A stretch of 64,000 nucleotides of DNA from Aphrocallistes beatrix. Its lineage: Eukaryota; Porifera; Hexactinellida; Sceptrulophora; Aphrocallistidae. The stretch's first letter is position 1; every line of letters starts with the position of its first letter. Below are positions 1-64,000 of this stretch, piece after piece. Under the pieces are notes generated by a model. The model was not told the DNA's origin and made no database searches. It saw only the letters and a program-made list of their open reading frames with translations. Where the stretch lies: assembly GCA_963281255.1 (NCBI GenBank), contig OY725506.1, positions 2,337,001 to 2,401,000 of the forward strand, written 5' to 3'. The position numbers were made by a program, and so were the translations under genes.

Positions 1-442
1 ATGTAAACAAAAAATTTATCATATAGATCTGAAAATATGATATTCGAAATCTACTCTCCTAAAAACCCCATGTCACAGCTAGTCGAAGCTAGTCTCTAGC
101 ATTATTTTCAAAATTCATCAAATGGTGTGAAAATATGTATATAAAGGTGTGAAAATATGCACATAATTTTTTTAATTGCCATACATTATAATACATTTTA
201 GATATCAAACATAAGTTGTGGTTTTGAACTATTAATAACAATGACGATCTATTGTAGTGTCATAATTGTACAATGATTTCTTTTGTGATAGTGTAGTCAT
301 TTATTTTGTATAGAAAAGGTGTGAAAAATTGTTTTCCATTTTTTTGCAGGTGTGAAAATTTCGCTTAGATCTTTGAACTTAATCGTAGTCATAACATTTG
401 ACACCTACATCCCAATTCTTCAATCAAATCGGACAAACACAC
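1..442 (+). repeat. Dispersed repeat family C, copy 1
   Basis: AT-rich repeat with several AGGTGTGAAAAT motifs and no coding potential. Its reverse complement reappears at about 34234-34705 with only scattered differences, including the CCCCATGTCAC stretch, the short AGGTGTGAAAA blocks and the AATTCTTCAATC end. A shorter relic lies near 39570-39730. The left end may continue outside the window. The superfamily is unknown because neither terminal repeats nor a tail could be defined. Confidence 0.7.
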
Positions 443-475
443 AAAAAAATTCCTAGCATTTTAATATATAAGATA

Positions 476-2882
476 CACTGCCTTAAGGACACCGCCCTCG
501 AAAAACATCACAAAACATTTAAAAAAATTGTGGAATTTTTTATTGTCAATTCCATCGGATTATTGAGTAGTCTACCATCTAATCGTACTTGTTGGACGGT
601 ATTTATTTTGATATTCTAGAACTGGGCACCTAAAGCTCAGGCGTACTAAAAATCGGAAAGTTATTCGTGATTTTGCGGCGCATTCATCAATTATTTTCTA
701 ACTTATCTGATATTTTTTCAATTATACGAACCTCAAAATGGTTTGGCCCCTTTAAATATTATAAAACAGATGAATTTAGAAAAAGAGGCACCTGAAATCC
801 AATCAAAAATATCTTTATGAGGGACTTCATTTCTAAAATGCTCGGGAAATGGCCGTTGTGATATTAGCTATTGTGTATAGAAAAAAATTCTGAACATTTT
901 AAAAAAAAGTTTGTTCAGATCGGACCATTAGTTCGTAAGTTATAGTATATTGTAGGTAAAGTTCGGACATCAAACCACTCTATGGCCCCCAAAGTGCTCG
1001 ATGTCAATGGTAAAAACTATTGAAGATATATAATCTATAATAATCTTAAATGAAAGGATATATATGATAATATATAGGTTCCTCAAACATCTCTTTGTCA
1101 AAAAGTAAATATTTCTTGACTAATCATCGTTTTTGTTGTAATACAAATTCTATGGAGAACTTTGAATATATTAGAAAATGGTGAATCTTGTCATGAAATA
1201 AGTTCCCAAAAGTAGCTATTATACTCAAAAAACTATGCAGTAGTCACTAGCAATGTATACAGAAACTTTGAAGCACCCAACATGATTATTTTGGAAGTTC
1301 AAAGCATTTATCTCCAAATTTCGGTCAAAGCCCCCCCATTTATGGTCCAAAAACAGATTCCTCCATATCTCGGGAAATATACACCAAAATTCTTAGCTCT
1401 CAATTCCTAATATACTTTTCAAGACGGTATATATCTGATTCTTAAATAATAAATGTACTACATGGAATGGAATGCTAAGTTTCAAATTTTTATCACGTGA
1501 TGACGTAGCATTTTTCGAAAATCCTAACTTGAAAACTAAAAGTCGTAGACTCTCGCTCTAACTTCCCAATATACTTTTTGGTAGCTCTTTATTCATTCTA
1601 AACCGATGAATTATACATTGTACTGCTAGGAATATGATTTACATTCCCTAATTGGTTCAAAATATTCGGGGTTAGGGGCCTCAAGGTAATTTGTGAATTT
1701 TCAGTATAATTTTGCTATTTTCACCAAAATCTGTTGGAATACATCTAATTAATTAGTATACACGCGATTAAATGTCCATGGATGCTTTTATTTTTCGTTA
1801 ATAGCTCATTTTACATCGTTCTTACCATCAAAACTTCAAATCCCTATATCTCGGGACTTTAAAATTCCAAAATTGACCGTCTTTCAAAAATTTTAAATCA
1901 AAATTGCTTTGAGATAGAGGTTTGAAAATTTCAGTTGTTCCATATCATTAGGCGATGAGCGTAGGACCACTCAATTTTTGATATTTTATAAATTTGTGAT
2001 TTTATTGCTGATTTGCAAAGAAAATCGGGCTTTTTTCGCCGTTTTTTGGCCCTTTTTATTCGGACACCGATAAAATTTACAATTTTTAAAATTTTAACTT
2101 TCTTTTGGTCCTATGAAGTGGCAAATATGATAGACTATCTATGAATAAATTTTCGAAGCATTTGATCCAAACATGTGCTTTAAAAAAATCACAGAGTGCA
2201 GGAGGGCTTACCATTAAGATGTGCTAGGGAAAAACGGAAAAAACCGACTTTGAGACGCTGTAATTCAAAAACTAGAAATGTGAACCAAAAACTGTTTGGC
2301 ATGTCTCAATATTTTTTAATTGCACTACCTGCCCACGCTTAACATCTTATATATCTCTATTCTTGATATATGCTGTAAGCCAAACCTATGGATTTTTCAC
2401 GGGCGGTATCCTTAACAAAAGTATTCGTACACCCCATAATTTCCCATACAAATAGTTATAATACTGATTTATTTTGCGAGTCAAGGTATTTAATTGGTAA
2501 GAGATACGCTTAATTTAACTTCAAATTCGCAATTCACCATATTCGAATTACTCATTTTATGATCTTTCCACTCGATTAATCTCCTACAAGGTTAAATATT
2601 CTCAGACTGTGCCACCCCGTACCACTTATGCCATCTTCTACAATGTTGATAACTCGTGATATGTGCTATAGGATAGCAAATGCCGAAAATACTTAATTTT
2701 GAAGGAGAGTAATGAAGTTAAAAGCTTATAAAGTGGGTAATTCGAATATGGAGAATTCGAATTTGAGATCAAATTAAGCGTATCTCTTACCAATTAAATA
2801 CCTTGACTCGCTAAATAAATCAGTATTCTTACTATTTGTATGGGAAATTATGGGGTGTACGAATACTTTTGTTCAGGTAGTG
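476..2882. mobile_element. Tc1/mariner-like MITE with long terminal inverted repeats, split by a TTAA element
   Basis: The left end CACTGCCTTAACAAAAG (476-482 continued at 2412) and right end CTTTTGTTCAGGTAGTG are inverted copies, flanked by TA at 474-475 and 2883-2884. About 150 bp on each side (2416-2570 and 2740-2882) is inverted-repetitive, leaving a short unique centre. The ACAAAAGTATT end sequence is typical of Tc1/mariner termini. It has no ORF, so it is non-autonomous. Its left terminus was split by the 1.9-kb TTAA element; removing that insert and one TTAA restores the terminal repeat. Confidence 0.8.
483..2415. mobile_element. Non-autonomous TTAA-targeted element, copy 1
   Basis: Flanked by TTAA at 483-486 and 2412-2415, with short inverted ends GGACACCGCCC and GGGCGGTATCC. 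The ~1.9-kb interior has no substantial ORF. A nearly identical copy occupies 21940-23874 in the same orientation. Exact TTAA duplication is typical of piggyBac and Kolobok superfamilies; the termini do not clearly decide between them. The piggyBac transposases elsewhere in the window are possible but unproven mobilisers. Confidence 0.85.
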
Positions 2883-2884
2883 TA

Positions 2885-3320
2885 TATATCAATCGAGTTT
2901 CAATAGTAAGGATTTTCTCATCAAAATATACAGTCTCAACCCATAGTGTACCTTTGGCATTAATATGAAACGGAAATTTTGAATAGTTTTCTAGTTATAA
3001 TCGAAAGAAGAAAATCACATAATGCTGCGTAATCATGATGATGTAGCATATTTTGGAAATCGAATGGTTACGTGAAAATTTACATAATGTTTCATTATCC
3101 TAAAAAGTCATATCCTCAAAAATGCTATCAGGGGCGACATTGCGGCAGGACTGCAAACTCCTACATCTCATTTTAGAACTGTACACATATACTATAACAT
3201 ATGACCATATAGCCTATATAATAGTATTGTGGAAGCACACTGAAATTTTAAATTAGTTAGCTATATAGCTACATTTCTCACATACCACGATAAACAAAAA
3301 AAATGAACACAAAGGGTTCG
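2885..3320. other. AT-rich stretch with a family A tail relic
   Basis: The first ~35 bases (ATCAATCGAGTTTCAATAG followed by TAAGGAT) match the 3' end of repeat family A. The remainder is AT-rich, and no gene or further repeat was recognised. Confidence 0.5.
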
Positions 3321-3363
3321 CTAATTGAGCAGTGCAACAAAAGAGAAAAATATTAAATCCAAC

Positions 3364-3632
3364 CTGTCAAAATAATCCATATCTTTGGGATAGATAACTA
3401 GCCGAATATCACTCAACAGAACCAACTTGTCTTGACTGTCCAAAATGTCAAGAATGTCTCGCATGAATACATCCACAGCCATTCCATGCCCATGATACTC
3501 ATTCAAGTAGTACATGATGGTGTTTGCCTCTCTTTCTGTGAGCAGACTTTTGGCTCTATTATTATTAGACAAATTAAAACGTAAATCCGAGATATATTTA
3601 ACTAATTCCACCAGGGATATGCAAGGAATGTG
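3364..3632 (-). CDS. Internal exon encoding a harmonin-N-like domain (whirlin/PDZD7-type gene)
   Basis: The open frame on the minus strand reads LLTEREANTIMYYLNEY, then DILDILDSQDKLVLLSDIR and YPKDMDYFDR. From family knowledge, this spacing (paired helices, LLD, K-LL-IR, P-D--FD) resembles the harmonin N-terminal domain of the Usher scaffolds harmonin, whirlin and PDZD7, which organise complexes at stereocilia and cell contacts. The exon probably ends at CAG|GT (3364|3363); a possible acceptor is CCAG before 3632, although its pyrimidine tract is weak. No in-frame ATG is needed for an internal exon. No PDZ exon was found in the window, so other exons should lie outside or be separated by long introns. 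Family assignment is from visual similarity only. Confidence 0.5.
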
Positions 3633-3639
3633 CTGGTGT

Positions 3640-4040
3640 CATTTCAGCCTTAAATATTTTGAGCGGGAAAACTAAAAATTTGGAATCCGTACTCTATAAA
3701 TATGCAAAAAATCGCTGTGAGCTCAAAGGGGTCCAGGGATTTTGTCCTTCGACGTTGACAACAATTTTTTCATAATATGCCCAGATTCTTATAAGTTAGC
3801 ATTTACGTTTATAGTCAAACTGTGTAATCAGTCATTTCACCAAATGCCATAATATTTTAGTCATTTCATGTAATGACTGATTAAACAGATTGATTGTAAA
3901 GTATAGAAACATTAGGGCATTTAAAAAAAAACACTTCATTTCTAGTAGGAGTTCGCTCTCGTTGCTTCCCATTTTTATTTGATGATGCTGAATTGCTCGA
4001 AAATTTTCAATGTTCTATCGCTACTGGAAATGATGGTTCA
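3640..4040. other. No recognisable gene
   Basis: Unique AT-rich sequence upstream, in minus-strand terms, of the harmonin-N-like exon. Only short ORFs are present and no repeat boundary was identified. Confidence 0.4.
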
Positions 4041-4058
4041 CCAATTCTCCATTTTTAG

Positions 4059-5180
4059 TGCAGCTCCTATAGGGAGATGCCCTTATGGCATGGATGGAGT
4101 ATCTCGTCCGTTCGTATGTATGTATGTATGTATGTCCGTACGCGCGCTACTGCGAAATCTAACAGTCCGAATTTTACCAAATTTCGCATGCAGGATCTCT
4201 TTATGGTGTAGATATGCACCGTCGACATCTTTTCGAAAAATCTCATCACTTCCGGTTTTTATGAGTATATATTCATATTTTAACACCTCCACTGCAAAGT
4301 TTTGTTTAAAGATATAAGTAAGATCCCAACGACTAATGCAGGGTATTTCACCACGTAGGATCCGATTTTCGCACTTCGAAAGTAATAATATGAATATTTT
4401 ATGAGTTTTTAACATATGTATATATGCATATTTTCACACCTTTTGAAAAAATGTCTGTCGACAGACCGATAGTGCAGCTCCAGGAAGTGACTCGAAGGAA
4501 CATGTAATATAAATATCGGATTACATCTTGAATTACTAATCTTACGGCATTCTAAGTTTAAAATATGGAATCTACATATTAAAATACCCTATATTTGCCA
4601 TTGAGAGCTAACTTTTAGCTCAAAATAAGTTTTTTTTAAAAAGGTGTGAAAATATGTCTATATCAATAAGTTAGAAACTCATAAAATATTCATATTATTA
4701 CTTTCAAAGTGCGAAAATCGGATCCTACGTGGTGAAATACCCTACATTAGTCGTTGAAATCTTACTTATATCTTTAAACAAAGCTTTGCAGTGGAGGTGT
4801 TAAAATATGACAATATACTCATAAAAACCGGAGGTGATGAGATTTTGCGAAAAAATGTTGACGGTGCACATCTACACCATAAAGGGATCCTACATGCGAA
4901 ATTTTGTAAAATTCGGACTGTTAGATTTCGCAGTAGCGCGCGTACTGACATACATACATACATACATACATACATACATACATACATACATACATACATA
5001 CATACATACATACATACATACATACATACATACATACATACATACATACATACATACATACATACATACATACATACATACATACATACATACATACATA
5101 CATACATACATACATACATACGGACGGACGAGATACTCCGTCCATGCCATAAGGGCATCTCCCTATAGGAGCTGCACTAA
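4059..5180. repeat. Family B inverted repeat (foldback structure)
   Basis: The arms at about 4059-4420 and 4682-5178 are reverse complements of each other, from CCTATAGGGAGATGCCC through the stretch with GTAGGATC. They are separated by ~260 bp containing further family B sequence. Open frames in the arms are mirror images and not genes. The right arm is longer because of a tetranucleotide expansion. Related sequence occurs at 5185-5520 and 41455-41812. Confidence 0.8.
4949..5120. repeat. (CATA)43 microsatellite
   Basis: 172 bp of uninterrupted CATA repeats. The equivalent place in the opposite arm of the inverted repeat (about 4112-4135) has only about five units, so the expansion happened after the arms formed. 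The repetitive Tyr/Ile/His/Thr and Met/Tyr/Val/Cys frames are artefacts of the repeat. Confidence 0.97.
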
Positions 5181-5184
5181 AAAT

Positions 5185-5520
5185 CTTATTTTGAGTTAAA
5201 AGCGAGTTCTCAACGGCTAATATAGGATATTTTAATGTGTAGATTCCGATTTTAACACTTTGTAAGTGGTCATCTAAGTATTTTATGAGTTTCTAACACA
5301 TGTATATATACATATTTTCACAATTTTTAAAAAAAACTTATTTTTAGCTAAAAGCGAGTTTTCAACGGCTAATATAGGATAGTTTGATGTGTAAATTCCG
5401 ATTTTAACACTTTGCAAGTAGTCATCTAAGTATTTTATGAGTTTCTAACACATGTCTATATACATATTTTCACAATTTTTTAAAAAAACTTATTTTGAGT
5501 TAGAAGCTAAGTTGATAATT
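5185..5520 (+). repeat. Family B tandem units of about 152 bp
   Basis: Two full units and the start of a third begin at 5185, 5337 and 5489, each opening with CTTATTTTGAG or close variants and containing AACGGCTAATATAGGAT and TTTTATGAGTTTCTAACA. The same units recur at 41480-41700. Confidence 0.8.
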
Positions 5521-5923
5521 CATTGAAAGATGATGAAGAATTACATGGCATATCCATGGTACAACTTGTATAGATGAACGAATAAGATTCAATGCTCTCT
5601 TCAACGAATGCCTTAAAATGGCGGAAACCTAGTAAAATAGCAAATGAAGGATACTGTTGTATCCTATCTTTATATCTCATAATACAGTCGGGTTATTTTT
5701 CGGAAGTACAAATATGTGTGACAGGACTTTGAGTAGATCCGTGAGATTCTAAGACTCATGATCATCATGGTTACGTAGTGTAAGCATTTCACATATAACA
5801 AGTATCCCTTCTTACTATGAAATTTTGATTAACGAGGAATAATACTGTTAGTAAAATGCCGCATAGTCCATAGCAACATAAGAGGCGTGTTGGAATGCAT
5901 ACTGTCATAGTTGGGCCTCCTCC
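5521..5923. other. Unique flank of the outer transposon
   Basis: No coding sequence recognised. It ends in the G-rich site CCTCCTGGG where the large element inserted. Confidence 0.4.
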
Positions 5924-5927
5924 TGGG

Positions 5928-6780
5928 CACGGGTGTAATATTTCAACGAAAATTTGAGAAAAATTACCAATGCAAACCACCTCTATAACAATGTTTTAGG
6001 ATGTCAATAGCATAAGAATCTCGGGTTATCTCACTCTGGTCACGTCAGAATTTTTAAATTCTCGTCTTTTTCACAGGTGTCATTATGTATATATTTGAAA
6101 TTTTTTTTTGTTTATTCTAAGCGGAAGAAAGATTGAATGGGTATTTATAGCATTAAGAATGGACAGAAATACAATGTATATTGTATTAAGGTGATCATTA
6201 AAGACTTGTCAGTTCACTCTTATCCTATTCTTTAAATTTATTTCAATTTTTGTTAATACTTGTATTTCGTCTTTCATTAACATACCTTGAAAGACTACTT
6301 AAAATTAATGTTAAAATAGTGAAGAAGTGATTCTACTTCATTCGGGAGCATTTATGATATAACAGAATATCATATATGATGCTTCTGAAACATTTTTCAC
6401 AAAACTATACTTGATTTCCCATGTCGGCCATTCAATTTCGGACGAAAATGAAATTGAGGATTTTACGTATATTTTACAGTTGTACGCTAGACCTTTAAAT
6501 TTTAGTTGATAATATAAAAATGCACTTTTGACTGGTAAATATTTAATCTTTCAACAATATTGGATATGGTACTGTCTCCTGATTCAGAACAGGAGGATAT
6601 TAATTTATATTGTGAGCCTACATTTAATGAAATATCAATTGTCAATCGGAGTCACTCTCATCCGAGTTTTCAGAGTCAGTCAACCAGTTATGTAGTTCTA
6701 TTCTTTCTTCATCGTGCTCATTTGATTCGCTTTCAAATTCAAAATCTTGTGCGTTATTAAATTCTTCATCCGTATTTTCT
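5928..6780 (+). repeat. Left terminal inverted repeat of the outer transposon
   Basis: Pairs with 13367-14095. It contains about 120 bp (roughly 6437-6556) absent from the right arm. Its inner end (about 6660-6780) is an inverted copy of the acidic 3' coding end of the element's own gene, so frames here are mirror images rather than separate genes. Confidence 0.85.
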
Positions 6781-8088
6781 GATGTATTTTCTTGGTTTTC
6801 CTATTCAATATCTTACGATAAATGTCGAAATTCTTTGAAATTCTATTGTACGAATTAGTATTTTATTGCTCATCTATGGATATTCCAAATGAAATTTCTG
6901 ATCTTTTTGATAATTATCATATTGATAGTTTATATCGTCTTTGTCGGTTTTGTTTTAATCGACTTTCTTCCCAAACTATCCCCAAGGAAGCCATTCGCAA
7001 ACTACCTACCCAACTGGTAGTAGAAAGAGCAAATTTTATCAGATACATTTCAAGGTAGAAATTTCTGATATGACTAAGCCTAAAGTTCTTTGCTCTGGCT
7101 GTCGTACTCGTCTTGCTAATCTGGAAACTGGGAAATTAACTTTGGAAAAATTCGAGAAGGATCGTAAAAATCTCGAGATTCTGCCAATTATCGAAGATCA
7201 ACAATATGGTACTCGTAGAATTACAGGTTGTACATCAGATAATCGTTGCCATGTTTGCCAAATTAATGGCTCTTGCCTTAACAACTACATGGTCAAACTT
7301 AAAACTCATGGTCCTAAACCAGGCAGACCTCTAGAACAGTCACCATGTAGAACAATGTGTAGTAAATGTGGAAAATTTCTAGAAAATCACAACGATAGAT
7401 TTTGTAGAAATATCCTAAAACACCCCCACAGTTCATCAGAAGCTGGAAAGCATTTTGCGGAGAGAGTAGAAGCACGAGGGTTTACAAGTAAATTAGCAGC
7501 TGGTTATATCAAAGACACATTAAAAAAAGATATTCATTCTAATCCATGCAAGCCATTAATTGGTCTCAACCATCCCTTTGATGCAAACAACAGACTGGCA
7601 ATAACAACAATCAAATATGATGGTAGAAAAAGTCCAGTACTAAAGCAATCGAGCATTGAATCTGCTCGAGATATTCAAAGACTAGGACATCTTGGTCTTG
7701 GAAAACATTCATATTGGGAATTGGGCAGAATTTTACGTCGGGATGGGATTGTCTTTCCTTCAGGAGGAATTAAAGAGGCATGGGATGAAAAATGGTCGGT
7801 ATTCGGAAGCATTTTCACTCCAATCACCCTTCAGATGATATGTAGAGAAAATACAAAGAATCCAATGCCAACGCCATTCGGATTTTGTACAGATATTGAA
7901 CATCTCCTTAACATCATCACTCATAATCAATCGGATAAAGTTTCAAGATTAAAACTACAAATTGATGGAGGAAGAGAATTCCTGAAAATGTCGTTAAATA
8001 TCGTATCCATGAATCCTGGTAGCATCTATTCTCCTACACCAAATAGCGTACTTTCCAACTTTGTTATTGCAATGGGTCATGGTCTAGA

Positions 8089-8092
8089 GAAC
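8089..8092. repeat. Left GAAC target-site duplication of the Ginger element
   Basis: GAAC directly precedes the terminus TGTTTCG at 8093 and is repeated at 12360-12363 after CGAAACA. Confidence 0.9.
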
Positions 8093-8258
8093 TGTTTCGC
8101 AGTATTTTGAGGCGCGTAGTATTTTGAGGCGCTTATATAGATGGTGTATATATGGACCATGGATGTGCTATTATATTTTAACCTGTAGGATTCTGAGGCG
8201 ATATCGTAGGATTTTGAGGCGCTTGTATAGGTGGAACAGGGATGTTCTATTATATTTA
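8093..8258 (+). repeat. Left terminal inverted repeat of the Ginger element
   Basis: About 166 bp pairing with 12193-12359. It contains repeated GTAKTATTTTGAGGCG or GTAGGATTYTGAGGCG motifs near 8099, 8116, 8185 and 8206, likely transposase-binding subrepeats (inference). Confidence 0.88.
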
Positions 8259-8433
8259 ATTTTGAGAGAGGCTCTTCTTTTGCTATACTATTTAATTATA
8301 TAAGTAGACTATACGTAGTTGAAATGCAAATATATTTTTACTCATTTGAATTATGATTTTATTGTTTTTATTTATCTGTTACGTATTTGACAGTTTTTAC
8401 GTATTTTACTCGTGATATCATCAATAATCTGCA

Positions 8434-11400
8434 ATGGATCCGGATGAATATCATAAACTCGTCAAGTTTCTCACAGAAGAAGCATATCCAGAAGAAGCCA
8501 TGACTCATAGGCTTAAATGGAATTACAAGAGGAAATCCTCCTCCTATTTCGTTGGGGAAAAAAGCAAACTCTACAAGGTAGGTAATCCTGCTTTTCTAGG
8601 AATATAACATCCCTCTCGCCTAACCCATCCCTCTGATCATTTTCATGCGCCTAGCCTGTATGCATTGATTATTACGATATAGGAGTTTAAGCAAAATATA
8701 TCGCTCCTAAAGTATGCGCGCCGCTGCGATCATGTAACGAGGTTAACCTATCATTAACTTTATCTTTAGAGAGTGAACTTCAAAGGCAGAGAAACCGATC
8801 TAGAGGTTCCCTTGCGTTCTGAATTGGGAAGCATCATGCAAAAATATCATGACGGTACTGGTCATCCGGGCATCAATGCGACAGTCAATTCTATTCAGCA
8901 ACGCTATACTTGGGCAGGCATCTACAGTGACACTGCATCTTATGTAAGTAATGTTTATAGTATGGCTACGTATGTCTCTGCAATTTAATAAAATGTATCT
9001 TACTTCAAAGAAATCTTTATGCATTTTATATGATGGCCTTTCTCTAAATAGAAAAAGACATGCTATGGCTGCCAGATGACTAATACGCTACCACCTCAGC
9101 CACAAAAGAAGCTACACCCAATTCCACCTCCATCGCAAACTTGGAAACATATTGGCATGGATCTCATTTGTGATCTGTCAGTTAGTGAAGATGGCTACAA
9201 ACATGTCCTAGTCACTGTTTGCTATCTGAGCAAGTACGTCGTTGTAAGGCCCCTCAAAACGAAGACTTCTGAAGAAGTCATCGAAAATCTGAAGGATATC
9301 TACCTGGATATCGGATTACCAGATATCATCCAACATGACCAAGGAAAGGAATTCACGAGTAAAGTAAGGAATAGTATTATAAAGATCTTGATTTTTTCTG
9401 ATCAATATGCTTTCAACTACACTTGTCTTTTTTCGGCTAGATTTTCCAAGAATTCCATCCGCAACTACTGGTTGATAATCGTAGCACCCGTGCATACCAC
9501 CCGATGTCCAATGGGCTTGTTGAATCTCACAACAAGATTTTGAAAACGTACGTTGTTTATGTATGTATATGCTAGTTTATTCCGTTTTAAACAAAATTAT
9601 TTGATCTATTTTGTATGAGTTTCCCATTATTTCCCCTTACATATGTTGACATTATTTCATTTTTTAGTAAACTAGTCAAGATGGAATTAGAGACAGGTGA
9701 TCATTGGTCAAAATTGTTAAAATCCGCAGCCATTGCGATGAATTCCACCAAAAAGAGATCACACGGACAAACACCTTTCAAGGTGATGTGGGGAAGAGAA
9801 TCCAGGCATCAAGATCTACTTTCGGCGATCAATGATTTAGATCTAAACGAAGATTCAGATTTTGAATTGGAAGAGGCAATTATATCTGAAACCGTGCCTC
9901 CGGAAGATAAGTGTGTCGATTTGTTTTTCCCACCTCATGACCAACCCCAGGAAGAAGTTGCTCTCATCCACGCAGCCCGAGCAGCCACCAACAAGTCAGC
10001 TATGGATTGTATCAATTTTGAGCAACTCAGACAAAAGATACATTATGATAAGAAAGTGACTGGCAACAGGTGAGTTGATTCTTTCATACTATACTACTAA
10101 GTAATATTCATAATGGTGACTCTTGAAAAGCTAAATTAATTTTCATTTAAATATCAACAGGCCATCTCTAATGAAAGGTGATCAAGTCCTCGTTACTAAC
10201 ATGGCCAAATTAAAGAGGTTACCGAACACCAAAGAGCAGGGGAAGTATTTAGGACCTCACAAAGTGTCGAGGGTGACAGAGAGTCATGCTGTGCTTGTAA
10301 GTACTGACCCATCCAAAAAAGAAAAGAAAGCTCCACTCCACATCGTAAGGCCATATTTTGAACGTCCCTTTAAGCCTTTAGAAAGGAAACGAAAGGCTGT
10401 AGATATTGTTAGCAATGAATGCAGCAAAAAGACAAAAACCGACTCTTCTCAGGTACGTAGTTCACATCGATTTTGTTATTTGAAGTGTTCAAGTAACACG
10501 AATTTAGGAATTTTCTTCTAGGTTTGTCCGAGTCTCTTTGGATTCAGCCGAGAAACCATATTCACACACGTCAGGAATTTCAAAGTAATGATTACCTTCT
10601 TTTTCACAACATAGTTCCATTTTGATATCGTATTTTGTTGTTTGTCTAAAATTAAATTATTCGATTGACGTCAATGATACTACAATTGAATCTTCATCGT
10701 CACTACAATTCTATATGGTGTAATATTTTGTACTTTCGTTATTCAATGTCTTGATTCACCTGTAGGAAATTCTGAGGGGGAATCTACGGAGTGGTACCTT
10801 CATGGCACCGCTACATGAGAGTTTACACCATAAACTCAAAGTGAAGCACGACTATGTCCCCAATGTCCTTCTATTCCAGTTTTTAAATGATGCACGAGAA
10901 GAACAGATTGTAAGTTTTAGATACCTAAATTGGTTTTTACATCTAATGATACCAGCATCACTCATATATAAGTAACTACAATACCGCCAACGCACTGTTT
11001 TTCTTACACATTGGGGATTGATGCAATAATCTGTTCAGAAACATTTTCCCCTGTCATGTCTAAAATCCCCCATTATTAATTATATCAGCGAAAATTGGCA
11101 AAGGACTAAATGCGACCTCTTGGGACTTCCGTTTCATTCTATCAGCAAGCAACCTGTCAACTACAACGGGAAGCTACTCGAGAACTATGAGCCGTGGGAA
11201 ACGGAGAACATAGTTGGTGACGGGAATTGCCTTTTTCGCTGTTTTTCTCACATCATTACTGGTAGCCAAAACAGCCATCCGCAACTCAGAGCCATTATTG
11301 CTCATTTTATTGCAAGCGAAGGTATATCACGACTTGGATGGTATTTTAAATCGAAGCGATTGACACCTTGTGGATACTTTCTTACAGAAAATCTAACATC

Positions 11401-11668
11401 TCTTGAAGGAACTTGGGGTAGTGATGTTGAGATTATGGCCGCTTCTGATATTCTTAATGTCGACATCTATGTGGCCAATAACGATTATAGGAAGGAAGGG
11501 ACTCTAACTCGTGAAGTACGTTGGAGCTTACTGGGCGCTAGCACGAATCCAACCGCAGCACTCTACATCACCAACTATGGTCTTCACTTTGAACCAGTCA
11601 CCTCGATGCTGAATATCCCAACTCCTACATATGGCTCAATCTCAGATCAAGTACACTTAGTTGAGTAA
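8434..11668 (+). CDS. Ginger1-like transposase: H2C2 zinc finger, DDE integrase, GPY/F-like module and OTU protease
   Basis: Predicted exons: 8434-8577, 8770-8943, 9052-9363, 9441-9547, 9668-10069, 10161-10452, 10522-10584, 10766-10909 and 11039-11668. All introns are GT-AG and phases agree, giving 755 residues with no internal stop. ATG 8434 is the first Met consistent with the frame. Residues ~72-113 form an H2C2 finger (YHDGTGHPG to CYGC). The integrase core has Asp143 (GMDLICD), Asp202 (QHDQGKEF) and Glu238 (NGLVESHNK), an exact 35-residue Asp-Glu gap. Exon 6 has a GPY/F-like motif (YLGPHKVSRV). Exon 9 carries an OTU domain with Asp607-Gly-Asn-Cys610 and a candidate His729 (LHFEPV). The integrase would cut and join element ends; the OTU domain may remove ubiquitin from the transposase or host factors (inference). 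Confidence 0.92.
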
Positions 11669-11721
11669 CAACCAGCCCTTCCTAATGACGTTACACTTGC
11701 TTACAACTTGCCATCCAGCTC

Positions 11722-11778
11722 GAGTGTATTGCGTGAAAGGCAACGCAACTGATGAGTCCAAGCCGGGACGAAACACTC
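11722..11778 (+). ncRNA. Hammerhead ribozyme, type III topology, in the Ginger 3' untranslated region
   Basis: Invariant cores CTGATGA (11749-11755) and GAAA (11770-11773) are present. Stem III pairs GAGTG (11722-11726) with CACTC (11774-11778). U11727 pairs with the last core A, and cleavage would follow A11728, an allowed H nucleotide. Stem I pairs TTGCGT (11729-11734) with ACGCAA (11743-11748), closing an 8-nt loop. Stem II pairs GTCC (11756-11759) with GGAC (11766-11769), closing AAGCCG. The loops contain GGC and GCC and could pair, as loop contacts do in active natural hammerheads. It lies 54 nt after the transposase stop, on the sense strand. Cleavage would separate the coding part from the poly(A) tail. 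Activity is inferred, not shown. Confidence 0.88.
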
Positions 11779-11925
11779 AAAGGAATTACTTAATACATCT
11801 CAGTACTATGACCTCGGTACACATGATGCCAGTGCCAGACTAGAGCTAGACGAACCTTATCAGAAGAGTTGACTGATTAATAAGATGACACTCTTCTTAT
11901 AGAAAACATTTCAACATAGCAATTT

Positions 11926-11931
11926 AATAAA
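11926..11931 (+). promoter_or_regulatory. Poly(A) signal AATAAA of the Ginger transcript
   Basis: AATAAA lies 258 nt after the transposase stop and about 150 nt after the hammerhead motif, upstream of the right terminal repeat. Confidence 0.5.
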
Positions 11932-12149
11932 TTTTTGTATGTAATTGAATGTACATATTTTGTACTGTAATCAATAATTATGTATACGGTAAGTATTGTT
12001 GGAAAATGTATGGAATTTTGCATTAATAATATGTCATTATGTCCGAAATTATTTCATTAGACATATTTCCAAATTATAATGTTAATATGGTAGTAATCTT
12101 CGATTAATTACAATCACGAACTTGTACAAGATATATACAATCATGTATA

Positions 12150-12359
12150 AGCGCCTCAAAATCCTACGATATCGCCTCAGAATCCTACTGTTCAAAATAT
12201 AATAGCACATCCCTGGTTCACCTATACAAGCGCCTCAAAATCCTACGATATCGCCTCAGAATCCTACAGGTTAAAATATAATAGCACATCCATGGTCCAT
12301 ATATACACCATCTATATAAGCGCCTCAAAATACTACGCGCCTCAAAATACTACGAAACA
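12150..12359 (+). repeat. Right terminal inverted repeat of the Ginger element with an extra subrepeat module
   Basis: 12193-12359 mirrors the left end. A further module with GCGCCTCAAAATCCTACG and CGCCTCAGAATCCTAC begins near 12150, so the right end has an additional ~85-bp copy. The direct repetition suggests internal duplication of transposase-binding sites (inference). Confidence 0.85.
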
Positions 12360-13366
12360 GAACTATCAAAATCTGAAAGAGCTATTCAGTTTTCCCTCAA
12401 TTCAAAAATTGTTTTTAATCAATGCGCCTGTACAAATATCTTGTGATTTTAAGGTAGCAGCTTTAATTGTCGGGATTCAGCAAGCATCGAGCAAATATCC
12501 CTGTCCTTACTGTTTGTGGCGCAATGGTACTTCTTGCACTGGAGTATCAAACCAATCGAGGATGCGAGAAGAAATGATGAATGACCTTGCAAAGAAACAT
12601 CATAATGTCATTAACGATCCACTCATTCATTGGTCAGAGTCAGTAATGGAAAAAATTGCTCTAGTTCCACTGCATATTCTTCTCGGGCTCGTAAATAGAC
12701 TATTTTCTGAATAGAGTATTTTCTGAAAAGCTACAAATAAAAAAGATCGTCAGTTGTAAACTCCACTGTATGGCGTTATGTAAATACAATGTGTTTCGTT
12801 CAGAATATTGGAATGGCACCCTAGAAGGCAATTCTTGTTCGAGACTTCTAGACCACTTAGATGATATTCCATTTCAAGCCAGCTCAGTATGCTTTATCAA
12901 TGCATTAAAAACTTTGAAACAAGTCAATGATAAATGCCTAGGGATAGTGAGAAAATCAGGTTGGCAAGATAGTATTCGAGCATTTAGAGAAGCATGGCGT
13001 GATACAGGGTTACCTTGGTCTTTGAAATCACATATCTTACCGGATCATTATGAGGAATACTTGACCCGTTTTGAAAATGACGCAAATACTGGTGCAGCAC
13101 TTAGTTCAGAGCAAAGCGGGGAAATGCTACATTCCAGACTGCAAAAGGTATGGGATCTTCGATTCAAGACTAGGGCTGAAAATCCATTATTTTCTCAACG
13201 TCTTGTTGATTGTATGGTAACATACAACTATAATATCCCTTAAATGGCGCTAGATTTTTGCTAACTCATTTCCGGTTAAGTCATTTTGGGCGGGGAAACC
13301 TTAGAAGTGTGGGGTCTTTGCTATAAATAGGGATAACTTAAATTGGGATAGGGCACAAAGGTCTTT

Positions 13367-14095
13367 AGAAAATACGGATGAAGAGGCTAACAATACACAA
13401 GAATTTGAAAGCGAATCAAATGAGTACGATGAAGAAAGAATAGAACTACATAACTGGTTGACTGACTCTGAAAACTCGGATGAGAGTGACTCCGATTGAC
13501 AATTGATATTTCATTAAATGTAGGTTCACAATATAAATTAATATCCTCCTGTTCTGAATCAGGAGACACCATATCCAATATTGAATGGCCGACATGGGAA
13601 ATCAAGTATAGTTTTGTGAAAAATGTTTCAGAAGCATCATATATGATATTCTGTTATATCATAAATGCTCCCGAATGAAGTAGAATCACTTCTTCACTAT
13701 TTTAACATTAATTTTAAGTAGTCTTTCAAGGTATGTTAATGAAAGACGAAATACAAGTATAAATTTTAGCAAAAATTGAAATAAATTTAAAGAATAGGAT
13801 AAGAGTGAACTGAAAAGTCTTAAATGATCACCTTAATACAATATACATTGTATTTCTGTCCATTCTTAATGCTATAAATACCCATTCAATCTTTCTTCCG
13901 CTTAGAATAAACAAAACAAAAATTTCAAATATATACATAATGACACCTGTGAAAAAGACGAGAATTTAAAAATTCTGACGTGACCAGAGTGAGATAACCC
14001 GAGATTCTTATGCTATAGACATCCTAAAACATTGTTATAGAGGTGGTTTGCATTGGTAATTTTTCTCAAATTTTCGTTGAAATATTACACCCGTG
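13367..14095 (-). repeat. Right terminal inverted repeat of the outer transposon
   Basis: Reverse complement of 5928-6780 apart from the ~120-bp block present only on the left. It includes the acidic 3' coding tail (SENSDESDSD then TGA) of the element's gene. Confidence 0.85.
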
Positions 14096-14099
14096 TGGG

Positions 14100-15669
14100 G
14101 GGTCCTTTAGGGGGTAGGACATGTACTCCCTCCTGGGCGGAGGCGGTCCCCTGGGTGGTCCTCTCATCGGCGGATTTATTTCTATAAAATAAAATTGATT
14201 TCACATTATCAATACAAACACAATAATTTAATTCGAATAATTTTTTACAATAAATATTTAACCGCATCAATGCTGAGAATTTGATATTTAATTAGCTACA
14301 TACATATAATTAATTAATTGCTCTCTTAATGTTGAAGAGCGCTTAATGCTCTCCCTGACTTCGATGGTAATAAATTCCAAGTATATTGTCTCTGCAGGAT
14401 ACATACCAACCTTGCCGTACTTGACTAGCGTCCTGATTTTCACTCCTTTATTGATCAAAATTTCACACAGTAGCCCGTTTTTACGTGCAATTTCTCCATT
14501 ACCTACCAATTCTACTAATTCTATGTCGTATATTATTCTAGATTGTGTTTCGCCATGTCCCACCAAGATTCAATGCCATGTCCTGGATAATCAAGGCTCG
14601 ATCTCCAGATCTGTGATACTATATCAGATGTCTACCTGGCTTGTGTCACTAGAGTACGGAATCCTGGATCCATTTCTTGATCCAGAGTAGATTTCTTGAT
14701 CCAGAGTAGAATTCGATCACAAAAGCAGAAAGCCAAGGTAATGAAGCTCTGGTACAGAGAGTCTACAAGTCCGGTATCCTGTATCGAGATCGTTCAGCTG
14801 GAATTCAAGTATCATCCTACCAGTTCTGTTCCAGCTAGGAGGAGATTCCAAAGTTAAAGGTAGGAAAACGCTCTGAATTACGGATCCTTTGTCTAAATAC
14901 AGTTTCTTATCTGGCAGATCTGTACCTCTGTACCTGGGTACTGGTTTTAAAAGCTTGCTAACGATGATGAATGCACTTATTATATGTTTTCGGTTTTGAA
15001 GGGGAATTCTACATCAAAATAGGATTAGGGCACACCTATTTTCTGGGATGGGACGAAGAAGAAATGTGTCAGTTCGGCAGTCGCTGTAATTTGCCATCAA
15101 GCGAGTGGCAGAAATGCTTTTTTGTGACGTCACTACACTCATGAGAAGAGCTACTAAACCCAGAGTACATTCAAAATTGTCAAACAGAGTGAGTTCTATC
15201 TAATTTTATTACTTTATTTTCATATCTATTACAGCAAAAAGCTTAAGTAAAATGAACTCTAACTGAAACAACACTTCAGTCGCTTTCCAATCTATTTACG
15301 AGATCCAGAAACTACGCTAATGAATGTAATTAAATGACACAAAATTTACCCCGGACATATTTTGGCAGGGGGACCAGTTTTGGCCTGCCTGCCCCGGCCC
15401 CAGACCATTTTTTTCGTGACAGTCCATTCCCCGTGATTCAATGATGCAAACTGCGTCAATCAGCTGTGAAATTTGGTCAAAATGAATATAGTTTGTTCAT
15501 GAGATTGTTCCGGTGTACCAGAAAAGATCAAACAGAGTCGCTGGTCATTCCTGGTACTGTTTTGGATCTGTTGTTTCCATGAAGCTTGACGTGGACTGTA
15601 ATAGCTGTTCCTTGTGCACTCGATATTTCAACTAGTTAGAGCAACATAGAATAGAACAACTGGAATTTG
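14100..15669. other. Mostly unassigned; one unrecognised 92-codon frame
   Basis: The segment opens with G-rich sequence next to the outer transposon. On the minus strand, 14288-14566 is an uninterrupted 92-codon frame (containing NGEIARKNGLLCEIL) that could be an exon or transposon relic; I do not recognise it. The rest shows no convincing gene. Confidence 0.35.
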
Positions 15670-15910
15670 ACATATTGGTCGATTCCCATAAAGCCACCTG
15701 CCCCGCCAAGTATGGTGAATATTCTAGCGTGTCATTAGAGAGCGAACTGGCAGTGAGCGGAGCGTTATTTCTGATGGTCTTGCTTGTAATGGAGATGCGA
15801 AAACCTTTACTAAGATAACAAATTCTAATCCCTATGTAGACACAGTACCTCAACATACCATCCAGAGATTCGAGTGCTTAGCCCATGTAAGGAAGCGCAT
15901 GAATTCGCAT
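15670..15910 (+). pseudogene. Relic of a Mutator-like transposase core
   Basis: Across shifted frames the plus strand reads HKATCPAKYGEYSSVSLES, then CNGDAKTFTKITNSNPYVD and FECLAHVRKRM. This order (Cys-Gly-Ser segment, DGDS-like motif, PY, ECxxHVxKRM) is familiar from Mutator-like transposase domains of invertebrates. Frame changes and early stops follow, so this is a short dead fragment. The opposite-strand frame at 15825-16097 is its shadow. Assignment is from memory of motif order. Confidence 0.45.
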
Positions 15911-16769
15911 TTGATGTAGCATCAAAAGGATCAGCTGAAACAGGCCCGTACAAATTAAATTTGAACTTTTGAAATATCTCGTCAAGCAAGGCATGGATAC
16001 ATCGAAAGCCAAAAAACTGGTCGAGAAGAATATCACTGGAAAAGAACCGGTAAAAAATATTTCCCGTGGTCGGTATGATGTAAGTCCTGAGGTTCATATT
16101 TCTACCTAATTACTACCTAAAAATATTTCAAAGGTGAAATGTCACTCTACTCAAATTCAATTCCTTACTAATGAAATGTGCGCGCTTATTACATCTTTTT
16201 GCCAACTTGCAGTAAGACAACATTTAGAGAACTCAATTTGATTTTAGAATCAATCATAATTTCCATCTTGGCGCCAATGGTAAAAATGATTTAATAAATC
16301 TCCAATTCCAAACTGTATTTACTAAATACCGATATAATAGATAAGAATTCGTTAGTCAAATAGCACAGGGACAAACTAGTAACCACAATGAGGCAATCCA
16401 TAATATTTTACTTTCAATGGTGCGCAAGAATGATGCGATTGGTCTAGATTTAAGTTGACTAATTCATGAATTATCAATAATTACTCAAAATTTGAAACTA
16501 AAGTAATGAAAAAGATATTTGATATTTCGCTTAGGGACTGAGCAATGTTAGAAGTGTATAATATAAACAACTTTTTAAACACTTTTGAGCATATAATCTG
16601 CACTAACGTTTGAGATTTTGAATAATTCATAATTATTCATCATTTTTCAATGAATTAGTCAACTTACTAGGTCTAGATGTTAATCACAGTCTTGTGCTCT
16701 GATATATTCTCTATCCTTTAATTACTCCCATCATTCGCAGGTACACCTGCTATCTAACAGCAGGCATAT
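15911..16769. other. No recognisable gene
   Basis: AT-rich sequence after the Mutator-like relic. No domain or terminal repeat was identified. Confidence 0.35.
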
Positions 16770-17188
16770 TTAAAACAAGCAACTTTCTCATGAATTCAAT
16801 TTTTAAAATTTTGATGAGTAATGATGACGTCATAACAAAGTGATGAGTCATCATTTCTTGATGATAGTTGCATCATATGTGAGGTATGTTAGTATACAGA
16901 ATCTCTTAAAATTTCAGCCTTCTATCTCCTATAATGAGTTATGCCCGAATAACTGTGTTGCTTAACTTTTAAAAATGTGACAATGACGTCATAATTCCAT
17001 GATGAGTCAACATTTTCGTCTGAGCTCAGAAATTATTGCAACCATAGCAAAAGACTCTCGCATGCCAAAAATCAGCTTTCTACGCCTGGCAATTTATTCA
17101 ATCAATTCGTTACTGATTTATATATACGTATATTTATAGTATATACGTACACACATATACATTAATCGAGTTTTAATAGTAAGGATGG
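16770..17188 (+). repeat. Family A repeat, 5'-truncated copy
   Basis: Begins in the body of the repeat and runs to the tail ATTAATCGAGTTTTAATAGT plus AAGGAT. It contains TGACGTCA at 16825-16832 and 16984-16991 and TGAGTCATCA between them. The GC-rich head is absent. Confidence 0.8.
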
Positions 17189-17829
17189 CTATTAAGCTGT
17201 TTGCAATCGAAAACAATTTCCAGTTCCTTCTTTTATACTATTATTTTCTACTATTTGTATTTAATATAGTTGTGAACATTATGTCATACATCCATTCTTC
17301 CAGTTATGTTCTATTATTTGATCATTTTTAAACTCATTTCAATTCTGATAAAAATTTGAACAAAAACCTATGTAGTTTGGGGCGTTGTTTACTGACCACA
17401 ATATAACCTGAAACTTGTTTGAAAACCTAGTAATAAAAGTGAATATGAGTAGAACTATCCACGACTTTTACCACTTTTATTATATTAAATTAGTTGATTG
17501 AAAGTGTATTTAGTCTGTGAGATGGTTAATTATTCATTTCTTTTTATAGATAGAGACGTTGTACTAATTTATTTTTGAGATGTGATTGAAGAACATTTAG
17601 CAGCTCATACATTCCTGTTTCCTGAAGATTGGAGAGTGCAGATGAATGAAATCGGTGCATCGTGTGACGTTGGAAGAAAAATTGTTATTTGTATAATTTT
17701 TCAATTGGTGTGTATACATACTGAAATACTATAATTATAGGTTGTATAAACGAATATTCGTAAAATAATTATGATTTTGTATTCAAATTAATTCATTTTT
17801 ATTTTAATCGAAGTCATCATATATAAGTA
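17189..17829. other. No recognisable gene
   Basis: AT-rich intergenic sequence between two family A copies. No sustained coding frame. Confidence 0.35.
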
Positions 17830-17832
17830 GTA

Positions 17833-18751
17833 CGAGCGCACTTCGCTTACTTGCGCTGCGCGGATGACGGACACTGTAACCGCCAAAGGAATCCTTTGGA
17901 CGCCTAGACTCACAATGATTAATTAGAAGGTAGATAACATCTCTAATTAATTATGTTTACTGTTATAATCGATATCACTCGAACAATCACCAAATCTTTC
18001 AATTTTTGATGTATAACGATGACGTCATAACAGAATGAGAGACATTTTTTTGATGATAGTTGAATCATATTTGAAGAATCTGAATATACACAATCTATTT
18101 AAATTTCTGCCATTTTAGATGGGGTGAGTTATAGTAAAACTGAAATTTATATTTATAAATGGTTACAATGACGTCATAATTCCATGATGAGTCCACATTT
18201 TCTTCTGAGGTCAGAACTTGGATTGGAACTATATCCAAATGACTCCCACATGCCCTAAATCAGGTTTCTGTTCCTGTCAGTTTCTTCAATCAATTTGATA
18301 TATACACACGCGTTAATCGAGCTTTAATCAGGGTTGGCAGGTTTTGTCCACTTGGACAAAACCTAGTGGTTTTAACCAGGTTAAAACCGTCCTGTCCAAA
18401 ACCTCTTGGGTGGACAAAACTGGACAAAACCTCAAAATTTAATTCATATTCCTCATTAACGGTTTTGTCCAGGTTTTGTCCAAGTGTTGTTCGTGTCTTC
18501 CATGATAAATCGAATACAAAATATAGTTATGGTAATAAACAGGCGTTAGCAAGAAAATCCATTCATTGTCCTCGCTCTCTTTCCATCCTAAACTGTTTCG
18601 TACCCGCTGCAATGATTTACAGTTTCTATTAGGTTTTGTCCAGTTTTGTCCGGTTTTAACCGGTTAAAACCAGGTTTTGTCCACTGCCCTGTCCAAAACC
18701 TGTTTTAGACGGACAAAACCCAACCCTGGCTTTAATACAAGTAATAAGGAT
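17833..18751 (+). repeat. Family A repeat split by a hAT MITE
   Basis: Divergent head (GCGCACTTCGCTTACTTGCG) at 17833, body with TGACGTCA at 18020-18027 and 18169-18176, and a tail interrupted at GCTTTAAT by the insertion at 18329-18728. The tail resumes after the duplicated site and ends AAGGAT. Confidence 0.8.
18329..18728 (+). mobile_element. hAT MITE, copy 1 (400 bp)
   Basis: The ends CAGGGTTGGCAGGTTTTG and CAAAACCCAACCCTG are inverted and flanked by the exact 8-bp duplication GCTTTAAT (18321-18328, 18729-18736). Subterminal TTTTAACCNGGTTAAAA palindromes occur at each side. The interior is non-coding. Two longer relatives in opposite orientation lie at 28229-28726 and 46687-47162. Confidence 0.93.
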
Positions 18752-19093
18752 TTATTATATTGCATGGTATAGAAGACTTTATCAGAGCAATTCATGCACA
18801 ATGGAATTTAATGACGAAATTTCAAGCACATTTCGAAAATTCTATATGGAAAAACCATTTACTTGTCTATGCGATGTAAAGACAATAAATTGAATGATTA
18901 AAAAACAACCCAACACTACTTAGTAGAGATATCACTGACTTTAGTAGAAGTATTCCTCTTAAATATTGCTGGAAAAACTTTTGATCAAGTTAACTTAAAC
19001 AAGCGCGTTGTACTTGTAGTTTTCCTGGCTAAATCTAATAAATATATTTATTTATCTTCTCCATTTACTCGGTTTGAAATGGATACAGTTCCA
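18752..19093. other. No recognisable gene
   Basis: Unique AT-rich sequence between two mobile elements. Confidence 0.35.
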
Positions 19094-19095
19094 TA

Positions 19096-19609
19096 CTCTA
19101 ATCGGACAAAAGTATTTGAAATTCTTACTATTTTCCATCATAATTAGTTATAAAGTGGGTCTATTCATGAGTGAAATGTAATCAAACTGTTACAGAGATT
19201 GTAATTTCGATTTCAAATTCATATTCTCCACATTTTAATTACTCAGGTTAGATGCCTTCTATTGATGTATTCATTTCCAAGGCTAAGATGCATCGAACTG
19301 TGCCACTTTGTGCCACTCCTCATCATCATGTCTAATGGTAATGGGAGTGAAAAGTGGCACAAAGTGACATAGATTGATAATAATTCAACTTATGAATGAA
19401 TATGGAAATTGAAGGCTTCAAACCTGAGTAATTCGAATGTGTAGAATATGAATTTGAAATCGAAATTCCAGTATCTGTCACAGTTTGATTACGCTTCTCT
19501 CCATGAATAAAATCCTTACTATTTTCCATCATAATTAGTCATAAAGTGGGTCTATGACTAATTATGATGGAAAATAGTAAGGATTTCAAATACTTTTGTC
19601 CGGTTAGAG
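19096..19609. mobile_element. Tc1/mariner-like MITE with long inverted repeats
   Basis: Bounded by CTCTAATCGGACAAAAGTAT and its near reverse complement ATACTTTTGTCCGGTTAGAG, flanked by TA (19094-19095, 19610-19611). Most of the element is foldback, including paired blocks with ATTTTCCATCATAATTAG. No ORF. The termini resemble those of the MITE at 476-2882. Confidence 0.88.
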
Positions 19610-19611
19610 TA

Positions 19612-20637
19612 TAAGCAGTTGAGTAGTTAGGTATTCATTTCAGTAATAATATGCTCTGCTGTAGTCAGTATATAAGATTGGAAAATCGCTATACACTATC
19701 TAACTTGACTATTTTCTCACAAATAATATTATAACATTTTTTTCAAAGCGAACCTACCCGCGATTTTCTACACATCAAGTGAGTTAATTATAAGACCAAA
19801 TAAATAATAATACAATGAATATTTTATAACATCAATTAATGTTTGTAATACTTTTCGAGACATTTACAAGAGATTTTAATTTAGATTCTTCGGGATTATT
19901 TACAAATCAAACAAAACGTATACGAAATTAATCCATCAGCCTTCAGCTCATCGATATCCTAACCTTGTGTAAGTCTAGTAATATTCTGATTCTATAATCA
20001 TTAATCTATTGTTAGTGTATTGTGAGACTTGTTAATGAACTCTTATAACGTTCACATCTGTCATAGTGTACACCTAAAGTTAATGCCTCAAACATAATTA
20101 TAATCATGCTAACAATACATGAGTAATCATTGTATACTTAACTGGAAACTGTCAAAGTGGTAATTACGATTCTAACAAATAACCAACGACTCCTTATAGT
20201 GAAATTATAAAGAAAATTGTTGGATGAAACGGTTTATTTACGACTGAAAACTCAAAATAGTTGGCATTATATAGTTGAGGAGAGGATTTTGCATCTCGTC
20301 TAAAATTAAACTTGAAATTCCGCTAGCAAACAGCTTGAGTCGTCACTACTAATGGTTTTAAGAATATTTCATTACTAATCATAGTTACTAATTTCTCTAG
20401 TGGAGGTATTATATTTTTTTGTATATATATCATTATAACAAATGCTATAATATATATATATACAATAGATATTATAGCATTTGGTGAGCATTTTTGAATT
20501 AAATTTATTTTGGAGTCTTTGTCCCAGACTTTATTAGTCAAAAATATTTTAAGTGTGTAGATGCTTCTCATACAAATATATAATTAATCTTCTATAACTA
20601 CATGCTCAATGAAGATGTTTCTAATCAAATTATTTAC
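19612..20637. other. No recognisable gene
   Basis: Over 1 kb of AT-rich unique sequence. The 82-codon frame on the minus strand at 20323-20571 has a hydrophobic middle but no recognisable family and is probably chance. Confidence 0.35.
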
Positions 20638-21159
20638 AACAAGCGCGCTTCGCTTGCTTGCGCTGCGCGGCTGGCGGACACTCCCTTCGGTCGCCTGGGG
20701 TCACATTGGTTAATTATACGGGAGATAACATCTCTAAATACGCCTATCCTACTGTTATAGTCTATATCGCACGTAAAATCTCGAAATTTGTCGATTTTTA
20801 AAATTTTGATGAGTAATGATGACGTCATAGCAAAGTGATGAGTTATCATTTTTTGATGATAGTTGCATCATATGTGAGATATGTTAGTATACAGATTTTA
20901 TTAAAACTTTAGCCTTCTATCTCCTATAATGGCTGAGTTATGCCCGAATAACTGTGTTGCTTAACTTTTTAAAATGTGACAATGACGTCATAATTCCATG
21001 ATGAGTCGATATTTTGGTCTGAGCTCAGAACTTACTGGAGCCATAGCCAAAAAACTCTCACATGCCAAAATTCAGCTTTCTGCGCCTGGTAGTTTCTTCA
21101 ATCAATTCGTTACAGATATATATATACACAAACATTAATCGAGTTTTAATAGTAAGGAT
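20638..21159 (+). repeat. Family A repeat, near-complete copy
   Basis: GC-rich head ACAAGCGCGCTTCGCTTGCT at 20638, hairpin-prone CCCTTCGGTCGCCTGGGG, AGATAACATCTCTAAATA, TGACGTCA at 20820-20827 and 20983-20990, a TA-rich stretch, then the tail ending AGTAAGGAT. No coding capacity. Confidence 0.88.
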
Positions 21160-21939
21160 ATAAAACTCATGATGATAAGCTTTCCTTTTTCTTTGAAATA
21201 TAAGGAAAAGTGTCGTAGGAGAATATTTTTTGAGATAATCCACTTTCCAATGTAGTACGCATAGTATGCTATCAAGGTTATAGTTATGACTATATGACAT
21301 CTATTCAAGTGTAAGGTTCAACACACCTGCTATATGACCCAAATGTGGAATTTGCTTAAGGGATCCTTTTTGACATTGAAAGTACATAATAATTGACTTT
21401 TAAACATAATGTTCATATTTAATTTGGTCATCCATTAAATATTCCAATTAATTTATGCAGCCCATTTATAGATACTTATTTCTTACAATATATGTAGTGA
21501 AACCGGATCATTTTGTTTCCATTTATAGCAACTATTTATTTCTTTTTGAATTCTTATCATTGCAAGTTTAGTATCCACGAAAAGATATAATGTTTTGTCT
21601 TTATAATTCGGTCAACTATTGATGTAATTCTGCAACTGTAAGATGCTTAAAATATATAGCACAGACCATTAGAATTAGATCATATGAAATAGATTTGTTT
21701 ATCGTCCCCACTCGCTCTAATTTTTATATTCTGAACAAAATGTTTGATGTATATTATACTTCATTTCACCAATTAATATATCTACTAAACTTGGCAAATA
21801 AATTAAAAATAAGATATCACTATTTTGATATTTATCTTTCAACAAATATTCTCTTCCAATTCATGTCCAGTATTAAATTTGAAGTGCAAATCATAACTTG
21901 TAAATTAACAGCAGAATTAGCGTAATGGATACGCCATAT
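21160..21939. other. No recognisable gene
   Basis: AT-rich unique sequence up to the TTAA insertion site. Short frames only. Confidence 0.35.
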
Positions 21940-23874
21940 TTAAGGATACCGCCCTCGAAAAACATCGCAAAACATTAAAAAAAATTGTGGAATTTTTTAT
22001 TGTCAATTCCATCGGATTATTGAGTAGTCTACCATCTAATCGTACTTGTTGGACGGTATTTATTTTGATATTCTAGAACTGGGCACCTAAAGCTCAGGCG
22101 TACTAAAAATCGGAAAGTTATTCGTGATTTTGCGGGGCATTCATCAATTATTTTCTAACTTATCTGATATTTTTTCAATTATACGAACCTCAAAATGGTT
22201 TTGGCCCCTTTAAATATTATAAAACAGATGAATTTAGAAAAAGAGGCACCTGAAATCCAATCAAAAATATCTTTATGAGGGACTTCATTTCTAAAATGCT
22301 CGGGAAATGGCCGTTGTGATATTAGCTATTGTGTATAGAAAAAAATTCTGAACATTTTAAAAAAAAGTTTGTTCAGATCGGACCATTAGTTCGTAAGTTA
22401 TAGTATATTGTAGGTAAAGTTCGGACATCAAACCACTCTATGGCCCCCAAAGTGCTCGATGTCAATGCTTAAAAACTATTGAAGATATATAATCTATAAT
22501 AATCTTAAATGAAAGGATATATATGATAATATATAGGTTCCTCAAACATCTCTTTGTCAAAAAGTAAATATTTCTAGACTAATCATCGTTTTTGTTGTAA
22601 TACAAATTCTATGGAGAACTTTGAATATATTAGAAAATGGTGAATCTTGTCATGAAATAAGTTCCCAAAAGTAGCTATTATACTCAAAAAACAATGCAAT
22701 AGTCACTAGCAATGTATACAGAAACTTTGAAGCACCCAACATGATTATTTTGGAAGTTCAAATCATTGATCTCCAAATTTTAGTCAAAGCCCCCCCATTT
22801 ATGGTCCAAAAACAGATTCCTCCATATCTCGGGAAATATACACCAAAATTCTTAGCTCTCAATTCCTAATATACTTTTCAAGACGGTATATATCTGATTC
22901 TTAAATAATAAATGTACTACATGGAATGGAATGCTAAGTTTCAAATTTTTATCACGTGATGACGTAGCATTTTTCGAAAATCCTAACTTGAAAACTAAAA
23001 GTCGTAGACTCTCGCTCTAACTTCCTAATATACTTTTTGGTAGCTCTTTATTCATTCTAAACCGATGAATTATACATTGTACTGCTAGGAATATGATTTA
23101 CATTCCCTAATTGGTTCAAAATATTCGGGGTTAGGGGCCTCAAGGTAATTTGTGAATTTTCAGTATAATTTTGCTATTTTCACCAAAATCTGTTGGAATA
23201 CATCTAATTAATTAGTATACACGCGATTAAATGTCCATGGATGCTTTTATTTTTCGTTAATAGCTCATTTTACATCGTTCTTACCATCAAAACTTCAAAT
23301 CCCTATATCTCGGGACTTTAAAATTCCAAAATTGACCGTCTTTCAAAAATTTTAAATCAAAATTGCTTTGAGATAGAGGTTTGAAAATTTCAGTTGTTCC
23401 ATATCATTAGGCGATGAGCGTAGGACCACTCAATTTTTGATATTTTATAAATTTGTGATTTTATTGCTGATTTGCAAAGAAAATCGGGCTTTTTTCGCCG
23501 TTTTTTGGCCCTTTTTATTCGGACACCGATAAAATTTACAATTTTTAAAATTTTAACTTTCTTTTGGTCCTATGAAGTGGCAAATATGATAGACTATCTA
23601 TGAATAAATTTTCGAAGCATTTGATCCAAACATGTGCTTTAAAAAAATCACAGAGTGCAGGAGGGCTTACCATTAAGATGTGCTAGGGAAAAACGGAAAA
23701 AACCGACTTTGAGACGCTGTAATTCAAAAACTAGAAATGTGAACCAAAAACTGTTTGGCATGTCTCAATATTTTTTAATTGCACTACCTGCCCACGCTTA
23801 ACATCTTATATATCTCTATTCTTGATATATGCTGTAAGCCAAACCTATGGATTTTTCACGGGCGGTATCCTTAA
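21940..23874. mobile_element. Non-autonomous TTAA-targeted element, copy 2
   Basis: Flanked by TTAA (21940-21943, 23871-23874) with inverted ends GGATACCGCCC and GGGCGGTATCC. Almost identical to 483-2415 throughout, with only scattered single-base differences and small indels, indicating recent amplification from one source. Confidence 0.9.
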
Positions 23875-24364
23875 TGGGCATTGAACCTGAGAAAAAATAA
23901 TTCGTTAACTTTTATTTTTATTCTTCAAGGTGGACTCACATTGTTAATAATAAGGGAAAGAGCATCTCTAAATATTTCCATCTTAGTCTTAAAATCGATA
24001 TTACTCGAAGAATCAAAAAATTTGTCCATTTTAAAAATTTTGATGCGTAATGATGACGTCATAACAAAATGATAGGCGATTATTTTTTGATAATAGTTGC
24101 AACATACTATGTGTAGTATATCAATATAGACCTTGTATTCAAATTTTAGCCTCCTATCACCTAAAATGACTGAGGTATAATAGAAAAACTGAAATTTCTA
24201 ATTATAAAAAGGGTGACAACGACCTTATAATTCCATGATGACTCGACATTTTCGTCTAAGCTCAGAACTTAGTGGAGCCATAACCAAAATACTCCCACAA
24301 ATCAGCTTTCTCTGACTGGCAATTTCTTCAATCAATTCGTTATATATATATATTAATCGAGTAT
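23875..24364 (+). repeat. Family A repeat, diverged copy
   Basis: Body from CATCTCTAAATA through TGACGTCA (24054-24061) to the tail TTAATCGAG. The second CRE-like site is mutated and the GC-rich head missing. The tail is interrupted by the Tc1-like end at 24367. Confidence 0.7.
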
Positions 24365-24366
24365 TA

Positions 24367-24440
24367 CACTCCCTGACCAAAAGTATTGGAACATATTATG
24401 ATGTGTGCCAGTATATGCCATAAGTAGCACAGGTGGAAAG
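24367..24440 (+). mobile_element. Tc1/mariner-like terminus, orphan left end
   Basis: CACTCCCTGACCAAAAGTAT followed by TGGAACA is a typical Tc1-like terminal sequence and is preceded by TA. A matching right end was not found, so the element is truncated or its right end has decayed. Confidence 0.6.
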
Positions 24441-25185
24441 AACGGACCCATTGAAGGAAATCAGTATCCAACTATATTTAACTTAGAAAGAATTAGCGTT
24501 TGAATGTACAAACTTGAAAAAACAAACTTCACTTGAACCATGAATTTTTCCACTCCTAGAAGCGAATATATCTCAATATCACACCTTTTAAATTGATAAA
24601 TTTGCTATTTTAAAGCTGGGCTATTTATGCATAATACGTAGTTTTAAACTAGCTCTGACGCGTGAATTTTTCTAGTTACTCTATTGAAAGAATTTCTAAC
24701 TGAAGAATATTTTATTTGAGGGGTTTTTACCATTCCCTTGATCCAGATTTTACAAGTGAGTTTCATATAATTTTATAATAATTATTTTTCATAGAAACAA
24801 TCTTCCCCTTCTTTTCATTAGATAAAGAGCATGCAAATGATTGCACGATTTGTAATTTTTGAAAAATAATATATCGAGCTGTATAATTTTTGAAACTGTT
24901 TTGTACTCTAGGGTCCGAATAAACGGCCACCCGCTTATTCCACCCCCATTAATTTGGACCCCTAGAGTACTTTGGTTATTTCATCTGAATAGTGCCTAGA
25001 AAGGGGATATCAGTGTAGATATCTTATATCAACATGTTAACATATGCACACCTGATAAATTTATTTATCACAATGATTGTCTTGTGGGTTCACTTCCTGT
25101 TTCATTTTCATTTTACACACTGTTTATCAAAGCTCCATGGAATATTTTTTTAAACTGAAATTCGCTACATTAACCTTGGAATAAC
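24441..25185. other. No gene; contains a 68-bp palindromic mini-element
   Basis: At 24903-24970, GTACTCTAGGGTCC and GGACCCCTAGAGTAC are inverted around a short GC-richer centre, like a very small TA-flanked MITE. The remainder is AT-rich and unassigned. Confidence 0.5.
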
Positions 25186-25191
25186 TTGGCT

Positions 25192-25875
25192 CATGGGGTC
25201 ATTTTTGACCCCACTAAAAACTAGGACGGGAATGACCATGGGGTTACTTTCGACCCCACTGAAAACCATGACGGGCATGACCATGGGGTCACTTTCGACC
25301 CCACTGAAAACTAGTACGGGCATGACCATGGGGTCATTTTTGACCCTACTGAAAACCAGGACGGGCATGGCCATGGGGTCACTTTCGACCCCACTGAAAA
25401 CCAGGACGGGTATGACCATGGGGTCACTTTTGACCCCACTGAAAACCAGGACGGGCATGACCATGGGGTCACTTTCGACCCCACTGAAAACCAGGACGGG
25501 CATGACCATGGGGTCACTTTCGACCCCACTGAAAACCAGGACGGGTATGACCATGGGGTCACTTTTGACCCCACTGAAAACCAGGACGGGCATGACCATG
25601 GGGTCACTTTCGACCCCACTGAAAACCAGGACGGGCATGACCATGGGGTCACTTTCGACCCCACTGAAAACCAGGACGGGTATGACCATGGGGTCACTTT
25701 TGACCCCACTGAAAACCAGGACGGGCATGACCATGGGGTCACTTTCGACCCCACTGAAAACCAGGACGGGCATGACCATGGGGTCATTTTTGACCCTACT
25801 GAAAACCAGGACGGGCATGACCATGGGGTCACTTTTGACCCCACTGTAAACCAGGACGGGCATGACAATGGGGTA
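25192..25875 (-). repeat. 45-bp minisatellite array 1, about 15 units
   Basis: Units contain GGGGTCAYTTTYGACCCCAC, ACTGAAAACCAGGACGGG and CATGACCAT. Because 45 is divisible by 3 and the unit lacks stops, long frames run through both strands; these are artefacts. A 135-bp higher-order pattern is visible: the TATGACC variant recurs at 25411, 25546 and 25681. The related array 2 at 50080-51062 has the opposite orientation. Confidence 0.95.
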
Positions 25876-26089
25876 ATGGGTGTTGAATCCAGAACAAAAT
25901 ATAAATCTATCCTTATTACATAGCCTAAAATGAGTAATCAATTTTCAAATCAAGATTGTTAAAAAGGGTACTTCATAGAAAAAATCTACAATTACAGGTT
26001 TTATAATTGTCTTAGGTCCTACTGCGTCGAAAGAAATGATAGAGTTGCATTCATGGATTCAGAGTTACGTGTCTGGGCTTTAGAAGGTG

Positions 26090-26590
26090 TGTCAATGTGT
26101 CGCGAAGTGTTAGATCAAAAATAGTACAGTAACTTCGTCTGCCGCGATGAATAATTACACCTTTTATCCAACTTTCATTATTCTCGTACTTATTGAATTC
26201 CCAAAAAAACCGTTGTGAAAGAAAATAGAAAAAATATAATAAATATAGAGAGGTACTCATTAGTTAGCCACTATACATCGTATTGTCGGTAAACTAAAAA
26301 CTGAAAATATAGTCCAGTTTGCCTCCTCTTTTATCAAGTAGTCGTCACTGTTATCTGATTCTACTTGTCCCATGTCACAGCCATTATATATGAAGTGTCG
26401 GATCAAAAATCATATAGTAACTTCGGGAGCCGATAAACAAAGTACACCTTGTGTCCAAATCTCATTAAGCTCATACTCATTGTCTAATGTCAAAATCTAT
26501 TTAGGAGAAAATAAAATATAGGGAGGCACTCATTTCAGAAGTAGGTCACTATACATAGTATAGTCGGCAAACTAAAAATGAATATTTGAG
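26090..26590. repeat. Two diverged tandem units of about 290 bp
   Basis: Blocks near 26100-26300 and 26390-26590 share GAAGTGT-GATCAAAAAT, GTAACTTCG, ACTCAT and CACTATACATMGTAT with TCGGYAAACTAAAAA. Old local duplication with no coding function seen. Confidence 0.6.
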
Positions 26591-26816
26591 GTTTGAGTGA
26601 TGCAAACGAGTTCGCTGAATTTTACACAGTTGGATAGGCCTTATTAGGGATTTTGGGTGGGATGACAGTTAGATTGTAAAGACTGCCTCAGTGGAGTGCG
26701 ATGCTTTGCGTGATTGGGCTGAGAAATGAAATCGCTAGTTAAGGTTGAGTTGTGAAGACTTTGCTTGGTTTGTTTGGGTGGTGCGGAAGCTTCATTTTGG
26801 GTAGATTGGGTTAAGA

Positions 26817-26981
26817 TAGCGGTTTTTAAACTTTTTTGACTGTGGACCCCCTATATCAATTTTCAACTATTCTGTGGACCCCCTCATATTATACATAATA
26901 CAAAATTTCAAATCCTGTGGACCCCCTGATATCTTCTGCGGACCACCAAGGGGTCCATGGACCCCAGGTTGGGAACCACTG
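26817..26981. mobile_element. hAT MITE (165 bp)
   Basis: The ends TAGCGGTTTTTAAAC and GGTTGGGAACCACTG are imperfect inverted repeats, flanked by the 8-bp duplication GGTTAAGA (26809-26816, 26982-26989). Internal GTGGACCCCCT repeats. The CAGTGGTTCCCAACC type of end is familiar from hAT elements of many animals. Confidence 0.87.
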
Positions 26982-26989
26982 GGTTAAGA

Positions 26990-27630
26990 TTACGAATGAG
27001 TTTGGCGAAATTGAGCTGAGAGGTCGAAGGTGTTTTGCTAGATTGGTTGAGAGGACGATTGAGATGGGTTGTATTTGGTGAGAGGACTACTGAGCTAAGA
27101 ACATGAAAATTGGGATTATAATATAAACAACTTAGTAATACGTATCAAAAAAATATTTAATATATTTTCATTAGTGAAGTTATTAATATTAAACTCTTTG
27201 AAACTCAACCCATATCTGAATTGCCACTCACTGAAACACAGTATCTACCAAGTACTAACATCATGTCCTTTGTGTTGCTAGTTGCTTAAAAATTATATAA
27301 TCACCATCGCCGTACTGCTTATGTGTGGGGTCAGAAATGACCCCATGGTAATGCACGTAATGTTATTAGCGAATTATTACTCAACCTCAAAGTAAACAAA
27401 CTCGAGACTAATAGATATCCTCAAGTCCAGCGGCTGCTCTGGGGTTGGTTGCGAGCAGTCTAAAGAAATTTTTAAAAAATATTATTGTTTACATTGTGTT
27501 TCAGTCATTTCAAAATGGCATTGAAAGGATGCATATGCTTAGGTAATTCAATAAATTTTAATAGCAGATCTGTATTTTTAAATTGATTGAATAGTTTACT
27601 TTAATTTTTTCGAATTCATTTCTTTTATCA
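26990..27630. other. No gene; isolated minisatellite-like monomer
   Basis: At about 27326-27352, GGGGTCAGAAATGACCCCAT plus GGTAATGCACGT matches the core of the 45-bp minisatellite unit as a single copy. The rest is AT-rich. Confidence 0.5.
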
Positions 27631-27694
27631 GTGTGATTACCCTTTTACTTTGTTTGTTTTACTAAAACAAACAAAGTAAAAAGGTAATCACACT
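27631..27694. repeat. Near-perfect short palindrome
   Basis: 31-bp arms (GTGTGATTACCCTTTTACTT onward) separated by one base, with a single mismatch. The transcript would form a tight hairpin. Confidence 0.9.
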
Positions 27695-27913
27695 AAATTA
27701 TATTGATTAATTACCACAACTTGCTCTGGAACGCTCATTCATTCTTTTTTCTAAAATTTAAAAAAACATAGGAAGGAATATTTCAAAAACACAAATTATT
27801 CCAACTATATTGCGGCAAGTAAGAATTCTTACTTGGCGCAGAACAGGGATAGTTCGCTATACTTTCATTTCATTTCACAAGCTCATATTTGCTGAAATAC
27901 ACGTACTTGTATG

Positions 27914-29033
27914 CAGAGTGGACCATGGGTCACTTACAGTGACCCATGACCCATCTGACCCATTGCATGTGTGACCCATGACCCAATGACCCAGTACGTG
28001 ACCCAGTGACCCAGTATGTGACCCAGTGACCCAGTACGTGACCCAGTGACCCAGTACGTGACCCAGTGACCCAGTACGTGACCCAGTGACCCAGTATGTG
28101 ACCCAGTGACCCGGTATGTGACCCAGTGACCCAGTGACCCAGTACGTGACCCAGTGACCCGGTATGTGACCCAGTGACCCAGTGTAATACTCAATCACAT
28201 AAATTTGTTGTGGTTACCTACAAAGTTCCAGGGTTGGGTTTTGTCCGTCCAAAACAGGTTTTGGACAGGGCAGTGGACAAAACCTGATTTTAACCGGTTA
28301 AAACCGGACAAAACTGGACAAAACCTAATGGAAACTGTAGATCATTGCAGTAGGTACGAAACAGTTTAGGATGGAAAGAGAGCGAGGGCAATGAATGGAT
28401 TTTCTTGCTAACTCCTGTTTATTACCATAACTATATTTTGTATTCGATTTATCATGGAAGACACGAACAACACTTGGACAAAACCTGGACAAAACTTGGA
28501 TATAACTTGGACAAAACCTGGACAAAACTTGGATATAACTTGGACAAAACTTGGATATAACTTGGACAAAACCTGGACAAAACTTGGACAAAACCGTTAA
28601 TGAGGAATATGAATTAAATTTTGAGGTTTTGTCCAGTTTTGTCCACCCAAGAGGTTTTGGACAGGACGGTTTTAACCTGGTTAAAACCACTAGTTTTGTC
28701 CAAGTGGACAAAACCTGCCAACCCTGCTACAAACACTTTAATTATAAAGAAGTTTTCGAATCGTTTGTTTGCGACTATACAATAGTATAGTCGCCAACTA
28801 TAAAAATGAGCGGCTATATATTATATATTATATATATAGGTCACTGGGTCAAGGGGTTGTGACCCATGACCCATCGACTTATGTGGCCCATGTGACCCAT
28901 GACCCTGTAATCCAGTGACCCAGTGACTGGGTCACTGGGTCAAGAGGTCGTGACCCATGACCCAACTGACCCAGCGATTTATGTGACCCAAGTGACCCAT
29001 GACCCATGACCCAGTGACCCATGGTCCACTCTG
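27914..29033. mobile_element. hAT-like element composed of TGACCCA minisatellite, with a nested hAT MITE
   Basis: The ends CAGAGTGGACCATGGGTCAC and GTGACCCATGGTCCACTCTG are perfect inverted repeats, flanked by the exact 8-bp duplication CTTGTATG (27906-27913, 29034-29041). Both sides consist largely of tandem GTGACCCA-type units (about 27940-28185 and 28850-29030). The centre contains the second hAT MITE (28229-28726). Apparent proteins rich in GHWVT or TGSLGH are repeat artefacts. Confidence 0.88.
28229..28726 (-). mobile_element. hAT MITE, copy 2, with internal repeat expansion
   Basis: Reverse-orientation relative of 18329-18728 with CAGGGTTGGG and CCAACCCTG ends. It has many extra CTTGGACAAAACCTGGACAA and GGATATAACTTGGACAAA units at about 28475-28590. 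An 8-bp duplication is not clear: the flanks resemble CTACAAAG/CTACAAAC with three extra bases at the left. Confidence 0.85.
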
Positions 29034-29041
29034 CTTGTATG

Positions 29042-30229
29042 TATAATTTTATGAGGATACATAAGTGTATCTTAAATCATGAGGATAGCTTGACATATTT
29101 TGGATAGTATTACATTGGCTAACCGGTTATTTTATAATCTGTTAAAAAGTAGTCTCATACAATGATCCTTCAACCTCAAATGTTTAATTCCTTTCTAAAT
29201 GTATAATTGTGCGGGAGGAAACACAAAGCAGCGGCGTTGTGCTCTGTGGCACGGGGACCCGGGCCTCCCCAAATATTTCTTGGGTCTCTCTCCCCGAAAA
29301 TTTTAGGACTCTCTGGATATTGTCTTGTTCGCTTCCCCTGGATATTCTCTGGGATTCCTAGACTTACACAGGGTGCCACATTTTCACTTGGGCCTCCCAA
29401 ATTTTCGTCTGCCCCCCTCCATTTAGAGCCACACGACTAAATTACACTACATATCAGTGCAACTTTGCTGCATGAAAAAAAGTTGAGAAGGACGATGCCA
29501 AATATACCTCAGTGAAATTATGGAATTTCGCAGTCCTAATTCGTTACGCTAAGAGGAGAGGAATCGTATCATTTACAATCATGCCAGATGTCGGTGTTTT
29601 GATTATCGAGGATTAGCGCGAACGACAAAAAGTTAATGGAAACACCGGGGCTACGTTCCTAGATTTAAGATTCACTTAGATTTTATGAATATTAGCTAAG
29701 CACACGAATTATCATAATTTGAAATATTGTTAAGACTTGTAATTATGTGATGTAGTAGACAATATGTTTAATTCATATAAGTTATGTACAGATTAATAAC
29801 AAAATTTACATGTAGACTCGACTACAAATACCATGTTGAACTCCTATACTAGCCTATATCTAACTTACAAGTACGAATATACTTCTATTTCTAATGAATT
29901 TCCTGCTGTTTCTAATCTACTTCAATCATCCTGCTATCTAATTAATTAACTCTATATTACATCACCTTCCCGTTTAATATTGATCGATTAGATTGCCATT
30001 ATATTCGGGTTTCTTCTTGACACGACTTGACCTCCTCAATCCGTCTCCCCTATGATTACTGTTACTGTACCTTTCATTTTCTTAGTCATCACAATCCCCA
30101 TGTTCTTTCGTAGCTGCTTCTACCTCATGTGACTGTTTCTTCGCGAAGAACTCCCATTACAAAACTCCATACTTTCAATTATATTCCAGTAATCTACTTC
30201 CTTGTTCAATTGCTCCTCTATATTCGAAC
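29042..30229. other. No intact gene
   Basis: Includes a C/T-rich block at 29260-29420 (GGGCCTCCC repeats, unassigned). Near 29580-29670, GGGGCTACGTTCCTAGATT matches the pogo-like fragment at 51555-51665. Otherwise AT-rich. Confidence 0.4.
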
Positions 30230-30289
30230 CAGCTAGCCTTTTGCATATTTGTATGCACTATTTCTCCTTCCCTGAGGTGAGACATCTAA

Positions 30290-30800
30290 GACGAAGGTTT
30301 ACTCCCAATCTTTCTTTGACTAACCACTTTTCTTCGTATAAATGTTCTAAGGATCGCTACTGGCTGGGTCATTTAGCAAAACCGAATCCCCTTCATTAAT
30401 CTGGTCATATTCCTTGTCACGGCTGTAATACTCTTACAACTTTTCTTGAGCTTTTTCAACTCTTTTTCTCACCTCCTCATTAACATTCTTATTCCTTTCC
30501 ATCGAATCTTTATAGAAGTCATTCAGGTCCTCTAAGATTTTTCCTCCAGAACTGGAACAATTGCATCTGCACTCATCCGTAAAGTTTCATACATGGTTTC
30601 ATGTGGTGATTTACTAGTATTCACGTTAGTTATCGAGTTACAACAAAAGGTGACTTTTGGACCAAGTCAATGTCACAATATCACAAGAAATTATTGCCCG
30701 TTTTGAACTTGTGTTCCTTACATTCAAAAGATACGTCCTTCTTTAATAATCGATAGAGGTGCAGCAATATCCGCCATTCCGGAATAGATTCTCTATCAGG
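30290..30800 (-). pseudogene. Decayed Ty3/Gypsy-type pol relic
   Basis: In shifted minus-strand frames one can read a reverse-transcriptase connection-like segment (ADIAAPL, then LLKKDVSFEC) near 30700-30790. Integrase C-terminal features follow near 30330-30640 (NTSKSPHETMYETLR, VEKAQEKL, EGDSVLLNDPA). The order matches a Gypsy pol gene, but stops and a large internal deletion show it is dead. No LTRs were found. Confidence 0.45.
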
Positions 30801-30804
30801 GTCG

Positions 30805-31650
30805 GATTAATACCTCTGTAGGCCTGGGGCACTTTTTTCTCGGCCATTTCAAAATAAAATTTACCTAATAGTTTAATTTTGTTTTGAAATGCTAGTTTAA
30901 TAAATGGAATGCGTCATAAATATGAATTTATTTAATAGTGTTTGGAAATGATGTTGAATGCTGGCTACAGTGTAACTTTCCGGCTCTTTTTCTTCGCAAA
31001 TTGAATATCACATCTCTAAAATATATTGAGCGAAGCAACTCGCACTTAATAGATAGGAGCGACAATGATGAAAGTCACCATCATAGAAAAATGGGATCGA
31101 TAATGTTTTCTTCATTTTCATGATCAGGCAGATTAACATAATACGTATAACAATGAATTTTTCAATTGTTTGAGGTTTCTTCTCGCTTTTATCTTTATCT
31201 CTCTTTTCAGCACCAGATACATGTTTCCGTTTACCCATCTGACATTTCGGACAAATATTTTAGTCTCCAAAAGAAGGAGACTTAATATATTACGTGTTTG
31301 TTGTTGTTTAACGTTTACACATTCATACAAGTGCAATGTGCTACAAATATATGGTATTGTTATCCTGCCCATATTGTTATTGGTAACACCAATTTGTTTA
31401 ATGTTTTACCCAAACATTTAGAATTTAAAAGATATCGGCTATTATGTCTGGTTATCCCCGAGCAGTAAACGGTCAACATTATTTCATCTAATATTCATTT
31501 TCCTTTTAGTTTGTTAATCTAGCTAAGACGTACTCAGGTTAATATGTACTATTTCTTTTAAACCCCAAAAATAGTTTTCATTCATTTTATTACAATTCTT
31601 ATTCGGATAAGTAAGACGTACACTAGGATAGTACATACGAATTTTTGTTC
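30805..31650. other. No intact gene; hAT-like end fragment
   Basis: CAGGGTCGGATTAATACC near 30799 resembles a hAT terminus without a partner. The remaining AT-rich sequence has only short, mirror-image frames. Confidence 0.35.
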
Positions 31651-31654
31651 AGAC

Positions 31655-33670
31655 CCATCCTTCTTCTGTACCGTTACTGAGACCTGGTTCACGTCAAGGG
31701 ATGCAGCGGTGAGAGCTGAATGCACTCCACCCGGCTACCAACTCCTTGATCGTGCTAGATCAGCACATCGTCAGGGTGGAGACACTGCACTTCTCTGTCG
31801 TGATTCCTTCACGGTGAAGTGCAATGCATCTGGTGAAGTATCATCTTTTGAGTTCTCGGATTGGACTATCTCTTCTTCTGAAATCTCCCTTCGTATTATC
31901 CTAATTTATCGGCCTCCCTACTCAAGGAATCATCCTATTTCTATTTCTACCTTCTTTGATCAGTTTTCTTCTCTCCTCGAACCCATCCTCTTAAGCAAGG
32001 AGCCCCTAACAATAACTGGAGACTTCAATATCCATGTTGACATCCCGTCTGAGTCTTTACAGTTCCCCGAGCTCCTGCGTTCTCTATCTTTGATCCAGCA
32101 TGTGAATCAGCCAACTCATGAGAAGGGTCACATTCTCGATCTAATAATATCCCGTTCTGCTGACAACATCATCCTCTCTGATCCCTCTCCTGTCCATCTA
32201 TTCTCTGACCATTTCTCCATCTCTTGTAGTCTCTCGCTTTCCAAACCTTCTCTTTCCTCTCAGGAGGTTACCTATCGTTCCAAATCCATCAACCTCCCAA
32301 TCTTTCTTGCTGATCTCGCTTCCACTGATCTCTGTGCTCGCCCACCTGATCATCTTGAACTTATTGTATCATATAACAGCACTCTATCCTCTATCTATGA
32401 TCAGCATGCTCCTCCGCGATCCAAAACCATAGTCACCCGTCCCCGTGTCCCTTGGTTCACCAGTAGCATCAAGCAGGCCTAGCGAGCGAAAAGGAAAACT
32501 GAACCTACACCTCATGCTGATAAGGCTGCTCTTTCTCAGGAACTCGCCAACTTCTTTGTTCTTAAGGTAGATAACATCCGTTCCACCATTGATTCAAATG
32601 CATCGTCGTCTTCCCTTACCCCCTCAGATAATTCAAACATCGAATCCCAACATACTTTCCACCAATTCAAAGAATTATCTGAGGAAGGAATTGTTTCCCT
32701 TGTTTCCTCTGCTCCTAATAAATCTTGCATCCTCGATCCTATCCCAGCATCCTTGGTCAAATCATCTCTACCCATCCTAGCACCCATCCTTACGCTAATC
32801 GTAAATGGTTCCCTCTCCGCTGGTCATTTTCCTTCTCCCTGGAAGCGCGCCATCATCTTGCCCAAACTTAAAAGACCAAATCTTGATCCCATCTTCTCTA
32901 ACTATCGTCCACTTAGCAATCTTTCTTTCATTTCTAAGATCACTGAGAGGGCCGCTTCCATCCAGGTCGTGAATCATCTTACATTACATCATCTCTTCCC
33001 CGGGACGCAGTCTGCCTATCGTAAACACCACAGTACGGAGACTGCGCTCCTGAAGGTCACAAACGACATCCTCCTCAGCATGAATCGCTAACACGTATCT
33101 CTTCTGGTTCTTCTTGATCTTAGCTCAGTCTTCGACACCGTCGACCATACCATCTTGCTCAACCGTCTCCAGTCTCATTTCGGCATTTTCGGCTCTTCTC
33201 TGTCTTGGTTTGAATCTTAGCTCTCTGGTAGGACTCAATTCGTCTCGATTAAGGGTTCTAATTCCTCCAACTATATCATCCAGCTCATACAGGTTAAGTC
33301 ATCCAATCGTACTCTACGATCATCCAACGCCATTCTCCATGAACATCCTACTATCAAATCTTCCAAAACTCTGGGTGATCGTGCATTCACTTTAGCTGCG
33401 CCTGTTGAGTGGAATCTTCTGCCTCCGAGCATTCGGAATGCCCCCTCACTTCTTCTCTTCAAAAAACTCCTGAAAACTCATCTTTTCCGTATCGCGCGAC
33501 ACATCCACTTAAATAAATACTCATTAAATTAATTTCAGTGCATATACATACCTTACAAGCATACATACACATACCTACATACACTCAAATACGTACATGT
33601 ATAACATACACTTACTTTTATTGACTTGTACAGCGCACTTGAACATATTAATATGGAATCTGCGCTATAT
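31655..33670 (+). pseudogene. L2/CR1-like non-LTR retrotransposon, internally deleted
   Basis: The endonuclease part (31660-32480) reads TETWFTSRD, IYRPPYS, ITGDFNIHVD and LDLIISRS and ends in TAG 32480-32482. Reverse-transcriptase N-terminal motifs follow in the same frame: PIPASLVK, WKRAIILPKLKRP, NYRPLSNLSFISKI and TGAALLK-like TETALLKVTND. They are cut by TAA 33089-33091 and TAG 33218-33220. The palm with its YxDD box is missing; sequence jumps to the characteristic C-terminus (GDRAFTLAAPVEWNLLPPSIR, LFKKLLKTHLF). The 3' end has the AGCGCACTTGA and GCGCTATATA hairpin typical of L2/CR1 tails. 5'-truncated and dead. Confidence 0.85.
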
Positions 33671-34233
33671 ACATATATCACCTAATAATACATTTTAATG
33701 ACTTAAAATCGGAGAGATTGATAAAACAGTTGGGACCATTAATAATAACAAATACGAAAGCTGGTCCCAACTGTTTTTGCCTGTTTTTGGTGGATTTTAG
33801 GTCAAAAATAAAATGTATTATTAGCAGACATAAAACGAACAAAAAATATAAATATACACGAGGGGAACCTTCCTTGCGGAACACTAAATTATCTTCAAAT
33901 TGCATTTATTTTCTGGTGAATATTTTGTTAACAGAATCAGTGTACTAGTAAAAGCAGAATCAAAGATAATTTAATAAGTTGGTGTGTAAAACTTCTCGTT
34001 GATGTAGTGTAGAGTGCGCTCCTGAGTTTAGTAAGCAAAATATATTCATTTTACAAAAATCGAAAATCGGATTTTGAAGAAATCAATATCTAGCCCCTCA
34101 GATTAAAACAATTGAACAATTATAAGCAAGCAATACAAAAGAACAGGGTTGCATCTAGCCACTCCATCATGGGGGGTTATCCCCTCTGAAAATATTTTAG
34201 ACTTCCTTAGCCCCCCTCTGAGGACTGACTGAG
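33671..34233. other. No gene; short inverted repeat
   Basis: ACAGTTGGGACC at about 33727 and GGTCCCAACTGT at about 33762 form a short inverted repeat. The rest is AT-rich. Confidence 0.4.
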
Positions 34234-34830
34234 AGGATTTTTTTTGTGGGTGTGTGTGTTTGTCCGAATTGATTGAAGAATTGGGAAATCGTAGAGATAT
34301 GAGAATTGGCATGTAAGTGTCAAATGATACGACTACGATTAAGTTCTAAGATCTAAGCGAAATCTTCACACCTCTGCAAAAAAAATGGAAAACAATTTTT
34401 CACACCTTTTCTATACTAAATACCTATATGACAATACCATAACAATGGAAATCATTGTACGGAACTACAATACATTGTAATTACAATTAATACTTCAAAG
34501 CCACAACTTATGTTTGATATCTTAAATGTTTTATAAAGTATAGCAATAAAAAAGATTATGCGAGTATTTTCACACCATTTGACGAATTTAGAAAAATATG
34601 CTAGAGACTAGCTTCAAACCGGTGACATGGGGTTTTCAGGGGTGTAGATTTCGAATATCATATTTTCGAGTAAATATGATAGTTAATTTGTTTACTTTTG
34701 TTTACAATAGGTACATAAAGTAAACAAATCTCAAAATTATGTTAGAAACTTGCTTTCAACGGTTGACATGGGGTTTTCAGGGGTGTAGATTTCGAATATC
34801 ATATTTTCGGATCCATATGAGAAATTATTC
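34234..34830 (-). repeat. Dispersed repeat family C, copy 2
   Basis: Reverse complement of 1-442 at about 34234-34705, followed by a partial duplication of its end (GACATGGGGTTTTCAGGGGT occurs at about 34623 and again at about 34765). Confidence 0.75.
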
Positions 34831-34879
34831 GTTGACCTTAATTTAAAATGTTTATATAAAGAAAAGAAATTCCCAAATA

Positions 34880-34973
34880 GGTTAGATTGAGTAACTCCAG
34901 GCGCCCGCAGGGGGACTCTGCGGATACGCAGTGTTTGCAAGCCGCGCAGCGCAAGCAAGCGAAGCGCGCTTGT
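34880..34973 (-). repeat. Family A head fragment
   Basis: Minus-strand ACAAGCGCGCTTCGCTTGCT head with following GCGGC, ending shortly after. The body is missing. Confidence 0.75.
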
Positions 34974-35084
34974 TAATAAAATAATGAGTACTATTATTAT
35001 TTGTTTCCTGGGAGAAATAATCATTACATATTTCACACTGTATATTTTGTGTAAATATAGCAAGAGTTTCAGTGGATTTGCAAG

Positions 35085-35669
35085 TAGGGTTTTTAATCCC
35101 GGGATTCCCGATCCCGGGATCCCGGCTTGTTTTAGCCCGGGATTCATTTTTCAATCCCGGGACTGATTATTAATGCAGTTTATACGTATATCACACATTT
35201 GTTGTAATGTCTATTGGTTTGTAAATACAGGGTTTCCCATAATTGGATGAAATAGTGATTCAATATATATATCACACTGATTAATATACTATACAAAGTT
35301 GTGATACTAATAATATGGTCAAATTGAACTTGCAAGGACCTTTCTGATGTATTATAAAAGTGTTTGTATGTGACTCTTACACTTCAAATTTGCAATATCT
35401 ATATGATGGCTGAGAAAATCGTTTGCAAAGTTTTGTAGGTGCACCCATTTGGAAATATTTCAAGCGTTCTCTATGTGTGAAATTAGCTCAGTGAATTCAT
35501 GTAGTAAACAATTTCCGTAATTCAAAAATAGTCTCGTTATATGCACGTTATATATACAATTACTAGCATACCAATTCTTGAAAATTACTAATCCCGGGAT
35601 CCCGGGATTCAGAATTTGTCAATCCCGAAATCCCGGGATTGGAATTTTAGACCGGGATTAAAAACCCTA
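35085..35669. mobile_element. hAT element, non-autonomous (585 bp)
   Basis: The inverted ends TAGGGTTTTTAATCCCGGGA and CCGGGATTAAAAACCCTA are flanked by the exact 8-bp duplication TTTGCAAG (35077-35084, 35670-35677). Subterminal ATCCCGGGAT palindromes recur on both sides. No transposase. Confidence 0.92.
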
Positions 35670-35679
35670 TTTGCAAGTA

Positions 35680-36431
35680 AAGTTGAAAAATGCAAATTAT
35701 TGTGAAGAACGAAGTACGAAATAAACTCTCAAATAATAGTGGAAAGTGTTGAAATATTAACTTGGAGAATATAAACATCATATCTCGATGGAAGATAATT
35801 TAACACACCAATTAAAATGCTAAAGAATTCAGAAAAATCTTGCACAATATTCCTCAAATTGGCGTTACTCTTCATTGAAAAGTATTTTAAAGGAGCGCGC
35901 TCCTTTAAATATAGTTTATCCCACAATTTCCCAGTTTTCCTAATATGTTTTCTCTATCTTTCCTCACTAAAAGTAGATAGTAGGTTAAATTTAAATTAAG
36001 CGTTCCTAATTTCGAGTACATACTTAATACTCTGTTGATATGAAGTCGTTCTTCGTGCTTTTCGTTATAACGAGTGAAAAATTAATATTGCGCAAAAAAG
36101 ACCTGCTGAGTATGGTGAACGACCAAATTGGGAAGAGTGTAAATTTCATTTATTGGGGAAACACGTCACTTTTTACATTTTTTATATTAATGATGACGTA
36201 TGACAAAGTGATGTGCCATCATTATGAATTGTAGTCCGAGTACCATGTGGGAATATAAAGATGCAGATAAATAAACTTAAATAGAAAAAGTGAGTAATTG
36301 TATTTTGAAATAAGTGCTTTAGGTAGAAAATTTAACATAAAATTGGAAAATTGAAATGCATAAAATTTCAAATAAAAAAATCTGGATTCGAACCAAAAAT
36401 ATATTTCAAGAGAAGAGCGGTTAGAAAAGAA
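35680..36431. other. No recognisable gene
   Basis: AT-rich flank downstream of the piggyBac-like gene. A stretch near 36184-36220 (GATGACGTATGACAAAGTGATG) resembles a degraded family A body. Confidence 0.4.
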
Positions 36432-38044
36432 TTATTGCATTTCACGTCGGCAAGTAATGCATATTCGAAAGGTTTGTGAATGCTCAGGGCATATGACATG
36501 ATCACAAAAATAACAACTCTGTCCAAATTTCTTATCCGAATTTCGAGAACATTCTTGACACCTTCCCCGTTTAGTTTTAGGTTTAGACTTAGGGGTTTGA
36601 TCTGAAATAACTTTTGGGATAAGAGAAATTGGTGAACTACTAACCTGATCTTCTACTAGTGGTGGGATCATCATGGTTTCAGGTGTTTCGGTATGGGAAG
36701 AAAGGACATCAGATAAATCCTCTGAAGAGTCCGTAATCACTGGCAAACTTGTGTATTGTTCTAAAATAATTGCTGATGCCCTTTTGATCATTTTACTACA
36801 TAATTTAAAACCAGGTGAAATTTGTCTTTCTAATATGATCGGTTTGCATAACTGTTTGGAAAGAATGTAGAGAAACTCTTTCCTTTTATTTTGTCTAACA
36901 ATAGGGGTATCTGGGAATTTAATACAATACAAAACCCAGCATGCTATACAAACAAAACCTATGAGGTCGTAAAAAATTAAGCATGGCCATCGATTTGTTG
37001 TTCGATAAAATCTATACTCTTTTATTTCTTGGTCAAGTTTATCAACACCCCCCTTTCCACGATTATAATCTAATATTATGTTAGGTTTCTTTTTAGGAAG
37101 TTTTGAAATTTTCATATCGTTATGGATACTACTAAGAAGAAAAATGTTTTTATTTTTTTTGGGAATATAAGACAAGAGAATTTGTTCGTCACTGAAGACA
37201 GCTTTAGAAGAATAAACGGGTCGAGATTTTGCATTATGTAACAACCTTGGTACTTCCTTCCGCATTTTTCGTATAGTACCAAGGTATCCAATTTTTTTAT
37301 CATTTAGAAGTCTAGATGAAAGTTTTAAAGACGTAAAGTAATTATCCCCCACGATGACATGGCCGGGGTTTAAAGGAGAAGCTAGGCGGAGGACAATTTC
37401 TTCAGGGGTATTATTCAATTTGCCTTTCCCTGTGTATACCTCTAGGTTAAAAGGATAATAAGTGATCGCATCAGCTAGAAAATTTTAACACCATATCGGT
37501 CTGGTTTCCGTGGTAGATATTGCCTGAACGGGCATTTTCCTCTAAACCTTGCCATATGTTCATCAATCGTGAGAACAGTTCCAGGTGTATAAGTTTGTTT
37601 TAATGATTTGTTTAGGGAATTAAAAACAGCACTTATCGGAGCTAACTTATCTTCTTTTATTCTCTCATCACGAGTAGCAGAATCATCGAATCTCAAGAAC
37701 TTTAGAATGGCTTTGAACCTGTCCCGTGGCATAGTAGCCTTGAAAATAGGCCTAGCCTTATTTTCATCTTCTGAATAAAGATCAATTATTGCCTCACGGC
37801 TTGAATGAAAAATTCCGGTAGTAATTAGTAAACCTAAAAAACCATTTAATTCTTCGATAGAAAAATCAGTAAGATATGCATTTTTCTTTCCCGGATACAG
37901 AGCAATATATTCTTGTAATTTTAAATTCGTCATATCAATAATATATTTAGATAAATTATCATCAAAGAATAACTTTAAAAAATCTAAAAAATCTATATAT
38001 AATGCATATCCAGCTGGCAGAGTATAAGTTAATCGGGTAGACAT
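36432..38044 (-). pseudogene. piggyBac-like transposase, one frameshift
   Basis: Two frames on the minus strand (37475-38044 and 36432-37418) together cover a DDE_Tnp_1_7-type core. The first includes FSIEELNGFLGLLITTGI, MPRDRFKAILKFLRFDD and the first catalytic Asp in LTIDEHMARFRG. The second includes IVGDNYFTSLKLS (second Asp), YNRGKGGVDKLDQ (third Asp), RRTNRW-like TTNRWP and a C-terminal cysteine-rich domain (RCQECSRN to CITC). They are joined by a frame break at the AAAATTTTCTAG stretch near 37480, consistent with loss of one base. The acidic N-terminus is absent here; a candidate lies at 44633-44986. No flanking TTAA or terminal repeats were identified. Confidence 0.9.
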
Positions 38045-38232
38045 GGAATACTCAACGAGAAATTAAAGGTTAAAATTAAATCTAACAATTATTTTATATG
38101 AAAAACGCTAGTTTTTTTAGTTCAGCCTTAAGCATGACCGGCGTGTAACGTCCGTACGCCCGTCTTGCCAGGTCGAGAATATTGGATTGGAATTTTAAAA
38201 AAAATCAAATTTAGATAATATATTCCTATATA

Positions 38233-38992
38233 CAGGGTGGGCCATAAGTTCTGTCCCAAGCTTTATTTGGTATAAAATTTCTTATACTCAAACAATATTA
38301 GTTATTATTGTCTTTAGAGGTTGTAATTCGAATACTTTCAACGATTTAAAAAGATTTTTCGAGTCTGAGACCTAGAACTGTGTTTTGTACGGTGAGTTTG
38401 GTGAATAAAAAATGTGTCCTGGTTCGCAGCGAAAATCGCGAATCAGAGGCCACTGCTTTTCGAATTATCTTTCTAGAGTATTCAAATTCTCGGAAAAAAT
38501 AGCTCTCACATTTTCCTCGAACACTCTAAATTTGTAGAAATATACGATGTGAAGATCAGTGGATTTTGGGGACAAATTGGATCAGATTTTTTGTGATGTG
38601 AAAAAAAGTGCCATTTTAAGAATTTTGCAAAATATACCTAATTTGAACTGCGAATGAATAACTTTTTCTTACGTCTGAAAATGAATTCAGTGGATTCGTG
38701 AAATATTTCTATGGTGAATGAAAGGTATCTGGTGTTAAATCGTCATGGAACATCGATTATGTAGACAATTTATACAGAAGCAGCGGGACCTGATTTGCGA
38801 TTTTCGCTGCGAACCAGGATTCACCAAACTCACCATACAAAACACAGTTCTAGGTTTCAGACTCGAAAAATCTTTTTAAATCGTTGAAAGTATTCGAATT
38901 ACAATCTCTAAAGACCATAATAACTAAGACTGTTTGAGTCTAAAAAATTTTATACCTAATGAAGCTTGGGACAGAACTTATGGCCCACCCTG
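38233..38992. mobile_element. Mariner-type MITE with ~200-bp inverted repeats
   Basis: The ends CAGGGTGGGCCATAAGTTCT and AGAACTTATGGCCCACCCTG are perfect inverted repeats, flanked by TA (38231-38232, 38993-38994). Inverted similarity continues inward for ~200 bp, including GCGAAAATCGC and TTCGAATACTTTCAACGATT-type blocks. Centre unique, no ORF. Confidence 0.92.
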
Positions 38993-39004
38993 TACAGTTG
39001 CCTA

Positions 39005-39440
39005 TGATTTTATTGATTAATATGGAATCCTACTCAACCCAATGAACATATACAAGTTAGAATCACTCTTTAGCCTAATGTAATGATCTTTCCTAATTTT
39101 GCAGTCTCAAAATGTGACAAATATGCGGAGTAATGAAATTTCTGCATTTTAATACCTGCAGAATTTAATATAATCGGTTAAAATGGAATATTGCTAACTC
39201 AATACACATTAACAAGTTAGAATCACTCCCTAAATTTGAAGTTTGATTGGTTGAAATGGAAAAAATGTTTACAGAGCATAACTCTGACCAATAAAATTGC
39301 AAGTTTCTGATATTATAATTGGCTTTGATTTATTGACCAATAGAGACAAGACCTAATTCAACATGCTTATATATTAATCACCATAACACCCTAGATTTGA
39401 AATTTGATTTGCTGAGGTTCAAAAAATATACAAACCAAAC
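39005..39440. repeat. Diverged tandem repeats
   Basis: Three loosely related blocks share AACAAGTTAGAATCACTC or variants and TTGAARTTTGATTGGTTG-like segments at intervals near 170 bp. No gene. Confidence 0.45.
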
Positions 39441-39569
39441 GTACTATATTATGCAGAAAAATTAATCAGACGAGATCTCTATGATTGCAATTTGTCATTC
39501 ATTATATAGATTTCAAGTATCACATTTCGTGTCCTACGAGTCAATTAATGGAGTTGCACAAATAGCAGT

Positions 39570-39730
39570 CTGTTGACTGACATCTTTGTTTACGCTTGAC
39601 TCGAATTGATTGAAAAACTAAGCAACTTGTACGGAAATCAAAATTGGCATGTAGGTGGCAAATGATTAGTCTATGATTAAGTTCGAATATCTAAGCGAAA
39701 TTTTTACACCTCTGCAAACAAAGGATTTTT
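39570..39730 (-). repeat. Family C relic
   Basis: Shares AATTGATTGAA, AATTGGCATGTAGGTG and AAGCGAAATTTTTACACCTC with family C copies. Short and diverged. Confidence 0.6.
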
Positions 39731-39749
39731 ACACTTACACAAATTTTGT

Positions 39750-39955
39750 GATTTTTCGAGCGATATCGATTATAACAGTAGGACAGGAGTATTTAGAGAT
39801 GTTATCTCCCTTATAATTAATCGATGTGACCCAGTGTGACCCAGCTGCCACAGGGCGCCTCCGGTTGGCACAATGTGTCCATCAGCCGCGCAGCGCAAGC
39901 AAGCGAAGAGTGCTTGTTACTATTTAAACTCGATTAATATATATACCTATATATA
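39750..39955 (-). repeat. Family A head fragment joined to a family A tail
   Basis: On the minus strand, TATTAATCGAGTTTAAATAG-TA (tail-like) runs directly into ACAAGCACTCTTCGCTTGCT (head), then AGATAACATCTCTAAATA. This is a head-to-tail junction between repeat units. The body downstream is missing. Confidence 0.7.
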
Positions 39956-39960
39956 TATAT

Positions 39961-40651
39961 ATGTTAGAACAAATTTGCGAAATCAACAATTATGCATAAT
40001 TGTTCATCATCTAATGTAACAATTATGCATAATTGTTGTGAAATGAACAGTTTTACAAAATTGTTTTAAATGTAAGCAACAATTATGCATAATTGTCATC
40101 CTGACTCGCGCATTCTGCCTGTCAGCTATCTGTAGCTACCTTAATGTTAGTAAAGACCTACAGCGTAGCTCCAAGTGTCATAATAAGTTTGACTGACCGT
40201 CAGGAAGAGAAATTTTGGAATTTCGTGTGTTAGACTGAGCCTTACTTGGCTCCATACGGTTATGCTTGTTGTGTTATAGTGAAATTATAGTTATCTATGT
40301 GACAGACTGACTGTGTAGTGTGTAGTGTGTACATATACATATATACTATACAATGGCTGAAGGCTGAGCTCTGGTCCCGAGGTGCCCCGGTTTTCGGGGA
40401 GTGGACTGTACTACCAATTATTTTTTTGTTCAATAAATTAGTTTTTCTTTGGAACTCAGTAGCACCATTAATAATTATGCATAATTGTTGCTTCCATTTT
40501 TAACAATTATGTAAAACTGTTCATTTCACAACAATTGTGCGTAATTGTTAAATTAGATGAACAATTATGCATAATTGTTGTAAAATGAACAATTATGCAT
40601 AATTGTCGACAATTATGCATAATTGTTGATTTCGCAAATTTGTTCTAACAT
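39961..40651. mobile_element. Element with palindromic satellite-like ends, copy 1
   Basis: The ends ATGTTAGAACAAATTTGCG and CGCAAATTTGTTCTAACAT are inverted. Next to them lie tandem copies of the 20-bp palindrome AACAATTATGCATAATTGTT on both sides. A 400-bp unique centre (about 40095-40470) ends with AATAAATTAG. The flanks are (TA)n, so target duplication cannot be read. Superfamily unknown. Confidence 0.75.
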
Positions 40652-40655
40652 ATAT

Positions 40656-41289
40656 ATGTTAGGACAAATTTGCGAAATGAACAACTATGCATAATTGTCG
40701 ACAATTATGCATAATTGTTCATTTCGCAACAATTATGCATAATTGTTCTTTTAATACGACAATTATGCATAATTGTTCATCTAATGCGACAATTATGCAA
40801 AATTGTTCATCTAATGCGACAATTATGCAAAATTGTTCATCTAATGCGACAATTATGCATATTTTTACAATTTCGTAGATATTTACTGCACTTTTTGAGC
40901 CAAAAAAATTCATTTAGACACAAAACTTCTGGGTGAAGATGTGAAGTTACCAGTAATATCGAAAATCAACAGAATGTTTATTCTGAGTTTCTCATCGACT
41001 ATCTAATTAGAATTCTAATTAGATATACTACATGTTTAGTTTATCTAATTTTTTGATACAATACATACATCCTCAATTGGAGAAATCGGGTTAACTGTGA
41101 AAAAATGGTCCCCCGGACCAATATTCCATGGAAAATTTGTCCATGCAGGATCAAAACTTTCAGCATAGGACCTTGTCGCATTAGATGAACAATTATCCAT
41201 AATTGTCGTATTAGATGAACAATTATGCATAATTGTTGCGAAATGAACAATTATGCATAATTGTTCATTTCGCAAATTTGTCCTAACAT
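40656..41289. mobile_element. Element with palindromic satellite-like ends, copy 2
   Basis: ATGTTAGGACAAATTTGCG and its inverse ending at 41289 bracket several ACAATTATGCATAATTGT palindromes spaced by TTCATCTAATGCG. The unique centre (about 40865-41175) differs from that of copy 1. Overlapping short frames rich in QLCIIV or HNCS are repeat artefacts. Confidence 0.75.
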
Positions 41290-41301
41290 ATATATATATA
41301 T

Positions 41302-41435
41302 ACAGTCGACTCCGCTAAAGTATGTTATATGCTACGATCAATCAATTCGATCACAAAATAGCTTTTAACAGTCAAATTATAGACTTAAAATAGCTGTATT
41401 CAATCATCCTTACTATTAAAACTCGATTAATGTAT
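41302..41435. repeat. Tigger-like end fragment next to an inverted family A tail
   Basis: TACAGTCGACTCCGCTAAAG resembles the left end of the MITE at 49530-49716. It is followed at 41405-41432 by the family A tail on the minus strand (ATCCTTACTATTAAAACTCG). Confidence 0.55.
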
Positions 41436-41454
41436 ATTTATTTATTTATATATA

Positions 41455-41812
41455 TAAGTATATATATTTTCACACCTTTCGAAAAAATCTTATTTTGAGC
41501 AAAAAGCGAGTTCTCAACGGCTAATATAGGATATTTTAATGTGTAGATTCCGATTTTAACACATTGAAAGTGGTTATCTAAGTATTTTATGAGTTTCTAA
41601 CATATGGATATATATATGTACATATTTTCACACTTTTTAAAAAAAACTTATTTTGAGCTAAAAGCTAGCACTCAATGGCAAATATAGAGTATTTTAATAT
41701 GTAGATTCCAAATTTCACACTTAGAATGCCGTAAGATTAGTAATTCACGATATAATCCGATATTTATATTACATGTTCCTTCGGAGCTGCACTATCGGTC
41801 TGTCGATCGATA
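41455..41812 (+). repeat. Family B repeat copy
   Basis: Contains the same tandem modules as 5185-5520 (AACGGCTAATATAGGATATT, TTTTATGAGTTTCTAACA) and the GGAGCTGCACTATCGGTCTG block found near 4470. Confidence 0.75.
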
Positions 41813-42570
41813 TTTTTTATGTTAGTTGTATCACATGTGAGGAATATTAATATCATAGACTCCTTTAACTAAGGACTGGAGGGTCTCATACTCGGGTCCT
41901 GTAACTTGAGTCTATTGCCTATCACTATTACTAGTCGTTATTTCGGTGAGAAATGTATTACTGTTGAATAGGAAGTCGCATATGGTGAATTCATTGGTCA
42001 CTTTGGCATACTTGAAATATTTGTGGTTCTTGAGTTTTGCGGTTTTCACACCTTTCCATATATGGTAATAATGTTGATAACTTGGAATTGGTTAGCGCTA
42101 TTAGACATGGGAAATGTATTATTATTGAAAAGGAAGTCATATATAAAGAATCAATTGAGCACATCGACTTATCCTAAAAGCTTCTAGTTTTTGATTTTTG
42201 CGGTTTTCATACCTCCATATATGGTCATATTATAGACTTCTTTAGAGAAGGACTGAAGCCTCTCTTGCTCGGGGTTTGTAATTTGAGTCTGAAGGATTAA
42301 CTTGAATCGTCGGCTAAAATGACTTCTAGAAGGGCTAGAAAAACTATCTCAGTTCCATATAGGGGATTTTGAGGACGGCGAGTTCAATAGCGCCATTTTC
42401 AACACCGCCTGGTGTCATCTTAAAGGTCCAAAGGTCATATTTCAAGGTTAAATGGGTGAATTTGGGTACAGTTTGCCCATTTTTTCTAATAAACGGTGAG
42501 AAATGGCTGATTGTAATGATACGCAGTAGTGTATTGGAGCCAAAATTTGATATTTATTGTCTTATATGTA

Positions 42571-42691
42571 CAGGGCCGGCGCCACCGGGGGTGTCCAGAC
42601 ACCCACTGCGTCCTGTTTTATCATATTGTACAATATATATCCTCCATAAATGGACACCCACTGCCGATAAAACATGGCGACGCCGGCCATG
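42571..42691. mobile_element. Small CAGGGCCGG-ended MITE with 5-bp duplication
   Basis: CAGGGCCGGCGCCACCGGGG and TGGCGACGCCGGCCATG are imperfect inverted ends, with inner GTGTCCA and TGGACAC pairs. ATGTA flanks both sides (42566-42570, 42692-42696). The uninterrupted counterpart in the opposite foldback arm reads ATATGTAATTACAT, confirming the insertion. Probably hAT-related. Confidence 0.82.
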
Positions 42692-42759
42692 ATGTAATTG
42701 CATAACATTATATGCATATCACAACACAATGTCTATTACAACGTTGTATATGCTTATCA

Positions 42760-43380
42760 TTAGTTGGAGAGCTTGTCTTGCCTCTTGAGGCATCCCAAAG
42801 ACTTTTCTTTGTCACTTACATTGAGGACATGAGCTTTCAATAGAATGTTAGCTAAAGTAGTACATGCAGCCTTATTACCTGCTAAAGGTACATCTACAAA
42901 GGATAATTGCTCAGCAAACTGAAAGCGGCAACGCATTTTAGCCTGGTCATGCAAATTATAGGCATTGTGTACAAAAAAGACGGTTGACATAGTCGGCACA
43001 CTCAGTCCACCTCTATTCAAATTATCTAGGAACTCAGATTACACCTCGTTACCATCTTCATCGCCAATAATCTCCTCCATACTAGTGCTATCACCATATT
43101 TATAAACAAAGTATCTGGCCAAATAAACAACTTTATGCTTAAGGGTATCATCAGACCTCAAGAGTTCTTAAGTGTCTTGAGGAGTGATCTCGTCAATGAG
43201 TTCACTTCGCTCAGCTGGATTTTCGGAAGTTGTACAATTTTTGTCGCAATCAAGCACACGAGAACTAGATTCTGGCATAATGTCATGCTTAATGAGTGTT
43301 TGCAAGTTTACAATTTTAGCTGCAGCCATTACATTACTGCATATACAACGTTGTAATAGACATAGCGTTGTGATATGCAT
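42760..43380 (-). pseudogene. P-like transposase C-terminal relic inside the foldback element
   Basis: The minus strand reads KIVNLQTLIKHDIM, then in shifted frame ARYFVYKYGDSTSMEEII, a stop (TAA), then SEFLDNLNRGGLSVPTMSTV and FQFAEQLSFVDVPL. The RGGL-P segment following a Y-x-x-x-K region resembles the C-terminal part of P-element-like transposases. The frame change and stop show decay. Family call is tentative. Confidence 0.45.
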
Positions 43381-44390
43381 ATAATGTTTATGTAATTACA
43401 TATAGGACAATAAATATCAAATTTGGGCTCCAATACACTACTGCGTCTCATTACAATCAGCCATCTCTCACCGTTTATTAGTTAGACAGAAAAAATAGGC
43501 AAACTTTACCAAAATTCACCCATTTAACCTTGAAATATGACCTTTGGACCTTTAAGATGACACCAGGCGGTGTTGAAAATGGCGCTATTGAACTCGCCGT
43601 CCTCAAAATCCCCTATATGGAACTGAGATCGTGTTTCTAGCCCTTCTAGAAGTCATTTTAGCCGACGATTCAAGTTAATCCTTCAGACTCAAATTACAAA
43701 CCCCGAGCAAGAGAGGCTTCAGTCCTTTCTAAAGAAGTCTATAATATGACCATATATGGAGGTATGAAAACCGCAAAAATCAAAAACTAGAAGCTTTTAG
43801 GATAAGTCGATGTGCTCAATTGATTCTTTATATATGACTTCCTTTTCAATAATAATACATTTCCCATGTCTAATAGCGCTAACCAATTCCAAGTTATCAA
43901 CATTATTACCATATATGGAAAGGTGTGAAAACCGCAAAACTCAAGAACCACAAATATTTCAAGTATGCCAAAGTGACCAATGAATTCTCCATATGCGACT
44001 TCCTATTCAACAGTAATACATTTCTCACCGAAATAACGACTAGTAATAGTGATAGGCAATAGTCTCAAGTTACAGGACCCGAGTATGAGACCCTCCAGTC
44101 CTTAGTTAAAGGAGTCCATGATTAATATACACATTCTATTAAAAATTCAGCCTTCTATCACCTAAAATGGCTGAGTTATAGTCGAAAAACTGAAATTTCT
44201 AATTATTAAAAAGGTGACAATGACGTCATAATTCCTTAGATGAGTCGATATTTTGGTCTGAACTCAGAACTTAGTGGAGCCATAGCAAAAAAACCCACAT
44301 GTCAAAAATCAGCTTTCTGTGCCTGGCATTTTCTTCAATCAATTCGTTACATATATATATATATATATTAGATTAATCGAGTTGTAATAG

Positions 44391-44632
44391 GATACACAAT
44401 GGACCCAAGTTCCAGGAACCGAGATTGAACGCCTCCAGTCCTTACTTAAAGAGCCTGTCCTACGTTGACTTTACGAGTGTTTTTTTGTTGGATTATTCGT
44501 ACAAACGTTTGTGAATATGAAATAAATACACTACATATAAAAAAGTTGATACAGGATAGGAGTCTAAAATAAATCCCTGGATGGTTAGCAGATAGCTAGC
44601 CAACTTTATAATTAGCTAGACCAATTACTTAC
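44391..44632. other. Spacer, possible intron start of the piggyBac-like exon
   Basis: AT-rich. On the minus strand, GTAAGT begins at 44632 directly after the exon. Confidence 0.35.
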
Positions 44633-44986
44633 CCAACGGCTGTACACAATCCTTCACCTTTTCTTCATTAACTTTAGGATTAAACTTAAAAAAAATATCC
44701 TTGATGGCTAAATATCCTTGATGGCTCTAAATTTGTCAAATTTAGAGCCATCAAGGATATTTTCACACCACTTTGTACCATCTTTCCCTATGTAAATAGG
44801 GGACTCATCCTCACATGCATGATCCATTTGATGAGAAGAGGAAGAGTCAGAGTCAGAAGTCTCTTCCTCACATTCTGTAAGTGAAGAATTAGAATTATGG
44901 GGACTGAGACTCTCTGGTATCTCCAAATCGATGGATTCATCAGAGTCATACCCGTCATTAGAAGGATGAGCAAAAATTTCTGCCAT
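44633..44986 (-). pseudogene. piggyBac-like N-terminal exon with microduplication
   Basis: ATG at 44986 opens an acidic stretch (DGYDSDESIDLEIPESL, TECEEETSDSDSSSS), then IGKDGTKWCENI, a pattern usual for the N-terminus of piggyBac-type transposases. A 17-bp direct duplication (44693-44709 and 44710-44726) introduces a frameshift and stop. Past it the frame continues FKFNPKVNEEKVKDCVQPLG to a good GTAAGT donor. It is on the same strand as, and 6.6 kb upstream of, the piggyBac core at 36432-38044, so it could be that gene's first exon, although no acceptor with matching phase was secured. Confidence 0.55.
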
Positions 44987-45107
44987 AATTTATTCTAGTT
45001 TATACTAGGAAAATATTAAAAAGTGTTGGTGATTAAAATATGGTCATTGATAGAGTGTGCAAAAAAAGATTGTTGTACTAACGACAATACAATTGCCATT
45101 ATAATTA

Positions 45108-45190
45108 ACGCAATTGCGCTTGGGTTACTTGCGCTGCGGCGGGCGAACAGTTTATCCCTGCCTGAGTCGCCCCTCCAAAGGCTTTAACAA
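45108..45190 (+). repeat. Family A head fragment, diverged
   Basis: GCGCTTGGGTTACTTGCGCTGCGGCGGGCG corresponds to the family A head (shown here as motif positions 45116-45145) and is followed by a degraded GAGTCGCCC stretch. Confidence 0.55.
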
Positions 45191-45349
45191 AGCAAATCAT
45201 AATTTCAGTGATTTCCAATATTCCAGCATGTATTTTGCACCGTGTTCTGGTAACTATAAAAACGATAAATCCATCACCGAATTGGATGAACCTCATTTCC
45301 CATCTCAATGGGATACTACCTTCATGAATGAACTGTCCTGTCCCGGGAC

Positions 45350-46237
45350 TAGGGTTGCAAAATTCCCGGGAATTTTCAAATGTGGAAACTTTCCAGGAAA
45401 CTTCCCGGGAATTTTGGAAACTTTCCGGGAATATTCCCGGGAATTTATAAGACCTGGAAATTTCTGCATAATTTAAATAAATCTGATTGTTTCCGGAGGC
45501 ATTTCTCTGAGGAAAATAAATTGAATTCTATTAAAACCTTTCTTTATTTGCCTCTAAATACTCAAAGAATAAAGGAAAAATGTAAAAGAAATGTAAATTA
45601 TACAACCAGTGCCGAACTGATTCAAGATGGATCAATAATAAATGTAATACAAAATCGAATACTAGTTGTAAGTATAAGTTATCCGATTCTTCTATATACG
45701 TATAACATTCGGGAAACCTATCAAATAGTCTAACAATACGTTTCTGACTAGTTATTAAGTTAAAACTGATATGAGATAAACAGAAGCTTATAGCTTAAAA
45801 GTTTAAAAGTTAAAGTTTATAGATTTATATTGGGTACAGCTCTAGTCAATAAATATCTGACAAATTTTAACCGAGTTTTATTTAACCCTTTTGAAATGAA
45901 AAGTATATAGGCTATAATTGTTCTGAATCTTGTGATTCTCGTGAATGACATTACAATTCAAAATATTGAATACAAAAATTGTGGCTGGTTGGAAAATCGT
46001 ATACCGAGATGCAAATTAGATGGACTTTTCATATCTACTTGCCAAATTTAATGTATAATGGTGTAGCCAGGACAGGTCTATTGAAATACAAACAAACAAA
46101 CAAAATAATGCATTTTAGAACTGGGGCACTATACAATATTATAGTCGGCACAGTAAAATCTTTGAATATTTCTCATTATGAAAGAAAAACGAAAATTCCC
46201 AAAATTCCCGGAAAGTTTCCCACCCTTTACAACCCTA
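45350..46237. mobile_element. hAT element, non-autonomous (888 bp)
   Basis: The inverted ends TAGGGTTGCAAAATTCCCGG and the CTTTACAACCCTA side are flanked by CCCGGGAC (45342-45349) and CCCGGAAC (46238-46245), a 7/8-matching duplication. Subterminal TTCCCGGGAATTTT blocks recur. The interior is AT-rich without transposase. Confidence 0.85.
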
Positions 46238-46245
46238 CCCGGAAC

Positions 46246-46686
46246 AACTGTTCTTCTTCTCAGAATCATCAAGTTGATGGTTTAAAATCTCGTCTGACTA
46301 CTGGAACTGGTTCACAATTTACAAGATCTGGGGACTACTTACTCTACATCCGGATACAGAACCGTGGATATCATAAAATAGATAGTGGAGAAGCTAATAA
46401 TAAATCACAAGATATATTACTAGTATAAGTCAATAAGTTGTAGAGAAGTGCTTTTTAGTGAGTTAGGGTAAAATATTTATGAAATAAATATCCAAATATC
46501 AAACAAGCAGCTGGCAGGTTGGTTGGAAGTTTGTGGAAGTTATACTTACGATCAGGGTATTATACAGCCCTCCAGAGATACACTCCTAGTCTCAAACCCA
46601 TAAATTTTCATACGCCTAAATCGATAAATAACATTATAATAGAGGGTGAATTGGGCAAATTCTAAATTTTCACGCTCCTAAAGTTC
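46246..46686. other. No recognised gene
   Basis: The plus-strand frame to 46428 (NHQVDGLKSRLTTGTG) is open but matches nothing I recognise, and it does not join in frame with sequence on the other side of the hAT element. Confidence 0.3.
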
Positions 46687-47162
46687 CAGGGTTGGGTTTT
46701 GTCCGTCCAAAACAGGTTTTGGACAGGGCAGTGGACAAAACCTGGTTTTAACCGGTTAAAACCGGACAAAACTGGACAAAACCTAATAGAAACTGTAAAT
46801 AATTGCAGTGGGTACGAAACAGTTTAGGATGGAAAGAGAGCGAGGACAATGAATGAATTTTCTTGCTAACGCCTGTTTATTACCATAACTATATTTTGTA
46901 TTCGATTGATCATGGAAGACACGAACAACACTTGGACAAAACCTGGACAAAACCTGGACAAAACCTGGACAAAACTTGGACAAAACCTGGACAAAACTTG
47001 GACAAAACCTGGACAAAACCGTTAATGAGGAATATGAATTAAATTTTGAGGTTTTGTCCAGTTTTGTCCAGTTTTGTCCACCCAAGAGGTTTTGGACAGG
47101 ACGGTTTTAACCTGGTTAAAACCACTAGGTTTTGTCCAAGTGGACAAAACCTGCCAACCCTG
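46687..47162 (-). mobile_element. hAT MITE, copy 3, with internal repeat expansion
   Basis: Same ends and orientation as 28229-28726. It has about seven CTGGACAAAAC/CTTGGACAAAAC units at 46930-47020, versus about two in copy 1. The flanks share AAAGTTC on the left and AAACACTTT on the right with copy 2, so an 8-bp duplication is unclear. Confidence 0.85.
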
Positions 47163-47474
47163 TGACCTAAACACTTTCGGGCTTAAAATCATACGCCTAA
47201 AGGAGCGTCTCCGCTCCTAGATAATCCCTTGCTTACGATGCAAAATTCATACTATATAGTTGTGGTTTACTAATAATTCCCATCCACTACTTCATCCCTA
47301 TTCCAAATTTTTGAGGTTGTTGCCAGGCCTATTGCATGAGATTTTGAGTCATGTGAGATATTGGGTCATTAATATTAACAAACCATGAATATTCTTCTTC
47401 CATGAGATTTTGAGGGGGACGCTGCACTTGTCAGAATTTTGAAGTTGTCATTTGTCAGAATTTCCATTACTGGC
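47163..47474. other. No recognisable gene
   Basis: Contains TTGTCAGAATTT repeats near 47434-47462 that prefigure the MULE terminal motifs. Confidence 0.35.
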
Positions 47475-47849
47475 GTTAGTCAGAATAGTTTTTATTGAGT
47501 TCTGACTTTGTCAGAATAGTTTTTATTGAGTCCTGACTTTGTTAGAATAGTTTTTATCCAATCTATTTTGTCAGAATGGATATTATTAGAAAATACCTTC
47601 GGTTTTGACTTAGTCACAATATCCTTCTTTACTTTGAAACAATAGTAGATTTATGTTTTGAAAAATCAGAATAGTATATTATTAGTAATTTCAACAATTC
47701 TTAATCCAAAAGTTGTGGTTAGTTATTTTTGTTGTATTTAGAATACACTTGGGCTTCACTTTTCTATTCTTAGCGAATGTTAGTATAAACTGAGATATTT
47801 CTAAATTAATGTACTATTTTCTAATGGAATTTACTTTGAGCTCTCTTAC

Positions 47850-49367
47850 ATGCGAGTTATTGGAAAAGTTTATACTACTTCCGATGGGTATAAATATATC
47901 AATTCCAAAATAAACGAAAAGTATATTTATCTTAAATGTGCAATTTTCCGCAGTGGTTGCAAAGGTACAGGAAGACTCAATAGAGAAACGGATCTTATTA
48001 CTCCTCTATCACAGCACGATCATAATATTGAAGAATACAAATCAGATGTCTTCGATTTGAAAACAAAATGCAAAACAACTGCCATGCATAGTCAAACTAA
48101 TCTTAGGCTTAAGTTTTTGATGATTCAACAAGAAGTGATCCCAGTGCGTGTGAAGTTACATTTGCCGAGTGCGAATCAGCCATGTATCGTGCGAGGAGAA
48201 ATTTGCAACCTAAAATTCCCTTAGATGCATTTGAATTTTGTGAAATGCTATGTACAACTAGTTTCGGAAAATACTTCCCTGGTTCAGTTAATTGTGGTAC
48301 TGACACTGCCGCTATATTCTACTCCGATACGATGTCTTCTGCCGAAGTTATTCATATCCAGTTTGAAGGTACTTTTTTTACAGTACCCATTCAATTTGCT
48401 CAGCTATGGACTATTTTTGTAGCTATAGGCAGGCATTTTTACCGGCTATACACTGTTTGATGACCGCGAAGAATCAGGAATTATATACAGCTGTGTTAGA
48501 AAAGATCCAATCTAAAATTCCTCTCTTTAAACCAGTGGCTTCAATGTCTGATTGGGAGCCTGCCCCCAGGAATGCTATAAAAGAAGTTAATCCTCAAATG
48601 CGTATTCATGGATGCTGGTTTCATTACACGCAATGTATTTGGAGGAAAACACAAAAGCTAGGGCTCAATCACTCTTTCAAAAACAATATTCAAGTGGCAA
48701 CATTCATTAGACATTTGATGTCCATTCCATTTCTTCCCCCTGAATTGATCAAACCAACCTATATTTTTGTCTTCAAGCCCCTGCCATTGAAACTTCTGAA
48801 ATGAGGAAACTAGAAAAACTGCAAAAATATTACAAGAAGCGTTGGATAAACAAAATCACTCCTGAAGAACTCCCAGTTAACCAGCTGAATATCTCTACCA
48901 ACAATGCTGCAGAGAGTTATCACTCGGCCTAGAATATGAACATTCATGACGGCACTCAATACGTAATTGATGATACGGATAATGATATCGGCCGAATACG
49001 CTTGGGGAGAGACATCTGTAGGTCAAGGAAGAAAGTTCATTTGAGAAGTGAAGAACAGAGAAGAATGTATAAGGAGAAGCTAAGGGATGGGCTCATCAAT
49101 CCATTGGAATTTATCCAGGTAATTGGACACACAATTGGCAAAATCAATGAATATACAGATCTACAGCAGGATACCACTAGCGAGTCTGAAGATGAGGACG
49201 GTGACAGTTCTGAAAATGTTTGTGTTGTATGTCTTCTACCACGCTTAACAACTTGGATTTTTATGCCTTGTAGGCATGCCAACTGCTGCGCAGATTGCAG
49301 TGAGCAGTTAGAGGAATCTAGGCAGCCTAGTCCAGTGTGCCGTTCACCGATCGAATATAGAGAATAG
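47850..49367 (+). pseudogene. MULE transposase with FLYWCH finger and C-terminal RING finger
   Basis: The N-terminal frame (47850-48110) has a FLYWCH-like pattern (DGYKYINSK, YLKCAIFRSGCKGTGRL, HDHN). A shifted frame (48115-48440) covers the MULE core entry, where the usual DGTF motif reads FEGTFFTVP. A third (48406-48770) includes MSDWEPAPRNAIKEV and HGCWFHYTQCIWRK. The fourth segment includes ISTNNAAESYHSA, a TAG just before 48936, then a C3HC4 RING finger (CVVCLLPR, CRHANCCADC, CRSP). At least three frameshifts and one stop make it a pseudogene. The D-to-E change at the first catalytic position would also impair activity. RING fingers suggest an ancestral E3-ligase function (inference). 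Confidence 0.82.
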
Positions 49368-49529
49368 TTTTCAAATCTTTACAAATTAAATATATATCTT
49401 AATTACTTATAAGTTTTTTCTTTTCCTTTTATGAGTTATCATCTCTAGTAATATTTATTTGGTGATTATGAGCAATATAATAAACATTTACATTTCTAAA
49501 AGTAATTTAAATAAAGTTTATTTAATATA

Positions 49530-49716
49530 CAGTCGACTCCGCTTAATAGGGTCAAATCGGTCAGAGGACATTTTGCCCCGATTAAGCGGAGAACCCTATT
49601 ACCGAAAATATTTTGTATTAGCTTCTATGTGTGAGAGCTATTTCGGGCCTGCCAAAAGTGTTCCGATTAAGCGGTTGACCCGATTAAACAGTGACCCTAT
49701 TAAGCGGAGTCGCCTG
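49530..49716. mobile_element. Tigger/pogo-like MITE (187 bp)
   Basis: The ends CAGTCGACTCCGCTTAATAG and CTATTAAGCGGAGTCGCCTG are inverted and flanked by TA (49528-49529, 49717-49718). Internal GATTAAGCGG repeats. Inserted in the 3' part of the MULE element. Confidence 0.9.
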
Positions 49717-50079
49717 TATTGCTAAAATACAACATAAATCCTTAAAGTCAACAGTGGCAGATTTAAGGAGGGCACGTGCCCCATTGAAAAAATTGTCGAT
49801 AAAATATAAGGATTTTAGATGGTGCAATTTAAAATATAAGCTTAACCATTTTAGATTTAAACAATTTTTCCACTAAAACAGAACGCGATAAAAACTATTC
49901 TAACAAAGTCAGAACGCAATAAAAACTATTCTGACAAAAACATCTCCAGACAGAGGTAAAATTATGTACAGGCAGGGATGATAAGCAAGTAATTTATTTA
50001 CATGTCCTAAAGAAAAGGTTTTCTATGTGCTGTGTAAACAGTATGTACCAGGTTACGTACAAATTTAAACATCACATGC

Positions 50080-51062
50080 CCGTACTAGTTTTCAGTGGGG
50101 TCAAAATTGACCCCATGGTGATGCCCGTACTAGTTTTCAGTGGGGTCAGAAGTGACCCCATGGTCATGCCCGTACTAGTTTTCAGTAGGGTCAGAAGTGA
50201 TCCCATGGTCATGCCCGTACTAGTTTTCAGTGGGGTCAGAAGTGACCCCATGGTCATGCCCGTACTAGTTTTCAGTGGAGTCAGAAGTGACCCCATGGTC
50301 ATGCCCGTACTAGTTTTCAGTGGAGTCAGAAGTGATCCCATGGTCATGCCCGTACTAGTTTTCAGTGGGGTCAGAAGTGACCCCATGGTCATGCCCGTAC
50401 TAGTTTTCAGTAGGGTCAGAAGTGATCCCATGGTCATGCCCGTACTAGTTTTCAGTGGGGTCAGAAGTGACCCCATGGTCATGCCCGTACTAGTTTTCAG
50501 TGGAGTCAGAAGTGACCCCATGGTCATGCACGTACTAGTTTTCAGTGGAGTCAGAAGTGATCCCATGGTCATGCCCGTACTAGTTTTCAGTGGGGTCAGA
50601 AGTGACCCCATGGTCATGCCCGTACTAGTTTTCAGTGGGGTCAGAAGTGATCCCATGGTCATGCCCGTACTAGTTTTCAGTGGAGTCAGAAGTGACCCCA
50701 TGGTCATGCACGTACTAGTTTTCAGTGGAGTCAGAAGTGATCCCATGGTCATGCCCGTACTAGTTTTCAGTGGGGTCAGAAGTGACCCCATGGTCATGCC
50801 CGTACTAGTTTTCAGTGGGGTCAGAAGTGATCCCATGGTCATGCCCGTACTAGTTTTCAGTGGGGTCAGAATTGACCCCATGGTCATGCCCGTACTAGTT
50901 TTCAGTGGGGTCAGAAGTGATCCCATGGTCATGCCCGTACTAGTTTTCAGTGGGGTCAGAATTGACCCCATGGTCATGCCCGTACTAGTTTTCAGTGGGG
51001 TCAGAAGTGATCCCATGGTCATGCCCGTACTAGTTTTCAGTGGGGTCAGAAGTGACCCCATA
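50080..51062 (+). repeat. 45-bp minisatellite array 2, about 22 units
   Basis: Units read GGGGTCAGAAGTGACCCCAT, GGTCATGCCCGTACTAGT and TTTCAGT. This is the reverse-orientation relative of array 1. A 180-bp higher-order pattern is suggested by the ATGCACG variant at 50526 and 50706. Both strands remain open over about 330 codons because the unit has 15 stop-free codons; no protein is inferred. Confidence 0.95.
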
Positions 51063-51554
51063 GTACTTTGAGGTACGAATTTGAACTAAGTTTGTGCAGG
51101 GTTAAATATGAATCATTTGGACAATAACTCCAATACAATTTCCAAATATTTGCACCGGAAATTGAATTAGCGAATTAGTTTTGACTTACATATATTAAGT
51201 AATCAAATTCATTGAATGATTTGAGGTAGTTATTGTGGAATTCCAAATATGAGGTGAGATGAATGCAAAACGTCTCTCAAACCACTATACTCCAGACAGA
51301 GTATTTCCGAAGGATGGATTAAATATTCTCCAAAATGGTAACTCCATGCATTATTTGAATAGAAAGAATATGAAAATTTTTTACTCTGATTTGGAATATG
51401 AAAAACTATTATTTGCGCACAAATAAGAAATAATTATGAATCAGATTCAAGGGATTGTCACAAGAAATTTGGACTCCCCAGAATGGTTCCCCCGATCCTT
51501 ATATTTCGAAATATTTAGATCCTCGGAACTAATATTTCAGTGTTATGCTGAAAT
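51063..51554. other. No recognisable gene
   Basis: AT-rich unique sequence. Confidence 0.35.
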
Positions 51555-51665
51555 ACAGGTATCCCTCGCCGTTCGCGGGGGCTACGTTCCTGAGAATTGC
51601 CGCGAATGGCAAAATCGCGAACGGCAAGACGTTAGTTCAATGAGAATAGTAGGGTTACGTTCCTA
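51555..51665. mobile_element. Pogo-like MITE fragment
   Basis: TACAGGTATCCCTCGCCGTT then GCGGGGGCTACGTTCC and AATCGCGAACGGC: a familiar type of pogo-like end. A related block occurs near 29620-29670. The right terminus was not found. Confidence 0.6.
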
Positions 51666-52262
51666 GATTATAAAAACGATGCTAGATACAGTTTGCTAAA
51701 TACGTTATTGATTCAATAGTTAAGCTGTAATACTGATACAAACACTGGCACAAGTGAAATGGTAATAATAAATGAAGTGATAAATGAGAGATCTAGATCC
51801 CCTAGTAGCAAACATAAGTACCATACTAAAATAGTAAAGTCTAACCTTATACGATTATGTAAATAAAGATTTCGAAATGGACAAGTTAACTATTTAGGGA
51901 AAGATACATCATATATAATGTAGTCTGACTCATTAAAAATCACTTTATCAAAATTCAAGGACAATTTTCGAAATTCATTATCCATGAAATTATTCTAGAT
52001 CCCTGGAGACTTGCTAAATAATAATGGACATAAAATCACACAATAATCTCTATTACAATAATGGAAATTATTATAGACTAGTTAAAAGCTCAAAATCCCT
52101 GGATCCCTAGATCATAAGTCATTTTCCTGAATAATCCAGGCATCCCTGCAGGGTTGATAAGTATGCAATGTCTCGCGAAAAAGTTTCAAAATGTGGGTCC
52201 CGGTTTTCAGTGCAAATTCTAGTACATACCAACACTTAAACAGTGGTTGTTACTAATTTATG

Positions 52263-52263
<1 letters not shown>
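51666..52263. other. No recognisable gene
   Basis: AT-rich, short frames only. Confidence 0.35.

Positions 52264-52329
<66 letters not shown>
52264..52329. repeat. (TC)n(TA)n compound microsatellite
   Basis: About 17 TC units followed by about 16 TA units. Confidence 0.95.
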
Positions 52330-52333
<4 letters not shown>

Positions 52334-52973
52334 GATATTATGAAGGATATTATGATTAGAGTCACTTTTAGTCACAAAGTTCATTCTTTACTGCATAATG
52401 GTTGCTAGCCATTCCAATATATTCAACTCGTCCTGTTTTTGTCGGGACATTCCGCTTTTATATTCTTGTTTGAGCAAATTTGCATGAATTCCCAGGTTTA
52501 CATTGAATTTTCCATTATATATCACATTTTTATGAATTAAATACATGCCTTATACTTTTTTATTGCATCGTACCATGTCTTGCGAGATTCAATATTGCGT
52601 TCGACTTTTATAATGATTCAATTATAGAGACTATTTTGGTGAAGGGTTATATGAGAGAGACCCTTTTTTTTTAAATTTGATGAACAGTTTATTTTGTCTT
52701 TATACAAATCATAGAGCTACATTTTACAAGTATGTCTTGACACCTTCAATTTACTCCTCCCAGTGTTGTCAACTTCTGAATTTTGATGAGCAAAATAGGA
52801 TTTTGACCGCATGCCTAGTTTTGGAATCCATTGCGTCATTTAATAGAATAAGCACTCCGAACCTCTCTTATTTCACTCATATAAAATGATAATCCAATAT
52901 AATATTCACCCACTATAAATACTGAAAGATATTTTAATGAAAAAAATATTATATAAATGTCTATTTGTATGCT
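52330..52973. other. No recognisable gene
   Basis: AT-rich. A 70-codon frame at 52677-52889 has no recognisable features. Confidence 0.35.
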
Positions 52974-53291
52974 TTAAGCCATGATATTCAACTTATGCAA
53001 TTCATCTACGAATTTGAGGAAAATGTAGTAGTACAAATAGTAATCGGACACTTCGTTGCTAGATATTTCATCGCAGACATACTTAAGTATTGTCGTTAGT
53101 CTACTGATCAATACAAGTGAAAAATGTGTATTTCGAGTTTTAGTTAAAACATAGGCGAACAGTGTAATGCCCAGCACGGAGCATTCAGGGTTTAATACAA
53201 ACATGAGCATGTTAGTACAACGCGGGAGCAAAATATATTTTTGTCCGTATAAAATGATGCCCCGATATTTCGATCCGGAATCGCAGCACAT
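52974..53291 (-). CDS. Unrecognised ORF with weak longin/adaptor-chain-like pattern
   Basis: 105 codons from ATG 53291 to TAA. The C-terminal half (ITLFAYVLTKTRNTHFSLVL, SRLTTILKYVCDEI, YIFLKFVDELHK) loosely follows the longin-fold pattern of AP-complex mu and sigma chains: hydrophobic strand, helix with SL and RL, then a helix ending in DE. The resemblance was judged by eye from family knowledge and may be chance in AT-rich DNA. The N-terminal half is not recognisable. No splice structure could be fixed, and no neighbouring exon was found. It could equally be non-coding. Confidence 0.22.
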   Translation of the reverse strand: MCCDSGSKYRGIILYGQKYILLPRCTNMLMFVLNPECSVLGITLFAYVLTKTRNTHFSLVLISRLTTILKYVCDEISSNEVSDYYLYYYIFLKFVDELHKLNIMA

Positions 53292-53329
53292 ATTTTCGGG
53301 AGTGAAATCTCCAATCTCAGCCCTTAAAA

Positions 53330-53505
53330 ATTGATAATTTTGTTGCTTTTTCGTGCGATATCGATTATAACAGTAGGGCTGACGTATTTAGAGATGTTAT
53401 CTCCCATATAATTAATCAATGGTGACCACAGGCGCCAACAGGGCGTCTCTGCTGGACATAAAGTGTCCACCAGCCACGCAGCGCAAGCAAGCGAAGAGCG
53501 CTTGT
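53330..53505 (-). repeat. Family A head fragment
   Basis: Minus-strand ACAAGCGCTCTTCGCTTGCT head, GTGTCCAGC, AGATAACATCTCTAAATA and GATATCGCACGAAAAA. It stops before the CRE-like sites. Confidence 0.8.
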
Positions 53506-54980
53506 AATTAGGAAAATACTACATATAGCAAGTTGAAACATACAATGGTGCTTTTTCAGAAGAGTTATGCGCCAAATTCTCATATTGCATGTAAAATCCT
53601 CTGAACTCAAATGTCTCAATGCTATGATTTTATTCCTGCTCAAAAATAACCTCCTTGCTGCTTCAATCAAATCTCGCAGCAAAAATGCTTTCCATTAATT
53701 TTCAGATTAAAATGCCGAATTCAGAATTGGTTTTGAATTTTTGATCTTTTCCTATTTTAGGAATATTTTTTAACATAATTTTACCTTGCAGCTTTTGAAA
53801 TTTATTCGTGCAGCTTCATTTTTCCGAACATATTCTTACTTCTACTGCGAAACTTAAGCTGAATTCCTTAAAATTCACACGTTACTGATGAAATTGTGTT
53901 TTCACATTTTACACTTTAAAACATTGTCAAACTGCTAATATATAATTGCAATGATAACAATCTATATGTTTTGAGTTATTAATACAAAGCATCAGTGTGA
54001 ATAATGGTTCTGTTGATCCGTTGTTATGAATTAGTGTATCTACAAGTATGTCCACTGATAATATTATTTAACCAGCTTCGGAATAATCTACTAACTGCCT
54101 TCTATAAGCGGCCACCTATATATAGATAGTAAACATCTGAGAATATATCAAAAATTAATCCGGGGATACATAAATCTATGAACTTTTCTTTTTACTTTCA
54201 CCATTCTGGGGGGTCCGAATTTTTCGTCACTTCTTTGAATCTGATTTGTAATTATTATCTATTTTAGGGTGAATAGTTGCTTATTTGCATGCGATTAGTA
54301 ATTTTCAATATATGCTGAATTGCCCTAAATATGTTCATTACTCGATATGTTACTATTATGGACAAGTTTGCTAACTAATTGAGCGTTGTATGTGGTCACT
54401 CTGTAATTTGCAAAATCAACATTTCTGTATTCTTTTTATATCTATGCACTCCCATAATTTATGCCCTTTCTTCAACAGTATTTTATACCTAAACTCAATT
54501 CATTTTAAAGTTTTATTGTAACCTACAAGTTGGATAAAGGTCTGCTACCACAGCTTTCTCCATTGCTCCAATGTATCCACCACGCCTCCCCACATGGTAC
54601 TCACACTTGATGCCAATGATTGCATATATCACTCTATCACGATATCAAAATATTTAGTACTTTTGATATTTTCAAGGAGCTGCGTAAAATATGATTAATA
54701 CTTTAGTTGAAAAGTTGGAATTCACTATTAATGTAAGGAAGTTGGAATATCTTTTTCGAAACATTATTAATCATTACTAAATTACTAAATTATCACAATG
54801 TTGACTTCATGTCAGTCTCTAAACACAATGACATAGTCTAACGGTATTTTTGCTTATAAATATCAAAATGTATAAGTTTAGGCAATAAAACGAGTGGTCA
54901 TTCTTGAAAATCTGAGATGAAATTTCTGAAATATAACGTTTTAAAATCAGTAGATTATCGGTGGACCACCCTGTGTATAC
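53506..54980. other. No recognisable gene
   Basis: About 1.5 kb of AT-rich unique sequence. No domain, RNA gene or terminal repeat was recognised on either strand. Confidence 0.35.
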
Positions 54981-55080
54981 ACAAGCGCGCTTCGCTTGTT
55001 TGCGCTGCGCGGCTTGCGGACACTACGTGCCTGCAGAGTCGCCCTGCGGACGCCTGGGTTACCAAATAATTGCTCATTAA
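54981..55080 (+). repeat. Family A head fragment
   Basis: ACAAGCGCGCTTCGCTTGTT head, TGCGGACAC and GCGGACGCCTGGGTTACC, then unrelated sequence. Confidence 0.78.
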
Positions 55081-55898
55081 TTATGTTACTCAATAATTTA
55101 ATTTTGATCACTCCCACTAATTAATGGCCATATAAAACAGGTAAAATGAACTATCACATTAGATAGTCTTTTTGTTTATACCTTAATTCTAATTAAACAA
55201 AAGTAAACAAATAATTTACCATATTGATTTGAAAATGGAATATTAGAAATCTACACGCACCATCACTGCTACATTTATTGTCCAAAACTTAATCTCAAAA
55301 TCAACCATAAAATATTTTTTCAAATTTACTTTCACTATAGGCAACCCCAACCATGCATAGAAAGTAGAGACACAAGATAATGTATGTACATTAAACATTC
55401 CCTATATAGCTAGCAGATTAGAATGAAACATTTTTCAGGTTCTAACTAGCTCCAAAACTGTGGGCCACCGTCCCCCTTAGTTCCCATCATTGATACTCAT
55501 GCAAGCTGATGTGTTTTGTTGTGTTTGTCTTCATATTTTTATAAAGTGAAATCATGACATTATGTCTTACACTGTGTGATACTACGAGATTAGTGATTCG
55601 AGAAGCTTGAAACGATTGCATTCAATTATATACGCAGCTCCATAGACGTAGCTAGCAGCTTTCTTTTGAGGTTACTAGCAAACTCATTTGAAGTTTCTGA
55701 CAGTAGAAAATCTTTTACTGGGGTGGCCAACAAGAACTACCAATTCATTAGCAGTGCTATGCACATCACATGAATGTGACAATTCTTTACCATCACATCG
55801 CCACAAGTAAACTCTTGGCTACGCTACTGCTTGCATTGCTTCATAATTTGATACCATAGGTAAGAGAATTTCGATTCATATCTTCCATGTATAATCTG
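55081..55898. other. No recognisable gene
   Basis: AT-rich unique sequence. Confidence 0.35.
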
Positions 55899-55899
55899 A

Positions 55900-56144
55900 C
55901 ACACTACCCGGACAAAAGTCTGATGAAGAATTATATCCCTTGTCGCAGGTTTATAATTTTGGTTGAGAAAAATCTTAAATATCTTCAACTAGTATTACTA
56001 TTTCGAATGTGTAGATTTCGAACTTTGAATCAGACTCCGCATCTCTTTGAGTTTGAATACATTTCCTTTCATGAAAAAATCCAATTTAATACTATTTGTT
56101 TGGGAAAACATGTAGTGTTTAAATACTTATGTCCGGCTAGTGTG
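55900..56144. mobile_element. Possible Tc1-like MITE (245 bp)
   Basis: CACACTACCCGGACAAAAGT at the left and ACTTATGTCCGGCTAGTGTG at the right are imperfect inverted repeats like the 19096-19609 termini. The flanks are GA and CA rather than TA, so the edges are uncertain. The overlapping 104-codon frame is not considered a gene. Confidence 0.55.
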
Positions 56145-57736
56145 CATCTTCATGTGTGTATTTACGATATTTTATCAAATTTTCCAAATACATTTTTATA
56201 ATATTATCACTAATCTGACTTTGTTTTGGATATTTAGTGATTTGATTTCGGTTAAACTTGTTAATTTCGTGCTTAGTAGTATAATTGTCCCATGGTAAGT
56301 CGAAATTTGTCGAGAGCAATTTTTTACTTTACGCAACAAAGTTGAAATAATCGTAGATTATCTAATATTCTTACTCTGCGCTGCACTAAGTACAGAAAAA
56401 ATTCCATAAGTGGGGATACTTGGAACACCAATGGTCTATCTTCATACTCCCCATTCGCCACTAATGATGTACAATGATCATAATACGATTATCAAGATGG
56501 TTTGAATATATCCAGATTTTCTCGAAATACATAGAACTTCGCTGAGTAGTAAGTACACATTGACAATTAAATTCATTAAGGTGTTCCTTGAAGTATCAGG
56601 GTTCCATAGGAGGAGCAATTAACTAATGTATTTGATTAACCACTAAATATTACATCTCAATACACACTGTTGTGACGAGTATATTATCGACAGAGTAATA
56701 ATAAGCTGAGGTCTCAAATTCGTTTGGCAAGTAGTGAAATCTCAGTCTTGAATCTTTTAACTCGAATAATTTTGACTAGCTATGACATTATCAACTCTGA
56801 ATGTGTCATTAATCACTATCTCATATGATAATGATGGTTATACGCGTAGACATATATTTGGATAGTAATGACGATTCTTTTGAAATTCTCAAAGCTGAGT
56901 AATTGTAAATGCGTCAAGAATGAATTTGAATATACACCCAAAATATGTTCACAATATAATAAATACAAATATTTTCAATGTTCTGTGTTCGCAATCTTGG
57001 TATTTCTTTAGAATCCTACATGTGACAAATTGTAAATATGTACTTCTCAATGTGTAATTCCTATATTTTTCCTAAAGTAAATAGGAACATTTCAAAAATA
57101 AAAGTATTCCAACCTTGTTTTACCAACTAAGAATTCCTACTTCACACGAACAGATGATCATAATCATAGTATATGGTATAGTAATATTAATGCTTGCGCC
57201 ATTTTAAATTGCGCCTAAAACAGTTTTTATCACGATCTTAGGATTCTCAAGGGTACAAGCAATTTTGCTTTATTCAGCATATTAGAATATCCCATGATAG
57301 AAGTTTCATTTAATTATTTAATTTGTTAATTTGGGAACATAGGTAAACTGGCATTCCATACTTATGACAAAGCATCACGATAGTATATTATTAAGTATAA
57401 TATATCGCTGCTAAAGAGTTCACTTGAATTTTACAGTGTCGGATAGATGCTGTGCAGCAATTATTGCTTATCTCTATCTTACACAGGTTGCTCCCACAAT
57501 TTAAGTATTTTACGTACATTAATTTTGCTATATTTCGCAATTTGTATCTAATTGTGCACTGAAAATATCTTATCGATAATTACTACCATATAACCCAAGT
57601 GTATTAAGAATTCTTTAATCAATAATGGTGCTTTGAATTAGTAGCACAATATCTGAAGCAATGAATAGTTTTCGACAAAAAATTTCAAATCCATTCATGG
57701 GTATAAATTCAGTAGAAAATCAGAATTAATTATAGG
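56145..57736. other. No recognisable gene
   Basis: AT-rich unique sequence. Nothing supported. Confidence 0.35.
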
Positions 57737-57738
57737 TA

Positions 57739-57911
57739 CAGTGGAATTCGCTTATTAGCAACTCCCTTATTTGCAATATTGCTCTATTAGCAACCAATCT
57801 TCAGCTCTCAGGTGTAGATTTTGTGTTAATTCTATTCCCTTATTAGCAACTTCGCGTATTAGCAACCATTTTATGAGTAAAACTCGAGTTGCTAATAAGC
57901 GAATTCCACTG
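57739..57911. mobile_element. Tigger/pogo-like MITE (173 bp)
   Basis: CAGTGGAATTCGCTTATTAG and CTAATAAGCGAATTCCACTG are perfect inverted ends, flanked by TA (57737-57738, 57912-57913). Internal TTATTAGCAAC repeats. Confidence 0.93.
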
Positions 57912-57913
57912 TA

Positions 57914-58527
57914 TTGAGCATAGACATCTTTATGTATGCTAAGGACTGTATTAATCTCGGGTGTTGGAACCTATTTCAACTGTATGCTATCGCTATCTTG
58001 CAAGATTTTTGTACTTACTCTTCTCGTTTTGGTGGTTCTCTTTGATTTTCTCATTTAACGGCTTACTTTGGTGTGTATAAAATGAATTTGAAAAATGTTT
58101 TTGAGGTAGGCCATCTGGTCACCCTGTTCTATGTGCTCTGCAAGAAGAAATGATAGAGCCATTAGTTTTCTATAAAAGTCATGAGTAGATATGTCACTCA
58201 TATATTGTTGCTGCAAACCCAAGAATTGAATTTTCGCCAGACAACCCGTGTCCACTCAAAGAAACAACCACGTAGTTTTATTTTGGGTAAACAAACAAAA
58301 AAGGAAAAACTTTCTATAAGCTCAGTTCGAAATCCATTGCTTTACTTTTGACTAAAATATTGAACATATGGTTTGTAGAGAATACGAGGTGCTTTGTTTC
58401 ATCAACTTTGATGTCTCCACGCTAAAGTTCTCAGGAATTTAATCTGTGTTTATTTCAAATCCTTAGTCTACAGGATACTCTGGTCAACTAGTCTGCCTTG
58501 CATGGTTCACAGCTCTTTATAGGTTAG
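57914..58527. other. No gene; hAT-like end fragment
   Basis: CCATCTGGTCACCCTG at about 58108-58123 is the inverse of the CAGGGTGACCAGATG type of hAT end; a related CTAGGGTGACCAGATGAG lies near 60135. Confidence 0.4.
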
Positions 58528-58872
58528 CTAGAGTTTGTAGGCCTTGACATGTAGTGTAAAGTATAAATGGATTTCTACTATCTCTGCAGCAGGAACAAAT
58601 ATGTCACTTTTGGCTCTATTTGCAACATGTACCCTTAGCACTGTCTTGAACCTTACGCCAGGATTAGCTGAGTGGTTACAACTATCGGACCTATGAGTAA
58701 TCATGCTCCCGCGTTGAATAATTCTTGTTAGGCAGATGACACACTTGTTGCGCATACTACAACGCCAATAATTTACCATATTCTTTCGAAAATTTATTAC
58801 ATAAGAATAGCCAACTTGTTCAATCAGAACATCTTTTCCCCTTTTCAGATTAGATGTATAGATAACAGACAA
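58528..58872 (-). CDS. FLYWCH zinc-finger exon
   Basis: The minus-strand frame begins with KRGKDVLIEQVGYSYVINFR, then NYWRCSMRNKCVICLTRIIQ and HRSDSCNHS. The hydrophobic opening, Y-W-R-C, a second Cys and a terminal H-x-H-like NH pair match the FLYWCH finger, a DNA-binding module common in MULE transposases and in BTB or Mod(mdg4)-type proteins. Length about 60 residues, as expected. No MULE core follows within this frame, and an upstream frame (58850-59227) has no recognised domain. It may be an exon of a host transcription factor or a transposase remnant. The start is uncertain, since the domain may begin in a preceding exon. Confidence 0.5.
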   Translation of the reverse strand: MSVIYTSNLKRGKDVLIEQVGYSYVINFRKNMVNYWRCSMRNKCVICLTRIIQRGSMITHRSDSCNHSANPGVRFKTVLRVHVANRAKSDIFVPAAEIVEIHLYFTLHVKAYKL

Positions 58873-58879
58873 ATCCAGC

Positions 58880-60981
58880 GACGATTCTTGTATATTTCCA
58901 TCCAGTCAAATTGGAAAAATTGGAAAATCTTTCAAAATATATGTACAAATTATCAGTTTTGCATCTAAAATTACAAATTCCAAACATAAAATGAAATTTG
59001 CTGTTAACAGCATGCATTTCCTGATTGATGTTAGCAGCACTGCTGTTTCCACCCCTGATTATGGTCATTAGTTTGATCTGAGGAAATGCAACTGCAACGA
59101 AAAAAGTACAATGGACGAATTTGGGTCCGAAACAGATATATTTAAAGAGACTGATTTCTTCGTTCGCAATGGGATTATCATTTTCGCCAGTAGAAATGGT
59201 TGACAACCGTATGCTTTGAAAAGTCATCAGGCTCTATTTAAAATTCATTATGTTTAAAGATGATACTGTACTCATTGCCATTGTAATTCTACTACGCCCC
59301 TTACCGCTCTCTAGTACCATTCACTCGTGATTTTTTATTACATTTGCTGCCAAAATCAACTATTTTAACACTGAATTGCTTGTATGGATAAATGACAATT
59401 CAAGTAGTCGAAATTCATTATGATTGATCAATTCGAGGTTATACTAGTAGTTATATTTGGTAAATGACCTATCAAATGAAAAGCTCGAAAGCTTTGAGCC
59501 AACAGCAATCGTATCTTATTTCGACATCAAAAATGGATAAATTATTGGTACTTTGGTTACCTTATGTATATAGTATAGTAGGTACATCTAGAATTTAGAA
59601 AATATACGTGTATCAATGAGCTTGTAAAAATAGTCCTATAAAGGGCGTTAGCGGATAAATAAATTATAATTTCTTATCAGCTATTTAACCTTAGGGTTGT
59701 TTTATCGAATAAACACAGATAGAATGTTTCATTTGCTACGAAATGCGCATTGTAAACGTTTCGATTTATAGACGTTTCGGCTATTGATGTTTTTGTTTTG
59801 TGGACATTTTGGTTGTATGGTTTTTTTTTGACATTGTGACCAGCTCACTTATGAATTATAACCGTTAATAATTTCGAAATTAACTAATCGAACGTAAAAT
59901 TCTTAATCCTGCATTTCCACATACATGTATATATTTTCAAAAAAAATTCTAATCCCTGAAAAACATACGAAACCCCTTTTTTGATATGAATTCTCAAATC
60001 TCCAAAAAACTCTAATTCCCCAGTTATACAATTTCAATCAAACTAAGTACAAAAACACTAGCCCCCAATTACCTTAATGTTCCTATTCAATGAACTCTGT
60101 AGCGAAGTGTCCATGTAGCAAACTGTCCGTATCCTAGGGTGACCAGATGAGTTTTACCCAAAACCTGACATTTTGTCATTTTTAACAAAGAAACTGGATA
60201 CTCCTTGACACAAGGAATCAAAAACCTGGACAAAAACTGGACAGTACCTATATACAGTTATTTGTATAACCGAAGAATTTGAAACTAGGAGAGTTGAAAT
60301 TGCACAATCCATTCTTTGTTAATAAAAATACTTCTTTATCATTATTTCATGTACAAATTACTAAATAAACAACAAACTATTGTATATCACTATGGCCTAA
60401 TCACCACAATATTATTTAACGGAAAGTTAAAAACTGTAAATGCGTTGAATAAGGTGGCATGATGGGCATGGAAATATGTTGGAAAATAACATAACGGGTA
60501 ATGATCGTTCCGGCACTGAAACTCATCAGGGGTAGCGCCAGGGCCGCCGTACCGCGGGGACGGACCAATGTGCTGGGGGTCGGTTCCCACAATTGAAATG
60601 TTATACCAAATAATTTCAGTAGCAAAGGATAAATTTACTAATATACTTATGGGTTGAATAATCTACGTATTTCATCTACTAAAATTATATAGTTGTATAC
60701 GGTGCGATCTCTCGGCAAAACGGTCAGAACACTAACTACTGAACTCAAGTCTATGAATTAGTAATGGTGAAATTATAAATAAATTTTATAATTTTCACCC
60801 CCCAAAGGGGGGCGAACAAAGATGGAGGGGGAGGTAGCCCCCTCTAACGCCGCTCCTGAAATTCATCACTCGGGGGATGAAAACTCCTCAAGATCAGTGG
60901 ACTCTACCTGGAGATTCCTTCCCAGGGAGGAATTTGGCCTTTCTAGGGGGGAAATTGCTCATATGTTGAGATGTATAGTAT
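58880..60981. other. No intact gene; scattered element ends
   Basis: A hAT-like fragment near 60135-60245 (GGGTGACCAGATGAG, AACCTGGACAAAAACTGGAC) is the only recognisable piece. GC-richer patches at 60530-60590 and 60790-60960 have no supported function. Confidence 0.35.
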
Positions 60982-61916
60982 ACAAGCGCGCTTCGCTTGC
61001 TTGCGCTGCGCGGCTGGCGGACACTTTGTGTCCGTCGGAGGCTCCCTTCGGTCGCCTGGGGTTACACTGGTTAATTATAAGGGAGATAACATCTCTAAAT
61101 ACGTCTGTCCCACTGATCTAATCAATATGGCACGAAAAATCACCAAATTTATCAATTTTTAAAATTTTTGATGAGTAATGATGACGTCATAACAAAGTGA
61201 TGAGTCATCATTTTTTGATGATAGTTGTATCATATGTGAGGTATGTTAGTATACAGATTCTATTAAAATTAATAATGGCTGAGTTACCGTATTTCCCTGA
61301 ATAAGCGCCGGGGGCTTGAATAAGCGCCGGTTTGAATAAGCGCCGGGTCTAAAGGGTGAGCGAAATAAATAAGCGCCGGGGCTTGAATAAGCGCCGGGGC
61401 TCGAATAAGCGTCGGACGCCGGGGCATTTTATTTCTCTGAAAATCATATCAAACTAGTATTCTCAGTAGTGGTATAGATAGAAGTGCTTTTTGAAACATT
61501 ACATTATCCTTTTTTAATAGAACTAACATTCTCAGTTGTGGCAAAAATAAAAGTGCCAGTCAATGTAGTAAACAAAAAAAAGAGCGCCGGGTCAAAATAG
61601 CGAATGAAAAAAATAAGCGCCGGTTCGAATAAGCGCCGGGTCTAAAGGGTGCACGAAATAAATAAGCGCCCGGGCGCTTATTCGAAGCAATACGGTATGC
61701 TCGAATAACTGTATTGCTTAACTTTTAAAAATGTGACAATGACGTCATAATTCCATGATGAGTCGACATTTTGCTCTGAGCTCAGAACTTAGTGGAGCCA
61801 TAGCCAAAAGACTCCCACATGCCAAAAATCAGCCTTCTACGCCTGGCAGTTTCTTCAATCAATTCGTTACAGATATATATATATATACACATTAATCGAG
61901 TTTTAATAGTAAGGAT
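60982..61916 (+). repeat. Family A repeat, near-complete, split by a MITE
   Basis: Head at 60982, TTTGTGTCCG hairpin region, TGACGTCA at 61192-61199 and 61740-61747, tail ending AAGGAT at 61916. Interrupted at GAGTTA|TGCTCG by the element at 61287-61695. Confidence 0.88.
61287..61695. mobile_element. TA-flanked MITE rich in AATAAGCGCCGG repeats (409 bp)
   Basis: The ends CCGTATTTCCCTGAATAAGC and CTTATTCGAAGCAATACGG are imperfect inverted repeats, flanked by TA (61285-61286, 61696-61697). Both sides hold several AATAAGCGCCGG units; the centre is AT-rich. The undisturbed family A sequence elsewhere (GAGTTATGC) confirms the insertion site. Confidence 0.9.
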
Positions 61917-62540
61917 AATAGCATTTGATCGTTAAAATTCGTCTACTGATCTGCGGGTTATGGCTACAATATTTATTCTTCTTTACTATCATACTTTTTG
62001 CTTCTATTTTTGGGCATCCCTAAAACAACCATTGAAAGATGAGAATTTGTTGCAGAGATGCAGACCACCAATAATTTCGAAATCTGTGTAAAGTTATGCT
62101 TGTAACATGTTCATCTATTTTGTTTCCTCAAGTTTGTAGGGTATTTGAAAAACCCTCAGTGAATGAGTTTCTTCTCTTCCTCCAGCTAAGCCTAAGGGGA
62201 GATAAATTTACTTGTGTGAACCCAAAACTGCAATAGAGCAAGGTATGGAATTGTGAACGAGTACAATTGATTGAAACAATTTCATTCTATCTAGAGTTTA
62301 ACCAATGGCCGAAGGATAAGTTGCCCAGCCCATGAGACCGCCTCTTATGTATGTTGCATTTCAATACTTGTAGATCACGGAGTTGAGTTGTAAACAACTC
62401 ATGGTATTGTTCCACCGTACTTGCCAACAATCCAGAGGGATTTTATCTTCCATGGGACAGACACCAGTCAAGCTATTGTAACGTTCCGTTCCGTGGGTTC
62501 CGTGTTCTAGAGAAGCCCTATTTTACTTATTATATGCATA
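61917..62540. other. No recognisable gene
   Basis: Unique sequence, no sustained frame. Confidence 0.35.
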
Positions 62541-62547
62541 TATTCAT

Positions 62548-62723
62548 CAAGGCCGGCAGAGCAACTACGGCCGGTCCGCCATAGCCGGACCAATATTTAA
62601 CACTTTGACTTAATTTCAACTATAGACATTCCATATATGGGCATTGGTCGGACCTTATATGTAAATTGGCCAGACCATATGGACGTTCACCGGATCGATA
62701 AAAAATTTGGTCCGCCGTCCCTG
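62548..62723. mobile_element. hAT-like MITE with 5-bp duplication (176 bp)
   Basis: CAAGGCCGGCAGAGC and GGTCCGCCGTCCCTG are imperfect inverted ends, with internal GGTCCG and CGGACC pairs. Flanked by TTCAT (62543-62547, 62724-62728). Confidence 0.72.
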
Positions 62724-63447
62724 TTCATAGCATTATTGCTATGTGATAAATTAGGACCTCATTAATACGAACACTAGGGACGGTCGAAATTTGTTCGTAT
62801 TATCCGGAGTTCGTACTAACTGATACGATTTACTTGTATTTTCATCTGTAGGGGATAAAATATGTGTTCATATTAACATTAGAATTTATTGCTTCAGCCC
62901 ATCGTGCTGGATTCTGTTAAGATTATTTAATTTGTTTATTAAAATATTCTCTGTCGTACACAAAGATTTGCATGGCGAAACAAATGTTCTGGATATTCGC
63001 GGGCCTGTTGCGGGCTGGATTTACACAAATAGCGGGCCACGGTTACGAAATTCCGGCCCGCGTGCAACTCTGTGGTGGAAATTCAGCATGTTGTAATTCT
63101 GTCTCAGCTGCTTGATCATCAGACATAATAAATAAATAAAACTACCAGTAAAACTACCTATCGTTTATATAAATATTTATATTAGTAAATAAACTTTAAA
63201 ACCACAATAATGAGATGATATGGGTTGACACATTTAATTTATTTCATTTAAGTAATCTTGGATTTAGAAAGACTGTGATTCACTCATCAAATCCTTTGAG
63301 CATACTCTACGTACTATCTAAGGAACATGCTCTATGTAAAACGCTATTTTCGAAATTTACATGTTCGATTATCCTAGGTTGAAAGCTAATCTCGAGCATA
63401 ATTTTGAAATTCGGCTTAAAGGTGTGAAAATATACATATGTATATAA
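62724..63447. other. No gene; Tigger-like relic
   Basis: ATACGAACACTAGGGACGGT near 62766 and TTCGTACTAACTGATACG near 62809 resemble a degraded Tigger-like end. The remainder is AT-rich. Confidence 0.4.
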
Positions 63448-63955
63448 ACAAGCGCGCTTCGCTTGCTTGCGCTGCGCGGCTGGCGGACACTTTGTGTCCG
63501 CCGGAGGCTCCCTTCGGTCGCCTGGGGTCACTATTGATTAATTAGAAGGGAGATAGCATCTCTAAATGTGTCCATCTTAGTGTTAAAATCGATATCACTC
63601 GAAAAATCACCAAATTTGTCAATTTTTAATATTTGGATGCATAATGATGACGTCATAACAAAGTGATGAGTAATCATTTTTTGATGATAGTTGCATCATA
63701 TGTGAGGTATGTTAGTATACAGATTGTATTAAAATTTCAGCCTTCTATCTCCTATAATGGCTGAGTTATGCTCGAATAACTGTATTGCTTAACTTTTAAA
63801 AATGTGACAATGACGTCATAATTCCATGATGCGTCGACATTTTGCTCTGAGCTCAGAACTTACTGGAGCTATAGCCAAAAGACTCCCAAATACCAAAAAT
63901 CAGCTTTCTTCGCCTTGCAGTTTCTTCAATCAATTAGTTACAGATATATATAATA
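63448..63955 (+). repeat. Family A repeat, near-complete copy
   Basis: Head at 63448, palindromic GGCGGACACTTTGTGTCCGC, TGACGTCA at 63648-63655 and 63811-63818, and a TA-rich tail replaced by a Tigger-like end. Confidence 0.88.
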
Positions 63956-63957
63956 TA

Positions 63958-64000
63958 CAGTAGAACTCGGTTAGTACGTACTCGGGATACAACGTACTTC
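63958..64000 (+). mobile_element. Tigger-like element, left end, continues outside the window
   Basis: CAGTAGAACTCGGTTAGTAC after TA is a typical Tigger-like terminus. The rest is cut off by the window end. Confidence 0.65.

Follow-up and report, generated by a model that had tools for sequence, protein, structure and literature searches.

The window analysed here is the whole stretch of 64,000 nucleotides of Aphrocallistes beatrix DNA. It contains a DNA transposon with a transposase gene, an exon for an OTU cysteine protease and, downstream of the OTU stop codon, a motif that reads as a type III hammerhead ribozyme (Table 1). The inverted arms of the element are approximately 166 nt long and 98% complementary (reported as 8092-8257 / 12195-12360). 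Removing the element and joining the flanks restores a 457-codon open reading frame that starts at position 7070 and is disrupted by the insertion. This interrupted ORF, which is uncharacterised, spans window positions 7070-8092 and 12364 onward, and no Pfam match was found for its first part (from 7070).

Table 1. Features of the transposon and its hammerhead motif (positions in the window)
Feature	Position	Strand	Basis
Left target site duplication (TSD), GAAC	8089-8092	.	
Ginger-like DNA transposon, 4,267 bp, TGTTTCG...CGAAACA ends	8093-12359	+	TIRs, TSD, empty-site ORF
Left terminal inverted repeat (TIR)	8093-8257	+	
Transposase, eight exons, GT-AG borders, H2C2 finger and rve integrase core	8434-10909	+	exons chosen by eye, Pfam
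Transposase exons	8434-8577, 8770-8943, 9052-9363, 9441-9547, 9668-10069, 10161-10452, 10522-10584, 10766-10909	+	
OTU cysteine protease exon (stop codon 11666-11668)	11120-11668	+	ORF, PF02338 1.4e-9
Type III hammerhead ribozyme motif	11722-11778	+	motif reading, fold, genome copies, covariation
Stem III, GAGTGT / ACACTC	11722-11727 / 11773-11778	+	direct reading
H17 = A	11728	+	direct reading
Predicted cut site, A11728 / U11729	between 11728 and 11729	+	
Stem I, TTGCGT / ACGCAA	11729-11734 / 11743-11748	+	direct reading
Loop contact, GGC in loop I / GCC in loop II	11739-11741 / 11762-11764	+	direct reading
Core CTGATGA	11749-11755	+	direct reading
Stem II, GTCC / GGAC	11756-11759 / 11766-11769	+	direct reading
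GAA, then A15.1	11770-11772, then 11773	+	direct reading
AATAAA, candidate poly(A) signal	11926-11931	+	
Right terminal inverted repeat	12195-12359	+	
Right target site duplication, GAAC	12360-12363	.	

The transposase matched Integrase_H2C2 (2.3e-14) and rve (2.1e-9) in Pfam, and the D, D and E residues of the integrase were identified by eye. With the chosen splice sites, transposase exon 8 runs into the OTU exon out of frame. The reason may be an overlooked splice site or else a break in the window copy at this point.

The initial annotation had assigned the element to Ginger. Ginger1 is described in passages of PMC2836005 as having a Gypsy-like integrase with H2C2, a C-terminal OTU or Ulp1 domain, long TIRs and a 4-bp TSD. 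The window element shares the H2C2 and DDE integrase, the OTU domain, the 4-bp length of the TSD and the TIR length (the Ginger1 range is 40-270 bp). In contrast, the same passages give CCGG/CCGT as TSD and TGTNR as termini, whereas the one copy tested has GAAC and TGTTTC and, in addition, carries a ribozyme. Because of the differences in TSD and ends, the element is best called Ginger-like.

The hammerhead motif and its copies in the genome

The full order of the motif (11722-11778) is GAGTGT-A-TTGCGT-GAAAGGCA-ACGCAA-CTGATGA-GTCC-AAGCCG-GGAC-GAA-ACACTC. It has the CUGANGA and GAAA core, three helices, U16.1-A15.1 and an H17 that is not G, and its predicted cleavage site is GUA. The minimum free energy (MFE) structure is a three-way junction with stem III open (-18.8 kcal/mol). 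Thus, direct reading and folding agree with the initial annotation on the core, the stems, U16.1, the A at the cleavage position and the type III topology, and the complementarity that it had noted between loops I and II is present. Its placement of the motif, sense in the 3′ UTR and before AATAAA, was likewise correct: this AATAAA is the sole AATAAA or ATTAAA on the plus strand of 11661-12400. The distance from the stop codon was corrected from 54 to 53 nt.

The initial annotation had proposed a run of the hammerhead covariance model on the window. RF00008 aligned with the motif in a focused search of 1.5 kb, but the score was 17.5 bits (E 1.9) and the gathering score of 48.5 bits was not reached; the motif was not listed in an Rfam scan at the gathering threshold. 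The folding energy had a z of -1.63, and 16 of 200 shuffles were equally stable. Because of these values, the window motif is unproven by energy or Rfam, and its proof comes from the genome copies with covariation described below. The pattern CTGATGAGN{4,24}CGAAA had one match in the window (0.04 expected), and 4 of 100 shuffles had a match. With RF00008, the sister family L086 reached 32.9 bits (E 0.00032), and the best Ginger-linked score among the matches listed in the genome search was 38.2 bits (C15:1985046). Our own covariance model, R1, gave 89.1 bits for the window copy, which was itself among the sequences used to build the model. The terminal heptamer of the element, CGAAACA (12353-12359), recurs within the hammerhead core (11769-11775), and this is probably a coincidence.

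We searched the host genome (100,537,919 bases, 100.5 Mb; 28 contigs) for related motifs. A 101-nt DNA query matched at least 40 places (best 40 of 46 candidates scored); among the matches listed, five span most of the query and most others are limited to the hammerhead. A 28-nt core pattern with up to three mismatches was found at 60 places (lineage 1), and its reversed control gave none. A looser core pattern gave 67 places and two in the control. Thus, the motif is present in related copies, as the initial annotation had required of a genuine ribozyme, yet many relatives of the element have no recognisable motif. A strict core-and-helix test was passed by 44 of the 60 lineage-1 copies. Stem III is only 4 bp long in 41 of 49 scored copies, and such copies may cleave poorly. 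U16.1 is lost in L011, L014 and L020, which are decaying. Among the relatives of lineage 1, L086-L089 all pass the strict test (4/4) and have the loop pair GGGA/TCCC; L090, with GGA/TCC, fails because its stem III is broken. The MFE structures of the L086 and L059 types, calculated without the loop-loop contact, are not hammerheads. A lineage-1-like hammerhead with an altered stem I (TCAGG/CCTGA) is present in L084 (1540-1635), L085 (1404-1499) and L092; the 96-nt stretch around it is 90.6% identical between L084 and L085, and in these two loci no match to OTU or to an integrase scored below E 0.7.

Next to other OTU genes, two further lineages were found. Lineage 2 is GACCT-A-GCTGGC-AACTA-GCCAGC-CTGATGA-GTCT-TAGAT-AGAC-GAA-AGGTC. 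It is unlike lineage 1 beyond the catalytic core, adopts the hammerhead fold (z -2.88) and could form a CTA/TAG pairing between its loops. Lineage 3 is GTTCTGGGT-C-TTACCC-TAGCC-GGGTAA-CTGATGA-U-GACC-...-GGTC-GAA-ACCTAGAAC. Its site is GUC, its stem III has 9 bp and one additional base follows A9 (z -3.04). Pattern searches of the genome found 24 places for lineage 2 and 14 for lineage 3, with 0 and 0 in the reversed controls, and the strict test was passed by 13 of 21 and 11 of 12 of the copies examined, respectively. Lineages 2 and 3 are hammerheads of unrelated sequence at the same position in other subfamilies.

The genome also contains type III hammerheads of a second set that is unrelated to these lineages (L070-L082; G000 C9:720426, C8:4616379 and others); at least 12 of its matches exceed the Rfam gathering score (best 68 of 13935 candidates scored). 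Some occur as pairs in short repeats (C9:720426-/721445+ and C10:523171+/525250+). The set has a retrozyme-like appearance, and the type expected in an animal genome is type I. The Rfam type I hammerhead model had one match in the host genome (E 0.523) and none over the cut-off.

Linkage to OTU genes and conservation of the motif

A genome search for OTU gave at least 152 matches (best 150 of 482 candidates scored), and the 150 listed rows correspond to 141 loci. Among the matches listed, a same-strand hammerhead lies 75-278 nt downstream of 60 of the 141 loci (31 of lineage 1, 19 of lineage 2 and 10 of lineage 3), and for the other 81 none of the 107 listed motifs was nearby. Of these listed motifs, none lay in sense within 700 nt upstream of any of the 141 loci or in antisense within 1.5 kb. 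Counted from the motifs, a listed OTU row lies upstream of 31/65 in lineage 1, 19/24 in lineage 2, 10/14 in lineage 3 and 0/4 in the outlying L084/L085/L092/L090 set; all these linkage counts are lower bounds because some OTU candidates were unscored, and those for lineages 2 and 3 are biased because both were first found beside OTU loci.

From the 81 rows that then had no lineage-1 match, we sampled 450 nt downstream of 33 OTU loci. Nine pieces carry lineage 2, one carries lineage 3, two carry decayed lineage 1 and 21 carry no hammerhead. Therefore, the motif can be absent or lost. A strict descriptor matched 7 of the 33 pieces in sense, none in antisense and none of 660 shuffles. When 12 of the 21 pieces without a motif were scanned with Rfam for other ribozymes, all matches were below threshold and lay in L117.

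In L028 and L032, the lineage-1 motif lies 3′ of a different ORF of 429 aa, which replaces OTU and occupies the region from 1.5 to 0.2 kb before the motif. No Pfam match of this ORF exceeded the cut-off; judged by eye alone, it resembles a deubiquitinase. A search for upstream integrase covered the window, L169 (the L032 locus, lineage 1 without OTU) and L170 (a lineage-2 element). L169 has a Ginger-type integrase upstream of the 429-aa ORF (31-71% identity in pieces), and L170 has integrase pieces of 44-77% identity. For the GPY/F motif of Ginger1, the residues judged by eye are GPHKV in the window, GPYSV in L169 and GPFTA in L170. Not all lineage-1 motifs lacking OTU are unlinked to Ginger-type elements.

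Two alignments were used to examine covariation. Alignment A1 has 45 distinct rows: identical rows were collapsed, the distant relative L083 was added, and L037 (insertion) and L046 (decayed upstream half) were omitted from the 60 lineage-1 copies. The hammerhead with its loop contact paired 84.6% of cells, versus 21-45% for slid versions of the structure, and double changes were found in 8 of 19 pairs (29 cells). None of 500 shuffles matched the pairing percentage, the double changes or the covariation score; the observed count of further pair types was matched by 28 of 500. At the loop I/loop II contact, most rows have GGC/GCC, and the L059 type has GGT/ACC. Alignment A2 consists of 16 chosen representatives, 12 from lineage 1 and its kin and four from lineage 2, with lineage 3 excluded. 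Here, 99.0% of cells were paired (slid controls, 27-45%), double changes occurred in 11 of 13 pairs with compensatory changes in all three helices, and no shuffle of 500 matched these values, except for further pair types (92/500); these counts lean to the structure because A2 was fitted to the structure of the model and its representatives were selected. When RNAalifold was applied to A1, stem III was missing from the result and its columns were paired otherwise. The claim for stem III is based on the named-structure counts in A1 and A2 and not on RNAalifold. The compensatory stem changes that the initial annotation had asked for were thus seen in all three helices, and also in the loop contact.

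The mean identity of the 62-nt motif between six lineage-1 subfamilies is 85%, with a minimum of 82%. In the coding part, a stretch of 150 nt is 54% identical versus 48% when shuffled, and four 62-nt flank stretches are 45-50% identical, which equals the shuffled level; the flank identities are depressed by indels because the comparison windows were placed at a constant spacing from the motif. In gapped blastn, some subfamily pairs are 68-71% identical over the coding part and motif jointly, which is still under the value of the motif. As judged from these comparisons, the motif is preserved by selection amid changing flanks. In a tree of 33 OTU rows without stops, lineage 1 is split among deep clades, lineage 3 forms one clade (support 95/95), lineage 2 adjoins lineage 1 and motif-less rows are dispersed among the lineages. 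Therefore, lineage 1 is either old, or its 3′ module was swapped between subfamilies; module exchange instead of descent could explain the separate clades. Under either history, the alignments indicate that the lineage-1 motif is retained while its surroundings change. Relatives beyond the host genome were not found in one pattern scan of viral_contigs and two protein scans.

Possible role of the hammerhead in the transposon

The window motif appears to be a type III hammerhead that belongs to the transposon and lies in the 3′ UTR of the transposase/OTU gene. Because a DNA transposon needs no RNA intermediate, a selected role of the ribozyme must concern expression or the fate of the RNA. Hammerheads of such build self-cleave. 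We lean towards the idea that the ribozyme cuts the transposase mRNA in the 3′ UTR, removes the poly(A) tail and limits expression. When the element is transcribed, the RNA would fold and cut itself at the predicted site. The coding part would then have a 2′,3′-cyclic phosphate end and no poly(A) tail, and export and translation of the tailless mRNA would decrease. In this way, the self-cut would be a built-in brake on the transposase dose, which might be lifted if folding is blocked. The sequences show the motif and its position, the element, the conservation, the covariation and the same-strand linkage. We infer the cut from known hammerhead chemistry, and we also infer that expression falls and that the element benefits from this; the brake is favoured because cleavage in the 3′ UTR removes the poly(A) tail. 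A poly(A) signal was found within 700 nt 3′ of the motif in 6 of 9 representatives and not in L030, L038 or L152; L030 has ATTAAA 5′ of the motif. Thus, support for the UTR position is good in the family of the window and weaker in some others. Furthermore, GTGAGT occurs 17-24 nt downstream, at near-fixed spacing, in 31 of the 60 lineage-1 copies (L010-L066); the next 70 nt contain it in 7 of 60. It looks like a splice donor, and cleavage may compete with processing.

Instead of lowering expression, the ribozyme might give the transposase RNA a defined 3′ end without poly(A), which the element would use for nuclear retention, for localisation or for a special translation mode. The placement of all three lineages after a stop codon fits this role, and the GTGAGT hints at coupled processing. 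However, the window's own motif (L023) has no GTGAGT within 70 nt and, to our knowledge, no cut-and-paste element requires a non-polyadenylated RNA end; we consider this role unlikely. It is quite improbable that the ribozyme cuts read-through transcripts from host genes across a sense insertion and thereby limits chimeric RNA or silencing signals. Although the window copy is in sense inside another ORF and all listed OTU-linked motifs are in sense to the OTU gene, such cutting needs no position near a stop codon, and a severed host transcript would mean more harm to the host, not less.

The motif might also be a functionless relic of a retrozyme- or Penelope-type hammerhead inserted into an ancestral element. 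The second hammerhead set would offer a source, and one of its members (C9:1172884) is 3.5 kb from a lineage-1 motif (C9:1176422); therefore, proximity of that set to lineage-1 motifs is possible in general. We nevertheless regard a relic as very improbable. The covariation contradicts a functionless reading, and with flanks at chance level the motif has kept its identity in fixed-distance windows, with compensatory changes. Insertion of a retrozyme was rejected since the second set is unrelated in sequence beyond the core. The window element itself is not a retrozyme or Penelope-like element: it has a single motif, TIRs and an integrase, and not LTR or tandem-repeat hammerheads. The Rfam and folding values of the window motif would be compatible with chance similarity, whose probability is nevertheless negligible in view of the places found for three lineages versus none in reversed controls and of the sense-only matches of the strict descriptor. 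Chance or artefact was rejected by these controls and by the covariation shuffles.

Compared with the type III hammerheads of RF00008 (viroids and plant retrozymes), the window motif has the same core, three helices, open stem III, loop I-loop II contact and U16.1-A15.1. Unlike them, it lies in a cut-and-paste DNA transposon without rolling-circle or LTR context, has a GUA site and scores below Rfam gathering. Mammalian Clec2 3′-UTR hammerheads are discontinuous with a long insert; they too lie between stop codon and poly(A) signal, whereas the window motif is compact and transposon-borne. Penelope-like elements and Terminons are also mobile elements with hammerheads. However, passages of PMC6431247 and PMC7761336 describe them as retroelements with type I motifs that are minimal and often tandem, and the window element has a DDE integrase-type transposase and a single type III motif. 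The earlier statement that animal hammerheads are mostly type I agrees with a passage of PMC7761336, which gives type I as the typical form in metazoan genomes and assigns type III mostly to plants. Another passage there mentions pseudoknot-bearing type III variants in HDV-like RNAs of toads and termites.

The initial annotation knew of no self-cleaving ribozyme in Ginger, and the surveyed literature describes none. This survey included parts of PMC2836005, PMC6431247, PMC8490949, PMC7761336, PMC10045372 and PMC12863088, with subscription papers mostly outside it, and contained no hammerhead in a cut-and-paste DNA transposon; the word ribozyme does not occur in the main text of PMC2836005, in PMC10045372 or in PMC12863088. 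This silence is weak evidence of absence. Animal hammerheads were previously tied to retroelements and circular RNAs, and here they are found in a DNA transposon. The brake on transposase expression might be an RNA-only form of transposase overproduction control. For the effects of a self-cleaving 3′ UTR, one genome offers a natural genetic series of intact, decayed and absent motifs in three lineages.

Elsewhere in the window, there are a piggyBac-like transposase fragment (36432-37418, minus strand; DDE_Tnp_1_7, 2.2e-19), a non-LTR retrotransposon-type endonuclease (31709-32482, plus strand; Exo_endo_phos_2, 7.2e-7) and two tandem arrays with a MVMPVLVFSGVRSDP-like unit, open on both strands (25165-25941 and 50025-51071). 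In COX1, which lies on contig C28, Trp is encoded by TGA (14 TGA, 0 TGG), and ATA is found at a conserved Ile, AAA at a conserved Lys and AGA at Ser positions (AGA by eye), a pattern that we take to be the glass sponge (Hexactinellida) mitochondrial code.
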